A DNA stretch of 64,000 nt from Candidatus Zemynaea palustris (GTDB lineage Bacteria; Vulcanimicrobiota; Vulcanimicrobiia; Vulcanimicrobiales; Vulcanimicrobiaceae). The stretch is from positions 19,486 to 83,485 of the forward strand of contig PLCB01000024.1 of the NCBI GenBank assembly GCA_003134695.1. The letters run 5' to 3'. Position 1 is the first letter of the stretch; each line of letters begins with the position of its first letter. Position numbers and translations under genes: made by a program. This document shows positions 1 to 64,000 of the stretch, piece by piece. A model generated the notes under the pieces. The model had not been told where the DNA came from, did not search any database, and worked only from the letters and a program-made list of their open reading frames with translations.

Positions 1-690
<690 letters not shown>

Positions 691-696
691 GCCTAG

Positions 697-718
697 CTCG
701 GTTAGCTAGCCGACCGAG
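697..718 (+). other. Inverted repeat just after rpoB
   Basis: CTCGGT and ACCGAG form a 6-bp stem enclosing 10 nt that include the palindrome TAGCTA. It starts 7 bases after the rpoB stop codon. No T-run follows, so it is not a classical intrinsic terminator; it may be an RNA processing or stability element. Confidence 0.4.
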
Positions 719-737
719 CAGCCATGAGGGATTCACC

Positions 738-766
738 TTGACGCTCTGGGGTTGTCGTGATACCCT
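738..766 (+). promoter_or_regulatory. Possible sigma-70 promoter for rpoC
   Basis: TTGACG (738-743) and TACCCT (761-766) are separated by exactly 17 bp. The -35 element matches the consensus at five of six positions and the -10 at three of six. The predicted start lies near 773, leaving a leader of about 110 nt before the rpoC ATG. It would allow rpoC transcription independent of rpoB. Confidence 0.4.
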
Positions 767-804
767 ACTTGTCTGTGCCCCGCGGGATTTGCGCCGGAAT
801 GCAG

Positions 805-842
805 GGGTCGGACCGAGAGGTCGGACCCGCTTTGCGTTTTTT
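805..842 (+). terminator. Hairpin and T-run in the rpoC leader (attenuator-like)
   Basis: GGGTCGGACC (805-814), loop GAGA, then GGTCGGACCC (819-828) pair at nine of ten positions with one central G-G mismatch. Six Ts follow at 837-842 after eight intervening bases. The structure lies between rpoB and rpoC, where complete termination would be harmful, so a partial terminator or attenuator is more likely than a full stop. Confidence 0.45.
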
Positions 843-884
843 CCGGCGCCGGGCGTTTCGCGGGCAATGCCGGCTGAGGACTGA

Positions 885-3800
885 ATGAATTTACTGGACG
901 TCAACAATTTCGATGCGATGCGTATCGGGCTGGCCAGCCCTGAGCAAATTCGGGCGTGGTCGTTCGGCGAAGTCAAGAAACCCGAGACGATCAACTATCG
1001 CACGCTGAAGCCCGAACGCGACGGGCTCTTCTGCGAGAAGATCTTCGGCCCGACCAAAGACTGGGAATGCCACTGCGGCAAGTACAAGCGCATCCGCTTC
1101 AAGGGGATGATCTGCGACCGCTGCGGCGTCGAGATCACGCGCGCCAAAGTGCGCCGCGAGCGGATGGGGCACATCGAACTCGCGACTCCCGTCACGCACA
1201 TCTGGTACTTCAAAGGCGTTCCGTCGCGCATCGGCATCTTGCTCGACATGTCGCCGCGCCAGCTCGAGAAGGTCATCTACTTCGCCGCGTACATCGTGAT
1301 CGACCCCGGCAACACGCCGCTTGGGAAACGCGAGATCCTGACCGAACAAAAGTATCGCGAAGCGCGCGAGAAATACGGCAGCGCCTTCAAAGCGGGGATG
1401 GGCGCGGAAGCGATCCGCGAACTCCTGCGCGATCTTAATACGCGCCGGCTGCAAGAAGAACTCCGTCGGGAATTCAAAGAGACCTCGGGCCAGAAGCGCA
1501 TCAAGGCGATCAAACGGCTCGAAGTCGTCGAAGCGTTCATCAATTCGGGCAACAAGCCGGAGTGGATGATTCTCTCCGCGGTCCCGGTGATCGCGCCGGA
1601 GCTGCGCCCGATGGTGCAGCTCGACGGCGGCCGCTTCGCGACGAGCGACCTCAACGATCTCTACCGGCGCGTCATCAACCGCAACAATCGCTTGAAGCGG
1701 TTGCTCGAACTTTCGGCGCCCGAGATCATCATCAAGAACGAGAAGCGCATGCTGCAAGAAGCGGTCGACGCGCTGATCGACAACGGCCGTCGGGGTCGCC
1801 CGGTCACGGGCCCCAACAACCGGCCGCTGAAATCGCTCTCGGACATTCTCAAGGGCAAGCAGGGCCGTTTCCGGCAGAATCTGCTCGGTAAGCGCGTCGA
1901 CTATTCGGGCCGTTCGGTCATCGTCGTCGGCCCCCATTTGAAATTGCATCAATGCGGTCTGCCCAAAGAGATGGCGCTCGAGCTCTTCAAGCCGTTCGTG
2001 ATGAAGAAACTCGTCGACCGCGGTCAGGCGCACAACATCAAGAGCGCGAAGCGAATGGTCGAACGCGTCCGTCCCGAGGTGTGGGACGTCCTCGACGAGG
2101 TGATTCGCGAGCATCCGGTGCTGCTCAACCGCGCGCCGACGCTGCATCGTCTGGGCATTCAGGCCTTCGAGCCGGTGCTCGTCGAGGGGAAGGCGATCCA
2201 TCTCCATCCGCTCGTCTGCACGCCGTACAATGCCGACTTCGACGGCGACCAGATGGCGGTGCATTTGCCGCTCTCGGCGGGCGCACAGGCTGAAGCGCGG
2301 ATCCTGATGCTCTCGTCCAACAACATCTTGCAGCCGTCATTCGGCCAGCCGGTTTCGATCCCGACCCAAGACATGGTGCTCGGGCTCTATTACCTCACGT
2401 TCCAAAAAGACGAATACGTCGGCCCGGCCAAGAGTCCGATCCCCGACGACGTGCTGCAAAGCGTTCTGCCCCCCAACGGAAAGTCACGCGACGGCGCGGC
2501 CAGGAAAGCGAAAAACGCAAACCTCGCGGCGTCGCCTCTGGGCCAGGAGCGTCTGCCGGCGTTCGAAGACGCCAATGCTGCGGTTATCGCGTTCGAACAC
2601 AAAGTGATCGGCCTGCAAGACTGGATCAGAATTCGCTGGCACGGCCAGATCGTTCGCTCGACCGTCGGCCGCGTGATCTTCAACGAGGCGTTCCCGGTTC
2701 GCTGGAACGAGCCGTTCCACAACTTCATCGTCGACAAGGGGATGCTCAAGAAACTCATCACCGATTGCTATCGCCGCCACGGTAACGCCGAGACGGCCGA
2801 GTTCCTGGACGCGATCAAGGTGCTCGGTTTCCGCTATGCGACGCAGTCGGGGACGACGGTTTCGATGAGCGACATCATCGTTCCGGAGGCGAAGTACGCC
2901 ATCCTCGAAAAGGCGCAAGACGAAGTCGACAAGCTTCAAGAGTATTTCGAGCAAGGCTTCATCTCCCACGACGAGCAGTACAACAAGACGATCGAGATCT
3001 GGTCGAAGGCTTCGGAAGAGGTTACGGCCGCGATGCAGGCTGCGCAGAATCCGCTCAATCCCGTCTTCATGATGGCGACTTCGGGCGCGCGCGGCTCGAT
3101 CTCGCAGGTCAAACAGCTGGGCGGGATGCGGGGGCTGATGTCGGACCCGTCGGGCCGCATCTTGGAGATTCCGGTCAAGGCGTCGCTCAAAGAGGGCTTG
3201 ACGGTTCTCGAATACTTCATTTCGACGCACGGCGCGCGCAAAGGTCTCGCCGATACGGCGCTGCGCACCGCCGACTCGGGATATCTCACGCGACGCCTGG
3301 TCGACGTGGCGCAAGACGTCATCGTGCGCGAGGACGATTGTGGAACGTCGCACGGCATCGTCGTCAGCGACATCGCGTCGGGCAAAGAGATCATCGAGCC
3401 GCTGTTCGACCGCATCGTCGGACGGCGCTCCGCCGAAGACGTCAAAGATCCCGCCAAGCCGAAGAGCAAGCTCGTCCATCGCGGGGACGAGATCGACGAA
3501 GACAAGGCCAAAGCCCTCATCGACGCCGGGATCGCGCAAGTCAAGATTCGCTCGGTGCTCACGTGCCAGGCGAAGTACGGCGTCTGCTCGCTCTGTTACG
3601 GCCGCAACCTTGCGACCGGCAAAGCCGTCGATATCGGCGAGGCCGTCGGGATCATCGCGGCACAGTCGATCGGCGAGCCTGGGACGCAGTTGACCCTGCG
3701 AACCTTCCACACCGGTGGCGTCGCTACCGAAGATATCATCACGGGTCTACCGCGAGTCGAAGAAATCTTCGAGGCGCGCAAGCCGAAGGGGAAGGCGACG

Positions 3801-4682
3801 ATTGCGACCGCCGGGGGCACGGTCCAAGTGCTCGAGGAGAAATCGAAGCGTATCGTCGTCCTCACCGACGACAAGGGCGAGCAGCACGAGTACGACACGC
3901 CGCACGGCACCCATCTGCTGGTGGCCGACGGGCAAAAAGTCGCGGCCGGCGACCAGCTGAACGAAGGCTCGCTCGACCCGCACGAGATTCTCGAATACCG
4001 GGGCACGAACGCACTGCAGCAATACCTGGTGCAAGAAGTCCAACGGGTCTATCGTTCGCAGGGCGTCGACATCAACGACAAGCACATCGAGACGATCGTG
4101 CGCTCGATGTTGCGCAAGGTGAAGATCGTCGACGGCGGCGACACGCGGCTCCTACCGGGTCAATTGATCGAGTCGGCGGCGTTCCACGAAGAGAACGAGC
4201 GCCAAACCGCCGACGGCAAGCAGCCCGCGCACGGCAAACCGGTGCTGCTCGGCGTCACGAAGGCCTCACTCGCGACGGAATCGTTCCTCTCGGCTGCGAG
4301 CTTCCAAGAGACGACGCGCGTTCTGACCGACGCGGCGATCAAGGGGAAGCACGACCCGCTGCTGGGGCTCAAAGAGAACGTCATCATCGGGAAGCTGATT
4401 CCGGCCGGAACGGGGATGTCGCGCTACCGCAACGTCGTGATCGAACCGGAGGGTCAAGATCTCGACGAAGAAGGCCGCCCGCGCGGTGGTATCATCGAAG
4501 GCTACCAAGAGCCCGAGCCGGTCGTCTACGGCTCGAAGTTGGTCAGCGGTTTCCAAGACCGCCGGCCGCCGCTCGAGCAGACGGTGCACTACGAGGGCGA
4601 GTACAACGAGGACGTCGCCGTCGTCGCGCCACCGCCGCGCACCCAGTACGTCAAGAAGGGCATCAACCCGGAAGATCTCTAG
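885..4682 (+). CDS. rpoC: DNA-directed RNA polymerase beta' subunit
   Basis: A 1265-residue catalytic beta' subunit. The N-terminus ([26 protein letters not shown] as spaced in the family) leads into the first zinc-binding motif CHCGKYKR...CDRCGV. The absolutely conserved Mg-binding loop NADFDGDQM is at residues 449-457. The bridge-helix/trigger-loop region is recognisable around MATSGARGS and GLTVLEYF. The second zinc site (CGTSHG...[14 protein letters not shown]) is followed by the C-terminal [19 protein letters not shown] segment. The length suits the short beta' type without large lineage insertions. The ATG start is supported by homology of the first residues. It lies downstream of rpoB, with its own possible promoter and attenuator. 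Confidence 0.99.
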
Positions 4683-4781
4683 CAAATCGCGCTGCTCGCT
4701 GCCTCGCGGCGGCGAGTGGCTCGGGTGTGCTCTAAGAATCGACCGTAGGTCGAGGGCCGGATTTGGCAAATCAAAGGCGGC

Positions 4782-5435
4782 ATGCTGCTTTCGCGATTTC
4801 CCGCTGCGCTTGCGGTAACCGGTCTGCTGTCGGGCGCCCCGGCGCACGGGTCAGGCGCCGCGCAGCCTTCCTATCTTTCTCATAGCGCCTACAGGGACTT
4901 GATCAGACTTCAACGCGGCGTCAAGTCCTCGGTGGCCGTGATCGAAGTGCGTACCAAGATGCGAAGTTTCCCGCCGATGAGTCTAACCTTTCGCGGGCAT
5001 TCGTACTTTCAATGGCCCGACAAACAAGCCGTCGTTTTCGACAACGTCCCCGGCATAATCAAAGGGATGGTGAAGGACAGCCCCTCGATTGCGCCGGCCG
5101 CCGCGTGGCCGACGGAGTACACGGTCAACGTGCTCGAGGATAATGGCACCACGACGACGTTTCATTGCGAGCCGACCGATCCGAACGCGACGCTCGCATC
5201 GGCCGACGTCGCCCTCGATGACAAGACGGGCGAGATGGCCGAGTTGCACTTCACCAACAAGAACGGCTCGGAAACGACGACGCAGCAGACCTATCAACGT
5301 CTGAGCGGACACGACGTGATCGTCTCGCAAACCGGGAAGAGTCAAGGCCCCGGCTATAGGGCCGACGTCGAGACGACGTTCAGCGATTATCAGTTCAACG
5401 TCCCGATTTCTCCGGACGTCTTCACACAGAACTAG
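4782..5435 (+). CDS. Secreted protein of unknown function, possibly LolA-like
   Basis: 217 residues. The first ~25 residues (MLLSRFPAALAVTGLLSGAPAHGSG) look like a Sec signal peptide. The mature part starts with a helical segment (YRDLIRLQRGVKSS) and then alternates short hydrophilic and beta-prone stretches (TFRGHSYFQWPDKQAVVFDNVPG). This recalls LolA-type or other outer-membrane-lipoprotein-sorting-like folds that bind lipid in a beta half-barrel. No catalytic motif is visible. AAAGGCGG lies just upstream of the ATG. It is convergent with the minus-strand AAA+ gene. A small perfect hairpin (TCGACC-GTA-GGTCGA, 4739-4753) precedes it. The LolA-like suggestion is weak. Confidence 0.75.
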   Translation: MLLSRFPAALAVTGLLSGAPAHGSGAAQPSYLSHSAYRDLIRLQRGVKSSVAVIEVRTKMRSFPPMSLTFRGHSYFQWPDKQAVVFDNVPGIIKGMVKDSPSIAPAAAWPTEYTVNVLEDNGTTTTFHCEPTDPNATLASADVALDDKTGEMAELHFTNKNGSETTTQQTYQRLSGHDVIVSQTGKSQGPGYRADVETTFSDYQFNVPISPDVFTQN

Positions 5436-5437
5436 AC

Positions 5438-6775
5438 TTATAGCTTCAGATACTTGGCGACGTCGTCGTAGACGCCGCCCTCGTTCGCGTACAGCGCGTA
5501 GTTCTTCGCGGTCGCGAACCACTCGCGCGTCGAGGGTTTGACCTGCGCCGCCGCCGCCAAGAGGTCTTTGGTCGTCAACGGCTTGGGCAGGCCGGCCTTC
5601 AGGGCTTCCTGCAGCTTCCGCTCGACGGCGACTTCCACGAGCCCTTTGATGTCGGCACCCGAGAAATGCTCGGACTTGCGCGCCACGCTCTCGAGATCGA
5701 GCGCGTCTTGCGGCTTCCCCTTGACGTGGATCCGCAGGATCGCAACGCGCGCTTCTAAATCCGGGGGCGGCACGAAAATCACCTGATCGAAACGCCCCGG
5801 CCGGCGGAAGGCTGAGTCGACGCTCCACGGCGCGTTGGTTGCCGCAAGCACCAGGACGCCTTTGTTCCGCCCTTGCGCGCCGTCCATTTCGGCTAAGAAG
5901 ACGTTGACCGTGTTCCGCCCGGCGCTCGCGTGCATGTCGGTGCGCTTTCCCGCCAGGGCGTCGACTTCGTCGAAGAACAATAGACACGGCGCATTGGCGC
6001 GCGCCTGCGAGAAGATCTGATGCATGTTGCGTTCGCTGTTGCCGAGCCACATGTCGAGCACGTCCTGAATGCCGACGTTGATGAACCCCGACCCAACCTC
6101 ACCGGCGGTCGCGCGCGCGAGATGCGTCTTGCCGCAGCCCGGCGGGCCGTACAGCAAAATCCCACCCCCGATCGCTTTGCCGTAGGCCTCGTACAATTCA
6201 GGATTCTGCAACGGAAACACGATCTTGTTGCGGATCGCTTCCTTGACGTGCTCCATCCCGCCGACGTCCTTGAAGGTGATCGTCGGGCGCTCGAGCGCGA
6301 TGTCCAAGATCCCGCCGCCGCCTTCGGCGACGCGCACTTTGCCCTCCACGATTTCGGCCGCTTCTTCGAGCGCGCCGAGACCAAGCTCGCTCGCGAGCGC
6401 GTCGTCGGCCAGCGTCGCGTCGCCTTGGAGCGCACGACGGTAGTGAGCGATCGCGTCGTCGCGACGGCCGTCGCGCAGGGCCAGGCGCGCCGCCAAGAGC
6501 GACGCCGCCGGCAAGGGCGAACCGCGCTCGATCAATCCGTCGACGATCAGAGCCGCTTCAACGGCTTTCCCCTGTGCCCAAAACGCTTGGGCGAGCGCCA
6601 ATTGCAGCGAGACGTCGTTCGGGGCGCGTGAAAGCGCGGCGCGATACTCGAGTTCGGCCTCTTCGTAAAAGCCCGCGCGCGCCAAAACCCCGGCGAGGTG
6701 CGTGCGCAACGGGACGTTGTCGGGCGAGACGCGCACCGCCTCGCGCAGCGCGCGAATCTCATCGGCGACGCTCAC
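5438..6775 (-). CDS. TPR-containing AAA+ ATPase
   Basis: 445 residues. Residues 1-120 contain tetratricopeptide-like helical repeats (VPLRTHLAGVLARAGFYEEAELEYRAAL, then VSLQLALAQAFWAQGKAVEAA). A classical AAA+ module follows, with Walker A GPPGCGKTH at about 210-218 and Walker B LLFFDEVDAL at about 265-274. The arginine-finger/sensor region is AATNAPWSVDSAFRRPGRFDQ. This is the FtsH/VPS4/katanin-type AAA subfamily without a protease domain. Such proteins remodel or unfold proteins, and the TPR part may recruit clients. Its ATG overlaps the stop codon of the upstream prolyl oligopeptidase gene (ATGA), so the two are co-transcribed. The substrate is unknown. Confidence 0.9.
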   Translation of the reverse strand: MSVADEIRALREAVRVSPDNVPLRTHLAGVLARAGFYEEAELEYRAALSRAPNDVSLQLALAQAFWAQGKAVEAALIVDGLIERGSPLPAASLLAARLALRDGRRDDAIAHYRRALQGDATLADDALASELGLGALEEAAEIVEGKVRVAEGGGGILDIALERPTITFKDVGGMEHVKEAIRNKIVFPLQNPELYEAYGKAIGGGILLYGPPGCGKTHLARATAGEVGSGFINVGIQDVLDMWLGNSERNMHQIFSQARANAPCLLFFDEVDALAGKRTDMHASAGRNTVNVFLAEMDGAQGRNKGVLVLAATNAPWSVDSAFRRPGRFDQVIFVPPPDLEARVAILRIHVKGKPQDALDLESVARKSEHFSGADIKGLVEVAVERKLQEALKAGLPKPLTTKDLLAAAAQVKPSTREWFATAKNYALYANEGGVYDDVAKYLKL

Positions 6776-8904
6776 GGCGCGGCGAACTTCGGCGTGAAGT
6801 GAAGGGCCTCGCTCAAGAACGCGTACTTGTCGGCGTTTTCGTCGATGACTTTCTGCAACGGCTTGCCGCCCCCGTGTCCGGCTTTCAATTCGACGAAGAG
6901 GAGGATCGGAGCCGACCCTGCCTGATCGCGCTGCATCTCCGCGGCGTACTTGAACGAATGCGCTGGAAAGACGCGGTCGTCGTGATCGGACGTCTGAATC
7001 ATCGTCGGCGGGTACTTCGTGCCCGGTTTAAGGTTGTGGTAGGGCGAGTACGCGTCGAGCGTCTTGAATTGGTCGGCGCTCGCCTCCGACGAGCCGTACT
7101 CCGGAATCCAGGCGTTGCCGACCGTAAACTTTTGGAAGCGCAGCATGTCCATCACGCCGACGTCGGCGAGTACGGCGCCGAAGAGATCGGGCCGCTGGTT
7201 CTCGACGGCGCCCATCAAGAGACCGCCATTTGAACCGCCGTGGATCGCGAGCTTCGCCGTCGAGGTGTATTTGTGGGCCACAAGCCATTCTGCGGCCGCG
7301 ATGAAATCGTCAAAGACGTGTTGCTTGTTCGCGAGCATCCCCGCGCGATGCCAGGCTTCGCCGTACTCGCTGCCCCCGCGCATGTTGGCGAGGACGTAGA
7401 CCCCACCCATTTCCAGCCACTCGGCGGTCACCGGCGAGAATCCGAGGCGCGACGCGATGTCGAAGCCGCCGTAGCCGGTGAGGATCGCCGGGGCCGAGCC
7501 GTCGCGCGAGAGTCCTTTGCGGTACGAGACGAACATCGGAACGCGCGTCCCGTCTTTGCTTGCGAAGAAGATCTGTTCGGTAGTGTAGGCGGAAGAATCG
7601 AATTTTACGGCAGGCTTGTAGTACACCGTGCTTGCGCCGCTTGCGATGTCGAGTCGATAGACTATCGCCGGCGTGGTGAAGCTGCCGAACGTATAGTACG
7701 TGACTTTGTCGTTACGGTGGCCACCGAAGCCCCCGGCGTTACCGATCCCCGGCAAGGCGATCTCACGCAGTCGCTTCCCAGTGCGATCGTATTCGATTAC
7801 CTGCGAATGCGCGTCGCGAAGGTATTGCGCGAAAAACATGCCGCCGGCGCGTCCGACCCCGGTGAGCGCCGCATCGCTCTCGGGAACGATCGTACGGATC
7901 TCGCTCGGCTTGCGGACGTCGATGGCGACCAACTTGCCGTTCGGCGCGCCATCGTTCGTGGAGACAAAGAAGAGCGAGCCGTCGCTGTCGACGACCTGAT
8001 ACTGCGCCTTCTCGTTTGGGAACAATTCGATTGGCTGCGCTTCCGTCGCTTGAAGGTCGCGATAGAGTATGCCGTTCTTGTCGCCCTTGCTGAGGTTGTA
8101 AATGCGATAGCGCCCGTCCTCAGTTTCGCGCGCACCGAGAAACCAGTCCTTGTGGTCGGGGCGCGCATAGACGAGCGTGTCGGCAGACTGCGGCGTCCCG
8201 ATCTGGTGGAAATATACCTTTTGATTATAGTTGACGATGTTGAGCTTCGCCGGGTCGCTCGGCGGGTCGTAGGCGTCGTAGTAGAAGCCGCGGTTGTCGC
8301 GACTCCACGACGCGCCCGAGAACTTCGACCAAGTAATCGTGTCCGCCAGATCCTTGCCGGTCGCGACGTCTCGGACGTGCCAGGTCTGCCAATCTGAACC
8401 CGAAGCCTGCGTCGAGTAGGTGAGAAGTTTCCCGTCGTGGGAAAGCGACGTGCCGCCGAGCGCAACCGTGCCGTCGCTGGAAAGCGTGTTGGGATCGATG
8501 AGGACGCTACGCGCACCGCTTTCGCCCTGCGAGACGTAGAGGACCGCTTGGTTTTGTAACCCGCTGTTGCGCGAGATCAGGTACGTATCGGCCTCGTGTG
8601 AAGGCGCCGATACTCGTTCGTAGTTGAACAGCTCCTTGAGGCGATCGCGCAGCGTCTGCCGCGAAGGGATCTTCGCTAAGTACGATTCGGTCAGGGCCGC
8701 CTCGGCTTCGACCCAGGCTCTGGTCTGCGGCGAGTCGATGTCTTCCATCCAACGGTACGGGTCGGCCACCTTCGTTCCGAAGTAGTCGTCGACCACGTCG
8801 CCGCGTGCCGCAGGCGGATAGGTGAGCGTCGTATCGGCGCGCAGCGCGAGCGGGCTGAAGACAAAGACGGTCGTGGCCAAAGCGGCCCAAAGTCGGCGAT
8901 TCAT
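6772..8904 (-). CDS. Secreted prolyl oligopeptidase (family S9A)
   Basis: 710 residues with an N-terminal signal peptide (MNRRLWAALATTVFVFSPLALRA). The N-terminal propeller region starts TLTYPPAARGDVVDDYFGTKVADPYRWMEDIDSP, as in prolyl endopeptidases. The C-terminal alpha/beta-hydrolase domain has the nucleophile motif GGSNGGLLMG (Ser558), the acidic-residue segment TSDHDDRVFPAHSFKYAAEMQ and the catalytic His in AGHGGGKP. The family cleaves short peptides after proline; the signal peptide places it outside the cytoplasm. Length is normal. It overlaps the downstream TPR-AAA+ gene by 4 bp. Confidence 0.96.
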   Translation of the reverse strand: MNRRLWAALATTVFVFSPLALRADTTLTYPPAARGDVVDDYFGTKVADPYRWMEDIDSPQTRAWVEAEAALTESYLAKIPSRQTLRDRLKELFNYERVSAPSHEADTYLISRNSGLQNQAVLYVSQGESGARSVLIDPNTLSSDGTVALGGTSLSHDGKLLTYSTQASGSDWQTWHVRDVATGKDLADTITWSKFSGASWSRDNRGFYYDAYDPPSDPAKLNIVNYNQKVYFHQIGTPQSADTLVYARPDHKDWFLGARETEDGRYRIYNLSKGDKNGILYRDLQATEAQPIELFPNEKAQYQVVDSDGSLFFVSTNDGAPNGKLVAIDVRKPSEIRTIVPESDAALTGVGRAGGMFFAQYLRDAHSQVIEYDRTGKRLREIALPGIGNAGGFGGHRNDKVTYYTFGSFTTPAIVYRLDIASGASTVYYKPAVKFDSSAYTTEQIFFASKDGTRVPMFVSYRKGLSRDGSAPAILTGYGGFDIASRLGFSPVTAEWLEMGGVYVLANMRGGSEYGEAWHRAGMLANKQHVFDDFIAAAEWLVAHKYTSTAKLAIHGGSNGGLLMGAVENQRPDLFGAVLADVGVMDMLRFQKFTVGNAWIPEYGSSEASADQFKTLDAYSPYHNLKPGTKYPPTMIQTSDHDDRVFPAHSFKYAAEMQRDQAGSAPILLFVELKAGHGGGKPLQKVIDENADKYAFLSEALHFTPKFAAP

Positions 8905-8978
8905 GGCCGGGTTCGTTCGTTTTGCAACTTCGGACGGCCTCGCGTGTTTCTATCACGTCCGATGAAAGGGAAGAGGCC

Positions 8979-9134
8979 GTGGTAGTTGGGATGATTTTGG
9001 TCGCGCTGGGGGCGGCGGTGTTCTTGCTCGTGCTCGACCGCGCTTTGAGGGCGATCGCCGTGACGCCGGTCGTCTGGCACGATGACTACGAACGCCGCCT
9101 CGTGAGCGGTCGCCGGACGTGGCCACTCGAATGA
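8979..9134 (+). CDS. Small single-span membrane protein
   Basis: About 51 residues from a GTG at 8979, preceded by AAGAGG; an internal ATG at 8991 is the alternative start. One clear transmembrane segment (MILVALGAAVFLLVLDRALRAIAV) is followed by a charged tail ending RRLVSGRRTWPLE. It overlaps the next gene by ATGA, so it is the first gene of the oxygenase-sigma-methyltransferase operon. No family is recognised. A role as a membrane partner of the operon's ECF sigma factor is possible but unsupported. Confidence 0.5.
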   Translation: MVVGMILVALGAAVFLLVLDRALRAIAVTPVVWHDDYERRLVSGRRTWPLE

Positions 9135-9853
9135 CGGCGCTGATGGTGGCGCGAGAATCCGGGACGCAGCTCGCCCGGATGGAGGCGGCGCTCGAAACGG
9201 CGTTGTTGAGCGACGGCTACGCGATCGTTCCGGGGCTCGTCGGCGACGGGGTCTGCGCGGAGCTGGTCGCGCAGTACGGCGATGAGAGCCGCTTCCGTGC
9301 AACCATCGTCATGGAACGCCACAACTTCGGCCGCGGCGAGTACCGCTATTACCGGTACCCTCTCCCGGAACACGTGGCCTCGCTGCGTGCAGCCCTCTAT
9401 CGCGTGCTCGCGCCGATCGCGAACCGGTGGAACGAAACGCTGCGTCTGGGCGAACGGTATCCGAGCGAGCTCGACGAGTACCTGAATGCCTGCGCTGCGG
9501 CCGGACAGCGGCGTCCGACGCCGCTGATCCTGCGCTATCGTGCCGGCGACCACAACGCACTCCATCAAGATCTCTACGGAGAGCGCGCCTTTCCGTTTCA
9601 GGCGACGGCGTACCTCAGCGCGCGAACGGATTACGAGGGCGGCGAGACGGTGCTGACGTTCCAGCGCCCGCGCGCGCAGACGGTTGCGCGCTCGCTGTCG
9701 TTCGAGCGCGGCGACGCCCTCATCCTCACCAATCGCTATCGGCCCGTGCAGGGCTCGCGCGGAGTCTACCGCGAGAACGTTCGCCATGGGGTCAGCCTGG
9801 TGCGCGCCGGCGAGCGTCATGCCCTGGGCCTGATCTTTCACGACGCGACATGA
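9131..9853 (+). CDS. 2OG-Fe(II) oxygenase, probably the DNA-repair-associated family
   Basis: 240 residues. The iron-binding HxD is in LHQDLYGE (His145, Asp147), within the segment RYRAGDHNALHQDLYGERAFPFQATAYLS. The distal His is in VRHGVSLV (His219), and a downstream Arg could bind 2-oxoglutarate. The arrangement fits the bacterial oxygenase family often found with Ada-type genes and described as acting on damaged nucleic acid (Pfam Oxygenase-NA). The start at 9131 is chosen because it overlaps the preceding stop (ATGA); an earlier GTG at 9119 is also possible. The stop overlaps the sigma-factor ATG. The context (sigma factor, then alkyltransferase) supports a role in alkylation damage; the substrate is not shown. 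Confidence 0.85.
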   Translation: MTALMVARESGTQLARMEAALETALLSDGYAIVPGLVGDGVCAELVAQYGDESRFRATIVMERHNFGRGEYRYYRYPLPEHVASLRAALYRVLAPIANRWNETLRLGERYPSELDEYLNACAAAGQRRPTPLILRYRAGDHNALHQDLYGERAFPFQATAYLSARTDYEGGETVLTFQRPRAQTVARSLSFERGDALILTNRYRPVQGSRGVYRENVRHGVSLVRAGERHALGLIFHDAT

Positions 9854-10443
9854 GCGACGACGAGCGGATGCAACGAGAGATGAGCATGGCCTTGGCGCGC
9901 GACGTCGATGCCGCGTTCGAACCGTTCGTCTTGGCGTATCAAGATCGCGTGTTCGCCTACACCTTGAACCTCACGGCGAACCCGGCGGTCGCGGAGGACG
10001 TTGCGCAGGAAACCTTCGTCAGTGCGTACCGTGCGTTGCAGAAGTACTCGCCCGCACGCCGGCGCGCGCTCGCGCTGCGCTCATGGTTGTACACGATCGC
10101 GCTCAACCGCGTCCGTAACCTCGCGCGTTCGCCGGCGGCGAAGACGGTCTCGCTGGACGGCCGGGCGACGATCGATGTCGCCGATCGCGGCGCCGGGCCC
10201 CCCGAGTACGCCGAGCGCGCCGAGACGCTTGGCGAGTTGCGTGGCGCTCTGGCGCGGCTTGCGCTGCGTTATCGCGGCGCCGTTGTCTTGCGGCACGTCG
10301 AGGGTCGCGAATATGCGGAGATCGCGACGCTTCTCGGTCAACCCATCGGAACCGTCAAATCAAATGTTCACCGTGGTCTCGCGCTCTTGCGCGCGGATTT
10401 ACAAAGGAGAGGTCATGCTCAAAGATCTTCGGCGCTTGGGTAA
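9850..10443 (+). CDS. ECF-type RNA polymerase sigma factor
   Basis: 197 residues with region 2 (FEPFVLAYQDRVFAYTLNLTANPAVAEDVAQETFVSAYRAL as scattered family positions, about residues 23-65) and region 4 (ALRYRGAVVLRHVEGREYAEIATLLGQPIGTVKSNVHRGLALL, near the C-terminus). The linker is short, as in ECF sigma factors. The ATG overlaps the oxygenase stop. The 3' end overlaps the downstream methyltransferase start by 29 bp, so the three proteins are likely made together. No separate zinc-finger anti-sigma gene is adjacent, which is unusual for this family. It may control its own operon; I found no convincing GGAAC/CGTC-type promoter upstream. Confidence 0.93.
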   Translation: MSDDERMQREMSMALARDVDAAFEPFVLAYQDRVFAYTLNLTANPAVAEDVAQETFVSAYRALQKYSPARRRALALRSWLYTIALNRVRNLARSPAAKTVSLDGRATIDVADRGAGPPEYAERAETLGELRGALARLALRYRGAVVLRHVEGREYAEIATLLGQPIGTVKSNVHRGLALLRADLQRRGHAQRSSALG

Positions 10444-11179
10444 GGTTCACGCTCCGGCAGGCTTTGCCGGTCGCGTCTTACAGGCGGTTGGATTGGTGGA
10501 TCGGTTTGCGTCGCTCGAGAGCCCGCTCGGTCGCGTCTACGTCGCTTGGAATCTGCACGGCATCTCCGCGGTGATGCGCGTCCCGGACGAAGCGGCCTTC
10601 CGGCGCGAGTTCGAGGCGCTCAATGGCCGGACTCTGGAACGGTCGCGCGAGATTCCGCCCGCGCTTCGGCGCGCGATGGAATCGGGCAGCGCGGCCGACG
10701 CGCGGCGCCTGACGTACGACCTGCGCTCGTGCACGCCGTTCGAAGCGGCCGTCTTACGCAAAGCGCTCGAGATTCCACGCGGTCAGGTACGCCCGTACAA
10801 CTGGATCGCGCGCGAGATCGGGCGGCCGAAGGCGATGCGGGCGGTTGGCAGTGCGCTCGCGAACAATCCGGTGCCGATCCTGATTCCATGTCACCGCGTC
10901 GTTCGCGGCGACGGCAAGATCGGCAACTATGGCCTCGGCGGTCCGCAGAAGAAGATGCGCATCTTGGAAGCCGAGGGCGTCGACGTTATCGCACTCGAGC
11001 ACTGGGCAGGTCGCGGGATGCGCTACAAAGGTGTGGCGTCGACCAAAATCTTCTGCTGGCCGACGTGTGCCGCCGGCCGCCGTGCCAAGGAACAGAACGT
11101 GCGACCCTTTCGGACCGAGCGAGACGCGCGCGCCGCGGGTTATCGTCCCTGCAAGCTCTGCCGTCCCGCCGCCGCCTGA
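10415..11179 (+). CDS. Methylated-DNA-protein cysteine methyltransferase with C-terminal Ada zinc domain
   Basis: 254 residues. After an N-terminal extension (~1-30) comes an O6-alkylguanine transferase domain with the helix-turn-helix segment (YNWIAREIGRPKAMRAVGSALANNP) and the acceptor motif IPCHRVV (Cys159). Residues ~202-252 are an Ada methylphosphotriester zinc domain with Cys214, Cys218, Cys246 and Cys249 (FCWPTC...CKLC). In E. coli Ada this zinc domain is N-terminal and followed by an AraC-type domain; here the order is reversed and the AraC domain is missing. An excellent AAAGGAGAGG precedes the ATG. The N-terminal APAGFAGRVLQAVG is reminiscent of a short motif seen in anti-sigma proteins (inference). 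Likely role: direct reversal of DNA alkylation. Confidence 0.92.
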   Translation: MLKDLRRLGKVHAPAGFAGRVLQAVGLVDRFASLESPLGRVYVAWNLHGISAVMRVPDEAAFRREFEALNGRTLERSREIPPALRRAMESGSAADARRLTYDLRSCTPFEAAVLRKALEIPRGQVRPYNWIAREIGRPKAMRAVGSALANNPVPILIPCHRVVRGDGKIGNYGLGGPQKKMRILEAEGVDVIALEHWAGRGMRYKGVASTKIFCWPTCAAGRRAKEQNVRPFRTERDARAAGYRPCKLCRPAAA

Positions 11180-11197
11180 GCCTCCGGCTCGAAGCGG

Positions 11198-12157
11198 CTA
11201 GCGGACGCGGCGCGACGCTTTGAAGATTCCGAACAGCAACAACAATGAAGGAATGAGAAACAGTGCGCCGATCGCGACGAGCCAGATGAAGACGCGCAAC
11301 GTCGTGGCCGGTGCCGCCGCTGTGTCGGGCGTCGTCATCCCCGGGATGAGGAATCCCGTCTGGGCGACAAACCAGCCGACCAGAATTCCGATCGTTTCGC
11401 AGGCCACCAGCACGCGCGCGAGTGCGTAGCGTCTCAGCCACAGTGCGACGAGGAGCGCGAGGCCGGCGACGGCGGTGAGCGCGATGTCGAGCGGCGCGCC
11501 GTGCGAGGTCAGCGCGGCGAAGGTCGACGGCATCGTCACCGCTGCGACGATCGGTGTCAGGATCGCCGCGGCGGCGACCGCGAGCGTCGCCGCGAATGCG
11601 CGGGCTCGAAAATCTTCGCGTAACGCGCCGTCGGTTTCGAACGTGAGAAAGACCGCCGCGATCTGAGCGCAGAGCGCGACCGCGAAGACGCCGACGCTGA
11701 GCGCGAACGGCGAATACCACGCGAAGCTACCGCCGGCGAGCCCGCCGACCGCCGCGCCGAAGAAAAAGGGCGCGATGACGCTCGCGATGCCGAAGAGGCG
11801 TCCCCACGTTTCGGCGTGGCGCTCGGCTTGATACGCCTGCGAGCGAAACGCGAACGCCGCACCGCGTAGGATGATGCCGATCAGGACGAAGGTCAGCGGA
11901 ACGTACAGGCCGACCGAAAGCGCCGCAAAGGCCGCCGGAAAGCACGTGAACATCAGCACGATGACGAAGATCAGCCAAACGTGATTGGTCTCCCAGACGG
12001 GTCCCATCGCATGCGCGATCGCTTCCCGTTGCGCGTTGCGGCGCGGTCCCGCGGCGAGCAGATCCCAAACGCCGCCGCCGAAGTCGGCGCCGCCGAACAG
12101 GGCGTAGAGCGTCAGGGCGCCGAGTCCGATCAGGACCACCAGCGTTACGTCGTTCAC
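11198..12157 (-). CDS. cydB: Cytochrome bd oxidase subunit II
   Basis: 319 residues and strongly hydrophobic with about eight or nine membrane spans. The start MNDVTLVVLIGLGALTLYALFGGADFGGGVWDLL is the CydB hallmark, and AHAMGPVWETNHVWLIF is the next conserved segment. Together with CydA it forms the quinol-oxidising terminal oxidase of high oxygen affinity in the cytoplasmic membrane. Its ATG overlaps the cydA stop (ATGA). No CydX-like small gene is evident downstream; the end faces the methyltransferase gene. Confidence 0.97.
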   Translation of the reverse strand: MNDVTLVVLIGLGALTLYALFGGADFGGGVWDLLAAGPRRNAQREAIAHAMGPVWETNHVWLIFVIVLMFTCFPAAFAALSVGLYVPLTFVLIGIILRGAAFAFRSQAYQAERHAETWGRLFGIASVIAPFFFGAAVGGLAGGSFAWYSPFALSVGVFAVALCAQIAAVFLTFETDGALREDFRARAFAATLAVAAAAILTPIVAAVTMPSTFAALTSHGAPLDIALTAVAGLALLVALWLRRYALARVLVACETIGILVGWFVAQTGFLIPGMTTPDTAAAPATTLRVFIWLVAIGALFLIPSLLLLFGIFKASRRVR

Positions 12158-13479
12158 GGTTTGGTCGCCGATTCGATCGGAGGTTTCTCACGTACCGGCT
12201 CGCGAGCGATGCGCCCGAACGACCACACGAGCGTCGCGGCGAGAAGAACGTAGAGGAGCGAGAAGACGTAGAAGGTGAGGTCGAGCGCCGGCGCCGTGGT
12301 TACGGCGTCGCTCGTGCGCCAGAGTCCGGTAACGATCCACGGTTGTCGCCCCTCTTCGGTGACGAGCCAGCCGGCTTCCATCGCGATCAACGCCAACACG
12401 CCCGATGCGACCAGCGCGCGTGACAGCGGCACGCTCGGTTCGTGTCGACCGAGACGCGTCGCGAGCGCCCACCAGAGCGCGATGCCGAGCAGCGTGAAAC
12501 CCGAGCCGACCATCGCGTCGAATGCCAGGTGAACCGCCGGCACCGGCGGCAGATCGGAGGCCGGAAACGCGTCGACGCCGCGCACTTCGGCAGCGAGATC
12601 GCCGTATGCGAGAAAACTGAGCAAGCGCGGGATCTCGAGCGCGAAGCGGGTCGTGTGTGCGGACGGATCGGGGAGTCCGCCGATGCGGAGCGGCGCGCCG
12701 CGTTGCGTCTGAAACTGGCCTTCCTCGGATGCGAGTTTGAGCGGTTCGGTCTGCGCATCGAAGCGCGCGGAAAAATCGCCGGCGACGAGTTGCAGGGGAA
12801 TCGCCACGAGAGCCACGAGCATCGCGACCCGCACCGCAAGCGCCGCGTCGGCGCCTTTTGGATTGCGCAGTAACGCGAGCCCATACACCGCCGCGATTGC
12901 AAAGCCGACAAAGACATAGGCGGCGAGCGTCGTGTGCAGTACCTCGCTCGTCGTCGCCGGATTGAAGATCGCCGCCCATGGATCGACGCCGACGATGACG
13001 CCCTGCGACAGGCGAAAACCCGCTGGCGTATTCATCCAAGCGTTGACGCTCACCACCGAAGCCGCCGAGAGCGCGCCGGCGATCGCGATCGGAAACGAGC
13101 AGAGCCAGTGGGCGACCGGCGACAATCGATCCCAACCGTAGAGGTAGATGCCGATGAAAATCGCCTCGATGAAAAATGCGAAGCCTTCAATCGAAAACGG
13201 AATGCCGATCACGGCGCCGCTGTTGCGCATGAAGACGGGCCAGAGCAAACCGAGCTCGAACGCCAGCGTCGTTCCGGAGACGGCGCCGATCGCAAACAGC
13301 ACGAGCATCGCGCGCGACCAGATCCGGGCCAGCCGATAGTAGCGCCGGTCGCCCGTTCGGAGCCACAGGCCCTCCACGACGACCATCAGGAGCGGCAAGC
13401 CGACCCCCAGCGCCGCGAACACGAAATGAAAGGCGAGCGAGGTCCCCATCTGGGCCCGCGCCGCTACGAGATGGTCCAC
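12154..13479 (-). CDS. cydA: Cytochrome bd oxidase subunit I
   Basis: 441 residues, multi-span. The N-terminal ARAQMGTSLAFHFVFAALGVGLP carries the His that ligates haem b595/d in the family. FSIEGFAFFIEAIFIGIYLYGWDRL is the second conserved block, with the Glu residues of the proton path. EEGRQPWIVTGLWRTSDAV is the GRQPW quinol-binding motif. The length indicates the short Q-loop form. It is the first gene of a two-gene cyd operon, divergent from a P1 peptidase across 65 bp. Confidence 0.97.
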   Translation of the reverse strand: MDHLVAARAQMGTSLAFHFVFAALGVGLPLLMVVVEGLWLRTGDRRYYRLARIWSRAMLVLFAIGAVSGTTLAFELGLLWPVFMRNSGAVIGIPFSIEGFAFFIEAIFIGIYLYGWDRLSPVAHWLCSFPIAIAGALSAASVVSVNAWMNTPAGFRLSQGVIVGVDPWAAIFNPATTSEVLHTTLAAYVFVGFAIAAVYGLALLRNPKGADAALAVRVAMLVALVAIPLQLVAGDFSARFDAQTEPLKLASEEGQFQTQRGAPLRIGGLPDPSAHTTRFALEIPRLLSFLAYGDLAAEVRGVDAFPASDLPPVPAVHLAFDAMVGSGFTLLGIALWWALATRLGRHEPSVPLSRALVASGVLALIAMEAGWLVTEEGRQPWIVTGLWRTSDAVTTAPALDLTFYVFSLLYVLLAATLVWSFGRIAREPVREKPPIESATKP

Positions 13480-13544
13480 GTCTCCAACCTATCCCGAACG
13501 CGCGACCCGGAACCTGCGGCGATGGTGTGAAAGGTGCTCGGCGG

Positions 13545-14474
13545 ATGAAGGGCTCAATCGTCGATGTCGCCGGGATTCGCGTCGGGCATGCGCAGGACGT
13601 CCGATCGCGCACGGGCTGCACGGTCGTGCTCATGCCCGAACGCGGCGTGGTCTGCGGCGTCGACGTGCGCGGCTCGGCGCCGGGGACGCGCGAGACCGAT
13701 CTGCTCGCGCCGACGGCCCACGTCGAGGTCGTCCATGCGATTCTCTTGGCCGGTGGAAGTGCCTTCGGTCTCGACGCCGCCTCGGGCGTGATGCGCTATC
13801 TCGAAGAACGCGGCGTCGGCTACGAAGTCGGACCTTGGCGCGTCCCGATTGTCCCGGGCGCGGTCATCTTCGATCTCGGCGTCGGCGACGGCAGCGTGCG
13901 GCCCGACGCAGCGATGGGCTACGCGGCCGCGGCGGCGGCCCGCGCCGAAACATTCCCCGAGGGTTCGGTCGGCGTCGGCTGCGGTGCGACCGCCGGAAAA
14001 TTGGCGGGGCTGGAGCGCGCGATGCGCAGCGGCATCGGGACGGCCTCGCGCCGCATCGGCGATGTCGTAGTCGGTGCGATCGCCGTCGCAAATGCCATCG
14101 GCTCGATCTACGATCCTGAAACCCACGAACGGATCGCGGGCCCGCGCGCCGACGACGGCACGTTTCTCGACGAACGGCCGCTTATCGAAGCACTCTTGCA
14201 CTCGGCCGACCTCGTGCCGCGTGCCGGCGCGAACACGACCCTTGCGGTCATAGCGACCAACGCGCGTTTGCGCAAGGTCGACGCAACCAAAGTCGCGCAG
14301 ATGGCCCACGACGGGCTCGCGCGCGCGGTCGTACCGGTCCATCTCACTCGCGACGGCGATACGATCTTCGCTTGCGCCACGGGCGAAGTCGACGCTCCGC
14401 TCGATTTGGTCGGCATCCTCGCTACCGAAGCGGTCGCCGAGGCAATCGCCTGCGGGGTGCGTGCAGCAAACTAA
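13545..14474 (+). CDS. P1 family peptidase (DmpA/ornithine acetyltransferase fold)
   Basis: 309 residues from the ATG at 13545, which is preceded by AAAGGTG with 8-nt spacing; a GTG at 13527 would add six residues. It opens GSIVDVAGIRVGHAQDVRSRTGCTVVL, the usual P1 start. It then has LLAGGSAFGLDAASGVMRYLEERGVGY, GVGCGATAGK and AGANTTLAVIATNARL, which holds the expected self-cleavage/nucleophile site of this N-terminal-nucleophile family. These enzymes self-process into two chains and often act as beta-aminopeptidases. There is no signal peptide, so it is cytoplasmic, unlike the second P1 protein in this window. Its stop overlaps the convergent Tag-like gene by 4 bp. Confidence 0.88.
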   Translation: MKGSIVDVAGIRVGHAQDVRSRTGCTVVLMPERGVVCGVDVRGSAPGTRETDLLAPTAHVEVVHAILLAGGSAFGLDAASGVMRYLEERGVGYEVGPWRVPIVPGAVIFDLGVGDGSVRPDAAMGYAAAAAARAETFPEGSVGVGCGATAGKLAGLERAMRSGIGTASRRIGDVVVGAIAVANAIGSIYDPETHERIAGPRADDGTFLDERPLIEALLHSADLVPRAGANTTLAVIATNARLRKVDATKVAQMAHDGLARAVVPVHLTRDGDTIFACATGEVDAPLDLVGILATEAVAEAIACGVRAAN

Positions 14475-14980
14475 CGTTCCGGCGACGTCCCTTTTTCACG
14501 GGCAAGCGCGATCATCTCGCGCATGCGCGGGTGATCGCCGGGAATATCTTTCTCCCAGTCCTCGAAGCGTGGCACCGGTTCGCCGACACGAAACAGAAAA
14601 TAGTACGCCGAGAGCTCGCCGAGAAACTTGAAGCGTTTGCGCAAGTCCGTCGCGAGCGCCGCGTACGATCCGAACGAGCGCAAGTAATTCCGAAAGCCGC
14701 TATGCTCGCGATCCAACTCCAGCATCGTGCGGGCGTTTTCCACCGTTGCCAGGACCTTCTTGTACACGCGCACGACGCCGCCGTCATTCAGGATGCGCTC
14801 GATATCGGTGCCGTCGAACGCGCCAACGACGACGGGATCGAAGCCTTCAAACAGACGCAGGTAGTCATTCCAGCGCGTCTCGATCATCTTCCACGACAGG
14901 CCGGCCTGGAAGACCGCGCGGGACATCACCGCAAGGTAATCGGCGAGGCGTTGCGGTTCGATCGGCTCGGGGATCGCCAT
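14471..14980 (-). CDS. DNA-3-methyladenine glycosylase I-like protein
   Basis: 169 residues starting MAIPEPIEPQ. The segment VMSRAVFQAGLSWKMIETRWNDYLRLFEGFDPVVVGAF matches the characteristic Tag sequence for substrate binding (FQAGLSW...I..KR..F..aF..fdp..VA). DIERILNDGGVVRVYKKVLATVENAR corresponds to the following helical part. The N-terminal Cys and the C-terminal His/Cys that bind zinc in E. coli Tag are not obvious, so it is a divergent member. A link to the alkylation-repair operon 3.3 kb upstream is plausible. The upstream in-frame extension to 15091 overlaps the opposite gene and is less likely coding. Confidence 0.75.
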   Translation of the reverse strand: MAIPEPIEPQRLADYLAVMSRAVFQAGLSWKMIETRWNDYLRLFEGFDPVVVGAFDGTDIERILNDGGVVRVYKKVLATVENARTMLELDREHSGFRNYLRSFGSYAALATDLRKRFKFLGELSAYYFLFRVGEPVPRFEDWEKDIPGDHPRMREMIALAREKGTSPER

Positions 14981-15013
14981 TAGACGGATAGCTCGCGGCG
15001 GAACGACTCGGGC

Positions 15014-15847
15014 ATGGAAGTGACGAACTCTTCTCGGCAGATGACGGAAGTGGGAGTCGGCGAGTCGGGTCGGTCTATCCTGTTGAACCATGGTGCGCCG
15101 ACTGCCAGGGTCTTTGTGCTGTTACATGGGCTCACGGCGAGCCCGCCGCAGTTTGCCGAGTTCGGCCGCCGGCTCTACGAGCGGGGCGCGAACGTGCTGA
15201 TTCCGGCCTTACCACGCCACGGCGACCCCAATCGGCTCTCGACGATACTGGAGGACCTCAGCCGTGACGAGCTGGTCGACTTCGCGCTTCGGATACTGCA
15301 CGAGGCGCGCGGCTACGGCGAGAGAATCATCGTTATCGGGTTCTCGCTCGGCGGAACGATTGCGCTTTGGATCGCGCAGCACGAGCGGATCGAGCGGGTT
15401 GTGGCCATCGCCCCGTTTCTCGGAATCAGCTGGCTACCCGACCGCCTCGCACCGCTCGCCGCCGTCGTGACCTTGCGGCTGCCGAACAAGTGGCTGTGGT
15501 GGCACCCTTTTCAGCGCGAACGTTTGATGCCGGCGCACGGCTACCCGCGCTATCCCACGCACGCTCTCGCGCGCTCGTATCACCTCGCGCGCGAACTGCT
15601 CGACGACGCACGCGCAACCGCGCCATCGACCAACGACATCGTGCTCGTCGTCAACGACAGCGAAATGGCGGTTCGCAATCGTAGCACCGAACGACTCGCC
15701 GCCAGCTGGAAAGCGCACGGTACGGCTCATATTACGATGCATCATCTGCGCGGGTTGCCGCCGTCGCACGACGTCATCGAGCCGCTCCGCGTGCCGAAGA
15801 TCGTCGAACGCATCTACCCGGTGTTGATCGAACTTGCCGATTCTTGA
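15014..15847 (+). CDS. Alpha/beta hydrolase (first of a tandem pair)
   Basis: 277 residues. The oxyanion-hole segment is FVLLHGLTASPPQFAEFGRRL. The LPRHGD motif and the nucleophile elbow IGFSLGGTIALWIA give a Ser catalytic residue. A conserved acidic segment (LVVNDSEMAV) and a late His (PPSHDVI) complete a likely triad. It resembles carboxylesterase/monoacylglycerol-lipase-like enzymes. The C-terminal 14 bp overlap the start of a second hydrolase of the same type. No signal peptide is seen; substrate unknown. Confidence 0.85.
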   Translation: MEVTNSSRQMTEVGVGESGRSILLNHGAPTARVFVLLHGLTASPPQFAEFGRRLYERGANVLIPALPRHGDPNRLSTILEDLSRDELVDFALRILHEARGYGERIIVIGFSLGGTIALWIAQHERIERVVAIAPFLGISWLPDRLAPLAAVVTLRLPNKWLWWHPFQRERLMPAHGYPRYPTHALARSYHLARELLDDARATAPSTNDIVLVVNDSEMAVRNRSTERLAASWKAHGTAHITMHHLRGLPPSHDVIEPLRVPKIVERIYPVLIELADS

Positions 15848-16718
15848 CATCACGCCGGCGCGCCCGGCACGCGATTTCGTGGAAGCCGAGGAGCGTTTCG
15901 CGGCTCTTTCTAAACTCGACGAAGACCCCCTGATTGCGTGGTGGGGACGCTCGCGCGCGTTCCTTCACGAAAGGCGGACGCCGCTTGCGATCGTGCTCAT
16001 CCACGGGTTCACAAGTTCGCCGCAGCAGTTCGTCCCCTTGGCCGAAACGCTGGAAGGCCGCGGCCACAACGTCATCGTCCCGCGCCTCCCGGGCCACGGG
16101 GACGCCGACCGCGTCGGCCGGCGGCTGATCGGGACGCGGGTCGAAGCCTGGCTCGCGACCGTCGAGGAATCGCTCGACATCGCGAGCGGCCTGGGCGAAC
16201 GCGTCGCGGTTGCGGGCATCTCGGCGGGCGGCGTGATGGCGGCGTGGTTCGCGCTTTCGCGACGCGATCTCGCGCACGCCGTCGGGATCTCACCGATGTT
16301 TGGGATTCTGCGGCTCCCGCCGTTCGCCGACGAAGTGATTCTCGCGGTGCTCTCGCATTTGCCGGACTTCCAAGTGCGCTGGGATCCGCTCGGCGACCAG
16401 AAGCAGATCGCCAAGCATGCGTATCCGTGCTTCCCGACGCGCGGTCTCGCCCAATGTTTGCGTTTGGGACTCGACGTCTACACCCGCTCGCGGCACGAGG
16501 CCCCGCGCTCGCGAGTCACGCTGATCCTCAACGAGCGCGATCCCGCCGTCAACAATGCGATGGCGATCGAGATCGCGCGACGCTGGGATGCGCACGGCGC
16601 GAACGCGATCACGTTACGCGGCTTGCCCGGCATCCACGACATCGCCGACCCTGCCAATCCGTACCAGCGCACCGACCTCGTCTACCCGGCGCTGATCGAG
16701 GCGTTGGAAGGAACCTGA
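15834..16718 (+). CDS. Alpha/beta hydrolase (second of a tandem pair)
   Basis: 294 residues from a TTG at 15834 inside the end of the previous gene. IVLIHGFTSSPQQFVPLAETLEGRGHNVIVPRLPGHGDADR parallels the first hydrolase motif for motif. The nucleophile elbow is VAGISAGGVMAAW, the acid lies in LILNERDPAVN, and the likely His in GIHDIADP. The two are evidently paralogues from tandem duplication, both ending in a similar VYPALIE/IYPVLIE segment. Translational coupling to the first gene is likely. Substrate unknown; esterase or lipase activity is a family-level expectation. Confidence 0.85.
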   Translation: MPILDITPARPARDFVEAEERFAALSKLDEDPLIAWWGRSRAFLHERRTPLAIVLIHGFTSSPQQFVPLAETLEGRGHNVIVPRLPGHGDADRVGRRLIGTRVEAWLATVEESLDIASGLGERVAVAGISAGGVMAAWFALSRRDLAHAVGISPMFGILRLPPFADEVILAVLSHLPDFQVRWDPLGDQKQIAKHAYPCFPTRGLAQCLRLGLDVYTRSRHEAPRSRVTLILNERDPAVNNAMAIEIARRWDAHGANAITLRGLPGIHDIADPANPYQRTDLVYPALIEALEGT

Positions 16719-16772
16719 GCGCGCCCGGACTCGTCCCGAGGCTTCTCAGAACCGAGCCCGTATTTCGTCCGG

Positions 16773-18425
16773 ATGAGGAGATCGATCGCGAGGCTGCTCG
16801 CCTGCACGGCGCTGGCGTCTTTCTTGCTTTGCGCCTGCACGAAAGTCGGGACCGAATCGGCGGGGGCGGGCGGCAATCCCTGGACCCATCATGGCGTCCT
16901 GCGCATCGCCAATCTCTCCGAGCCCGACACGCTGAACCCGCTCGTCGGCAACCAACAGGTCGACTCGGATTTGGCCCAACTCTGGGGCGGTTTTTTCTTC
17001 AACTGGAGCGATCGGAACGAATACGTCCCGGAACTCGTGACCGAATTGCCGACGCTGAAAAACGGAGGCATCTCTAAGGACGAAAAGACGATCGTCTATC
17101 ACCTGCGCCGCGGCGTCTTGTGGCACGACGGCGAACCGTTCAGCGCCGACGACGTGATCTTCACGTTCCACGCGATCATGAACAAGCGCAACAACGTTCC
17201 GAGTACGGTCGGCTACGAACTCGTGACGGCGATCGACAAACTCGATCCGTACACGATTCGCGTCCACCTCAAGACCGCATACGCGCCGTTCATAGCCTCG
17301 TTCTTCAATCAGTCCGGGACGCCGTACCCCGTGCTGCCGGCGCATCTCTTGGCGAAGTATCCCGACATCAACCGGGCCGATTTCAACAGCCAACCGGTCG
17401 GGACGGGGCCCTTCAAAGTCGAGCGCTGGCAGCGCGGCTCGAAGATCACCTTCGTTGCGAATCCGAAGTACTGGCGCGGCCCGCCGAAACTGCAGCGCGT
17501 CGAATATAATCCGATCCCCAATGAAAACACGATCGTCACGCTGCTCCAATCGCACGAAATCGATCTCGAATACAATGCGACGACCACCAACTATCCGCTG
17601 TACTCGAACATCCCCGGGACCGTCGTCATCAAGACCCCGTTCACCCAGTACGGGCAACTGGGACTCAACCTCAAGGGCGAATCCGGAGTTCTTGGCGACG
17701 TTCGCGTTCGCAAGGCGCTCTGGTACGCGCTCAACATCCACGAACTCATCAGAGACGTGACGCACGATATCAACGTGCCGGGCTATACCGATCAGCCCGA
17801 GTTTCTGTGGGCGTACAATCCCAACGTGGCCCACTACGACTACGATCCGGTGAAGGCGAAGGCGCTCCTCGACGCGGCCGGCTGGCAGGTCGGCTCCGAC
17901 GGAATTCGCAGCAAGGGCGGGGCGCGACTGAGAATCACCATCGCCACGGTGTCGGGTTCCGCGACCGGAAACACGGTATCGGTGATCGCCCAGCGAGCGT
18001 GGCACGACGTCGGGATCGACTCGCAGGTGAAGAACTATATCTCGTCGCTGTTCTTCGCGTCGTATGGCGCGCACGGCATCTTGCAGACCGGGAAGTTCGA
18101 CGTCGGATTCTATTCGTGGCTCAACGGAACCGATCCGGACGATTCGACGCTCTGGATGTGCGACCAAATCCCGCCGAACGGACAGAACGTCTATCGCTTT
18201 TGCGACAAGGCCGTCGATGACGCCGAACGCACCGCGATCTCCAGCAACGATCGCGCCGTGCGTAAAGCGGCGTACGACAAGATCCAGGCGATTCTGGCCG
18301 ACCAAGTCCCGGCGATCATCACCTGGTACAATCGTCGCGTCGCGGTCGCGAATACCGATCTGAAAAATTACCGGCCCGCGCACGCGGTTACAAGCTTCTG
18401 GAACCCCTACGAATGGTCGATCTGA
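16773..18425 (+). CDS. Peptide/oligopeptide ABC transporter substrate-binding lipoprotein (SBP family 5)
   Basis: 550 residues. The signal peptide ends with a lipobox around LCAC (Cys22), so it is a probable lipoprotein. The mature part has the family-5 pattern LRIANLSEPDTLNPLVGNQ, YHLRRGVLWHDGEPFSADDVIFTFHAIM and FNSQPVGTGPFKVERWQRG. The C-terminus ends NPYEWSI. It binds peptides or other oligomers for an ABC importer. No permease or ATPase genes are next to it, so it either uses components encoded elsewhere or serves another role. It is clearly related to the minus-strand gene at 22528-24129, which shares the C-terminal ...YEWSI ending. Confidence 0.93.
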   Translation: MRRSIARLLACTALASFLLCACTKVGTESAGAGGNPWTHHGVLRIANLSEPDTLNPLVGNQQVDSDLAQLWGGFFFNWSDRNEYVPELVTELPTLKNGGISKDEKTIVYHLRRGVLWHDGEPFSADDVIFTFHAIMNKRNNVPSTVGYELVTAIDKLDPYTIRVHLKTAYAPFIASFFNQSGTPYPVLPAHLLAKYPDINRADFNSQPVGTGPFKVERWQRGSKITFVANPKYWRGPPKLQRVEYNPIPNENTIVTLLQSHEIDLEYNATTTNYPLYSNIPGTVVIKTPFTQYGQLGLNLKGESGVLGDVRVRKALWYALNIHELIRDVTHDINVPGYTDQPEFLWAYNPNVAHYDYDPVKAKALLDAAGWQVGSDGIRSKGGARLRITIATVSGSATGNTVSVIAQRAWHDVGIDSQVKNYISSLFFASYGAHGILQTGKFDVGFYSWLNGTDPDDSTLWMCDQIPPNGQNVYRFCDKAVDDAERTAISSNDRAVRKAAYDKIQAILADQVPAIITWYNRRVAVANTDLKNYRPAHAVTSFWNPYEWSI

Positions 18426-18436
18426 CGGTCAGATAA

Positions 18437-19966
18437 ATGAGTAGGGCGTTTACAGCCAAGTGGGGCGGGTGGACGCTGCTTGCGTCGGTCGCGGGCTCGA
18501 GCATGATCTTCATCGACGGGACGGCGGTCAACGTCGCCCTGCCGGTCTTACAACGCGACTTCTCGGCGGGCGCGGACGCGCTGCAGTGGGTGATCGAAGG
18601 TTACGCGCTCTTCCTGGCCGCGTTGCTCTTGCTCGGCGGCGCGCTCGGGGATCGCTTCGGCCGGCGCTTACTGTTCGCCGTCGGGATCGTTGTGTTCGCC
18701 GTGTCGTCGATTGCCTGCGGACTCTCCTCGAATATCGCAATGCTCATCGTCGCGCGTTGCGCTCAGGGAATCGGCGGCGCGCTCGCGACGCCGGGAAGCC
18801 TCGCGCTGATCACCGCCGCGTACTCCGGGGCCGAACGCGGGCGCGCCATCGGAACCTGGTCGGCGGCCTCGGCGATGACGGCCGCGGCGGGACCGCTGCT
18901 CGGTGGATGGCTGGCTCAGGCTGCGTCGTGGCGCTGGGTGTTCTTCATCAACATTCCGCTCGCGGTGCTGGTCCTCGTCGCGCTCCGTTTCGTCACCGAA
19001 TCACGCGACCGCTCGGCGCCGGCCGAGATTGACTTCGCCGGGGCCCTGTTTGCGACGGCCGGCCTCGGAGCGGTCGTCTACGGATTGATCGGCGTCCAGC
19101 CCGGGACTCCGGCGCCGTTCGCCGTTTGGGCGATCCTGGTCGGCCTCGTCTTGCTCGGAATGTTCGTGATGCGCGAGCGGCAAAGCGCGGCGCCGATGGT
19201 TCCGCCCGCGTTGTTTCGTTCTCGCGCGTTCACCGTCGCGAATCTCTACACGTTCCTTTTATACGGGGCATTGGGCGGAAGTTTGTACTTTCTGCCGTTC
19301 GAACTGATCAACGTTCAAGGCTATTCGCCCGCGGCGGCCGGCGCGGCGATGTTGCCGTTCGTCCTGATCGTCGCACTCTTCTCGCGTCGTGCCGGCGGTT
19401 CGCTCGCACACCTCGGCGCGCGCCCGCTTCTCTCGATCGGCGCGGCGTTCGCGACCGGCGGCTTCGGGATGTTCGTCGCGGCCGGGATCGGACGCCCGTA
19501 CTGGACGTCTTTTTTGTTGCCGAGCATCGCGCTCGGCGTGGGATTCGCCTACTTGGTCGCGCCCCTGACGACGATGGTGATGGACGCCGGTGAAGCGCAC
19601 GGCGGCATCGCCTCCGGCGTGAACAACGCCGTCTCGCGCGTCGCGAGCTTGATCGCCGTCGCCGCACTCGGAATCGTCCTCGGCGCAGAGTTCGATCGGA
19701 ACCTCTCCCGGTATCTGGGTCCGGGGCTTGGCGTAACGAGTGCGACGCGCGGGATCGTCGAACGCGAGCGGGCGCAGATCGGCGCCGGCCACGTCCCGGC
19801 TGATATCGTCGACCCAAAGCAGCATGCGCTCGTGAGCGAGGCGGTCCGGCATTCCTACCACTTGGGCTTCGAAATGGTGATGCTGGCCGGGGCGGGCCTC
19901 TCGCTGGCTGGCGGGATCCTGGTCGTGGTTTTCCTTCCCGCGAACGTCGAGCGCACCGACCCTTGA
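18437..19966 (+). CDS. MFS drug/metabolite efflux transporter (DHA2, 14-span type)
   Basis: 509 residues, highly hydrophobic with about 14 membrane segments. The N-terminal motif IFIDGTAVNVALPVLQRDFSAG is typical of EmrB/QacA-like proton antiporters. The intracellular loop LGGALGDRFGRRLLFAVG is the MFS signature. The export motif around GPLLGGWLAQAASWRWVFFINIP is clear. It starts 11 bp after the binding lipoprotein, suggesting co-transcription. Substrate unknown. Confidence 0.94.
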   Translation: MSRAFTAKWGGWTLLASVAGSSMIFIDGTAVNVALPVLQRDFSAGADALQWVIEGYALFLAALLLLGGALGDRFGRRLLFAVGIVVFAVSSIACGLSSNIAMLIVARCAQGIGGALATPGSLALITAAYSGAERGRAIGTWSAASAMTAAAGPLLGGWLAQAASWRWVFFINIPLAVLVLVALRFVTESRDRSAPAEIDFAGALFATAGLGAVVYGLIGVQPGTPAPFAVWAILVGLVLLGMFVMRERQSAAPMVPPALFRSRAFTVANLYTFLLYGALGGSLYFLPFELINVQGYSPAAAGAAMLPFVLIVALFSRRAGGSLAHLGARPLLSIGAAFATGGFGMFVAAGIGRPYWTSFLLPSIALGVGFAYLVAPLTTMVMDAGEAHGGIASGVNNAVSRVASLIAVAALGIVLGAEFDRNLSRYLGPGLGVTSATRGIVERERAQIGAGHVPADIVDPKQHALVSEAVRHSYHLGFEMVMLAGAGLSLAGGILVVVFLPANVERTDP

Positions 19967-20028
19967 TGGTCGCGCGCCAGCGCGTGATGGCCGTGCGAAC
20001 CATCTCATTCGCAGGGAGGAACGGAACT

Positions 20029-20394
20029 ATGTACGGTCTGTCCATCAACGATCCGGCGCGGGAGTCGATCGGCTCGCCGCTCGACCTGTCGTCGCAGCTC
20101 GCAGCAACCGGGACGACGCAAACGCCGAATTGCAGCCAATCGCCGGTCGCCGGCAAGGATTCGATCGCCCGATCGTATTCGAGCGCGAAGCCGTCGCTTT
20201 CGAATTCGCTCGGCTCGGGCACGAGCCCGGCGGCGATCATGGCCGCGTTCACGACGTTCGTGCAGCAGCTCTTCGGTCAGATCGCGTCGTGGATGCAGGG
20301 CGCGACCCTGGCCGGCACCGGCGCACCGCCGGCGCAACCGCGCTACCTCGTGGACAACGCTCGTGCGGGAGGACTGCCGCCGGCCGGCCCGTAG
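20029..20394 (+). CDS. Uncharacterised low-complexity protein
   Basis: 121 residues from an ATG preceded by GGGAGG. It starts MYGLSINDPARESIGSPLD and is rich in Ser, Gly, Ala and Pro, with one Cys. A hydrophobic amphipathic stretch (IMAAFTTFVQQLFGQIASWMQ) lies in the second half, and the tail is proline-rich. No signal peptide and no recognised family. It ends 12 bp before an ECF sigma gene, so it may be the first gene of that regulatory operon and could be part of its signal pathway. Coding is supported by the ribosome-binding site and codon usage like its neighbours, not by homology. Confidence 0.5.
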   Translation: MYGLSINDPARESIGSPLDLSSQLAATGTTQTPNCSQSPVAGKDSIARSYSSAKPSLSNSLGSGTSPAAIMAAFTTFVQQLFGQIASWMQGATLAGTGAPPAQPRYLVDNARAGGLPPAGP

Positions 20395-20406
20395 TCGAAC
20401 CCCCTC

Positions 20407-20943
20407 ATGTCCGCCGAACCGCTCGCCGCCGCGTTCATCGCACGTCGGCCGGAGGCGTTCGAGCAAGTCTATACTCGGAACGCGGTGGAGTTGGTATCGG
20501 TCGCTCGTTACATCTTGGGTGACGCTGCCGCAGCGGAAGACTGCGTGCACGACGCGCTCTTGCGCGTGTGGCGAACGCCGCAGAGCTATCGCCCCGAACG
20601 CGGTTCGCTCCGCGCTTTCCTGATCGCATGCGTGCGCAACGAAGCCCTGAGCCAGCGACGCAGTGTCGCGCGCCGGCAAGAACGCGAGCGTAAGGTGACC
20701 GAAGGCGCGCCGCTCGAGTTCGTCGACGAGCCGATGCTCGATCGCTCCGACGCGGAACGCGTTCGGGCGGCGCTCGGGCAGCTTCCCGTCGAGCAGCGCC
20801 TCACGATCGAGCTCGCCTATTATGGCGGCCGCACGCAGCGAGAAATCGCGGCCCAGTTAGGCGTTCCGCTGGGCACGATCAAGAGCCGCGCCGCGCTCGC
20901 GTTGAAGAAACTGGGCCAACTCGGCGACGCGGAGGACAAATGA
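20407..20943 (+). CDS. ECF-type RNA polymerase sigma factor
   Basis: 178 residues. Region 2 is AFEQVYTRNAVELVSVARYILGDAAAAEDCVHDALLRVWRTP; region 4 is LGQLPVEQRLTIELAYYGGRTQREIAAQLGVPLGTIKSRAALALKKL. Both have normal length and order. The stop overlaps the start of an anti-sigma gene (ATGA), the standard arrangement for sigma/anti-sigma pairs of the SigK/RskA kind. The signal and target promoters are unknown. Confidence 0.95.
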   Translation: MSAEPLAAAFIARRPEAFEQVYTRNAVELVSVARYILGDAAAAEDCVHDALLRVWRTPQSYRPERGSLRAFLIACVRNEALSQRRSVARRQERERKVTEGAPLEFVDEPMLDRSDAERVRAALGQLPVEQRLTIELAYYGGRTQREIAAQLGVPLGTIKSRAALALKKLGQLGDAEDK

Positions 20944-21674
20944 ACCAACACCTTGGCGACGACGCCGAACTCTACGCTCTGGGGAGCCTGGAATCAGAGG
21001 AGCGCGACGCGGTCGACGCGCACCTCGCCGTCTGCGCCGAGTGCTCGCAGCGCGTCGGCGCGGCCGAGGAGACGGTCGCCCGTCTCGCGTCGGTCGTTCC
21101 ACACATCGAACCCTCGCCGGAACTCGGAACGCGCATTCGCGCGGCCGCCGCGACGCTGCGCTCGGAGTCGAGCTCCTTGAAACGCTTCGTCGTCTCGTCG
21201 TCGGGGATGCGCCGCAGCGCCAAGCACGTGGCGCGCGAACAGGCTCGCCGCGCGCTGCTGCCCGTTTGGGCGGCGGTTGCGGCGTCGCTCGTTCTCATCG
21301 TCGCCCTGGGTGCGGCACTCGTACAGAGCGGACGCTTGAAAGACCAGCTGCAGGCCGACGATCTCGCGCTCGTCCACGTCGTGTACGGGCACTTTCAGCA
21401 CGCTCCGCTAACGCGCCGCATCCCGTCGGCGCTGGCGGCGGCGAAAGTGCTCTACGCGAACGACGGATCGTGGTTGTACGTCGTCGTCGACCGTCCCGCC
21501 GGCGATTTGCACCTCGTCGAACGCGTGCAAGGCACCGATCGCGATGCCGGAACACTGGCGCGGCGCGGTTCGGTCGCAACATTGTTCGTGCGCGCGGCCG
21601 GCCGGCCGGCAGCGATCTCGCTGCGCGCCGCCGGTAACATCGTCGCGAGTGCGCAACTGACGTACCGTCAATGA
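20940..21674 (+). CDS. Membrane anti-sigma factor with zinc-binding domain
   Basis: 244 residues. The N-terminus has a ZAS-type H-x3-C-x2-C motif (His28, Cys32, Cys35 in HLAVCAEC) that binds the partner sigma factor. One transmembrane span is near residues 105-125 (LLPVWAAVAASLVLIVALGAAL), so the C-terminal ~115 residues lie outside the cytoplasm. That part resembles the RskA/anti-sigma-K extracytoplasmic domain (DGSWLYVVVDRPAGDLHLVERV). It overlaps both its neighbours by 4 bp (sigma factor upstream, DUF1028 gene downstream). Confidence 0.9.
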   Translation: MNQHLGDDAELYALGSLESEERDAVDAHLAVCAECSQRVGAAEETVARLASVVPHIEPSPELGTRIRAAAATLRSESSSLKRFVVSSSGMRRSAKHVAREQARRALLPVWAAVAASLVLIVALGAALVQSGRLKDQLQADDLALVHVVYGHFQHAPLTRRIPSALAAAKVLYANDGSWLYVVVDRPAGDLHLVERVQGTDRDAGTLARRGSVATLFVRAAGRPAAISLRAAGNIVASAQLTYRQ

Positions 21675-22531
21675 AGCCCGCGACGTTCTCGATCGTCGCG
21701 CTCGATCGCGACGCCGGCGAATTGGGCATCGCGGTCGAATCGAAGTTCTTGAGCGTCGGCGCGCTCGTGCCGTGGCTCGAGGCCGGCGTTGGTGCGGTCG
21801 CGACCCAAGCTTGGGCGAACGCGAGCTTCGGCCCGCGCGGCCTCGTGCTACTGCGCGAAGGGAAGACGCCCGACGCGACGCTGGCGAGCATGCTCGCAGC
21901 TGACGACGGGCGCGAACATCGACAGGTCGGGATCGTCGATGGTGCCGGGGGAGCCGCGACGCACACCGGTGCGCAATGCATCCCTTGGGCCGGCGGCGTC
22001 GCCGGCGACGGTTTCGCAGCGCAAGGAAATTGTCTCGCCGGACCGGCCGTGCTCGACGCTCTGGCCGAAACATTTCTGCGGACGCCTGGCCGCTTGGCGT
22101 ACCGGCTCGTCGCCGCGCTACGCGCGGCGCAGGCCGCGGGCGGCGACAAGCGCGGCCAGCAAAGCGCCGCGCTGCTGGTCGTGAAGCCGGGCGGCGGCTA
22201 CGGCGGCTACACCGATCGCTACGTCGACCTACGGGTCGACGACGCGCGCGAGCCGATCGAAGCGTTGGTGCGGCTGCTCGATCTGCACGCGCTCTACTTT
22301 TTTCCGGCCGGCCCGGAGGACGTCTTGACGATCGACGACGCGCTCGGCGCCGAATTGGTGGCGCTGCTCCATCGGGCCGGCGAGCTGCCAGGCGCCGGCG
22401 GGCCGTTCGACGACGCCGCGCGTGCGGCACTCGTACGTTTCATGCACGTGGAGAACCTCGAAGAACGCGTCCGCTCCGACGGAACGATCGATCGCCAGAC
22501 CCTCGACTACGTACGCAATTTCAAGAGCTAG
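21671..22531 (+). CDS. DUF1028 family protein
   Basis: 286 residues. It starts MKPATFSIVALDRDAGELGIAVESKFLSVG and continues VPWLEAGVGAVATQAWANASFGPRGLVLLREG, the hallmark of DUF1028, predicted to have an N-terminal-nucleophile hydrolase fold. GNCLAGPAVLDALAETF and the C-terminal ~85 residues (peptidoglycan-binding-like in some members) follow. No signal peptide is apparent. The function of the family is unknown. Its ATG overlaps the anti-sigma stop. Its own stop overlaps the convergent binding-lipoprotein stop at 22528. Confidence 0.9.
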   Translation: MKPATFSIVALDRDAGELGIAVESKFLSVGALVPWLEAGVGAVATQAWANASFGPRGLVLLREGKTPDATLASMLAADDGREHRQVGIVDGAGGAATHTGAQCIPWAGGVAGDGFAAQGNCLAGPAVLDALAETFLRTPGRLAYRLVAALRAAQAAGGDKRGQQSAALLVVKPGGGYGGYTDRYVDLRVDDAREPIEALVRLLDLHALYFFPAGPEDVLTIDDALGAELVALLHRAGELPGAGGPFDDAARAALVRFMHVENLEERVRSDGTIDRQTLDYVRNFKS

Positions 22532-24129
22532 ATCGACCACTCGTAGGCGTTCCAACTTTCGACGATGCCGTTGGGGCGAAAATTCTTGAAATCGTCGTTG
22601 ATCGCTTCGATCTGGCGCGGCCACCAGAGGAAGATGAACGGCGCATCGTCGGCGAGCAGCGTCTCGACGCTCGCGTAGGCGCGCTTGCGCGTCGGAAGGT
22701 CGTAGTGCGTCAAGGCGATCCTCTGAGCCTCATCCATCTTCGAATTGCAATAGCGCGACCAGTTCCAGCCATGCGGAGGAACTTGATCGCAGAGGAGTTG
22801 CGTCGAGTCGTCGGGGTCGACGCCGGCGAACCAACCCGTCAGCGATGCCTGAAAATTACCGGAGGCAAGGATGCCACCGGCGCCGGCGGCGGCGTACAGC
22901 AAGGTCGTGTTGTAGCCTTTCAGCTCGGGCTCGATACCGGCGTCGCGCAGCATCGCGGCGATCGGCGCGATGTCGGTGCGGTCGGTTAACGAATCGGAGC
23001 GGAAGGCGAAACCGAGCGTCAAGCGCTTCCCATCTCGCTGCCGAATGCCGTCGGGACCGGGTTTCCAGCCCGCCTCGTCGAGCAGGCGGCGCGCCTCGCT
23101 AAGGTTGCGTTTGATCGTTCCGGCGGAGGCATCGTATGCCCACATGAACGACGGAAGATCCTCGGTTGCCGGCAGCGTCGTGCCGAACGTCACCTGATCG
23201 ACCACCTTCTGCTTGTCGATCGCGAGGCCGACCGCGCGCCGCACGCGGACGTCGTCGACCGGCGGCGCTTTGAGGTTGAACTGAATCGCCTCGAAGCCGT
23301 TGAACGACACGAGCAAAGTCTTGATGCCGGCGATTCCGCTCAGTTGCGGATAGACGCGCGGCGTCGGCTCGACGAACCAGTCGACGTCGTGCGCGCGAAA
23401 CTGATTGATGATCGAGTTCTCGTCTTGAACGAAGCTGAGCATGACCCGGCGTAGCTTCGGCTTCCTAAGGAAATAGCTATCGTTGGCGGCGTACTCGACG
23501 CGGTCGCCGCGCGACCAGCGCACGAATTTGAACGGCCCCGTTCCGATCGGCGCGCCGTTAAACGGGACGCGGTCGAGGCTCTTGTAGCGCGCGAGAACGT
23601 GCGCCGGAAGGATCATGTACGGCGAGTCGCTGTGCGCGAAGAACGTGTGGATCGCCGGCGCAAACGGCTTTTTCAAATGAAGCACCACGCTGTAGGCGTC
23701 CGGCGTCGCGACTCGAGCGATGTCGTCGTAGCCGTGCCGCGTCGAGACGGCGGTGTTCGGATTCATGATCGCGGCGAGCGTGAAGGCGACGTCGCGGCTG
23801 GTGAACGGCGCGCCGTCGTGCCAGCGGACGTTGCGGCGCAGGTGGTACACGATCGTCAGCCCGTCCTGCGAAATGCCGCCGTTTTCGAGCGTCGGGACGA
23901 TCCTCGCCAGAATCGGATGGTCGCGGCCTTCGGGATCGGTTGCGATCAGCGGATCGAAGATGAAGGTCTCGGCGATCGCTTCAAAGGTCTGTGTCGAAAG
24001 GATTGGATTGAGGGTCTTGATATTGCCGGCGAGCGCGATGCGCAGCGTCCCGGGGACCGTCCACGGATGGCGACTCGAGGCGCCGCCCGGCGACCCGCCG
24101 GCGCGCGTGCAAGCGGCAAGGAAGGCCAC
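22528..24129 (-). CDS. Peptide/oligopeptide ABC transporter substrate-binding lipoprotein (SBP family 5), start uncertain
   Basis: At least 533 residues. Family-5 motifs are plain: LRIALAGNIKTLNPILSTQ, YHLRRNVRWHDGAPFTSRDVAFTLAAIM and VPFNGAPIGTGPFKFVRWSRG. The C-terminus ends NAYEWSI, like the plus-strand paralogue at 16773-18425. The GTG at 24129 gives only VAFLAAC before the lipobox Cys. In-frame codons upstream encode a textbook signal n-region and core (RRRAARRLLSRAAAALLA). However, there is no ATG, GTG or TTG back to the in-frame TGA at 24208-24210; only two ATC codons (24184-24189) and others are available. Either an unusual start codon or a sequence error is likely. No permease genes adjoin it. 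Confidence 0.88.
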   Translation of the reverse strand: MAFLAACTRAGGSPGGASSRHPWTVPGTLRIALAGNIKTLNPILSTQTFEAIAETFIFDPLIATDPEGRDHPILARIVPTLENGGISQDGLTIVYHLRRNVRWHDGAPFTSRDVAFTLAAIMNPNTAVSTRHGYDDIARVATPDAYSVVLHLKKPFAPAIHTFFAHSDSPYMILPAHVLARYKSLDRVPFNGAPIGTGPFKFVRWSRGDRVEYAANDSYFLRKPKLRRVMLSFVQDENSIINQFRAHDVDWFVEPTPRVYPQLSGIAGIKTLLVSFNGFEAIQFNLKAPPVDDVRVRRAVGLAIDKQKVVDQVTFGTTLPATEDLPSFMWAYDASAGTIKRNLSEARRLLDEAGWKPGPDGIRQRDGKRLTLGFAFRSDSLTDRTDIAPIAAMLRDAGIEPELKGYNTTLLYAAAGAGGILASGNFQASLTGWFAGVDPDDSTQLLCDQVPPHGWNWSRYCNSKMDEAQRIALTHYDLPTRKRAYASVETLLADDAPFIFLWWPRQIEAINDDFKNFRPNGIVESWNAYEWSI

Positions 24130-24154
24130 AGCGAGAAGCGCCGCGGCGGCGCGG

Positions 24155-24481
24155 CTAAGGAGACGGCGAGCGGCGCGGCGTCGGATGATGGGTCTCGTAG
24201 ACTTTGGTCAGCTTGCCGTTGCGTAGCGCGTAGGTCGTGACGATGCTCGTCTTGCACGCGTCCGAAGCCCAGTCGCAGCGACCGACGTTGAGCAAGCCGT
24301 TCTTGAAGGTTGTGTAAACCCAGTCGACCGCGTATCCCGATTCGGCATCGGCGGTGGCGAGGACGCCGAGATCTTTGGGGCCGCTCGCGCCGCCATCGTA
24401 GAGATACAGCGCACTCGTCGAGCCGACAACGGTCGGCGCCGGCGATGCGAGCCCAACGGCAACGACGAGGAGGGGCCACAT
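24155..24481 (-). CDS. Small secreted protein of unknown function
   Basis: 108 residues from the ATG at 24481. The first ~20 residues (MWPLLVVAVGLASPAPTVVG) look like a signal peptide. The mature part contains two Cys (CDWASDAC) that could form a disulphide. A Thr/Tyr-rich section (VVTTYALRNGKLTKVYETHH) follows, with a basic, proline-rich end. It lies upstream of the binding lipoprotein on the same strand, and its end overlaps the region that would encode that protein's signal peptide. No family recognised. Confidence 0.6.
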   Translation of the reverse strand: MWPLLVVAVGLASPAPTVVGSTSALYLYDGGASGPKDLGVLATADAESGYAVDWVYTTFKNGLLNVGRCDWASDACKTSIVTTYALRNGKLTKVYETHHPTPRRSPSP

Positions 24482-24633
24482 ATGCGGGGGCTGTTCGCGA
24501 CCGTCGGGCGCCCGCCTCGGGGCCAAAATTCTTCCGATCGCGCGGCACTGTGCCACCCAGTTGGCACAGGCCCCGGCTAGGATGGCGCAATCAGCGGCGA
24601 TTTCGAGCCGCCCGAGGGCGGCGGAGGAAGACG

Positions 24634-24804
24634 ATGGACGACCTGGACACCCGGCACCTGACCGACGAGCCCGACCTCCCGGAGGACGAGGCGGCCGAGA
24701 TTTGCTACAGCCTGACGGCCCTCGGCGAGGCGGTCGTCTCGGATCGCCGAGGCCGCCCCTTTCGCGGCTTCGGCCCCTGCTTTTGGGCCACCGCGGTAGC
24801 CTAG
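24634..24804 (+). CDS. Small acidic protein of unknown function
   Basis: 56 residues. It starts MDDLDTRHLTDEPDLPEDEA, is acidic in the first half and basic/aromatic in the second (RGRPFRGFGPCFW). A good GGAGGAAG lies just ahead of the ATG. It contains two Cys. It precedes the str-operon promoter by about 40 bp. It could be a small regulatory protein, but nothing identifies it; a non-coding origin is possible. Confidence 0.4.
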   Translation: MDDLDTRHLTDEPDLPEDEAAEICYSLTALGEAVVSDRRGRPFRGFGPCFWATAVA

Positions 24805-24846
24805 TCCGCGCGCGGATGCCCTGAGGCTGTCGGGCGACATGAGTAT

Positions 24847-24875
24847 TTGACGCTCAGAAGGTCACCTGGTACAAT
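24847..24875 (+). promoter_or_regulatory. Near-consensus sigma-70 promoter of the str operon
   Basis: TTGACG (24847-24852), a 17-bp spacer and TACAAT (24870-24875). Five of six bases match at each hexamer, the best promoter I see in the window. Transcription should start near 24882, giving an ~87-nt leader before rpsL. It fits strong expression of ribosomal protein and elongation factor genes. Confidence 0.75.
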
Positions 24876-24968
24876 CCGGTGGTTCCGGCCCACCCGGCGG
24901 TGGGGCGGAATTTGTGTGCGTCCGCGGCCGGGTCCGCCGGGCTTTGGACGCCGTCGCTTGGAGATACG

Positions 24969-25409
24969 GTGCCGACCATCAGTCAACTCGTCCGTAAGGG
25001 ACGTCAGAAAATCGAGAAAAAGGTCAAAGCTCCGGCCTTGCGCGTCGCGCAGACCGGGCCGAAGCCGGGCCATCCGGACTTGCCTTTGCGCGTCTTTGCG
25101 GTGCGCGGCAACCCGTTTCGTCGCGGCGTGTGCACCCAAGTCAAGACGATCACCCCCAAGAAGCCGAACTCGGCGCTGCGGAAAGTCGCGCGCGTCCGCC
25201 TCACCAACGGCGAGGAAGTGACCGCGTACATCCCGGGGATCGGGCACAATCTTCAAGAGCACTCCGTAGTGCTGATCCGTGGCGGACGCGTCAAGGATCT
25301 CCCCGGGATTCGCTATCACATCATCCGCGGGACGCTCGACACCTCAGGCGTCGCGAACCGTCGGCAAGGGCGCTCCAAATACGGCGCCAAGCGCGCGGCC
25401 AAGAAGTAA
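24969..25409 (+). CDS. rpsL: 30S ribosomal protein S12 with a 21-residue insertion
   Basis: 146 residues from the GTG at 24969 (GGAG with 5-nt spacing). It begins [18 protein letters not shown], continues with KAPALR, and resumes the standard sequence at [34 protein letters not shown]. Between them S12 normally has about five residues; here there are about 21 more (residues ~26-50, including [12 protein letters not shown]). The rest, including [24 protein letters not shown] and the C-terminal KYGAKR, is normal. S12 sits at the decoding centre of the 30S subunit. First gene of the str operon, 2 bp before rpsG. Confidence 0.98.
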
Positions 25410-25411
25410 GC

Positions 25412-25885
25412 ATGCCTCGCAAAGGAGCCGTCCCCAAGCGGCAGATTCTGCCCGATCCGCGCTTCAACTCGAAGATTCTGGCGCGCTTTATCAATAAGAT
25501 CATGCTTGCCGGCAAACGTTCGCTGGCCGAGCGGATCATCTATAACGCGCTCGACATCGTGCAAGAGAAGACCGGAAAAGATCCGATGGACGTCTTCAAT
25601 CAGGCGCTTGGCAACGCGATGCCGCAGGTCGAAGTGCGACCGCGGCGCGTCGGCGGCGCGACCTATCAAGTCCCGATGGAAGTGCGTCCCGATCGGCGTC
25701 AGGCGATGGCGATGCGCTGGCTGATTCAGTACGCGCGCTCGCGCGGCGACGGTCGCTCGATGCAAGAGAAATTGGCCGCCGAATTGATGGACGCCGCGAA
25801 TAACGTCGGCCAGGCGGTCAAGAAGCGCGAAGACACGCACAAGATGGCGGAAGCGAACAAAGCCTTCGCGCACTATCGCTGGTAA
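25412..25885 (+). CDS. rpsG: 30S ribosomal protein S7
   Basis: 157 residues, the normal bacterial length. [45 protein letters not shown] and [24 protein letters not shown] are canonical S7 segments. It binds the 3' major domain of 16S rRNA and can autoregulate the str operon in enterobacteria; whether that happens here is not visible. It lies between rpsL and fusA with gaps of only 2 and 6 bp. Confidence 0.99.
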
Positions 25886-25891
25886 TCACGG

Positions 25892-27997
<2,106 letters not shown>

Positions 27998-28059
27998 ATC
28001 CCCAATCAGCGGAACCCCACATTGAGAGCATAAGGAACTTAAGGAAGTAACGATACAGA

Positions 28060-29262
28060 ATGGCTAAGGCAAAATTCCTGCGAAACAAACCGCACGTCAA
28101 TATCGGCACGGTCGGACACGTCGATCACGGTAAGACGACGCTTACCGCGGCGATTATCAATTGCCTGGCCACCGAGAATCCGAATATTCAGAGGCGGACG
28201 GTCGACGACATCGACAACGCGCCCGAAGAGAAGGAGCGCGGGATAACGATCGCCATCTCGCACCAAGAATACGAGACGGCAAAGCGCCACTACGCGCATG
28301 TCGATTGCCCCGGCCACGCCGACTACATCAAGAACATGATCACCGGCGCGGCTCAGATGGACGGCGCGATCTTGGTGGTCTCGGCGTCGGACGGCCCGAT
28401 GCCGCAAACGCGCGAGCACATTCTGCTCATGCGTCAAGTCGGCGTGCCCTATGTTGTGGTCTTCCTGAACAAGGTCGATATGGTCGACGATCCCGAGCTG
28501 CTGGATTTAGTGGAGTTGGAAGTCCGCGAACTCTTGAGCAAGTACGAGTTCCCCGGCGAAGACGTCCCGGTGATTCGCGGCTCCGCGCTCAAAGCGCTCA
28601 ACTCGGGCGGCAAGCGCGGCGACCCCGACGCCGACCCGGTGTTCGCGCTGATGGATGCGGTCGACGTCTACATTCCGACGCCCGAGCGCGCGGTCGACAA
28701 GCCGTTCCTGATGCCGGTCGAAGACGTCTTCACGATCACCGGCCGCGGTACGGTCGGCACGGGTCGCGTCGAGCGCGGCCAGGTCAAAGTCGGCGAAGAA
28801 ATCGAGATCGTCGGCCTGAACGACAAGGCTCGCAAGTCGGTCGTGACCGGAATCGAAATGTTCCGCAAACTGCTCGACATGGGCATCGCCGGCGACAACA
28901 TCGGCGTGCTGCTGCGCGGCATCGAACGGAACGAGATCGAGCGCGGCCAAGTGCTCGCCAAGCCCGGCTCGATCAAGCCGCACACCAAGTTCAAAGCCGA
29001 AGTCTACGTCCTCTCGAAAGAAGAGGGTGGGCGTCACACGCCGTTCTTCGCAAACTACCGCCCGCAGTTCTACTTCCGCACGACCGACGTGACCGGCACG
29101 ATCAGGCTACCCGAAGGCGTCGAGATGGTGATGCCCGGCGACAACGTTCAGATGGACGTCGAACTGATCACGCCGATCGCCTGCGAAGAGGGCCTGCGCT
29201 TTGCGATCCGCGAGGGTGGCCGGACCGTAGGCGCCGGCGTCGTGACTGGAATCAACGAGTAG
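28060..29262 (+). CDS. tuf: Elongation factor Tu
   Basis: 400 residues. [19 protein letters not shown] (G1), [15 protein letters not shown] with the switch I Thr, [22 protein letters not shown] (G3) and LNKVDMVDD (G4) are all intact. Domains 2 and 3 are normal ([34 protein letters not shown]). AAGGAAG precedes the ATG. It delivers aminoacyl-tRNA to the ribosome. It is separated from fusA by 62 bp and followed after 2 bp by rpsJ. Confidence 0.99.
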
Positions 29263-29264
29263 AC

Positions 29265-29573
29265 ATGGCTAAGCAAAAGATTCGCATCCGCCTCAAGGCC
29301 TACGATCATAAGGTTCTCGACCAGTCCGCGGAGCGAATCGTCGACACGGCCAAGCGCACCGGCGCGTTCGTCAGCGGGCCGGTCCCGCTGCCGACGGAGA
29401 TCAACCGGTTCTGCGTCAACCGCTCGCCGCACGTCGACAAGAAGAGCCGCGAGCACTTCGAGATGCGTACGCACAAGCGGCTGATCGACATTCTGCAAGC
29501 CTCGCCGAAGACGATGGATGCGTTGATGCATCTCGATCTGCCGGCTGGCGTCGACATCGAACTGAAAGCCTAG
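29265..29573 (+). CDS. rpsJ: 30S ribosomal protein S10
   Basis: 102 residues. [64 protein letters not shown] and [13 protein letters not shown] are canonical; it is also NusE in transcription antitermination. It ends the tuf operon here. rplC and the rest of the S10 operon do not follow; the next gene is a membrane glycosyltransferase after 103 bp. A weak, bulged hairpin (CCCTCGG...CCGGAGGG) lies around 29588-29612. Confidence 0.99.
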
Positions 29574-29676
29574 TCTCGGGACAAACCCCCTCGGAACGCC
29601 GCCCGGAGGGCTCGGCGGTCAACGACCCCTGGAAAACGGCCGATTCTAGAGGGGTGAGTCAGCAAACGGGGCGGCT

Positions 29677-31053
29677 GTGAACCCCCTCTTCGTCGGCGTG
29701 CTTGCGCTCGTCGGGTGGGAGGTCGCCGTGCGCCGGGGCATCTTTGGCGGTCTGCGCCTCAAGCTGCCGGCGTTTGGCACGGCTGCCGTTGTTTCAGCGG
29801 CCGCCGTGCTGGTCGGGGCGTTTGCCGCCCAGCTGGCCTTGTGCGACTATCAGTCGGCCCACGACGGGATCCGTCCGGTTTGGTTTGCCGCAGCGCCCTT
29901 GCACTTCGTCGACGACGCCTATCCGTTCGGCCCAGCGCACGCCGCGTTCTCGTTCGGCGCGCTCGCGCTCGCCATCGTGCAAACGCTTGCGCTCTTCGTC
30001 ATCGCCGGCGGCGTCGCGAATCCGGCGTCGAGCGGGGCCGCACGCATCGTTCCGTTCGTCGCTGCGTTCGCGCTCGGCGCGCTCGCACTCGCATCACCCG
30101 TCGTCACCTCCGGCGACGTCTTCGGCTACGTCGGACTCGGAATGCTCGGCGCGCACCCGTTTGCGCGGCCCGAAGGTTTCTTCCACGGTCAATTCGCGCA
30201 AGTCTTCACGAATTATACGATTCGCCCGACGGTCTACGGGCCGGTTTGGATCGCTGTGAATGCAGGCGTTGTCGCCCTCGGGACGACGTTCGCCGGGAAG
30301 ATCTTCGCGCTGCGACTCTTCGGCGCGATCCTGCTCGTCTTGCTCGTGGTGCTCGCGCGTGCGCTCGGCGCGGGACGCGCGGCCCTGTGCGCGCTCGCGC
30401 TCAATCCGATGCTCTGGTTTCAGTTCGTCGCGAACGCGCACAACGACATGCCCGCCATCGTGCTGGTCGTCGCCGCGCTCGTTGCGGTGGAGCGCAGGCT
30501 GCTCTGGCTCGCGGTGATCTTCGTCGCCGCCGCGGGAGCGGTCAAGGTACCGTTCCTCGTTCTCGGCATCGTGATTTTCGCGCGTCATCGCGATCGTCGG
30601 ATGGGAATCGTCGCTGCCGCGGCGTCCGTCGCGCTCGCCGTCGGCGTTTCCGCCGCGTACGGCGGCCACGCGTATCTCGACGGGCTCCTCGCGACCGGAC
30701 GCGGTCGCGTCGTTTGGGGTCCCGAAGTCGCCGTCGCCAAAGCCGCGGTCGCCCTGCTTGCGCTCGGGGCAACGGTAGCCGCCCTCGTCTTCCGGCGTTT
30801 CGTCGGCTTTGCGGCATGGTTTTACCCGGGCTTGGCGCCGCTGCTCTTCCCGTGGTATCTGGCCTGGACGATCCCGTACGCGTGCGCCGCCGGAAGCGGG
30901 CTTCTCGAGACGCTCCTCGTGCTGCCGATCGCGGCAACAATGGCCGATACGATTTACGGCCTCGATCTCTTCGGACTCGCCGTCGCCGTCGCCGTTGTGA
31001 CGTTTGTCGTCGTCGACCTGCGGCGGCGCCATTTCGCGCCGCTCACCGCCTAA
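29677..31053 (+). CDS. Polytopic GT-C-type glycosyltransferase, polyprenol-phosphate mannosyltransferase-like
   Basis: 458 residues with about 11-13 transmembrane segments. The hallmark pieces TSGDVFGYVGLGMLGAHPFA, TVYGPVWIAVNAG, LNPMLWFQFVANAHNDMPAIVL and FPWYLAWTIPYA are as in the alpha-1,6-mannosyltransferase/GT87-like membrane enzymes of Actinobacteria and relatives. These transfer sugars from polyprenyl phosphate on the outer face of the membrane. The donor and acceptor cannot be told. No ribosome-binding site decides the start strongly (GTGAACCCC at 29677). Confidence 0.8.
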   Translation: MNPLFVGVLALVGWEVAVRRGIFGGLRLKLPAFGTAAVVSAAAVLVGAFAAQLALCDYQSAHDGIRPVWFAAAPLHFVDDAYPFGPAHAAFSFGALALAIVQTLALFVIAGGVANPASSGAARIVPFVAAFALGALALASPVVTSGDVFGYVGLGMLGAHPFARPEGFFHGQFAQVFTNYTIRPTVYGPVWIAVNAGVVALGTTFAGKIFALRLFGAILLVLLVVLARALGAGRAALCALALNPMLWFQFVANAHNDMPAIVLVVAALVAVERRLLWLAVIFVAAAGAVKVPFLVLGIVIFARHRDRRMGIVAAAASVALAVGVSAAYGGHAYLDGLLATGRGRVVWGPEVAVAKAAVALLALGATVAALVFRRFVGFAAWFYPGLAPLLFPWYLAWTIPYACAAGSGLLETLLVLPIAATMADTIYGLDLFGLAVAVAVVTFVVVDLRRRHFAPLTA

Positions 31054-31115
31054 AAGGTCAGCTTTCCGGCACGGCTGCGGATGAGAACGGCGGGCGCACG
31101 CGAACTTGAGCGCCC

Positions 31116-31541
31116 ATGCCGATTCCGATCGACGTGTCGTACGGGCGGAGTTTTTCAGGTACGCGTCGGCGCATCTATCAACTCCTAGCCGAAATGGGGA
31201 CCTCGGGCGACGTCATCTGGCCGTTCGCCTCACAGCCGTTCATGCGCAGCCCCGGGCCGCTGACGCCGGGCCGCACCGAAGAGTGGCACAGCGGCGTCCA
31301 CGCCGTGCTCGAGGAGGTCCTCCCGGAAGAACGGATCGTCTGGCGCTTTGAAAACGAAGGCGTCAACGGAACGCACGGTTTCTATCTGAGCCAGGACGAG
31401 AAGAAAACGAAGGTCACCCACCGGACCGTGGCCACGCTCTCGGACACGGAAGGGCGTCTTTTTTGGCGGCGGCTCGAAGATTCTCACAGCCGGTCGATGG
31501 AAGCGCTGTTCGCGAAGATGGAGCGCGTCCTAAAGCGCTGA
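31116..31541 (+). CDS. SRPBCC (START-like) domain protein
   Basis: 141 residues. VSYGRSFSGTRRRIYQLLAEMG, a WPF...PFMRSPGPLTPGRTEEWHSGVHAVLEEVLPEERIVWRFENEG core and a long C-terminal helix (SHSRSMEALFAKMERVL) give the helix-grip pattern of the SRPBCC superfamily. The ligand is unknown. It is 11 bp upstream of an SDR gene, so probably in one operon with SDR and acyl-CoA dehydrogenase. Confidence 0.75.
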   Translation: MPIPIDVSYGRSFSGTRRRIYQLLAEMGTSGDVIWPFASQPFMRSPGPLTPGRTEEWHSGVHAVLEEVLPEERIVWRFENEGVNGTHGFYLSQDEKKTKVTHRTVATLSDTEGRLFWRRLEDSHSRSMEALFAKMERVLKR

Positions 31542-31552
31542 AAGCCGGGTCA

Positions 31553-32311
31553 ATGACTCACTTGACCGTTTTTGTCACCGGCGCAAGCGTCGGGTTTGGC
31601 GCCGCGACCGTGCGGCGTTTCGCGCGCGAGGGTGCGCTCGTCGTCGCCGCGAGCCGCCGGATCGAAAAACTCACCGCGCTGAAAAAGGAGCTGGGTGAGA
31701 ACGTGCTTCCGCTCGAACTCGACGTGCAAGACCGTGCCGCGGTTGAAGCGGCGGTCGCAAATTTGCCGAAGCGGTTTAACGAGATCGACGTGCTGGTCAA
31801 CAACGCCGGGCTCGCACTCGGCTTGGCGCCCGCGCAAGAAGCGAGCATGGAAGATTGGATCGCGATGGTGGAGACGAATATCAAGGGCCTCCTGTACTGC
31901 ACGCGCGCGATTCTGCCGGGGATGGTTGCGCGCAAGCGGGGACATGTGATTAACCTGGGCTCGGTCGCGTCCGAATTTCCGTATCCCGGCGGCAACGTGT
32001 ACGGCGCGACCAAGGCGTTCGTACATCAGTTCGGCCTGAATTTGCGCGCCGACCTATTGGGGAAGGGCGTGCGAGTCACCGACGTCGCGCCGGGCCTCTC
32101 GGGAGGAACCGAGTTTTCCGAGGTGCGCTTCCACGGCGATAAAGCGAAAGCCGACGCGATCTACGAGGGAACGACGCCGCTGACTGCCGACGATGTCGCC
32201 GATGCGATCCATTGGGTCGCGACGCGCCCGCCGCACGTCAACATCAACCTCGTGCAGATGATGCCGACGTGTCAGGCCTTCGCGCCGTTCGCGGTAAGCC
32301 GCTCTTCGTGA
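31553..32311 (+). CDS. Short-chain dehydrogenase/reductase, YdfG-like
   Basis: 252 residues. The Rossmann motif is VFVTGASVGFGAATVRRFAREG; VLVNNAGLALG and the active-site Ser in NLGSVASEFPYPG and YGATKAF (YxxxK) follow. The overall sequence resembles YdfG, the NADP-dependent 3-hydroxy acid/serine dehydrogenase group. Its stop overlaps the GTG of the acyl-CoA dehydrogenase (GTGA). The substrate in this context could be a hydroxyacyl intermediate, but that is inference. Confidence 0.9.
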   Translation: MTHLTVFVTGASVGFGAATVRRFAREGALVVAASRRIEKLTALKKELGENVLPLELDVQDRAAVEAAVANLPKRFNEIDVLVNNAGLALGLAPAQEASMEDWIAMVETNIKGLLYCTRAILPGMVARKRGHVINLGSVASEFPYPGGNVYGATKAFVHQFGLNLRADLLGKGVRVTDVAPGLSGGTEFSEVRFHGDKAKADAIYEGTTPLTADDVADAIHWVATRPPHVNINLVQMMPTCQAFAPFAVSRSS

Positions 32312-33513
32312 AGACGCTGCCGAGGCCGGCGAAGCCGAGCCCGCACGATTTTCTCGATATCGGCTCGCTGCTGGGCGCCGACGAGCGGCTCGTGCGCGAC
32401 ACGGTGCGAGCCTTCGTCGCCGAAGAAATCCAGCCGCACATCGCGAGCTGGTTCGACGAGGGGCGCTTTCCGCGCGAACTGATCCCCAAGATCGCCGAAC
32501 TCGGTTTGTTCGGGATGCACCTGGAAGGTTACGGCTGCGCCGGTGCGAGCGCCGTCGCCTACGGGCTCGCCTGCATGGAGTTGGAAGCCGCCGACAGCGG
32601 CGTGCGCAGTTTTATCTCGGTGCAAGGTTCGCTCGCGATGTACGCGATCTGGGCCTTCGGTTCGGAAGAGCAAAAGCAAGCCTGGTTGCCAAAGATGGCG
32701 CGCGGCGAGGCGATCGGGTGCTTCGGTTTGACCGAATGGGATTTCGGGAGCGATCCGGCCGGGATGCGCACGACGGCGAAGCGTTCCGGTTCGGATTTCG
32801 TACTGAACGGCGGCAAGGCGTGGATCACCAACGGCGGGATCGCCGATTTGGCGATCGTGTGGGCCCGCACCGAAGCGGAGGACGGTCAGCGCGCCGGCGC
32901 GATTCGCGGTTTCATCGTTCCCAAAGGCGTGAAGGGCTTTCGGACGCAGAACATCGAGCGAAAAATTTCGCTGCGCGCCTCGGTAACCTCGGAGTTGATT
33001 CTCGAGGACGTGCGGCTGCCGCACGACGCGATCTTGCCGAACGTGAGCGGCTTGAAGGGCCCGCTGTCGTGTCTTTCCGAGGCGCGCTTCGGGATCGTGT
33101 GGGGCTGCTTGGGCGCGGCGCGCACCTGTTACGAGACCGCGCTCGAATACGCAAAGACGCGCATCCAGTTCGACAAACCGATCGGCAGCTTCCAGTTGAC
33201 ACAAGCGAAGCTCGTCGACATGCTGCTCGAACTGCAGAAGGGCCAGCTGCTGGCGCTTCATCTCGGCCGCATGAAAGACGAGGGCAAGCTTCAGCCCGAG
33301 CACGTCAGCTTCGGTAAGCTGAATAACGTCCGCGAAGCGCTCAAAATCTGTCGTGAGGCGCGCACCATTCTCGGGGCGAGCGGGATCACGCTCGAATATC
33401 CGATCATTCGCCACATGAACAACCTCGAATCGGTCCTCACCTACGAGGGTACGAGTGAGATCCACACGCTGATCCTCGGCGAAGCGCTCACCGGAATCGC
33501 AGCTTACAAGTAA
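32308..33513 (+). CDS. Acyl-CoA dehydrogenase, glutaryl-CoA dehydrogenase type
   Basis: 401 residues from a GTG overlapping the SDR stop. The FAD-binding segments are CFGLTEWDFGSDPAGMRTTAKR and WITNGGIADLAIVWART. The C-terminal part (PIGSFQLTQAKLVDMLLELQKGQLLALHLGRMKDEGKL, HMNNLESVLTYEGTSEIHTLILGEALTG) closely follows GcdH, including the catalytic Glu in TYEGT. GcdH oxidises and decarboxylates glutaryl-CoA to crotonyl-CoA in lysine and aromatic degradation. The substitution WDF for the usual PDH in the FAD motif is unusual. I cannot prove the substrate. Confidence 0.88.
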   Translation: MKTLPRPAKPSPHDFLDIGSLLGADERLVRDTVRAFVAEEIQPHIASWFDEGRFPRELIPKIAELGLFGMHLEGYGCAGASAVAYGLACMELEAADSGVRSFISVQGSLAMYAIWAFGSEEQKQAWLPKMARGEAIGCFGLTEWDFGSDPAGMRTTAKRSGSDFVLNGGKAWITNGGIADLAIVWARTEAEDGQRAGAIRGFIVPKGVKGFRTQNIERKISLRASVTSELILEDVRLPHDAILPNVSGLKGPLSCLSEARFGIVWGCLGAARTCYETALEYAKTRIQFDKPIGSFQLTQAKLVDMLLELQKGQLLALHLGRMKDEGKLQPEHVSFGKLNNVREALKICREARTILGASGITLEYPIIRHMNNLESVLTYEGTSEIHTLILGEALTGIAAYK

Positions 33514-34596
33514 TTAGGTCTTCGCCTGCACCGGCTTGGCGCGCAGATATTGATCGGGCCAGGCGACGTCGACGCCGAGCGCGAGCGCCGCGTGAAGCGG
33601 CCAATATGGATCGCGCAACATCTCGCGCGCGAGCAGGACGATGTCGGCGCTGCCTTCGCGCAGGATCTGCTCGGCTTGGTGGGGATCGGTGATCATCCCG
33701 ACGGCGCCCGTCGGGATGTGGCCTTCGGCGCGCACCTTCGCCGCGAAGGGCACTTGGTAACCCGGACGCATCGGAATGTTCTGACGCGGTGAGACGCCGC
33801 CGGACGAACAATCGATGAGGTCGACGCCGAACGGAGCGAGATCGCGGGCCAGCGCGACGGAATCGTCGACGGTCCAACCGCCTTCGATCCAATCGCTGGC
33901 GCTGATGCGCACGAAGAGCGGAAAGCGTTCGGGCCACACGGTGCGGATCGCGCCGACGACTTCGCGCAAGAAACGCGCGCGGTTGGCGAAGCTTCCACCG
34001 TACGCGTCGTCGCGCAGGTTTGCTAGCGGCGAAAGAAATTCGTGCAAGAGATAACCGTGCGCCGAATGAACCTCGATGACGCGGAAGCCGGCCGCGAGCG
34101 CGCGTTCGGCGGCGCGGGCGAACGAGGTTACGAGCGCGCGAATCTCAGCGACGGTCAAGGCGTGCGGCAGCGGTCCGTGATCGAGAAACGGCGACGCGCT
34201 CGGCGCCACGATCGGTTGCCATCCGCCTTCGTCGGTCGCGAGCGGGGCGCCGCCTTCCCAGGGGCGGGCGACGCTCGCCTTGCGGCCGGCGTGCGCGAGT
34301 TGAATCCCGGCGATCGCGCCGCGTTCGTGAATGAAGGCGGTGATCTGACCGAGCTTTGAGACATGTTCGTCGCGGTAGATGCCGAGGTCCCACGGACTGA
34401 TGCGCCCGTCGGCTTCGATGGCGCTCGCCTCGGTGAACACCAGAGCGGCCCCGCCGACGGCGCGGCTGCCGAGGTGGACGAGGTGCCAATCGTTGGCGAA
34501 GCCATCGACGCTCGAGTACTCGCACATCGGCGACACGGCGATCCGATTGCGCAGCGTTACGCCGCGCAGCGTCAGAGGCTCGAAGAGAAGGGCCAA
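33514..34596 (-). CDS. NADH:flavin oxidoreductase, Old Yellow Enzyme family (YqjM-like)
   Basis: 360 residues from a TTG start five bases after the pckA stop. LFEPLTLRGVTLRNRIAVSPMCEYSS is the classic start, with the FMN/redox Cys in MCEYS. IQLAHAGRKAS, VIEVHSAHGYLLHEFLSPLANLRDDAYGGSFANRARF and the C-terminal GMITDPHQAEQILREGSADIVLLAREMLRDPYWP complete the FMN barrel. These enzymes reduce activated C=C bonds. It is transcribed with pckA. A longer in-frame reading to 35337 runs antisense-like through pckA and is not credible. Confidence 0.93.
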   Translation of the reverse strand: MALLFEPLTLRGVTLRNRIAVSPMCEYSSVDGFANDWHLVHLGSRAVGGAALVFTEASAIEADGRISPWDLGIYRDEHVSKLGQITAFIHERGAIAGIQLAHAGRKASVARPWEGGAPLATDEGGWQPIVAPSASPFLDHGPLPHALTVAEIRALVTSFARAAERALAAGFRVIEVHSAHGYLLHEFLSPLANLRDDAYGGSFANRARFLREVVGAIRTVWPERFPLFVRISASDWIEGGWTVDDSVALARDLAPFGVDLIDCSSGGVSPRQNIPMRPGYQVPFAAKVRAEGHIPTGAVGMITDPHQAEQILREGSADIVLLAREMLRDPYWPLHAALALGVDVAWPDQYLRAKPVQAKT

Positions 34597-34601
34597 ACGA
34601 G

Positions 34602-36209
34602 CTACGGTTTGATCGCGGCGGCGAGGACGTCGGTGGTGACGTGACCTTCGTACTTCTTGAAATTCTCGGCGAAGAGTCCGGCGAGCTTGCGGGCCTGGGC
34701 GTCGTACGCGTCCTTGTCGGCCCACGCGTTGCGCGGGTTGAGCACCTCGCTCGGGACGCCTGGAACCGCGGTCGGAATTCGCAACCCGAAGAACGGCTCG
34801 GCGACAAATTTTACGTCCTTGAGCGTCCCGTCGAGCGCGGCGTTGACCATCGCGCGCGTGTGCGCGATCGAGATGCGCTTTCCGACGCCGTACGCGCCGC
34901 CGCTCCAGCCCGTGTTCACGAGCCAGCAATTCACCCTGTGGTGCGCGATGCGCTCGCCGAGCAACCGCGCGTAGACCGTCGGATGGTGCACCATAAACGG
35001 CGCGCCGAAGCAGGACGAAAAGGTCGCGATCGGTTCGGTGAGGCCTTGTTCCGTGCCGGCCACCTTCGCGGTATACCCCGAGAGAAAATGATACATCGCC
35101 TGGTGCGATGAGAGGCGCGCGATCGGCGGAAGGACGCCGAAGGCGTCGGCGGTGAGCATGATGACCGTGCGCGGGTGGCCGGCTTTCAAGCCGGGCACGA
35201 CGTTCGGGTTGAACTCGACCGGATAAGCCGAGCGCGTGTTTTCGGTCTTCGCCTCGGAGTCGAGGTTGAGCGCCCGAGTTTCCGGATCGATGACGACGTT
35301 TTCGAGGACGCATCCGAAGCGATGCGACGCCGCCCAAATCTCGGGCTCCGCGGCCTGCGAGAGCCGGATGACCTTCGCGTAGCAGCCGCCTTCGAAGTTG
35401 AAGACGCCGTCGGGCGACCAGCCGTGCTCGTCGTCGCCGATCAGCGGGCGTTTCGCGTCGGCGGAGAGCGTCGTCTTCCCCGTGCCGGAAAGTCCGAAGA
35501 AGATCGCGACGTCGCCCCGCGCGCCGATGTTAGCTCCGCAGTGCATCGACAGCACGTCGCGCAGCGGCATCAGGTAGTTCATGAGGGTGAAGACCGACTT
35601 CTTGATCTCGCCGGCGTAGTGCGTCCCCCCGATGAGCACCATCTTGCGCGCAAAATTGACGATGATGAAGGTCGCGCTGCGCGTCCCGTCACGCTCAGGT
35701 TCGGCCGCGAAGTTCGCCGCATCGATCACGGTGAACTCGGGACGGAAATCGTGCGGCACGTGCTCGGGCGTCAAGAACAGGCTGCGCGCGAACAAACTTT
35801 GCCACGCCTTCTCGGTGATGACACGGATGGGCAGGCGATAGTGCGCATCCGCTCCGACGTAGGCGTCAAGCGCGTAGAGGTCACGGCCCTGGAGGTAATT
35901 GGTGACCCTATCGAAGAGCGCGTCAAAGCGCGTCGGATCGAACGGGCGATTGGTCTCGCCCCAGTCGATGTGATGCTCGCTGCCCGGCTCGCGAACGAAG
36001 AATTTGTCTTGGGGCGAGCGCCCAGTGTGAACGCCCGTGTCGACCACGAGCTGGCCGTCGGAGCCGAGGATCCCCTCATCCCGGTGGAGGGCGTGCTCGT
36101 AGAGGCTGGCGACGGAGAGGTTGTGATAGACCCTCGCCCGCCCGAGACCGAGGTCGGCGAGGTGGCCGCGAAGTCGTTCGTCGGTCTTTTCGGGAAGCGT
36201 AAGGATCAT
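34602..36209 (-). CDS. pckA: Phosphoenolpyruvate carboxykinase (ATP)
   Basis: 535 residues from the ATG at 36209, preceded by GAAGGAA. The substrate segment [20 protein letters not shown], the kinase-1a P-loop [13 protein letters not shown], the metal-binding LIGDDEHGW and [21 protein letters not shown] are all present. It interconverts oxaloacetate and PEP with ATP, for gluconeogenesis. Length is typical. It is divergent from moeA across a 91-bp region. Confidence 0.98.
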
Positions 36210-36300
36210 TCGGATTCCTTCGGGGCGGGGGCAAACCGATTCCCGTCCGGCGAGGGGGGAGCCCTTCCCGACGCTCGCTTCCCCCAGATAACGAGAGATT

Positions 36301-37563
36301 TTGAAGGCACCTACCCGGCCCACCGAGCTCTTCACGGTTCTCCCACCCGCGGTCGCGTATGCCGAACTTGCGACCCGTTTGGTTCCGCTCGCGCAGGCCG
36401 AGGACGTCGCGACCGAGGCCGCGCTCGGCCGGGTCGCCGCCGAAGCGATCGTCGCCCGTGAGACGCTGCCCGCCTTCCCGCGCTCGACGATGGACGGCTA
36501 CGCGGTGCGGGCGGCCGACACGTACGGCGCTTCCGACGGAGCGCCGGCCTACCTGCGGCTGATCGGCGAGGTCCTGATGGGGACCATCGCCCGCGAGCCC
36601 GTCGAGGCGGGGACGGCGATCCGTGTCCACACCGGCGCGATGTTGCCGCCGGGCGCCGACGGCGTCGCGATCGTCGAGGACACGAACCTGCGCGGTGACG
36701 AGCTCGAGGTCATGCGCGCCGTCGCGCCGGGTGATAGCGTGGTCGCGGTCGGCGAGGACGTGCGCAGCGGCGAGCGACTCTTCGAACCGGGCCATCGTTT
36801 CCGGGCGCAAGACCTCGGTGCGCTGCACGCGCTCGGCATGACGCGCGTCAGCGTGCGGCGCAAGCCGGTGGTCGCGGTGCTGTCGAGCGGCGACGAAGTC
36901 GTCGCGCCCGATCGAACGCCGCCACTCGGTGCGGTGCGCGACGTGAACGGCGTGACGATCGCTTCGACGATCGAACGGGCCGGCGGGGCCAGCTTCCCTT
37001 ACGGCATCGTCCCCGACGACGAAAAGCTTCTCGAAAGAGCGGCGCGCCGAGCGCTCGAGGGCGCCGACATGTTGGTGCTCTCGGCCGGCTCGTCGGTTTC
37101 GGCGCGAGACCTTACCGCGCGCGCGATCGCGCGGCTCGGCGCGCCCGGGATCTTGGTGCACGGCATCGCGATCAAACCCGGCAAACCGACGATCCTCGCG
37201 CTGTGCGACGGAAAACCGGTGATCGGTCTTCCGGGAAATCCGGTGAGCGCGCTCGTCGTCGCGTGGCGCATCGTGCGGCCGATCGTCGGCGTCTTGCTCG
37301 GCATGCCGGTTTCGGACGACGGACTCGGCGACGAACGCGTGGTCGAGGCGCGGCTGACGGCGAACGTCGCGTCACGCCCCGGCCGTGAAGATTACGTCCC
37401 GGCCAAATTGCGCCGCGCCGCCGACGGCGTGATGGAGGCGACGCCGATCTTCGGAAAGTCGACGCTGATCTTCACGCTCGTGCACTCCGACGGGCTGATC
37501 GAAATCCCACTCGACCGCGCCGGGGTGACGGCCGGTTCGCTCGTGCGCGTGCTCGTGCCGTGA
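36301..37563 (+). CDS. moeA: Molybdopterin molybdenumtransferase MoeA
   Basis: 420 residues from a [42 protein letters not shown] and the MPT-binding VLSSGDEVV...[19 protein letters not shown] and [12 protein letters not shown] are all canonical. MoeA inserts molybdate (or tungstate) into adenylylated molybdopterin. Its stop overlaps the GTG of a second moeA-type gene. The short leader contains a GGGGGA...TCCCCC inverted repeat just ahead of the TTG, whose role is unknown. Confidence 0.96.
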
Positions 37564-39500
37564 GCGAGCGAACGATCTACCTCGAAGACGTTGCGGTCGA
37601 GGTTGCGCGCGCGCGCTTCGACGAAGCGCTCGCGCAGGCGGGGTTGCGCAACGATCGACGCGAGACGCTCGTGCTTGACGATGCGCTTGGCCGCGTGACC
37701 GCCGCGCCGGCATTCGCGCGCCTCTCGTCGCCGCACTATCATGCCTGCGCGATGGACGGCGTCGCGGTCAACGCGAAACGAACGCGCGGCGCGCGCGAAA
37801 CCGAACCGCTGGTTCTCGAAGTTGGGCGCGAAGCATTTTTCGTCGACACCGGCGATGCGCTGCCGGAAGGAACCGACGCCGTGATCCCGGTCGAAGAGGT
37901 GGAGGCTCGAGACGACGGTCGGGTCGCGATTCGCGCCGCCGTCGCGCCCTTCACGCACGTTCGCGCGCTCGGTGAAGACGTCGTCGCTACGGAAGCGGTC
38001 GTCGCTGCGGGGCGCACGCTCGAGCCCGCCGACCTCGCCGCACTGGCGGCCGCCGGGCGGACAAAGGTCGAAGTCGTCGCACGGCCGCGCGTCGCGGTCA
38101 TTACGACCGGCGGCGAATTGGTCACGCCCGACATCGAGAAGCCGACGGCCGGCCAAATCGTCGACTCGAACGCGATCTTGCTGCGCGCCTGCGTGCGCCA
38201 ATACGGCGGCGAACCGATCGCATTCGAGCGCGTACCCGACGATCGCGCACGGCTGGTCGAGACGGTCGAATCGGCGATGGCGACCTGCGACGTCGTGATC
38301 GTGAACGCGGGCAGCTCGGCCGGCTCCGAAGATTTCACCGCGCGGGTCTTTTCCGATGTCGGCGACGTCGTCGTTCACGGCGTCGCGATCCGCCCGGGAC
38401 ATCCGCTCGTGCTCGGGGTCGCTCGACAGGGGAAGCGCGCGATCCCGTTGTTCGGCATCCCCGGGTATCCGGTCAGCGCCGCGATTTGCGCCGATCTCTT
38501 CCTGCGCCCGTTGCTCGAGCGGCTTGGGCGACGCGACGCGCCTGACGTCCGCGAGTTCGAAGCGACCGTCACACGCAAGATTTTCTCGCCGCTCGGCGAG
38601 GACGAGTTCGTGCGCGCCGTCGCGGCGCGCGTCGCAGGACGGGTCGTCGCGACGCCGTTGCGCCGCGGCGCGGGCGTGATCACGTCGCTCTCCCGTGCGA
38701 ATTGCATGATCGTCATTCCGCGCTTCAGTGAAGGCGTGCGCGAGGGCGAACGCGTTCGAGCCCGCGCTCTGCGCACGCTCGAGGTCATTGAGCGGACGCT
38801 CTTGGCCGTCGGCAGCCACGACGTCGCGATCGATCTGCTAGCCGGACGGCTAGCCGCGCGCGGCTTGGACTTGGTCTCCGCGAACGTCGGAAGCATCGCC
38901 GGATTGGCGACGCTCGGTGTCGGCGGTACGCACATCGCCGGGACCCACGCGATCGATCCGGCGACGGGGATCTACAACGATGCGGCGGTGCGGCGTTACG
39001 CGCCGGGGATGCGCGTCGCGTTGGTTCACTTTGCGCGCCGAGCACAGGGGCTGATCGTCGCCGCCGGCAATCCGCTCGGCGTCCGTTCGCTCGCCGACGT
39101 CGCGCGGAGGCGCGCACGCTTCGTCAACCGGCAGAAAGATGCCGGGACGCGCATGCTGCTCGATGTGTTGCTGCAACGCGAAGGGATCGCCGCGGAGGCG
39201 ATCGAGGGCTACGACCGGATCGAGTTCACGCACACAGCGGTGGCCGCGCTCGTCGCCGACGGCTCGGCCGATTGCGGGCTAGGCGTTCTTGCCGCGGCGC
39301 GCGCGCTCGGCTGCGACTTCATTCCGATTGCCGAGGAGCCGTACGAGCTGGCGATCGACGCGAGTCAATTGGAAGATCGCCGCATCGCGGCGCTGCTCGA
39401 AGAACTTGCGAGCGACGAACTTCGCAAAGACGTCGAAGCACTCGGTGGTTACGACGCGTCGCGCAGCGGCGACCTGCACGTGATCGAGCCCGCGGCATGA
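37560..39500 (+). CDS. MoeA fused to a periplasmic-binding-protein-like domain
   Basis: 646 residues. Residues 1 to ~405 are a second MoeA domain (SPHYHACAMDGVAVNAKRTRG, ALPEGTDAVIPVEEV, VITTGGELVTPD, VNAGSSAGSEDFTARV, GIPGYPVSAAICADL). Residues ~410-646 are a PBP-like domain (SHDVAIDLLAGRLAARG, ANVGSIAGLATL, HFARRAQGLIVAAGNPLGVRSLADVA, FVNRQKDAGTRMLLD, DGSADCGLGVLAAARALG). This domain resembles molybdate/tungstate-binding proteins without a signal peptide. This MoeA-PBP architecture is known in archaea and some bacteria and is thought to be linked to metal selection. It lies between the first MoeA and a MoaD-like gene. Confidence 0.94.
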   Translation: MSERTIYLEDVAVEVARARFDEALAQAGLRNDRRETLVLDDALGRVTAAPAFARLSSPHYHACAMDGVAVNAKRTRGARETEPLVLEVGREAFFVDTGDALPEGTDAVIPVEEVEARDDGRVAIRAAVAPFTHVRALGEDVVATEAVVAAGRTLEPADLAALAAAGRTKVEVVARPRVAVITTGGELVTPDIEKPTAGQIVDSNAILLRACVRQYGGEPIAFERVPDDRARLVETVESAMATCDVVIVNAGSSAGSEDFTARVFSDVGDVVVHGVAIRPGHPLVLGVARQGKRAIPLFGIPGYPVSAAICADLFLRPLLERLGRRDAPDVREFEATVTRKIFSPLGEDEFVRAVAARVAGRVVATPLRRGAGVITSLSRANCMIVIPRFSEGVREGERVRARALRTLEVIERTLLAVGSHDVAIDLLAGRLAARGLDLVSANVGSIAGLATLGVGGTHIAGTHAIDPATGIYNDAAVRRYAPGMRVALVHFARRAQGLIVAAGNPLGVRSLADVARRRARFVNRQKDAGTRMLLDVLLQREGIAAEAIEGYDRIEFTHTAVAALVADGSADCGLGVLAAARALGCDFIPIAEEPYELAIDASQLEDRRIAALLEELASDELRKDVEALGGYDASRSGDLHVIEPAA

Positions 39501-39766
39501 CGATCGAACTCTTTGGGATGGCGCGAGAACTGGTCGGCGCGCCGAGCGTGCGCCTCGACGTTGACGAGCCCGTGCCGCTGCGCTCGGTCCTCGAAGAGTT
39601 GGCCGCGCAGTATCCGCAGCTCGTGGGCCAAGTGCTCGCTCCGTTGACGCATGCGCCGCTCGATCCGAACGTGGTGCTGCTCGACGGACGCCGCGCGCAT
39701 GGTCTCGACGAGCCGGTCAGCGACGCGGATCGCCCGTGCTTGCTCTTCCTGCCGAGCGGCGGCTAA
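39497..39766 (+). CDS. MoaD/ThiS-family sulfur carrier
   Basis: 89 residues ending in the required Gly-Gly (LFLPSGG). MTIELFGMARELVGAPSVRLDV and LDPNVVLLDGRRAHGLDEPVSDADRPCLLFLPSGG are typical of MoaD. The C-terminal Gly is adenylylated and thiocarboxylated to give sulfur for the dithiolene. Its ATG overlaps the stop of the fusion gene. Placement before an AOR-type enzyme supports a tungsto/molybdopterin role rather than thiamine synthesis. Confidence 0.92.
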   Translation: MTIELFGMARELVGAPSVRLDVDEPVPLRSVLEELAAQYPQLVGQVLAPLTHAPLDPNVVLLDGRRAHGLDEPVSDADRPCLLFLPSGG

Positions 39767-39794
39767 CGCGCGCACGGCGAAGGTCCTCCGGGTT

Positions 39795-41573
39795 GTGCGC
39801 CTGATTCCACGACTCGCCCCTGCGGCCTGTGCCGAACTCCTCTCGGTCGATTTGACGAGCGAGCGGGTCGAGCGCGCACCCTATCCGCTAACCGCGGCGC
39901 GGCTCGGCGGCGTGAGCGTGGCGGTCGAACTCCTGGCGAGCGCGATCGGCGGACCGCTCGATCCGCTCTCGCCGGAAAATCCTCTGGTGTTCGCGCCGGG
40001 CCCGTTTGCCGGCACCGCGGTTCCGGCGGCGACCAAACATGCCGTCGCGACGATTTCGCCGCTCACCGGCCGGCTTACCGATGGGTTGTCGTCGAGCCAC
40101 TGGTCCGGAGCGTTACGACGGCTCGGCCTCAGCGCGCTGATCGTTCAGGGTGCGCGTGCGAATTGGACGGTCCTCGCGATCGACGATACGGGCGTTCGTT
40201 TTCTCGACGGCACGGCGCTGCTTGGGCTCTCGCCCGCGCAGACGACGCAACGGCTGCGCGAGATGCTCGGCGGACGGCACTGGCGCGTCGCCGCCATCGG
40301 GCCGGCCGGCGAAAGCGGCGTGCGCTTCGCGACGATCGACAACGATGGGCGACAAGCCGGGCGCGGCGGCGCGGGCGCGGTGATGGGTTCGAAACGGCTC
40401 AAAGCGATCGCGCTCGCGAGCGGCACGGACTCGGCATTCGAAATCGCCGATCCCGAACGCGTGCAAACGATTTCACGTGCGTTACGCGAACGCGCGCTCG
40501 GTCCGGATACGGCGAAGTATCGCGTGCTGGGAACCGGCGCGAACCTGCGCGTGCTGCAGCGCATGGGGATGTTGCCGACACGCAACTTTTCAAGCGCCTC
40601 ATTTGAGGGCGCCGAACGCGTCACGCCGGAGCGAGCGCGCGAGGAACCCGAGGCGTATCTCGAACGGCGCAGCGGCTGCGCGAATTGCCCGGTGCAATGC
40701 GAGCACATGTACGTCCGGCGCACGCGCGATCGGAAGGCGGCGTCGGCGAGCGAATACGAGTCGGTCTGGGCGTTCGGACCGAACTGCGGCGTCGACGATC
40801 TGGATGCGGTTCTGGATGCGGTCGGACGCTGCGACGCCTACGGGCTCGACACGATCTCGGCCGGCGGGACGATCGCGTTCGCGATGGAGTGCGCGGCGCG
40901 CGGACTGATCGATGTCGATGCTTTCGGAACGCCGCTGCGCTTCGGCAACGCCGCCGTCCTGGCGCCGGCGATCGACGCGATCGCGTGCGGTGAAGGCCTG
41001 GGTGCGACCCTCGGCCTCGGCGTTCGCGCGGCTGCGGAAGCGATCGGCGGCGGCGCCGAAGTGCTCGCGTTGCACGTCAAAGGCTTGGAGTTGCCGGGCT
41101 ACGAGCCGCGCGCGCTGCCGACGTATGCGCTCGCGCTGGCAGTTTGCACGCGCGGCGCGTGCCATAATCGTGCGGCCGCCTACGACGTCGATCTTCGCAA
41201 CCCGGGCCAGGTCTTGCCCGACGAAGCTCGCGCAGCGGCGGTCATCGACGCCGAAGACACGGCGATCGCTTGGGACGCGCTCGTGCTCTGCAAGTTCACG
41301 CGGCATTGTTTCGACGATTTCTGGAGCGAGGGTGCGACGCTCTGGTCGGCCGTGACGGGCGAGCCGCTCGATCCGGCGGGTCTGCGCGACGTGGCGCGCC
41401 GCACGTGGCAGCGAAAGCGCGCGCTCAACGAAAAACTCGGCTGGACACCGGCCGAAGACGTGCTGCCGGTGCGACTCGGCGAACCGCTCCGTGAGGGGCC
41501 ATACGCCGGCGCACGCATCGATTCGGCCTCGCTCGAACGGCAGCGCTGGATCTACGAGACCTTGCGCTCGTGA
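39795..41573 (+). CDS. Aldehyde:ferredoxin oxidoreductase family enzyme
   Basis: 592 residues from a GTG at 39795. The N-terminal domain starts ELLSVDLTSERVERAPYP and has the family's GRLTDGLSSSHWSGALRRLGLSALIVQG and GRGGAGAVMGSKRLKAI. The iron-sulfur ligands are in SGCANCPVQCEHM and a later Cys (CKFTRHC). YESVWAFGPNCGVDDLDAVL and YGLDTISAGGTIAFAMECAARGLID are conserved AOR segments. AOR enzymes use a tungsten bis-pterin and one 4Fe-4S cluster to oxidise aldehydes or related substrates. The substrate is unknown. Genes for its cofactor (moeA, moeA-PBP, moaD) lie directly upstream. Confidence 0.92.
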   Translation: MRLIPRLAPAACAELLSVDLTSERVERAPYPLTAARLGGVSVAVELLASAIGGPLDPLSPENPLVFAPGPFAGTAVPAATKHAVATISPLTGRLTDGLSSSHWSGALRRLGLSALIVQGARANWTVLAIDDTGVRFLDGTALLGLSPAQTTQRLREMLGGRHWRVAAIGPAGESGVRFATIDNDGRQAGRGGAGAVMGSKRLKAIALASGTDSAFEIADPERVQTISRALRERALGPDTAKYRVLGTGANLRVLQRMGMLPTRNFSSASFEGAERVTPERAREEPEAYLERRSGCANCPVQCEHMYVRRTRDRKAASASEYESVWAFGPNCGVDDLDAVLDAVGRCDAYGLDTISAGGTIAFAMECAARGLIDVDAFGTPLRFGNAAVLAPAIDAIACGEGLGATLGLGVRAAAEAIGGGAEVLALHVKGLELPGYEPRALPTYALALAVCTRGACHNRAAAYDVDLRNPGQVLPDEARAAAVIDAEDTAIAWDALVLCKFTRHCFDDFWSEGATLWSAVTGEPLDPAGLRDVARRTWQRKRALNEKLGWTPAEDVLPVRLGEPLREGPYAGARIDSASLERQRWIYETLRS

Positions 41574-42733
41574 ATCGCGCCGCGTTCCTCGCGGCGGCAT
41601 CGTCGCTCCCGCTTGCGACGATCGGGCCGTCTCGCGCCGCGGTTTCCGGCATCAAGATCGGTACGCTTGACCCGGGTCCGCTCGACGCGATCACCGACAT
41701 CGCCGGCATCATGGTGGGTCACGTCACCAAGATCGAGGGCGATTCCGGGCCGCTCGTCCCCGGGAAAGGTCCCGTGCGCACGGGCGTGACCGTCGTCATT
41801 CCGAACAGCGAGATTTGGATGCGCCGCGTCGCGGCCGCGACCTACGACCTCAACGGCAACGGTGAGATGAGCGGTGCGCACTGGGTCGACGAAGCCGGTT
41901 TCCTCGAGACGCCGATCGCGCTTACCAACACGCTCGATGTCGGGCGCGTCGACGACGGGGTGATCGATTGGATGATCGGGCGTTGGCCGAACATCGGCGT
42001 CCGCGACGACGTCCCGCTGCCGGTCGTTGCGGAGTGCGACGACCAGGGACTGAGCGATATCCAGGGCCGGCACGTCACCGCGCAAGACGCTGCCCGCGCG
42101 CTGCAATCGGCTGCGGCCGGCGCGTTCTCGCGGGGCAACGTCGGCGCCGGGACGGGGATGCGCGCGTTCGGCTTCAAGGCCGGCATCGGAACCGCGTCGC
42201 GGCGCACGGCGAAAGGCGATTTGGTCGGGATTCTGGTCAACGCGAACACCGGCTCGCGCGCCGAACTCACGATCGCCGGCGTCCCAGTCGGGCGGATCTT
42301 ACAGAACGACTATAAACCGGTCTTTCCGCCGCGCGCGTCGTTTCTCGAACGCGGACGCGCCGCCGACGGAAGCGTGATCGTCGTCATCGCGACCGATGCG
42401 CCGTTGCTCTCGCGCCAGCTGCGCGAGCTCGCGAAGCGCGCGGTCCTCGGACTCGGGCGCACCGGCGCTACCTCGCACGTCTCGAGCGGCGACCTCTTGA
42501 TCGCCTTCAGCACGACGCGCCTGTATCCGCGTGACGGAGATCCGCCGGCGCTTGCCGAGATCGAAGATACCGATCGGCTCGACGCCCTGTTCGCGGCGAC
42601 CGCCGAAGCGACCGAAGCCGCGATCGTCGACGCGCTGCTCTCGGCGCGCACGATGTCGGGCGCGCGCGGGATCACGCTCTACGCGCTGCCCGAAGAACGC
42701 CTTCGCGCGCTGCTGGCTGCCGCCGGTCGCTGA
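41570..42733 (+). CDS. Exported P1 family peptidase (DmpA-like)
   Basis: 387 residues from a GTG overlapping the AOR stop. It begins with a signal-like segment (MNRAAFLAAASSLPLATIGPSRAA). DIAGIMVGHVTKIEGD, GVTVVIPN, GNVGAGTGMRAFGFKAGIGTASRR and DGSVIVVIATDAPLLSRQL are P1 hallmarks; the Ser after Gly in the last is the predicted self-processing nucleophile. Its family members release N-terminal residues, often D- or beta-amino acids. Position at the end of the AOR operon is unexplained. Confidence 0.9.
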   Translation: MNRAAFLAAASSLPLATIGPSRAAVSGIKIGTLDPGPLDAITDIAGIMVGHVTKIEGDSGPLVPGKGPVRTGVTVVIPNSEIWMRRVAAATYDLNGNGEMSGAHWVDEAGFLETPIALTNTLDVGRVDDGVIDWMIGRWPNIGVRDDVPLPVVAECDDQGLSDIQGRHVTAQDAARALQSAAAGAFSRGNVGAGTGMRAFGFKAGIGTASRRTAKGDLVGILVNANTGSRAELTIAGVPVGRILQNDYKPVFPPRASFLERGRAADGSVIVVIATDAPLLSRQLRELAKRAVLGLGRTGATSHVSSGDLLIAFSTTRLYPRDGDPPALAEIEDTDRLDALFAATAEATEAAIVDALLSARTMSGARGITLYALPEERLRALLAAAGR

Positions 42734-42745
42734 AGTACCGCCCTT

Positions 42746-44116
42746 TCAGGCGATGCGAAGCGATGTCGAGGCCCGGCGATCTTTGCGCCGGCGTGGGCTG
42801 CGACGCTGTTCCTCACCCACGAAGGTGGCTTCCGGCCGCACCGGTTCGCGCGCGGTTTCCCCGAGGTAGTCGGGGATGACGAAGAGCGGTTCGAGCGGGA
42901 CGATCGCGTCGATCGAGTCGTCGCCGACCGTGAGGTGGCACATCGCTTGGTCGCGGCTCATGCCGAAGAGGAGGCTCGGACTGATCGCGCCGGGCGAGTG
43001 GTGCGTCGCGCGATCCAGCAGCGCGAGCGTCTCCTGGTCGTCGGTCTTGAAGAAGATCTTTTGGGTGAAGTTTTGCAGCGCGGCATCGACGTGATGTCGC
43101 GGTAGCGCCGAATAGAGCGACGACACGCCGTGCGCCGTCGCCAGCACCATGCAGCCGGCGGAGCGGACGATGCCGAACGACTGGATGTCGGATTCCGAGA
43201 TGCAGAGCTGATATTCGTCGAGGGCAAACACGACCGGGCGCGTTTGGTCGAGTGCGGGGTTCGCGCGGCGCCGCTCCATCGTCGTGAAGAAGCGACGTTT
43301 GGCCATCGTGTAGAGTACTTGAGCTGCGCTGTCGTATTCGGCGCGGGGAATGTGTAAGACGATGACCTTGCCGTCGAAGACGGACTCGATCCCGACGAGA
43401 TCGCGCTGATGTGTGAAGGTTTTCGCGATCCTCGCGTCGCGCAGCGGCTCGAGCAGCTGCGAGATCGCGAACTGCACGGTCCGGCGCGTCTCCGCCGTGA
43501 ATTGGAACCAACGCGCGTCCTCGTAGTTGATCGCTTCGTCGATGGTCCAGGCTTCTTCGCTGTTTGGGAGCATCGCGCGGCGATGCTCCGCGGCGTGGAC
43601 TCTGACCGTCGCGGCGTACTGCTCGTCGAAGCAGTACGAACTGAGATGCTCGAACGTATAGTATTGCCGCCCGGTCCCGAGCAGCATGCGGAGGACGTTC
43701 TTGAGCCGCGTGACGGCACCGTCGAGTGCCTGCAAGTCGGCGTCGGCGACCCGGCCAAGCGCATCGCGGAAGTACATCGCGTCGACGTCGGGGCTGCCGC
43801 TCAGGAGGTCGAGCCCGACCTCGGAGCCGGGCTGAATCACCAGGGCCTCGCGGCCGGCCTGGCGCGCGATCTCGACGACTTCGGCAACGACTTCGGGCTT
43901 CGGCGCGAGGATGAACGCACCGGCATCGAGCCCGCCTAGCATCTGAGCGAGGATCGGATTGAACGCCCGAGTCGTCTTGCCGGCTCCGGACGACCCGAGA
44001 ATGAGCGTGTGACGGGTGAGGTCGTTGAAGGAGAGGGCGGCGCGAGCCGTACCGTCACCGAGCACGACCGAACGGTCGCGTGGGGCCAAACGGGCAGTCG
44101 AAGTGCGTCCTTGCAT
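42746..44116 (-). CDS. Orphan VirD4/TraD/TraG-type ATPase
   Basis: 456 residues. The P-loop is LILGSSGAGKTTRAF (residues ~39-52) with RAFNPILAQML and DAGAFILAPKPEVVAEVVEI after it; Walker B is RPVVFALDEYQLC (~293-305). The order and spacing resemble type IV coupling proteins and related DNA-translocase-like ATPases. I see no N-terminal transmembrane anchor, unlike most coupling proteins. A relaxase or other type IV secretion genes are absent from the window. It lies immediately downstream of the peptide-modification locus, same strand, with a 109-bp gap, so it may belong to it or be a relic of mobile DNA. Confidence 0.8.
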   Translation of the reverse strand: MQGRTSTARLAPRDRSVVLGDGTARAALSFNDLTRHTLILGSSGAGKTTRAFNPILAQMLGGLDAGAFILAPKPEVVAEVVEIARQAGREALVIQPGSEVGLDLLSGSPDVDAMYFRDALGRVADADLQALDGAVTRLKNVLRMLLGTGRQYYTFEHLSSYCFDEQYAATVRVHAAEHRRAMLPNSEEAWTIDEAINYEDARWFQFTAETRRTVQFAISQLLEPLRDARIAKTFTHQRDLVGIESVFDGKVIVLHIPRAEYDSAAQVLYTMAKRRFFTTMERRRANPALDQTRPVVFALDEYQLCISESDIQSFGIVRSAGCMVLATAHGVSSLYSALPRHHVDAALQNFTQKIFFKTDDQETLALLDRATHHSPGAISPSLLFGMSRDQAMCHLTVGDDSIDAIVPLEPLFVIPDYLGETAREPVRPEATFVGEEQRRSPRRRKDRRASTSLRIA

Positions 44117-44225
44117 GCTCTAAGGCTATCGCGTTCGGTCCGCGGGTCGTAGGGCCGAAAGGCTCAGCCGCCTTCAGAAAGTGCCCAAGGTCTTAGGGGG
44201 AGCCGCGGGACTTTCGACCTACGTT

Positions 44226-44483
44226 TTAGGCTCGGAGCAAGCCGAGGTTCGTGAAGTCCGCGATGATCGAATCGACGTCGGGGCGGGCGCGTTCGGTGTC
44301 CACCAGGAATGCGTTCGCGACGCCGACCGCGATCTCAGGGACCGTGCGCGTCCCGTCGCAGAGTTCCAACACCTTGCCGGCCGTCGAATTGAGCACGTGC
44401 ACCTTCCCGTTGCCGGGATCGTGGACGAGCGTCTCGTCGCCGGCGACCGAAATCTCGAGGCCGGGAACCTGTCGCGGTTTCAT
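44226..44483 (-). CDS. PqqD-like RiPP recognition protein
   Basis: 85 residues from the ATG at 44483. KPRQVPGLEISVAGDETLVHDPGNGKVHVLNSTAGKVLELCDGTRTVPEIA is the PqqD fold: a beta hairpin, then the N-x-T-x-x-x-v-l-l-DG motif and a winged helix. PqqD-like domains bind the leader of precursor peptides and present them to enzymes. It ends with TNLGLLRA. It is 11 bp after the ABC permease and last in the exporter operon, as expected for a RiPP chaperone. Confidence 0.85.
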   Translation of the reverse strand: MKPRQVPGLEISVAGDETLVHDPGNGKVHVLNSTAGKVLELCDGTRTVPEIAVGVANAFLVDTERARPDVDSIIADFTNLGLLRA

Positions 44484-44493
44484 TGCGATGTGA

Positions 44494-45303
44494 TCAGTAA
44501 TCTCCAAGCGTACCGTCCACCTTTGCGCGGCGCACTGCGCGGCTGAAAGCGTAGAGCGAGATCGGCCCCAGGACGACCGTGAGGACGGCCAACCAGAGCG
44601 CGTCCGGTCCGAGTTCGAAGATGCCGGCACCGGCCACCGCGCCACGGATACCGTTGAGCGAGTGCGTGATCGGCAGCGTCCATGAGATCAGTTGCAGCCA
44701 GTGCGGCAGCCGGTCGACCGGAAAGAGCACGCCGCCGAGCAGCGCGCCGAGACCGCCGAAGAGCATCGCCGTCGGCGCCTCTTGTTTGAAGGTCATGATG
44801 CTCGCCGCGCTCAGAACGCCGATCGGCGACATCGCGAGCATCGTGAGCGCGAGGAAGATCGCGGCGGTGATGAGGTTGACGTGGTTGAGCTGCAACCCGA
44901 GGCCGAGGGCGATGGCGAGGAAGAACGCGATCTGCACGAGCGTCAATGCGAACGCCCAGAGTCCCGACGACAAGATCAAGAGCGGCAGGCTCGTCGGCGT
45001 CGCCATCAGGACCTCTAGCGTCCCGACCATCTGCGCGCCGCGCATGGCTTGCTGGAAACTGTGAATCGAGACGTTCTGGAAGCGCACGAACGCCAGGTTG
45101 ATCGCAACGTAATCAAAGTAGGTGGCCGGATGTCCGACGATGCCGTACGCCTTCGACGGTCCGACCAGCTTCGCGATGAAGAAGAAGGTCACGACCTGGC
45201 CCACGATGCTGAGCCAGCTGCCCCAGAAGTTGACCGGATACGCAAGCGCGATGCGCGCGTCGCGCATGAAGATCGCGCGCGACTTGTCGAGCGCGCTATT
45301 CAT
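44494..45303 (-). CDS. ABC-2 type transporter permease
   Basis: 269 residues with about six transmembrane segments. It begins with a cytosolic helix (NSALDKSRAIFMRDARIALAYPVNFWGSW) and includes a central hydrophobic set (ILSSGLWAFALTLVQIAFFLAIALGLGLQ). The region GLGALLGGVLFPVDRLPHWLQLISWTLPITHSLNGIRGAV is typical of ABC-2 exporters. It overlaps the ATPase gene by 8 bp. Likely exports the modified peptide. Confidence 0.9.
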   Translation of the reverse strand: MNSALDKSRAIFMRDARIALAYPVNFWGSWLSIVGQVVTFFFIAKLVGPSKAYGIVGHPATYFDYVAINLAFVRFQNVSIHSFQQAMRGAQMVGTLEVLMATPTSLPLLILSSGLWAFALTLVQIAFFLAIALGLGLQLNHVNLITAAIFLALTMLAMSPIGVLSAASIMTFKQEAPTAMLFGGLGALLGGVLFPVDRLPHWLQLISWTLPITHSLNGIRGAVAGAGIFELGPDALWLAVLTVVLGPISLYAFSRAVRRAKVDGTLGDY

Positions 45304-46309
45304 TGCGCGCTCCCGCCGTCGCAGCGCGGAAGACCTCGAACGGCTCCTCGTCGAGTTGCCGGAAAGCGCGAATGGTGACGCCGTTACCCCCCAGCACGCC
45401 GAGCAGCGACGTCAGATTCCGTTCGCGCAGCTCGAGGTCGACGATCAAACCCGGTTCGCCGTCCATCATCTCGACCGAACCGACGCCGTCGACGCAGCGA
45501 AGCCGCTCGAGCAGGCCGTCGTCGAAACGGTCGAGCGAGATCGCGTAACGGCGCCGATCGGCGAAGCGGCTGCCGAGTTCGAGCGGCGTTCCTTGCGCGA
45601 CGATGCGTCCGTCGGAGAGGATGACGACCGTGTCACATATCGACCAAGCCTCGGCTAAGACGTTGGTGCTAGCGACGACCGTCTTCCCCAGTTCGCGCGC
45701 CAAACGGTCGCGCATCAGCGTGCGAATCGCTTCGGTGTGGACCGGATCGACCGCGCGCGTCGGTTCGTCGAAGAAGAGCACTTCGGGGTCGGCCAGCATC
45801 GCCCGGGCCACGGCGAGCCGTTGGCGCATCCCGGTCGAATATGTCCGCACCTCCACGTCGAGGACGCGCGCGATGTCGACGGTCTTCGCAACCTCGATGA
45901 CGCGCGCCGCGACGATTCTGCGCGGCAGCCCGGCGAGGATCGCAAAGAATTCCAGATTGGCCCGCGCCGTCAGACGGTAGTAAAACGCGCGTTCTTCGCT
46001 CGTGCAGAGCCCGATGCGGCGTTTGACCTCCATCGGCTGGGCCACCGCGTCGACGCCGTCGACGAAGATCTCGCCGCGATCCGGCAGCAAGAGCGTCGAC
46101 ATCAGCTTCAGCAAGGTCGTCTTGCCGGCGCCGTTGGGCCCGAGCAAGCCGAAGACGCTGCCGCGCGGGATCGTCAGGTCGATATCGTCGAGGACGACCC
46201 GGCGCTCGCGCCGGCGACCGAAGCGCCGCAGCCATTCACTCATTCGATACGTGCGCGGAAACGACTTGGTGACGCCGCGCAGTTCGACGATCGGGGAGAC
46301 GGCGTTCAC
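45296..46309 (-). CDS. ABC transporter ATP-binding protein
   Basis: 337 residues from the GTG at 46309, which overlaps the stop of the upstream gene (GTGA). Walker A is GLLGPNGAGKTTLLKLMS, the signature is TYSTGMRQRLAVARAMLADP and Walker B is VLFFDEPTRAVDP. A C-terminal ~80-residue extension (RRYAISLDRFDDGLLERLRCVDGVGSVEMMDGEPGL) is of the kind seen in drug or peptide exporter ATPases. No C39 peptidase domain is present, so leader removal is done by something else. Confidence 0.93.
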   Translation of the reverse strand: MNAVSPIVELRGVTKSFPRTYRMSEWLRRFGRRRERRVVLDDIDLTIPRGSVFGLLGPNGAGKTTLLKLMSTLLLPDRGEIFVDGVDAVAQPMEVKRRIGLCTSEERAFYYRLTARANLEFFAILAGLPRRIVAARVIEVAKTVDIARVLDVEVRTYSTGMRQRLAVARAMLADPEVLFFDEPTRAVDPVHTEAIRTLMRDRLARELGKTVVASTNVLAEAWSICDTVVILSDGRIVAQGTPLELGSRFADRRRYAISLDRFDDGLLERLRCVDGVGSVEMMDGEPGLIVDLELRERNLTSLLGVLGGNGVTIRAFRQLDEEPFEVFRAATAGARNE

Positions 46310-47847
46310 GGTCCTTGCATTCGCGCCGCGTAGAAGAGCGCGAGCGGCGTCAGGGCGAGCCTGCCGGCGATCTGGCGGAGCGACGGGCGGTCGAGCGTCA
46401 AGATGCGCTTGGCCAATTCGTTCCAACCCTCGGCTGCGAACCAGGCTTCGACGCCGACGGTCCGCGCGCCGAGGAGTCGCGGCATGTCGTCGCGGCGCCC
46501 GGTCCAGCGGAGATACGCATCGCTCCGAGCGTCGACGTTCCATTCGAGGCCCGCCATCTGCGCGGCCAGCGCGAGGCTTGCGTTCAAGCGGACGGGATCG
46601 ATCGGCTCGGTACCGGCCAAAATGCGGAGACGTTCGAGCTCGTGCGGATCCAACGCGCGCAGGGCGCGCGCGCAAAGAAACGTATCGCGTAGGCGTTCGT
46701 GACCGATGGCGTGGATCGCGCCGTGCAACGCGGTCGCAAAGGCGTCGAAGCAGCGCGCGCGGCTTTCGTTGTTTTCGACGAAGACAAGGTGCGGCTCGAG
46801 TGCCGCCCAGTCGGTCGGCAAGCCGACGAGCCCGGGCGGTGCGAGCGCGACGTGCAGTTCGACGAACGCGCCGTTACGCTTCGGCGGGTGAAGCGCCGCG
46901 AGGTGGTGATGGCTCTTGCGATAGCGAGCCTGGGCCAACTCGCTCGCGCGGAACGTGTACCCGTGGCGCTGGAGTGCGACCGCCGCCGCGTCGGCTTTAT
47001 CGGCTGGAACCAAGATGTCGATGTCGCAACTCGCGTGGTGGGCGGAGCCGTCTTCGCCGCGAAAGACGCGGGCCGCGCCTTTGAGGAGCGCGAACGGGAC
47101 GTGCGCTTCGCTCAAGAACCGAACGATCGCGCCGATCTGCGAGCGCCGCGCGATCGACGTAACGGCGTCGATGCGCGTCGCGGGTACGAGCATTCTGCGT
47201 AAGCGGTCGGCGACCGGGTCGCCGTCGAGCGCGCGGAGCGCGTCGGAGACGATGCCGGCGCAACGATGGCGCGTCGCGGTCTGCACGAAACGCACCGGTT
47301 CGACCGACGCGATCGCGGTGGCGAGCGCTGACGTGTCGTTGCGGACGATCGCCGAGAGCGCCGCGACGAGCGCCGGCTGGGTGCGCGGACGTCGCGACGG
47401 AAAACCGAATTGGAAGGCGGCCGAGAAGAGGTAGCCGAGACGGTGCAGTGCGGCGCGCAACCGGTGGCAGTGCGCGTAATATTGGCCGCGCAGCGCAAAC
47501 AGCACGCCGTCGATGCGTGGCGCCTCAGGTTGGCCGCTCGCGTAAACCGCCTGGATGGTGGCAAGGACGTCGCGGTGCGGGACGTCCTCGATGATGTGCG
47601 GCTGCGCGTCGCCGGCCGTCCGAATGCCGGCGGCTGTGACGGCGATCACACGGTGCGCGATGAGTTTGTCGATCCCGCGGAAGATGACGACATCCCCGAC
47701 TCGAGCCGCACCGGTATAGGGACCGACTCGGAGGACCATCCCCTCGCGAAAGAGCGGCGTCATGCTCGCGCCGCGCATCGCAAGGCGCGCGCCGCTGGCG
47801 GCGCTCAAACGCAAAATCTGATCGGTTCGTTCAGAACGCTCGGTCAT
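46306..47847 (-). CDS. Fusion: S26 signal-peptidase-like domain and nucleotidyltransferase
   Basis: 513 residues from the ATG at 47847 (AGGGAC upstream; a GTG at 47853 is possible). Residues ~20-105 look like an S26 signal peptidase core: MRGASMTPLF with Ser28, GDVVIFRG (51-58), AHRVIAV with His65, and TAGDAQ (77-82). The Ser/His pairing resembles the SipW/Sec11 type. There is no N-terminal membrane anchor, so it may act in the cytoplasm. Residues ~240-500 are an NTP_transf_5-like nucleotidyltransferase (FALLKGAARVF, SCDIDILVP with Asp275 and Asp277, YTFRASELAQARY). Such nucleotidyltransferases occur in lasso peptide clusters with kinases. The fusion is unusual. It lies between the second kinase gene and the exporter. 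Confidence 0.85.
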   Translation of the reverse strand: MTERSERTDQILRLSAASGARLAMRGASMTPLFREGMVLRVGPYTGAARVGDVVIFRGIDKLIAHRVIAVTAAGIRTAGDAQPHIIEDVPHRDVLATIQAVYASGQPEAPRIDGVLFALRGQYYAHCHRLRAALHRLGYLFSAAFQFGFPSRRPRTQPALVAALSAIVRNDTSALATAIASVEPVRFVQTATRHRCAGIVSDALRALDGDPVADRLRRMLVPATRIDAVTSIARRSQIGAIVRFLSEAHVPFALLKGAARVFRGEDGSAHHASCDIDILVPADKADAAAVALQRHGYTFRASELAQARYRKSHHHLAALHPPKRNGAFVELHVALAPPGLVGLPTDWAALEPHLVFVENNESRARCFDAFATALHGAIHAIGHERLRDTFLCARALRALDPHELERLRILAGTEPIDPVRLNASLALAAQMAGLEWNVDARSDAYLRWTGRRDDMPRLLGARTVGVEAWFAAEGWNELAKRILTLDRPSLRQIAGRLALTPLALFYAARMQGP

Positions 47848-47885
47848 GCGCACGTCCCTGGTATCGGCAAAGGGTCTCCGCCTCT

Positions 47886-47917
47886 ACTCTCGCACGGCGG
47901 CCGGGAACGCGGCAGAA
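47886..47917 (-). promoter_or_regulatory. Promoter-like box upstream of the S26-nucleotidyltransferase gene
   Basis: Read on the minus strand: TTCTGC (47917-47912), then after 8 bases CGGCCGCCGTGCGAGAGT (47903-47886). It matches the box before the peptide gene at 50076-50107 in 16 of 18 bases of the second part, with the same spacing to TTCT. The ATG lies 38 bases further on. Similarity of two sites at the same spacing suggests a shared promoter; which sigma factor reads it is unknown. Confidence 0.5.
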
Positions 47918-47934
47918 GCCCCGGTCGCATCGTT

Positions 47935-47952
47935 CTGGGCCATTTGGCCCAG
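47935..47952 (-). other. Perfect inverted repeat between kinase and fusion genes
   Basis: On the minus strand CTGGGCCAAATGGCCCAG, a 7-bp stem with a 4-nt loop, lies 3 bases after the first kinase stop codon. No T-run follows. It may lower read-through into the exporter operon. Confidence 0.45.
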
Positions 47953-47955
47953 CGC

Positions 47956-48834
47956 TCATTCGTGGGAGGTTTGAGCGATGAGCCGGGCCGTCTCGTCGGG
48001 CGTCCCGAGGGTCAGCCTGTACGGCCGGGCTCGCCGCAGCAGCCGCGTCGCCTCGACGACTCGCGCCGAGCCGCGCGCGCGGCTGCGGAGCGGCGCTCCG
48101 AGTAACGCTGTGACGGCGGCTTCAAGCGGCATCGGCTCGACGCTAGCTGTCGGCCCGCGGCCGGCGATGAAGAAGATCGCGCGCAACGGTCGCGGCTCGG
48201 GGAGGGCGACATCGCCGAAGAGGTCGGCGTAATCGATGAACGTCCAGTCGCCGCCCGCCCGGTCGATGCCGAGCAATTTGAGGCTTGCGGCGCGCACGTT
48301 GAGCGCACGCGGAAACGGAAGCACCACGTCGCCGTCGAGGATGCAGCGCTCGTCGGAGTAGAGCGGCATCCCGCGACGCGCGCACGCGATGGCAGTCGTC
48401 GTCTTCCCGCCCATCGAGGCGGCGGTGATCGCGGCCGCGACGCCGTTGACGCGGATCGCGGCGGCGTGAAACGAAAGATGGGCGCTGCGCTCCATGAAAT
48501 ACTCGGTGCGCACGACGACGTCGGCCAGAAACTGCAGCGCCGATGGAGCGAGCGGGTCATCCCATCGAAATGCCGGACCGTCGTCAACCCAAAAGTACGT
48601 GGCGCCGACCTCGACGACGGCATGGCCGCGGAGAGCGGCGGATCCCTTGGGCGCGAGCCGCGCGTAGCGCCGGCGATGCAGCGCGGCGGCTTCGGCGTCG
48701 CTGAAGCCGATCTCGATCGTCGTCCCGAACCACGTGGTAGCGGCCGTGTGCGTCGCGCGCTCGCCGAGTTCGCGACGGCGCCGCCCGTCGAGTTCGATCG
48801 TCGTCAGCCGATCGGCGCTAATCGGACCTTTCAC
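47956..48834 (-). CDS. HPr-kinase-like protein 1 (peptide kinase candidate)
   Basis: 292 residues from a GTG that overlaps the stop of kinase 2. The core is HLSFHAAAIRVNGVAAAITAASMGGKTTTAIACARRGMPLYSDERCIL: the P-loop is degenerate (ASMGGKTT, residues ~139-146, lacking the first Gly) but keeps Lys144 and Thr145. SDE (160-162) matches the catalytic acidic region of HprK. There is no HPr gene nearby. In paeninodin-type clusters such kinases phosphorylate a C-terminal Ser of the precursor; that role is inferred here. Confidence 0.82.
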   Translation of the reverse strand: MKGPISADRLTTIELDGRRRRELGERATHTAATTWFGTTIEIGFSDAEAAALHRRRYARLAPKGSAALRGHAVVEVGATYFWVDDGPAFRWDDPLAPSALQFLADVVVRTEYFMERSAHLSFHAAAIRVNGVAAAITAASMGGKTTTAIACARRGMPLYSDERCILDGDVVLPFPRALNVRAASLKLLGIDRAGGDWTFIDYADLFGDVALPEPRPLRAIFFIAGRGPTASVEPMPLEAAVTALLGAPLRSRARGSARVVEATRLLRRARPYRLTLGTPDETARLIAQTSHE

Positions 48835-49703
48835 CGGAACGCCTCAGCGAGCACGGCGGCGGCGTCCTTGGGGTCGCCGAGCGTGACACGATAGGCAGGG
48901 ACTCCCGAGAAGAGCGCCGCGAGATTGCTCAAGCGCCCAAAACCCTCGGCGTCTGAATTGAGCCGGCGCGCCAGCTCGAGTGAAGCGACCGCCGTCGCAA
49001 TCGGTTCGCAGCGCGGTGCCGCGCCGTCGTGGCAGCGCTCGAGCAACACGATCCCTGCGAGCGGCGCCGATGACGCGTAGATATCGGGGCCATAGATATC
49101 GACGGGATCGATCGCGTGCCAGATGTTGAAGCCGGCGCTCGAGACTTTTGCGTCGTCGACGGCGCAGCGTTGGTGGATGCGCCGATTCTCGATCTGCGCG
49201 AGAGCCGGTTCGCGGATCATGAACGTGCGCGGATAACCCGAGACGACGCGATCGGTTTTCCGCACGAAGACGAACTCGTCGCTCAAGAGGCGCGCACCGC
49301 GATCGAGCAGCGCCAGCGCGAGCGTCGTTTTCCCGGCGCCTGATTCGGCGACGGCGACGATGGCGCCGGCCGGAAGCGCGAGCGCCGCACCGTGGAAACT
49401 CAGCCACGCGTCGTTGCGGCGAAAGCTCTCTCGGAACAGCCGGTTCGAGCCGTAGAAGCCGAAACGAAACGCGCCGCGCGCGGTGCTCTTCTCGAGGTCG
49501 ATCTTCGTTCCGTTGAATTCGACGCTCGGCTGCGCACCGCGGCCGTGAATCGCGGCGCGATCGAGTGGGACGCCCGGGACGGGCCGCGCGATACGCGTCC
49601 GCGCGTACGTCGAGCGCACGTAGTCGCGAATCTCCGGCGAATCGACCTCGAGGGCCAACTGCCGCTCGAGGGTCAAAAAGAAATCGGGCACCGTGCTCCT
49701 CAT
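48831..49703 (-). CDS. HPr-kinase-like protein 2 (peptide kinase candidate)
   Basis: 290 residues from the ATG at 49703; a GTG four codons later (49691) has AGGAG four bases upstream and is a good alternative. LSFHGAALALPAGAIVAVAESGAGKTTLALALLDRGARLLSDEFVFV has an intact P-loop (ESGAGKTT, residues ~120-127) and the SDE acidic motif at ~141-143. It overlaps kinase 1 by 4 bp. The similarity to kinase 1 is over the core only. First gene after the peptide gene and its terminator. Confidence 0.87.
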   Translation of the reverse strand: MRSTVPDFFLTLERQLALEVDSPEIRDYVRSTYARTRIARPVPGVPLDRAAIHGRGAQPSVEFNGTKIDLEKSTARGAFRFGFYGSNRLFRESFRRNDAWLSFHGAALALPAGAIVAVAESGAGKTTLALALLDRGARLLSDEFVFVRKTDRVVSGYPRTFMIREPALAQIENRRIHQRCAVDDAKVSSAGFNIWHAIDPVDIYGPDIYASSAPLAGIVLLERCHDGAAPRCEPIATAVASLELARRLNSDAEGFGRLSNLAALFSGVPAYRVTLGDPKDAAAVLAEAFR

Positions 49704-49869
49704 CGGCTTACCGTATGAGCGGCATGACGCCCGATCTGGGGTGGACTGAGATGGTCGTTGATAAGGAAATCCCGTGTGCTCTCGCAACTATGCCATGGGG
49801 CGGAGGTCGGGAAAGGTGTCGAGTGGGACCGCCTACCTTGGGACTTCGGACCTATAAGACCGCGGGGGG

Positions 49870-49896
49870 AAAAAAAAGACCCGGCGAGACGCCGGG
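49870..49896 (-). terminator. Intrinsic terminator of the peptide gene
   Basis: On the minus strand CCCGGCG (49896-49890), loop TCT, CGCCGGG (49886-49880), then TC and eight Ts (49877-49870). A perfect 7-bp G+C stem and a T-run: the clearest intrinsic terminator in the window. It follows the peptide stop by 24 bases and so limits most transcription to the peptide gene, with some read-through possible into the kinase genes. Confidence 0.9.
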
Positions 49897-49920
49897 CCCT
49901 CAAGGATAGGCTGCTCGAGG

Positions 49921-50013
49921 CTAGTTCTTGGAGCTCGAGCCGCCGCCGAACGCCTCTGCGAGGACTTCGGCAGTGTCGACGGTCGCAAGGACCGCAGGGC
50001 TGACGTACGTCAT
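49921..50013 (-). CDS. Short RiPP precursor peptide candidate (30 residues)
   Basis: The peptide starts MTYVSPAVLATVDTAEVL and ends AEAFGGGSSSKN. Y-x-x-P-x-(V/L) at residues 3-9 and the following DTAEVL resemble the leader of lasso-peptide precursors (YxxPxLxxxG...), which PqqD-like proteins recognise. The end (residues ~23-30) has Gly, Ser, Lys and Asn but no Asp or Glu to close a lasso ring, and no Cys. Three Ser residues could be modified. AAGGAGAA lies 9 bases before the ATG, a very strong ribosome-binding site, and a terminator follows. The neighbours are two kinases, a nucleotidyltransferase fusion, an exporter and a PqqD protein. The precursor role is inferred. Confidence 0.72.
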   Translation of the reverse strand: MTYVSPAVLATVDTAEVLAEAFGGGSSSKN

Positions 50014-50047
50014 ATGATTTTTTCTCCTTGGAAAAGTGGGCCGGTGT

Positions 50048-50061
50048 CCGCCGTTTGGCGG
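50048..50061 (-). other. Hairpin in the leader of the peptide gene
   Basis: CCGCC-AAAC-GGCGG on the minus strand, a 5-bp stem with a 4-nt loop, about 35 bases ahead of the ATG. It could stabilise the short mRNA. Confidence 0.35.
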
Positions 50062-50075
50062 CGTGCCCTCCTAGA

Positions 50076-50107
50076 ACTATCGCACGACGGCCGCGTGGCT
50101 CGAAGAA
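50076..50107 (-). promoter_or_regulatory. Promoter-like box upstream of the peptide gene
   Basis: On the minus strand TTCTTC (50107-50102), then CGGCCGTCGTGCGATAGT (50093-50076). The last six bases (GATAGT) with the preceding TGC look like an extended -10. The distance to the ATG is about 62 bases. It shares 16 of 18 bases and exact spacing with the box at 47886-47917. Confidence 0.5.
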
Positions 50108-50265
50108 TCCGGAGGCGCACCGGGCATAGGCACTCCGGTCCGGCCCATCGGTCCCGGCAATCCGCAAAAATGGGTCGAGCGCCGCATCTGATGGCTGCGG
50201 ACCTCTACCTCTTATAGCGCCTTCTAGCGCGCGGGCAGGCCGGCGCGAGGCTCCCTGCCGATATA

Positions 50266-51726
50266 GTGCCTGACGTGAGCGTGCCAGCCGAGCGGCGCAT
50301 TCTGATCGTGGTCGTGGCCGCGGGCCTCCTCGCGCTCGCGTCCTACTTTGTTCGCGATGCGGCGCACGGGCGCGCCTTCCTCGAACGCAACGTCTACAAC
50401 TGGCCCGTCTGGTACTGTGGCGCGGAAGCCGTCTCCGAGCATCGCGATCCATATCGCGTCGAGCCGCTGCGCGCGTGCGAGCATCGCGTTCGAGGAGCGG
50501 TATTCAAGCAACGCTGGGCGGTGATCCCGATGCCGTTGCCGGGCTATTCCCTCGTCCTGATGTGGCCGCTGCTGGCGTTGCCGTTCTTCGCCGGAAAGAC
50601 GGTGTGGATCGCCGTGGTGTTCGTGGCGCTCGGTATCAGCGCATGGTCCAGCGGGCGGTTGACCGGAGTCTGGTTCCCCGCGGTCCTGTTGATCCTCGCG
50701 CCGACCGTCGGGGTCCTGAATCTCCTCTACGGAGGGCTCGAACCGATCGGCATCGCCGCTTTGTGCGCCGCCGCCCTCGCCTTCGAACGAAACCGGCCGA
50801 GCCTCGGCGGGGCGCTCACCGTCCTTGCGCTGATCGAACCGCACCTCGGCGTTCCGGCGGTCGTGGCGGCGTTCGCGCTGATTCCGCGCTCGCGTGTCGC
50901 GATCGTCGCCGGCGCGGCCATCTTCGCGCTCGCGAGCGTCGCACTGCTCGGCTGGGGGACCGTGGTCGAGTACGTTCGCGCCGTCCTCCCCGCGCAGTCC
51001 GCCGGCGAGGGCGCCATCTCGACGCAGCAGTACAGCCTCACGCACCTCGTCTATCTGGCCGGCGTGTCGACGAAGGTCGCGACGACGCTCGGTTCGATCT
51101 GGTATCTCGGCGCGATCGCGCTCGGAACGTTTGCCGCGGCCCGCATCCGCGCGCTTTTCGGTCGTGCCTCGGCCGTCGTGCTCGTGCCGGTCGCGATCTC
51201 GCTGTTCGGTGGTCTCTACGTGCACAACCATCAGATCGCGGCGGCGCTGCCGGGCGCGCTGTTGCTCGCGACGCTCCCGCTGCGCCATCGCTGGCTTGCG
51301 ATCGCAGCCGTCGCGCTACTCGCCTTTCCGTGGGAATTCAGCACGCGTTCGCAAGAAATCGTCGCATGCTTCGCGGTCTGCGCGAGCATCTTGGTGCTCG
51401 CTCCCGGTCTGGCGCTGCCGCGCCGCCTCGTCGTGTCGTGTGTGCTGCCCGTGCTTTTCGCTGTCGGTTGGTCGTTCGTCGACGCGCTGCCGCACAGCAG
51501 GTTCGCGTTGGCCGCGCAACCGGCGACGATTGCGGCGAACGATTTGGCGACGACCGCGTGGACGAAGTTTTTGCTCTGGACGCCGGGTCGCACGGTCGAC
51601 GACGCCGCGACCTTCCTCCTGAAGATTCCGTGGTGGCTCGCCTTGTTCGCGCTCGCGCTCCTCGCGACGCTCGTCCTGCTGCAGCCGGCGCGCGCCGGGG
51701 ACAGGTCGGCCGCCACGGAGGCGTAA
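50266..51726 (+). CDS. Polytopic membrane protein, GT87/DUF2029-like
   Basis: 486 residues with about 11 hydrophobic segments from a GTG. WPVWYCGAEAVSEHRDPYRVEP near the N-terminus matches the loop D-x-Y of GT87 (DUF2029) polyprenol-linked glycosyltransferases. The rest is alternating membrane spans and short loops, with LYGGLEPIGIAALCAAALAFERN and IEPHLGVP in the middle. It has low similarity to the GT-C protein at 29677-31053. Donor and acceptor unknown. It is divergent from the peptide gene across ~250 bp. Confidence 0.75.
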   Translation: MPDVSVPAERRILIVVVAAGLLALASYFVRDAAHGRAFLERNVYNWPVWYCGAEAVSEHRDPYRVEPLRACEHRVRGAVFKQRWAVIPMPLPGYSLVLMWPLLALPFFAGKTVWIAVVFVALGISAWSSGRLTGVWFPAVLLILAPTVGVLNLLYGGLEPIGIAALCAAALAFERNRPSLGGALTVLALIEPHLGVPAVVAAFALIPRSRVAIVAGAAIFALASVALLGWGTVVEYVRAVLPAQSAGEGAISTQQYSLTHLVYLAGVSTKVATTLGSIWYLGAIALGTFAAARIRALFGRASAVVLVPVAISLFGGLYVHNHQIAAALPGALLLATLPLRHRWLAIAAVALLAFPWEFSTRSQEIVACFAVCASILVLAPGLALPRRLVVSCVLPVLFAVGWSFVDALPHSRFALAAQPATIAANDLATTAWTKFLLWTPGRTVDDAATFLLKIPWWLALFALALLATLVLLQPARAGDRSAATEA

Positions 51727-51766
51727 AAGAGAGGGCTGCCGCCGCGAGTCCCGAGGTCCCGTCAGC

Positions 51767-54700
51767 GTGAGTTCGTTCGTCCACCTGCACGTTCACAGCG
51801 AGTATTCGCTTTTGGACGGGGCCTGTCGCGTCGACGACCTCTGCAAGCAAACGGCTGAAGATGGTGCGCCCGGAATCGCCTTGACCGACCACGGCGTGAT
51901 GTTCGGCGCGATGGAGTTTTACTACGCGGCGCGCGACCATCGGCTGGTGCCGATCGTCGGTTGCGAAGCGTATCTCGCGCCTCGCGGTCGCTACGACCGG
52001 ACGACGCGCGATGAGGCGCACGTCACGCTGCTCGCCGCCGACCTCGTCGGCTACCGCAATCTCGTCGCGCTGATCTCGAAAGGCTTCCTGGAAGGCTATT
52101 ATTACAAGCCGCGGATCGATCTCGATCTCCTCGCGAAGCACAACGACGGTTTGATCGTGCTCTCGGGCTGCATGTCGGGACTCTGCGCGCAGCCGCTCTT
52201 GCGCAACGACTACGAGGCGGCGAAAAAGGCCGCCAAGACGTATCGCGAGATCTTTGGCGACCGCTTTTACGTCGAGATCATGCGGCACGGAATCGCGGAA
52301 CAGGATGTGGTCAACGAGGGGCTCATCAGGTTGGCGCGCGAGCTCGACCTGCCGCTCGTGGCCACGAACGATTCACACTATCTGCGGCGCGGGGATGCGG
52401 CGGCGCACGACGTCCTCCTCTGCATCGGGACCGGAAAAACCGTCCAAGACGCCAACCGGATGAAGTTTCTGACCGACGAGTTCTATGTCAAATCGGCCGA
52501 AGAGATGCGCCAGATCTTCGCCGACGTTCCGGAGGCGTGCGACAACACGCTCGCGATCGCCGACCGGATCGACATGAGGATCCCCGAGAGAAGTTTCAAC
52601 ATCCCGATCTACCCGGTTCCGGCTGAGCCGACCCTGGCGGCAGTTGCGGAGTCTACTGGCAACTCGAAGTTGGCTGCGCCGGCACTGCAAGCGCAGCTCG
52701 GGCTGCTGGGCGCGAAATCGCCGGAAGAGTATCTGCGGGAACTGTGCGAGGCGGGACTGCTCGAGCGCTACGGCGAGGAGCGGGCGGCGAACGATGCGGC
52801 TTTGCGCGAGCGGCTCTCTTACGAGCTCGACACGATCATTTCGATGGGTTTCGCCTCCTATTTCCTGATCGTTTGGGATTTCATCAAGTACGCGCGCGAC
52901 CATGACATCCCGGTCGGCCCGGGTCGCGGCTCGGCGGCCGGCTCGGTCGTCTCGTACATCCTCCACATCACCGGCCTCGATCCGCTGAAGTTCGGGCTGA
53001 TCTTCGAGCGCTTCCTCAACCCCGACCGCGTCTCGATGCCCGACATCGACACGGATTTCTGCGTCGAGCGGCGCGACGAAGTCATCAAGTACGTCACGGA
53101 AAAATACGGCAAGGACCACGTCGCGCAGATCGTGACCTTCGGGACGATGGCGGCGCGAGCGGCGGTGCGTGACGCGGGCCGCGCGCTCGGCGTCCCGTTG
53201 AGCGAGGTCGACCGGGTCGCGAAGTTGATTCCATCGGGTCCGGGCGGGCTCACCATTGAGCAGGCGCTCAAGAGCATCCCGGAACTGAAAACGCTCTGCG
53301 ACGGCTCGCCGCAGATTCGAGCGCTGCTCGACACCGCGAAGTCGATCGAAGGCTTGGCACGACACGCCTCGACCCACGCCGCCGGCGTCGTGATCTCGAA
53401 AGACCCGCTGGTCGAGAGCACGCCGCTGATCAAGTTCGGGGAAGACGAGATCAACACTCAGTACGACATGGACTGGGTCGAACGCATCGGTTTGCTCAAG
53501 ATGGATTTTCTCGGCCTGCGCAATCTCACGGTCATGAAGAACGCCGTCGACGAGATTCGGCGTACGGAGAGCCCGGATTTCGATCTGGAGAAGATCCCCG
53601 ACGACGACCGCAAGACCTTCGCGATGCTCGGTCGCGGCGAGACGACCGGCGTCTTCCAGTTGGAATCGGAAGGGATGCGGCGCGTCGTCTCGGAGTTGCG
53701 GCCGACGGCGTTCGACGACATCATTGCGCTGGTCGCACTGTACCGCCCGGGGCCGATGGAATGGATCCCGCAGTACATCAGCAACAAGCACGGCCGCACG
53801 AAGGCGCGCTACGTTCACCCGAAACTCGAGCCGATCCTCGCTCCAACCTACGGAATCGCCGCGTATCAGGAGCAGGTCATGCAGATCGCGCGCGACATCG
53901 CCGGCTTCTCGATGGCGGAGGCCGACGAATTGCGCCAGGTGATGGGCAAGAAGCAAAAGGAAAAGATTCCGCGCTACCGCGAGAAATTTGTCAATGGTGC
54001 GATCCAACAAGGCCTGACGAGAAAGATCGCGGAGGAGATCTTCCAGTTCGTCGAGCCGTTCGCCGGTTACGGATTTCCGAAGGGGCATGCGGCGGCGTAC
54101 GGCTGGATCTCGTATCAGACGGCGTACCTCAAGGCGAATTTTCCGCGCGAGTATCTCGCCGCGTTGATGACGTCCGTCAGGGACAAGACCGACAAGCTCG
54201 TCGAGTATATCGATGAAGCGCGGCGGGTCGGGATCGCGGTGCTGCCGCCGGACGTCAACGAGTCGCGCACCAACTTCACGGTGGTCGGGCCCGACATTCG
54301 ATTCGGTCTGTCCGCGATCAAGGGCGTCGGCGAAGGCGCGGTTGCGTCGATGATCGACGCGCGGGAACGAAGCGGACCGTTCGCTGATTTCTTCGATTTC
54401 GTCAAGCGGCTCGATCTGCGGCAACTGAACCGCAAGGTGTTGGAGGCTTTGATCAAGTGCGGCGCGCTCGATTCGCTCGGCGGCAACCGCGCGCAAAAGC
54501 TCGACGCGCTCGACGGCGCGCTCGAAGTCGCGTCGCGCGACGCGCGTGACCGCGAATCAGGTCAGGCGTCGTTGTTCGGTGCCGTCGAAGTGGAGCACGA
54601 GGAATTGCGTCCGCAATTCCGTTTCTTGCCGGCGCCGCCGTTGCTCGAGCAGCTCGGCTGGGAGAAGGAGACGCTCGGGATCTTCGTCTCAGGCCACCCG

Positions 54701-55276
54701 CTCGCCGACGTCGCCGAGGCGCTGGCGCGCGGGGGCGCGATCCCGATCAAGGAGCTTCGGAACCGCCAGGAAGGCGAACCCGTCACGCTCGCGGGCCTTT
54801 TGACCACCGTGCGACGGACGCTGACGAAGGCGCAGCAGCAGATGCTCATCGCGACGCTCGAGGACATGAGCGCAAGCGTCGAGTGCATCGTTTTCCCGAA
54901 GGACTATCCGCAGCTGCAAGCGGCGTTCGTCGCGGATGCGATCGTGACGCTCAAAGGTCGGGTCCGCTTTCGCGAGCGCCGCGGGACGATTCCGGGCGAC
55001 GAAGCTCCGGTCGAGCTGTCGGTGACCGTCAACGAAGTCAGAGGTTTCGACCGGCGTGATCTGCCGGCGGCTCCGAAAACCTGGCACGTCAACGCACTCT
55101 CGCACAAAGAGATCGACGCGCTCGCGCACTTGCTCGAGGAATGGCCGGGGAGCGTCCCGGTGATGTTGCACGTCGGCGAGACGGTCGAGCAGATGCCCCG
55201 CGGCATCGCGCAAGGAACCTCGGTCAAACGCGAACTGGAAACGATCTTCGGAAACGCGCGGGTCTGGGAGGGGTAG
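51767..55276 (+). CDS. dnaE: DNA polymerase III subunit alpha
   Basis: 1169 residues from a GTG at 51767. The PHP domain starts FVHLHVHSEYSLLDGACRVDDL. The polymerase core has GRGSAAGSVVSYILHITGLDPLKFGLIFERFLNPDR, the catalytic Asp residues in MPDIDTDF, then AAYQEQVMQIARDIAGFSMAEADELRQVMGKK and GYGFPKGHAAAYGWISYQTAYLKANFPREY. The C-terminal OB-fold follows (VTLAGLLTTVRRTLTKAQQQMLIATLEDM). It is the main replicative polymerase. It is followed directly (TAGATG) by hisZ, so hisZ-hisG-hisD may be partly transcribed with it. Confidence 0.98.
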   Translation: MSSFVHLHVHSEYSLLDGACRVDDLCKQTAEDGAPGIALTDHGVMFGAMEFYYAARDHRLVPIVGCEAYLAPRGRYDRTTRDEAHVTLLAADLVGYRNLVALISKGFLEGYYYKPRIDLDLLAKHNDGLIVLSGCMSGLCAQPLLRNDYEAAKKAAKTYREIFGDRFYVEIMRHGIAEQDVVNEGLIRLARELDLPLVATNDSHYLRRGDAAAHDVLLCIGTGKTVQDANRMKFLTDEFYVKSAEEMRQIFADVPEACDNTLAIADRIDMRIPERSFNIPIYPVPAEPTLAAVAESTGNSKLAAPALQAQLGLLGAKSPEEYLRELCEAGLLERYGEERAANDAALRERLSYELDTIISMGFASYFLIVWDFIKYARDHDIPVGPGRGSAAGSVVSYILHITGLDPLKFGLIFERFLNPDRVSMPDIDTDFCVERRDEVIKYVTEKYGKDHVAQIVTFGTMAARAAVRDAGRALGVPLSEVDRVAKLIPSGPGGLTIEQALKSIPELKTLCDGSPQIRALLDTAKSIEGLARHASTHAAGVVISKDPLVESTPLIKFGEDEINTQYDMDWVERIGLLKMDFLGLRNLTVMKNAVDEIRRTESPDFDLEKIPDDDRKTFAMLGRGETTGVFQLESEGMRRVVSELRPTAFDDIIALVALYRPGPMEWIPQYISNKHGRTKARYVHPKLEPILAPTYGIAAYQEQVMQIARDIAGFSMAEADELRQVMGKKQKEKIPRYREKFVNGAIQQGLTRKIAEEIFQFVEPFAGYGFPKGHAAAYGWISYQTAYLKANFPREYLAALMTSVRDKTDKLVEYIDEARRVGIAVLPPDVNESRTNFTVVGPDIRFGLSAIKGVGEGAVASMIDARERSGPFADFFDFVKRLDLRQLNRKVLEALIKCGALDSLGGNRAQKLDALDGALEVASRDARDRESGQASLFGAVEVEHEELRPQFRFLPAPPLLEQLGWEKETLGIFVSGHPLADVAEALARGGAIPIKELRNRQEGEPVTLAGLLTTVRRTLTKAQQQMLIATLEDMSASVECIVFPKDYPQLQAAFVADAIVTLKGRVRFRERRGTIPGDEAPVELSVTVNEVRGFDRRDLPAAPKTWHVNALSHKEIDALAHLLEEWPGSVPVMLHVGETVEQMPRGIAQGTSVKRELETIFGNARVWEG

Positions 55277-56455
55277 ATGCGTCTACCAGCCGGGACCAGA
55301 GATTGGCTGCCGCCGGAACTCCATCGTAAACGCGCCGTTGAGAACGCGTTGCGGGGAGTGTTCGCGCGCTGGGCGTACGCCGAGGCGCAGACGCCGAGTT
55401 TCGAGCGCTTCGACGTTCTCGAAACGGGCCTCGGCGCCAATTTGGCCCAGGCTACGTTTCTGTTTGGGGATCGGAACGGGACCCAACTCGCGCTGCGGCC
55501 CGAGATGACGACGCCGATCGCGCGCTTGGTCTCGAGCCGGATGCGCGAGGCGCCTCTGCCGATTCGTCTCTCGTACGTGCAGCCCGTCTACCGATACGAA
55601 GATCCGCAAGAGGGCCGGATGCGCGAGTTCACCCAGGCGGGCCTCGAGTTGATCGGTGCCGAGAGCGCCGACGCTGACGCGGAGTGCTTGTTCACGGCGA
55701 TCGAGGCACTCGACGCGCTCGGCCTCGACGACGCATTGTTCGACATCAACCACGCCGCCATCGTCGACGGCATCCTCGAAGGGATCGGACTCACACCGCC
55801 GCAGGTCGATACCTGCAAAGCGCTCATCTCCGACCGCAATCTCGTCGCCCTGCGCGACCGGCTCGACGCGATGGGTCGGCGCTCGTCGATTGACGAGATC
55901 GTGCGTTTGGTGATGATGCGCGGCCGCGCCGGCGTCCTGAACACGGTGCGTCGCTTCTGCACGACCGAGAGCAGCCGCGCCGGCGTCGAGTACCTCGCGC
56001 GCCTGCTGGCACGCGGCGCCGATCTGGGCTACGCGAACCGGATCAACGTCGACCTGGCGCTGTTGCGCGACTTTTCATACTACACCGGGTTCATCTTCGA
56101 AGGCTACGTCGGCGAAGTCGGCTTTTCGCTGTGCGGCGGCGGCCGCTACGACGAACTCTTGCCGCGCTTCGGGTTTAACGCCGGTGCGGTCGGCTGGTCG
56201 GCTGGGATCGAACGGTTGTTGCTCGCGCTCGAACGGCGCCACAGCGTGCACTTCGGCACGGCACCGGCGATCGACGTCTTGGTGAGCGGCTCGGACGTGA
56301 TTGCGGCACGCGAACGCGTGGCCGGAAAAATCGTGCGCATCGACTTCGAGCGGCGCTCGGAGAAAGAACTTTTGGAAGAAGCACGACGTCAACGCATCCC
56401 TCGCCTGGTGATCGCGCGCGGCGGCGACGTTCGCGAGATCGAGGTGACCTGGTGA
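55277..56455 (+). CDS. hisZ: ATP phosphoribosyltransferase regulatory subunit
   Basis: 392 residues with a HisRS-like core: LPAGTRDWLPPELHRKRAVENALRGVFARWAYAEAQTP, LALRPEMTTPIARLVSSRM, YRYEDPQEGRMREFTQAGLELIG and the LRDFSYYTGFIFEGYVGEVGFSLCGGGRYDELLPRFG class-II block. It lacks the tRNA-binding C-terminal domain of HisS. It partners the short HisG that follows; the two genes overlap by 4 bp. Confidence 0.94.
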   Translation: MRLPAGTRDWLPPELHRKRAVENALRGVFARWAYAEAQTPSFERFDVLETGLGANLAQATFLFGDRNGTQLALRPEMTTPIARLVSSRMREAPLPIRLSYVQPVYRYEDPQEGRMREFTQAGLELIGAESADADAECLFTAIEALDALGLDDALFDINHAAIVDGILEGIGLTPPQVDTCKALISDRNLVALRDRLDAMGRRSSIDEIVRLVMMRGRAGVLNTVRRFCTTESSRAGVEYLARLLARGADLGYANRINVDLALLRDFSYYTGFIFEGYVGEVGFSLCGGGRYDELLPRFGFNAGAVGWSAGIERLLLALERRHSVHFGTAPAIDVLVSGSDVIAARERVAGKIVRIDFERRSEKELLEEARRQRIPRLVIARGGDVREIEVTW

Positions 56456-57084
56456 GCCTGACGATCGCGATTCCGAAGGGTCTATTGTTCGAGCCTTCGG
56501 TCGACCGGCTGCGCGCGGTCGGGATCGACGTTCCCGCGAATCCGGGGCGAAAGCTGGAGAGCGTCGATGCGGCTGGGACGCGCGTGTTGTTTGTCCGTCC
56601 GGCCGACGTCCCGGCCTACGTCGAATTCGGCGCGGCCGACTGTGGCATCGTCGGCGCAGACGTCTTGTGGGAGACCGAACATCACGTCTGCGAGCTGAGC
56701 GATCTTCGATTCGGCGCCTGCCGCCTAGTCGTTGCGGCGCGCCGGTCCGATCGTTATCACGAGGGCGCACAATTGCCCACGTTCTTGCGCGTGGCAACGA
56801 AATTTGCGAAGCGTGCCGAAGCGTATTTCGCCGAACGCGATCTTCCCGTTCAGATCATCGCGCTGCACGGTGCGGTCGAATTGAGCCCCGTCGTCGGATT
56901 GGCCGATCTGATCGTCGACTTGGTGGCGACCGGGAAGACGCTGGAAGAAAACGATCTCGTCGTGGTCGACGAAATCGCATCCTCGACGGCGCGCTTCGTC
57001 GTCAACGAGGTGCGTTTCCGAGCGAAGTACGCGGCGATCATGGCGCTGCTCGAGCGGCTCGATCCGGCGCTGACGAAACCGTGA
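56452..57084 (+). CDS. hisG: ATP phosphoribosyltransferase, short form
   Basis: 210 residues. LTIAIPKGLLFEPSVDRLRAVGID, VLFVRPADVPAYVEFGAADCGIVGADVLWE and LHGAVELSPVVGLADLIVDLVATGKTLEENDLVV are typical; the C-terminal ACT-like regulatory domain of the long form is missing, which is why HisZ is needed. It catalyses the first step of histidine synthesis. GTG start overlaps hisZ; the stop overlaps hisD. Confidence 0.97.
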   Translation: MSLTIAIPKGLLFEPSVDRLRAVGIDVPANPGRKLESVDAAGTRVLFVRPADVPAYVEFGAADCGIVGADVLWETEHHVCELSDLRFGACRLVVAARRSDRYHEGAQLPTFLRVATKFAKRAEAYFAERDLPVQIIALHGAVELSPVVGLADLIVDLVATGKTLEENDLVVVDEIASSTARFVVNEVRFRAKYAAIMALLERLDPALTKP

Positions 57085-58373
57085 GGATCGTCGCGGCGAG
57101 CGAACGCGAGGCGCTCGTGCGTCTCTACGCAGGAGGCTGGGATCCGCCGGCCGAGGTGACGCAGACCGTCGCCTCGATGTTGGCCGACGTACGCGCGCGC
57201 GGTGACGCGGCGCTGATCGACTACACGCGCCGTTTCGATTTTCCCGCTGCCTCCGAGTCCGCGCTGCGCGCCGTGCTGCCGACACTCGATGCGGCGCGTG
57301 AGGCCGTCCCACCGCAGATCGCGGACGGGTTGTCGCTGGCCCACGATCGCGTCGTGCGCTTCCACGAGATGCAACGTCCGCACGAGTTCGAGCACCGAGA
57401 CGCGGATGGGACGCTGAGCGCGCTCTTGATTCGTCCGTTCGCCGCGATCGGCGCCTACGTGCCGGGCGGATCGGCGCGCTTGCCGTCATCGCTGATCATG
57501 ACCGTCGTGCCCGCGAAGATCGCGCGCGTGCCGCGCGTCGTCGTCGTCACGCCGCCCGGACGCGACGGCTCGCTCGATCCGGCGATCGTCTTTGCGGCGT
57601 GCCTGTGCGGCGTCGACGAGTTGTACGCGGTCGGCGGTGCGCAGGCGATCGGGGCGCTCGCGTTTGGCACGCAGACGATCGCACGCGTCGACAAGATCGT
57701 CGGTCCGGGAAGCGTCTGGGTGACCGAAGCGAAACGCCAGGTCTACGGCACCTGCGGAATCGACGGGCTGGCGGGACCTTCCGAAGTGCTCGTCGTCGCC
57801 GACGATTCGGCGAAGCCGGAATTCGTCGCGGGCGAACTCGTCGCTCAGGCCGAGCACGATCCGCTGGCACGCGTCGCGGCGGTCAGCGAGGATCGAGACC
57901 TGCTCGAACGTGTGGCGGCGCTCCTCGAAAGCCCGTTTTCGACCGAGTGCGGGCGCGGCGACATCGTCGCACAGGTCATGCGCGAAGGAACCTATCTCAT
58001 TCACGCGCGCGACCGCGCCGAGGTCCTCGAAGTGATCGACTGTTTTGCGCCCGAGCATCTGTCGCTGCAAGTACGTGAGCCGTTGTCGCTCATACCGCGC
58101 ATCCGTCGCGCCGGCGCGCTCTTCATCGGCGCCGAAACGCCGGTCGCATCTGGAGATTATCTGGCGGGCAGCAACCACGTGCTGCCGACCTCGGGAGCGG
58201 CGCGTTTCTCGTCGGGATTACGCACCGCTGATTTCTACCGCACGATGTCGCTGATCGAGAACAGTCCCGCGCGGATGCGTCACGACGCGCCCATCCTTTC
58301 GACGTTGGCGAACTTCGAGGGCTTGCCGGCGCACGCGCGTACCGCGGAAATGCGCGCCGGCGAGGGTGACTAA
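57081..58373 (+). CDS. hisD: Histidinol dehydrogenase
   Basis: 430 residues from a GTG overlapping the hisG stop. AAIGAYVPGGSARLPSSLIMTVVPAKIARVPRVVVVTPPG, VGGAQAIGALAFGTQTIARVDKIVGPGSVWVTEAKR and GIDGLAGPSEVLVVADDSAKPEFVAGELVAQAEHDPLA contain the zinc and NAD binding regions. AGSNHVLPTSGAARFSSGLRTADF completes the site. It oxidises histidinol to histidine in two steps. Its end overlaps the HAD gene start by 8 bp. Confidence 0.98.
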   Translation: MRIVAASEREALVRLYAGGWDPPAEVTQTVASMLADVRARGDAALIDYTRRFDFPAASESALRAVLPTLDAAREAVPPQIADGLSLAHDRVVRFHEMQRPHEFEHRDADGTLSALLIRPFAAIGAYVPGGSARLPSSLIMTVVPAKIARVPRVVVVTPPGRDGSLDPAIVFAACLCGVDELYAVGGAQAIGALAFGTQTIARVDKIVGPGSVWVTEAKRQVYGTCGIDGLAGPSEVLVVADDSAKPEFVAGELVAQAEHDPLARVAAVSEDRDLLERVAALLESPFSTECGRGDIVAQVMREGTYLIHARDRAEVLEVIDCFAPEHLSLQVREPLSLIPRIRRAGALFIGAETPVASGDYLAGSNHVLPTSGAARFSSGLRTADFYRTMSLIENSPARMRHDAPILSTLANFEGLPAHARTAEMRAGEGD

Positions 58374-59193
58374 GCCGGCCCCTGGGGAGCGCCCGTTGCT
58401 GCTCGCGCTCGATTTGGACGGAACGCTGCTCAAGACGCTCGGGTCGATACGGCCCGCGGTCATCGACGCGGTTCGTGCGGCGGCTGAAGCGGGAGTTCCG
58501 GCGACGATCGTGACCGGGCGGATGTACGTCGGAACGATCCCCTACATCCGCGTGCTCGGGATCGAGGGTCCGGTGATCTGCTATCAGGGCGCGGTGCTCG
58601 CCGAGGCGATGAGCGGCCGGTTCTTACGCGAGACGCCGCTCGCGAACGCGACGGCGCTCCGCGCGTACGACGCGGCGAAAGCCGAGGGCTATTGCGTTCT
58701 GTTCTACGCGGACGATCGGTTCTACGTCGAAGAACGCAACCGCTACGCCGATCTCTATGCGCTCATCTCGGGCACCGAACCGATCGTCGTGCGCTCGTTG
58801 CCCGAAGCGTTCGCGGGGCGCGGCAGCACGAAGGTCAATGTCGTGACCGATCCCGAGCGTGTGCAGGCGTGCGTGGACCTGATGCGGCGGACCTGCGGCG
58901 ATGATGCCTACGTGACCCGCTCGAATCCGGAATTCGTAGAATTGCTCGATCCGAACGTCGACAAAGGCCGCGCGCTACGCGAGGTCGCCGACCTGCATGG
59001 AATCGCGCTGGAGCGCGTGCTCGCCATCGGGGACTCGTATAACGACGTTCCGCTGCTGCGCGCGGCCGGCTTCGCCGTCGCAATGGGCTCGGCTCCGCCG
59101 GAGTTGAAGGCTGAGGCGGACGCGGTAGTGGGCGACGTCGAACACGACGGCGTGGCGGAAGCGATCGGGCGTTTTGTGCTGGAGGCCTCGTGA
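58366..59193 (+). CDS. HAD-IIB (Cof-type) phosphatase
   Basis: 275 residues. Motif I LALDLDGTLLKTLG with the nucleophile Asp, motif II ATIVTGRM, the Cof cap domain, motif III (DPNVDKGRALREVADLHGI, Lys) and motif IV LAIGDSYNDVPLLRAAGFAVAMG are complete. Many such enzymes dephosphorylate sugar or nucleotide phosphates. Could serve as a histidinol-phosphate phosphatase given its place in the his unit, but Cof proteins are generally unspecific; that is a guess. Confidence 0.9.
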   Translation: MTKPAPGERPLLLALDLDGTLLKTLGSIRPAVIDAVRAAAEAGVPATIVTGRMYVGTIPYIRVLGIEGPVICYQGAVLAEAMSGRFLRETPLANATALRAYDAAKAEGYCVLFYADDRFYVEERNRYADLYALISGTEPIVVRSLPEAFAGRGSTKVNVVTDPERVQACVDLMRRTCGDDAYVTRSNPEFVELLDPNVDKGRALREVADLHGIALERVLAIGDSYNDVPLLRAAGFAVAMGSAPPELKAEADAVVGDVEHDGVAEAIGRFVLEAS

Positions 59194-59945
59194 AGATCCA
59201 AAAGCCGCTTCCGCTGAGGCGCTCGAAGCCATCGCTCGGCGATTGGATTCGCCGCTTCTGGGTACTCGGGGTTCTGGTCGTATTCGGGCTCGCGTATGGT
59301 GCGTGGCTCGGCATCAACGCATCGTACTTCCGAGTCAAGCACCTTCAGGTCAGCGGCCTGCACCGCGTGACGCGCGGCGACGTCGCGTCACACGCGATGA
59401 TCAGCGCGCGCAGCAGTATTTGGCTGCTCGATACCGGCGGGATCGCGCGTCGCGTCGAGGCGATCCCGTACGTCTTGACGGCGCACGTGCATCGCGCCCT
59501 TCCGCAGACCGTACGCATCGAGATCAGCGAGCGAGCGCCCGACGGTTGCGTGCGCACGGACGACGGCGCGATGTTGACGGTCGACGTGAGCCGGCGCGTC
59601 CTCGAACGCGGCTGCCCCGCGACGGCGATCGTCTACTTGGCGCGCTCGGTCGACGACACGCCGCCGGGACAAGTCATCGAGGACGCCGATCTCGCGCAAC
59701 TGCAAAAGGATGCGCACGTGCTGGCCGAGTCCGGCGAGCGGCTGACGGACTTCAGTCACGACAAGTACGGTCAGCTCGAGGCGCGGCTCGCCGACGGAAT
59801 TCGCGTCCGCTTCGGCGACGAAGACGACCTTGAGGGCAAACGGCGTTTGATCGGTTCGGTCCTCGCTTCGCTCGGCAATCGGCTCGCCGGCGTGACCGCA
59901 ATCGACCTGAGAACGCCGGCGACGCCGGTCGTCGAGCGGAGATAG
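59190..59945 (+). CDS. ftsQ: Cell division protein FtsQ/DivIB
   Basis: 251 residues from a GTG overlapping the HAD stop. A short basic cytosolic N-terminus is followed by one membrane span (~25-45, FWVLGVLVVFGLAYGAWLGI). The POTRA domain (YFRVKHLQVSGLHRVTRGDVASHAMIS) and the beta domain (RIEISERAPDGCVRTDDGAMLTVDVSRRVL) follow. It links FtsA-FtsZ to the septal synthase complex. It is upstream of ftsA and ftsZ, the usual order. Confidence 0.9.
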   Translation: MKIQKPLPLRRSKPSLGDWIRRFWVLGVLVVFGLAYGAWLGINASYFRVKHLQVSGLHRVTRGDVASHAMISARSSIWLLDTGGIARRVEAIPYVLTAHVHRALPQTVRIEISERAPDGCVRTDDGAMLTVDVSRRVLERGCPATAIVYLARSVDDTPPGQVIEDADLAQLQKDAHVLAESGERLTDFSHDKYGQLEARLADGIRVRFGDEDDLEGKRRLIGSVLASLGNRLAGVTAIDLRTPATPVVERR

Positions 59946-60019
59946 CCATCAGCGAGGGCCTACTTGACCTGACGTATCCACCGATATGAACACCGAATCT
60001 ACAAGGATTCCACCGAACG

Positions 60020-60037
60020 ACCACAATATGTTGTGGT
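60020..60037 (+). promoter_or_regulatory. 18-bp palindrome before ftsA, NrdR-box-like
   Basis: ACCACAATATGTTGTGGT: arms ACCACAA and TTGTGGT are perfect inverse complements around TATG. A nearly identical site is at 63797-63814. The centre (CAATAT-TTG) resembles the NrdR operator consensus. It is 76 bases ahead of the ftsA ATG. Confidence 0.5.
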
Positions 60038-60112
60038 GATGCCTGTTGGTAACCCCAAGCGGCCTGTTTCGGGGGTCCCGCGCGCTTTTGTGCGCGAGGG
60101 GCGCGCCGCGTC

Positions 60113-61336
60113 ATGAGTAAGCCATCGCGGGGGACGACGATCGCTGGGCTCGACATCGGCACGACCAAAACGTGCGCCGTCGTCGCCACGAGCACGCCTG
60201 AGGGCCTCGACATCATCGGTGTCGGTGAAGCGCCCTCGACCGGATTGCGCAAAGGCGTGATCACCGATCTCGAGGAGACCGTGCGCTCGATCGAGGCCGC
60301 GACCGAGAAAGCCGAGCGAATGGCGGGCGTGCACATCTCGCACGTTTACGTCGGCGTGACCGGCGAGCACGTCCACAGCACGAACAACCGTGGGGTCATC
60401 GCGATTTCGGGGGAAGACCACGAGGTTGCCCGTTCCGACGTGCGGCGCGTCGTCGAGGCGTCGAAGTTGATCGAAGTCGGCGCCGACCGGCAGATCATCC
60501 ATGCTTTGCCGCGCCAGTTTACGGTCGACGGCCACGACGGCGTCTCAGATCCGGTCGGGATGGCGGGGACGCGACTCGAGGTCGACACGCACATCATCAC
60601 CGCCGGCAATACGTTCATCACCAACGTCCTCAAGTGCGTCCATCGCGCCGGGCTCGAACCGGCCGGGATCGTCTTCGAACCGCTCGCGTCGTCGGCGGCG
60701 ACGCTGCTGTCGGAAGAGCGTCATGTGGGCGTCGTGCTGCTCGACATCGGCGGCGGGACGACCGACGTCGCGGTATATTCGGGCGGCGGCGCGCTGCACA
60801 CCTCGACCATTCCGGTGGGCGGCAACATCTTGACCAACGACATCGCGCTCGGTTTGAAGACCGCGTTCGCCGAAGCGGAGATGATCAAGCGCACCTACGC
60901 GTCGGCGTCCAACGACGGGCAAGCCGAAGCAGATTTTCCGGTGAAGTCGCTCGACGGAAGGACGATGCGCCGCGTCACGCGCGCGCAGTTGCGCGCAATC
61001 GTCGCGCCGCGTGTCCTCGAGATCTTCCGGCTGGCAAAGACGCAGGTCGCCGGGACGCTGCCGCGCGACGTCGTGCTCGCCGAGGTCGTATTGACCGGCG
61101 GCGGCGCGCAACTGCGCGGGATCGAAGAAGCGGCGGCTGAATTCTTCGGATTGCCGGCACGAATCGGCGTTCCGACATCGGTCGGCGGGCTGACCGACGC
61201 CGTGAAAAAACCGGAGTACGCGACTGCGGTGGGCCTGGTACTCTTCGGCCCCAAAGGTGACGGTGCGACCTGGAACGGTCGCCACCGGACATTCTTCGGT
61301 CAAATCGCCTCATGGTGGGGCGAGATGTGGAACTAA
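60113..61336 (+). CDS. ftsA: Cell division protein FtsA
   Basis: 407 residues. The actin-fold motifs are [15 protein letters not shown] (phosphate 1), [18 protein letters not shown] (part of the 1C domain), [19 protein letters not shown] (phosphate 2) and [18 protein letters not shown] (adenosine). The C-terminal amphipathic tail ([13 protein letters not shown]) anchors it to the membrane. It tethers FtsZ. A 7-bp G+C stem (CGCGCGC-TTTT-GTGCGCG with one wobble) lies in its leader. Confidence 0.97.
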
Positions 61337-61401
61337 CCGATTTCACTGCTCCGGAGGAGCCGGAGCGCAAACTTCACCCCACACTCTTTGCGGAGGCATC
61401 G

Positions 61402-62472
61402 ATGGCCGAGTCCAGACGCTACAACCCCGAACATTCCGCGACCATCAAAGTGCTCGGCATCGGAGGCGGCGGCTGCAACGCCGTCAACCGCATGATCGAG
61501 GCCGGACTCTCGAACGTCGACTTTTTCGCGGTCAACACCGACGTTCAGGCGCTGCGTTCGTGCAAGACGCAGAACACCGTGCAAATCGGGCACAACATCA
61601 CACGGGGCCTCGGCGCCGGCGCGAATCCCGACATCGGGCGCGAAGCGGCGGAAGAGTCGCGTGAAGATATCGCGATGGTTCTCGACGGCTCGGATCTCGT
61701 CTTTATCACCGCCGGGATGGGCGGCGGAACGGGAACCGGCGCCGCGCCGATCATCGCCGAGCTGGCGCATGATTCGGGCGCGTTGACGGTCGCCGTTGTG
61801 ACTAAGCCGTTCTCGTTTGAGGGACGCAAGCGCATGTTGCTCGCTGAGCGCGGCATCGCCGAACTCGAGACGAAAGTCGACACGTTGATCACGATTCCGA
61901 ACGAGCGAATCTTGCAAATCATCGAGAAGAAGACGCCACTTCAGGAAGCGTTCGCGTACGCCGACGATATTCTGCGCCAGGGAATTCAGGGGATCTCCGA
62001 TCTGATCACGCAGCCCGGCCTGATCAACCTCGACTTCGCCGACGTCAAGACGATCATGACCGACGCCGGCAGCGCGATGATGGGCATCGGCGAAGGGACC
62101 GGCGAGCACCGCGCCGCCGACGCCGCCCAAAAGGCGATCGCGTCGCCGCTGCTCGAGACGACCATCGAGGGCGCGCGCGGCGTCATCTTCAACATCACCG
62201 GCGGCACCGATCTCGCGATGTACGAGGTCAACGAGGCCGCCGAGATGATCTCGCGTGCGGTCGACGCCGACGCGCAGATCATCTTCGGCGCATCGATCGA
62301 TCCGTCGATGCAGTCGAAGGTCCGCGTGACCGTCCTGGCGGCCGGATTCGGCGGGCGCCCGCGGGGTCTCTCGGCAAGCGGTTTCAGCTTTGGGACGACC
62401 GAGTTCGACAAAGTCGCGCCGATCAACATGGACGATATCGAGGTCCCGGCCTTCCTCCGTTATAGGAGCTAA
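61402..62472 (+). CDS. ftsZ: Cell division GTPase FtsZ
   Basis: 356 residues from the ATG at 61402 with GGAGG upstream. [22 protein letters not shown], the tubulin signature [16 protein letters not shown] (residues ~105-120) and [36 protein letters not shown] are all canonical. The C-terminal linker is very short and ends with the FtsA-binding peptide [11 protein letters not shown]. It forms the Z ring at mid-cell. Confidence 0.99.
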
Positions 62473-62500
62473 GCCGGCCACAAGCGTCCGCTGCGAGCCT

Positions 62501-62530
62501 GAGCGCCTGTCGTTTCAGAACGACGGGCTC
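62501..62530 (+). other. Hairpin downstream of ftsZ
   Basis: GTCGTT-TCAG-AACGAC gives a perfect 6-bp stem, extended by GAGC at 62501-62504 and GCTC at 62527-62530. No T-run follows, so termination would be Rho-dependent or partial. It separates ftsZ from the M20 gene. Confidence 0.4.
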
Positions 62531-62572
62531 TCAGCGCCCGGAGCAATGAGCCGAAATCGCGAAGGTACGTCC

Positions 62573-63763
62573 ATGGCAGAGACGATCCTTGACGTGATCG
62601 CCCCGGAGATCGCCGCGCGCGCGATCGAGATCCGGCGCGACATCCACCGCTTTCCCGAACTCGGTTTCGAGGAAGAGCGAACGGCCGGCATCGTCGAACG
62701 CGAGCTGGCCGCGCTCGACATCGAGCACCGGCGCGTCGCGAAAACCGGCGTCGTCGGCATCATTCGTGGCGCGCTGCCCGGTAAGGTCGCGGGTTTGCGC
62801 GCCGACATGGACGCGCTGCCGCTGACCGAGCGTAGCGGGGAACCATTCGCGTCGGAGGTCGCCGGCAAGATGCACGCCTGCGGCCACGACGCGCACACGG
62901 CGATGTTGCTCGGAGCGGCGCGCGTTCTGCAAGCCTCGCGTCATCGCTTGGAAGGTTCGGTCGTGTTGCTCTTCCAGCCGGCGGAAGAAGGCCCCGGCGG
63001 CGCGTTGCCGATGATCGAAGCCGGCGCGATGGACGACCCGAAAGTCGACGCGGTCGCGATGCTGCACGTCGATTATCGTTTGCCGACGGGCACGATCGGT
63101 TTCACACCCGGCATATGCAACGCGGCAGCCGACGAGTTTTATATTACCGTCGAAGGAAGAGGAGGCCACGGCTCGGCGCCCCATACCGCGCTCGACACGA
63201 TTCCGTGCGCCGCAGCGATGGTGCTGGCGCTGCAGAACATCGCGGCGCGCGAGACCGATCCGTTCAAGTCCGTCGTCGTCACGGTCGGCACGATCGAAGG
63301 CGGCTATCGCAACAACATCATCGCCGACCGCGTCAAGATGAGCGGGACGTTTCGCTCCCAGGATCCGACGATTCGCGAAGCACTCGAAGGCCGCGCGCGC
63401 AGGATCCTCGAGGGTGTCGCGTCGGCCTATCAAACGCGCGTCGAGCTCAAGGTCATCTACGGCTACCCGCCCGTCTATAACGATCCGGCGGTGTGCGAAA
63501 CGTTTGCTTCCTATTTACAGCAGGAGCATCCGCGCTTGGAAGTCGCATCGCCGCCGCCGACGATGGGCGGGGAAGACTTCGCGTACTTCGCGCAACGCGC
63601 GCCTGGCGTGCTGGTGCGTCTGGGAATTTTCAACGAAGCGCGCGGGTCGGTGCATCCGGGGCATAGCCCGCAATTTCGCGTCGACGAGGATGCGTTTGCG
63701 TTTGGCATCGAGACGCTTGTCGCGTTCGCGCGCGGCGTGGGCGGCGGCGGCGTCCGGGGGTAG
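62573..63763 (+). CDS. M20 family amidohydrolase (hippurate hydrolase/N-acyl-amino acid type)
   Basis: 396 residues from the ATG at 62573 (GAAGGT upstream). IRRDIHRFPELGFEEERTAGIVERELAAL, LRADMDALPLTERSGEPFASEVAGKMHACGHDAHTAMLLGAARVL with the metal-binding His/Cys/His, VLLFQPAEEGPGGALPMIEAGAM and MGGEDFAYFAQRAPGVLVRLG are hallmarks. It removes acyl groups from amino acids or similar amides. The exact substrate is unknown. Confidence 0.95.
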   Translation: MAETILDVIAPEIAARAIEIRRDIHRFPELGFEEERTAGIVERELAALDIEHRRVAKTGVVGIIRGALPGKVAGLRADMDALPLTERSGEPFASEVAGKMHACGHDAHTAMLLGAARVLQASRHRLEGSVVLLFQPAEEGPGGALPMIEAGAMDDPKVDAVAMLHVDYRLPTGTIGFTPGICNAAADEFYITVEGRGGHGSAPHTALDTIPCAAAMVLALQNIAARETDPFKSVVVTVGTIEGGYRNNIIADRVKMSGTFRSQDPTIREALEGRARRILEGVASAYQTRVELKVIYGYPPVYNDPAVCETFASYLQQEHPRLEVASPPPTMGGEDFAYFAQRAPGVLVRLGIFNEARGSVHPGHSPQFRVDEDAFAFGIETLVAFARGVGGGGVRG

Positions 63764-63772
63764 CCCCCTACC

Positions 63773-63805
63773 TATTGGGGTCGATTTCGGATCGGTACCC
63801 CAATA
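63773..63805 (+). other. Perfect 9-bp inverted repeat after the M20 gene
   Basis: TATTGGGGT (63773-63781) and ACCCCAATA (63797-63805) enclose 15 bases. It overlaps the palindrome that follows, so it may be a terminator-like hairpin of the M20 gene or a composite operator of ACCCCAAT half-sites. Confidence 0.45.
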
Positions 63806-63814
63806 TATTGTGGT
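63797..63814 (+). promoter_or_regulatory. 18-bp palindrome, NrdR-box-like, second copy
   Basis: ACCCCAATATATTGTGGT, identical to the ftsA-upstream site in 16 of 18 positions. The centre CAATATATTG fits the NrdR-box core CwAtATaTwG at all ten positions. It is 39 bases ahead of the ATG at 63854. Confidence 0.55.
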
Positions 63815-63853
63815 TTCGCGAGGGTCGTCCCCACGGGCGGCGAAATCGCTCGG

Positions 63854-64000
63854 ATGCTCGCAAGCCAAATTTCAGAGACCAGGCCGGCGCGCCCGCCGTC
63901 GGTCGCGTTGCGGAGCAGCCAGGACATCGTCGCCGAACCAGGTGCGGCGTTCAAATTGATCTGCGAAGTCGAGAAGTGGCCCGTCTGGCTGTCGTTCTTA
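63854..64000 (+). CDS. SRPBCC (polyketide cyclase/START-like) protein, 3' end outside window
   Basis: The frame is open to the end of the window (49 residues visible). LRSSQDIVAEPGAAFKLICEVEKWPVWLSFL matches the start of polyketide cyclase/dehydrase-like SRPBCC proteins (s-i-x-a-p...V-f-l-dve-WP-wls). The ATG at 63854 is the first in frame; no strong ribosome-binding site is seen. Ligand unknown. Confidence 0.65.
   Translation, partial: MLASQISETRPARPPSVALRSSQDIVAEPGAAFKLICEVEKWPVWLSFL

Follow-up and report, generated by a model that had tools for sequence, protein, structure and literature searches.

A probable RiPP gene cluster of the linear polyphosphorylated peptide kind in Candidatus Eremiobacterota

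Results

Gene content of the locus

The gene cluster analyzed in this study is located on the minus strand of a 64,000-nucleotide stretch of DNA (hereafter, the window), which spans 19486-83485 of contig C32 in the assembly of an uncultivated soil bacterium of Candidatus Eremiobacterota (2.7 Mb in 61 contigs, 96.7% complete). Read from 50013 down to 44226, it encodes a 30-residue precursor peptide (49921..50013), two HprK-like kinases, A (290 aa, 48831..49703) and B (292 aa, 47956..48834), a 513-residue fusion of an S26 (archaeal-type signal peptidase) domain with an NTP_transf_5 nucleotidyltransferase (46306..47847), a DrrA-like ABC exporter ATPase assigned by profile search (45296..46309), an ABC-2 type permease (44494..45303; PF01061, 1e-14), and a PqqD-family protein representing a discrete RRE (44226..44507, or from an ATG at 44480). 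A preliminary description of this DNA had named these parts, and its account of their identity, place and strand proved accurate. Genes flanking the cluster encode a GT87-like protein (profile search) and a protein that we take, from its sequence only, to be PHP/DNA polymerase III alpha-like; exopolysaccharide genes are absent beside the window cluster in the flanks as far as read. A VirD4/TraG-like ATPase gene lies directly behind pqqD both in the window (42746-44116, minus strand) and in the nearest relative, G008 (L024:7096-8343, plus strand), a position conserved only in these two members of different genera.

A conserved family of precursors

The precursor ORF (50013-49921, MTYVSPAVLATVDTAEVLAEAFGGGSSSKN) comprises a leader, MTYVSPAVLATVDTAEVLAEA, and a predicted core, FGGGSSSKN. 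Its ATG is preceded by a ribosome-binding site, AAGGAG (50024..50029, minus strand), and it is followed, ahead of kinase A, by a rho-independent terminator (12-pair stem plus T run; 49875..49901, minus strand). Comparable hairpins with T runs are present at several homologous precursors, and a terminator after the precursor is a usual means of making more precursor than enzyme. With a leave-one-out profile (the tested locus being excluded from its construction), the window ORF ranks first of 1191 ORFs in the 64 kb with E=4.3e-9 (runner-up E=0.53); the f2 family loci L040 and L041 give weak precursor matches in the same test.

Related loci were collected with a profile of a five-row fusion alignment, which found 13 loci in genome contigs (a single fusion sequence had no match there), and by an order-wide search with the fusion, which found it in 18 of 103 genomes; up to 20 kb around the fusion-bearing loci were gene-called and then read for short ORFs. 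The 13 loci are assigned to Eremiobacterota wherever a phylum is given, except for Centralia_MAG_155, which is titled Proteobacteria but has a contig matching G127, a genome of the same class, and L055, which was rejected as an unrelated S26 match. Neither the fusion nor kinase B had a match in plasmids. Leaving aside loci cut off at a contig end, every locus of the linear polyphosphorylated peptide (LPP) type has a short (M)YxxPx[VI] ORF with a good Shine-Dalgarno sequence at the same place, usually just upstream of the kinases, as the preliminary assignment of the precursor would lead one to expect. Across 149 genomes of the phylum, strong precursor matches are confined to exactly those 16 (families f1 and f3) that carry an LPP-type cluster, with 0 of the 133 others showing one (probability 8e-22 if the two were independent, relatedness ignored). 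This restriction, together with the leave-one-out score, rules out a chance ORF. The precursor profile had no match in PDB, the precursors had none in NCBIfam, and the window precursor had none in Pfam.

Leader, cleavage site and core

A total of 33 Eremiobacterota precursors were aligned by hand, with the cut placed by eye, and the following counts describe that alignment. It is gap-free from the Tyr of YxxP to the predicted cleavage site, with 19 residues from Tyr to P1 in 33 of 33, and follows the consensus Y-x-x-P-x-[IV]-[ILV]-A-[TS]-[FLYIV]-[DE]-[AT]-x-x-[VL]-L-[AG]-E-[AV], after which come x-G and a tail with Ser or Thr. Ala occupies P1 in 29 precursors and Val in four, and at P3 (-3) a small residue (Ala, Gly, Ser, Thr or Val) is present in 29 precursors out of 33, a pattern that corresponds to signal-peptidase specificity. 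On that ground, the window precursor is most likely cut after Ala21, at an AxA signal-peptidase site (AEA/FGGGSSSKN, with the slash marking the cut), leaving a predicted core of about nine residues. Cleavage seven residues earlier, after the [FLIVY]-[DE]-[AT] motif that resembles the FET of LPP, was considered less likely, because it would leave only 11 residues from Tyr to P1 (15 in LppA), conservation runs on beyond the motif, and no Ser would be placed near +3. This motif could nevertheless be an alternative cut site, which we count against our main reading.

The tails are hypervariable (e.g., GSGSTHHGHGHGH, GGGSHCTPMGCH, GTGSCTDPAGCD and GSGSCQFSH), ranging from 7 to 21 residues, and all 33 cores contain Ser or Thr. 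Most homologues carry a Ser/Thr within +3 to +5 (the window precursor at +5), and in some the first one falls at +6 to +10; such a variable position of the presumed modified Ser counts against an LPP-type reading. The window core contains neither Asp nor Glu, and 28 of the 33 homologues, including the window, have no acid at core positions 7-9. In G096, a longer ORF near the cluster (L039:7823-8626, minus strand) terminates in frame with a second precursor-like end (MYESPSVTATFDAEALLGEALASLATSEQLAS).

In four genomes, precursors are also encoded far from the cluster: G127 (three at the cluster and four distant), G063 (one and four), G008 (one and one) and G126 (three on C119 and one distant, the least sure count, its cluster being split over contigs). 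The genes flanking the orphan LPP-type precursors (L121, L122, L123, L124, L126, L127, L128, L129 and L130), where read, are housekeeping or varied (DnaB, acyl/acetyl-CoA synthetase, thiolase). Since these distant precursors sit beside unrelated genes, one enzyme set may serve a dispersed precursor repertoire. Published LPP clusters contain one to three precursors each (PMC13381572).

Predicted modification, processing and export proteins

Kinase A matches the HprK-related family TIGR04352 (6e-13; 48.5 bits, cut-off 200), Hpr_kinase_C PF07475 below its cut-off (5e-5) and HprK in PDB (0.004), and is present in only some related loci. Kinase B has a weak TIGR04352 match (2e-6), and its AF2 model (pLDDT 94.5) matches HprK/P and PEPCK structures in Foldseek; it is found in f1 and f3 loci with G143/K144 and D161/E162 invariant, and is the strongest candidate to be the core kinase. 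The aligned kinases all retain the Walker A lysine together with an Asp-Glu pair, so that the window cluster is predicted to encode, as LPP clusters do, an HprK-like kinase with an intact active site. Between the two kinases of the nearest relative lies a methyltransferase-like gene (L024:1624-2436; PF13649, just under the cut-off), possibly an extra tailoring enzyme.

In the fusion protein, the nucleotidyltransferase half is assigned by NTP_transf_5 (PF14907, 5e-21) and retains the S-x-D-I-D motif (Asp275, Asp277), providing the NTP transferase of an LPP cluster, here fused to the peptidase. The S26 half matches archaeal-type signal peptidase I (TIGR02228, 1.4e-7, below cut-off), and its profile matches human SEC11 (8e-5). 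Its conserved Ser28, His65 and Asp80 are the motif counterparts of S29, H68 and D93, the catalytic triad of LppS (PMC13381572), consistent with a peptidase of the archaeal/SipW type with a Ser-His-Asp triad. No member of the fusion family has a transmembrane helix or hydrophobic stretch before the catalytic Ser28, which makes a cytoplasmic location of the S26 domain probable and sets it apart from housekeeping signal peptidases. The AF2 model of the fusion (pLDDT 85.8) resembles the folds of ANT(2'')-Ia and MenT1 in Foldseek, with weak E values of about 0.01. In L039, L040 and L041 the S26 gene is separate and the nucleotidyltransferase is encoded a few kb away.

The RRE matches PF05402 (9e-13) and falls just short of TIGR04353 (34.7 bits, cut-off 35). 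Its Asn40 and Asp77, shared by all 13 relatives, have the same 37-residue spacing as Asn33 and Asp70 of LppB, which bind the kinked Pro of the leader and its Tyr (PMC13381572), and thus are candidate leader-binding residues of a discrete RRE. By profile, this protein matches the lasso RRE TfuB1 (1.5e-7) and PqqD (7e-7), with only E=1.2 for LppB (9x8z). These scores point away from a monophyletic clade of LPP RREs, and with so little similarity to LppB, common descent with LPP is not established by profile score. The predicted exporter, an ABC-2 ATPase with a separate permease, is not of the MsbA-like type of LPP.

Absence of lasso enzymes

The preliminary description had proposed a lasso-like leader with a non-lasso core, and this view is supported: neither a true PF00733 lasso cyclase nor PF13471 (the transglutaminase-like B2 leader protease) was found in the 96.7%-complete genome, so that a genome-wide search for a cyclase/protease pair came back empty, and the core lacks the acid (Asp/Glu at positions 7-9) that, with these two enzymes, marks a lasso system. 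The sole PF00733-matching ORF (MSGGVDSAVAAGLL...) is presumably, judging from its sequence, the tRNA thiouridylase MnmA. The same searches found a cyclase with a neighbouring B2 gene in other genomes of the phylum (G095, G025, G068 and G097), and therefore are able to detect what the window genome misses; these four genomes have no match to the precursor profile at E<=0.01. A strong PF00733 match occurs in just one of the genomes bearing the cluster, G066.

Genuine lasso clusters of the phylum (L133:8829-9322 and L136:5009-8068) encode a cyclase, B2 and RRE-sized genes, with lasso-type precursors MKQRNPNEPAYGAPSIVFVGAVGSVT... and MEQDGEKRAWYSPEIVDVGGVVETTT..., respectively. A second type of PqqD cluster also occurs in the phylum (L029:3795-10735, L031, L032:6727-13597, L038, L087, L096, L138 and L140), combining PqqD, an HprK-like kinase, GT2 glycosyltransferases, a Transglut_core3 (B2-like) protease, NTP_transf_5 and a flippase/epimerase (replaced by an ABC exporter in L138/L140), without a cyclase. 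A YxxP precursor was looked for in this B2-type cluster and not found. The second type adjoins an LPP-type cluster in G063 and lies within about 16 kb of one in G055.

Discussion

The genes at this locus very probably produce a tiny, exported, phosphate-decorated peptide that carries a lasso-style recognition tag and is made without any lasso-forming enzyme. The closest known counterpart is LPP, described in Bacillota and called restricted to that phylum by its authors (Popov et al., Nat Commun, 20 May 2026; PMC13381572), in which a SipW-like peptidase (LppS), an RRE (LppB), an HprK-like kinase (LppK), an NTP transferase (LppN) and an exporter (LppD) operate without a cyclase (PMC13381572). 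The Eremiobacterota clusters share with it the YxxPxV leader, the discrete RRE, the HprK-like kinase, the SipW/archaeal-type peptidase, the NTP transferase, an ABC exporter and the lack of a cyclase and, in L028, L034 and L037, the adjoining exopolysaccharide genes reported for Bacillota. They differ in belonging to another phylum, in fusing the peptidase to the nucleotidyltransferase, in having a second kinase in many loci, in an ABC-2 rather than MsbA-like exporter, in cores of 7-21 residues vs. 45 in LppA, in an RRE hardly similar to LppB, and in having up to seven precursors scattered over one genome. The leader diverges as well: relative to the LPP consensus YxxPxVLxHQxIxFETxxS (PMC13381572), only YxxPx[VI][IL] is kept, and the leader ends in LLxEA/xGSGS instead of HQxIxFET/xxS. 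On balance, we assign the cluster with good confidence to RiPP clusters of the LPP kind and, by analogy of parts, predict that it works like LPP. Thus, the earlier suggestion of a probably related but different peptide class stands as to relatedness, given the shared parts list, and holds as to novelty only for a variant of LPP (PMC13381572). The accompanying suggestion of Ser phosphorylation appears well founded by analogy with LPP, where the same parts have been shown to polyphosphorylate Ser: LppK places several phosphates on Ser3 (PMC13381572).

Other known systems show a more partial resemblance. Paeninodin-like and Bsf phosphorylated lasso peptides have in common with the window cluster the leader motif, RRE, HprK-like kinase (BsfK phosphorylates core Ser3 of a lasso precursor; PMC10368454) and NTP transferase, but combine them with the cyclase, B2 protease and core acceptor acid that it lacks. 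In the case of HPr-rel-A (TIGR04352/TIGR04353), the PqqD-like protein comes near its cut-off and the kinases are distant relatives, whereas neither cut-off is reached by window proteins; to our knowledge, the definition of this system includes no precursor or peptidase. PQQ biosynthesis (PqqA/PqqD) shares the RRE fold and YxxP-type recognition; however, the window cluster has no gene for radical SAM PqqE or for PqqC, and its precursor core does not contain the Glu/Tyr pair of PqqA. A search of the literature on RiPPs or lasso peptides in Eremiobacterota returned nothing on this system.

In the mechanism that we propose, the free RRE would capture the leader through Y3-x-x-P6-x-V8-L9 and present the peptide to the enzymes, one or both HprK-like kinases would phosphorylate, perhaps repeatedly, a Ser just past the leader (S26-S28 in GGGSSSKN), and the soluble S26 domain (Ser28-His65-Asp80) would then remove the leader, most likely after Ala21. 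In LPP, leader removal is RRE-dependent, LppS cutting after T-1 only with LppB (PMC13381572). The nucleotidyltransferase half of the fusion may attach a nucleotide or another phosphate-linked group to the phospho-Ser, although LppN had no detectable activity or visible effect in the published system (PMC13381572). The ABC-2 pump would export the product, which is expected to remain un-lassoed, because neither a cyclase nor an acceptor acid is present. The sequence itself shows the genes, the precursor family, the kept active-site residues, the co-occurrence and the missing lasso enzymes; phosphorylation and its site, the order of steps, the cut, the nucleotidyltransferase chemistry, export, the structure of the product and any biological role are our inferences.

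Several other explanations were weighed against this one. A lasso peptide matured by a cyclase and B2 protease encoded elsewhere in the genome, with the kinases and nucleotidyltransferase acting in tailoring as in paeninodin and pseudomycoidin, would account for the YxxPx[VI] leader, discrete RRE, kinase and NTP transferase, all of which occur in paeninodin-like clusters (PMC13381572; PMC10368454); yet this extremely improbable reading was rejected as largely refuted by the absence of both enzymes from a nearly complete genome and by cores without an acid at positions 7-9 in 28 of 33 homologues, with the single strong PF00733 match among cluster-bearing genomes and the different appearance of the real lasso clusters of the phylum, which sit in other genomes, also speaking against it. 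That the short protein yields no peptide product and instead regulates or anchors the kinases, in HPr-like signalling, is very unlikely: kinase A is a distant relative of a family named after HprK, whose homologues have been described mostly in carbon regulation, but the short protein is not HPr-like, and the constant leader with a hypervariable tail, several precursors per genome, a leader-type protease and an exporter are hallmarks of a RiPP. A metal-binding or disulfide-closed small peptide, with phosphate as ligand or transport tag, is suggested by cores of relatives that are His-rich (THHGHGHGH) or contain two Cys (GTGSCTDPAGCD, GGGSHCTPMGCH); it is a rather improbable product here, as the window core has neither Cys nor His and the surroundings of the cluster showed no metal-related genes.

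A weightier alternative, to which we give somewhat less than an even chance, is that the cluster represents an independent class that arose by convergence and did not branch off from LPP, with like chemistry recruited separately from a lasso-type RRE, an HprK kinase, a signal peptidase and a nucleotidyltransferase. The RRE scores, the ABC-2 exporter and the leader consensus beyond YxxPxV all fit convergence, which the LPP authors themselves propose between LPP and phospho-lasso groups (PMC13381572). Against it stand the poor power of short RRE profiles to resolve ancestry and the recurrence, without a cyclase, of the same uncommon set of SEC11/SipW-type peptidase, HprK kinase, NTP transferase and RRE. 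A bolder and decidedly doubtful form of this idea would see here a convergent second class of cyclase-less phosphopeptides, in which the fusion couples leader removal to phospho-Ser nucleotidylation and one cluster matures up to seven scattered precursors, many with disulfide-ready or His-rich cores.

Overall, if our preferred assignment to the LPP kind is correct, a peptide type reported as restricted to Bacillota gains a counterpart in a distant uncultivated phylum, and the set of RRE, HprK kinase, signal peptidase and nucleotidyltransferase either is of ancient origin, has spread horizontally, or was put together on two occasions. With its short core, soluble peptidase-nucleotidyltransferase fusion and natural library of 33 precursors, this system would be convenient for probing the role of the NTP transferase, as well as for asking whether one RRE serves many distant precursors.
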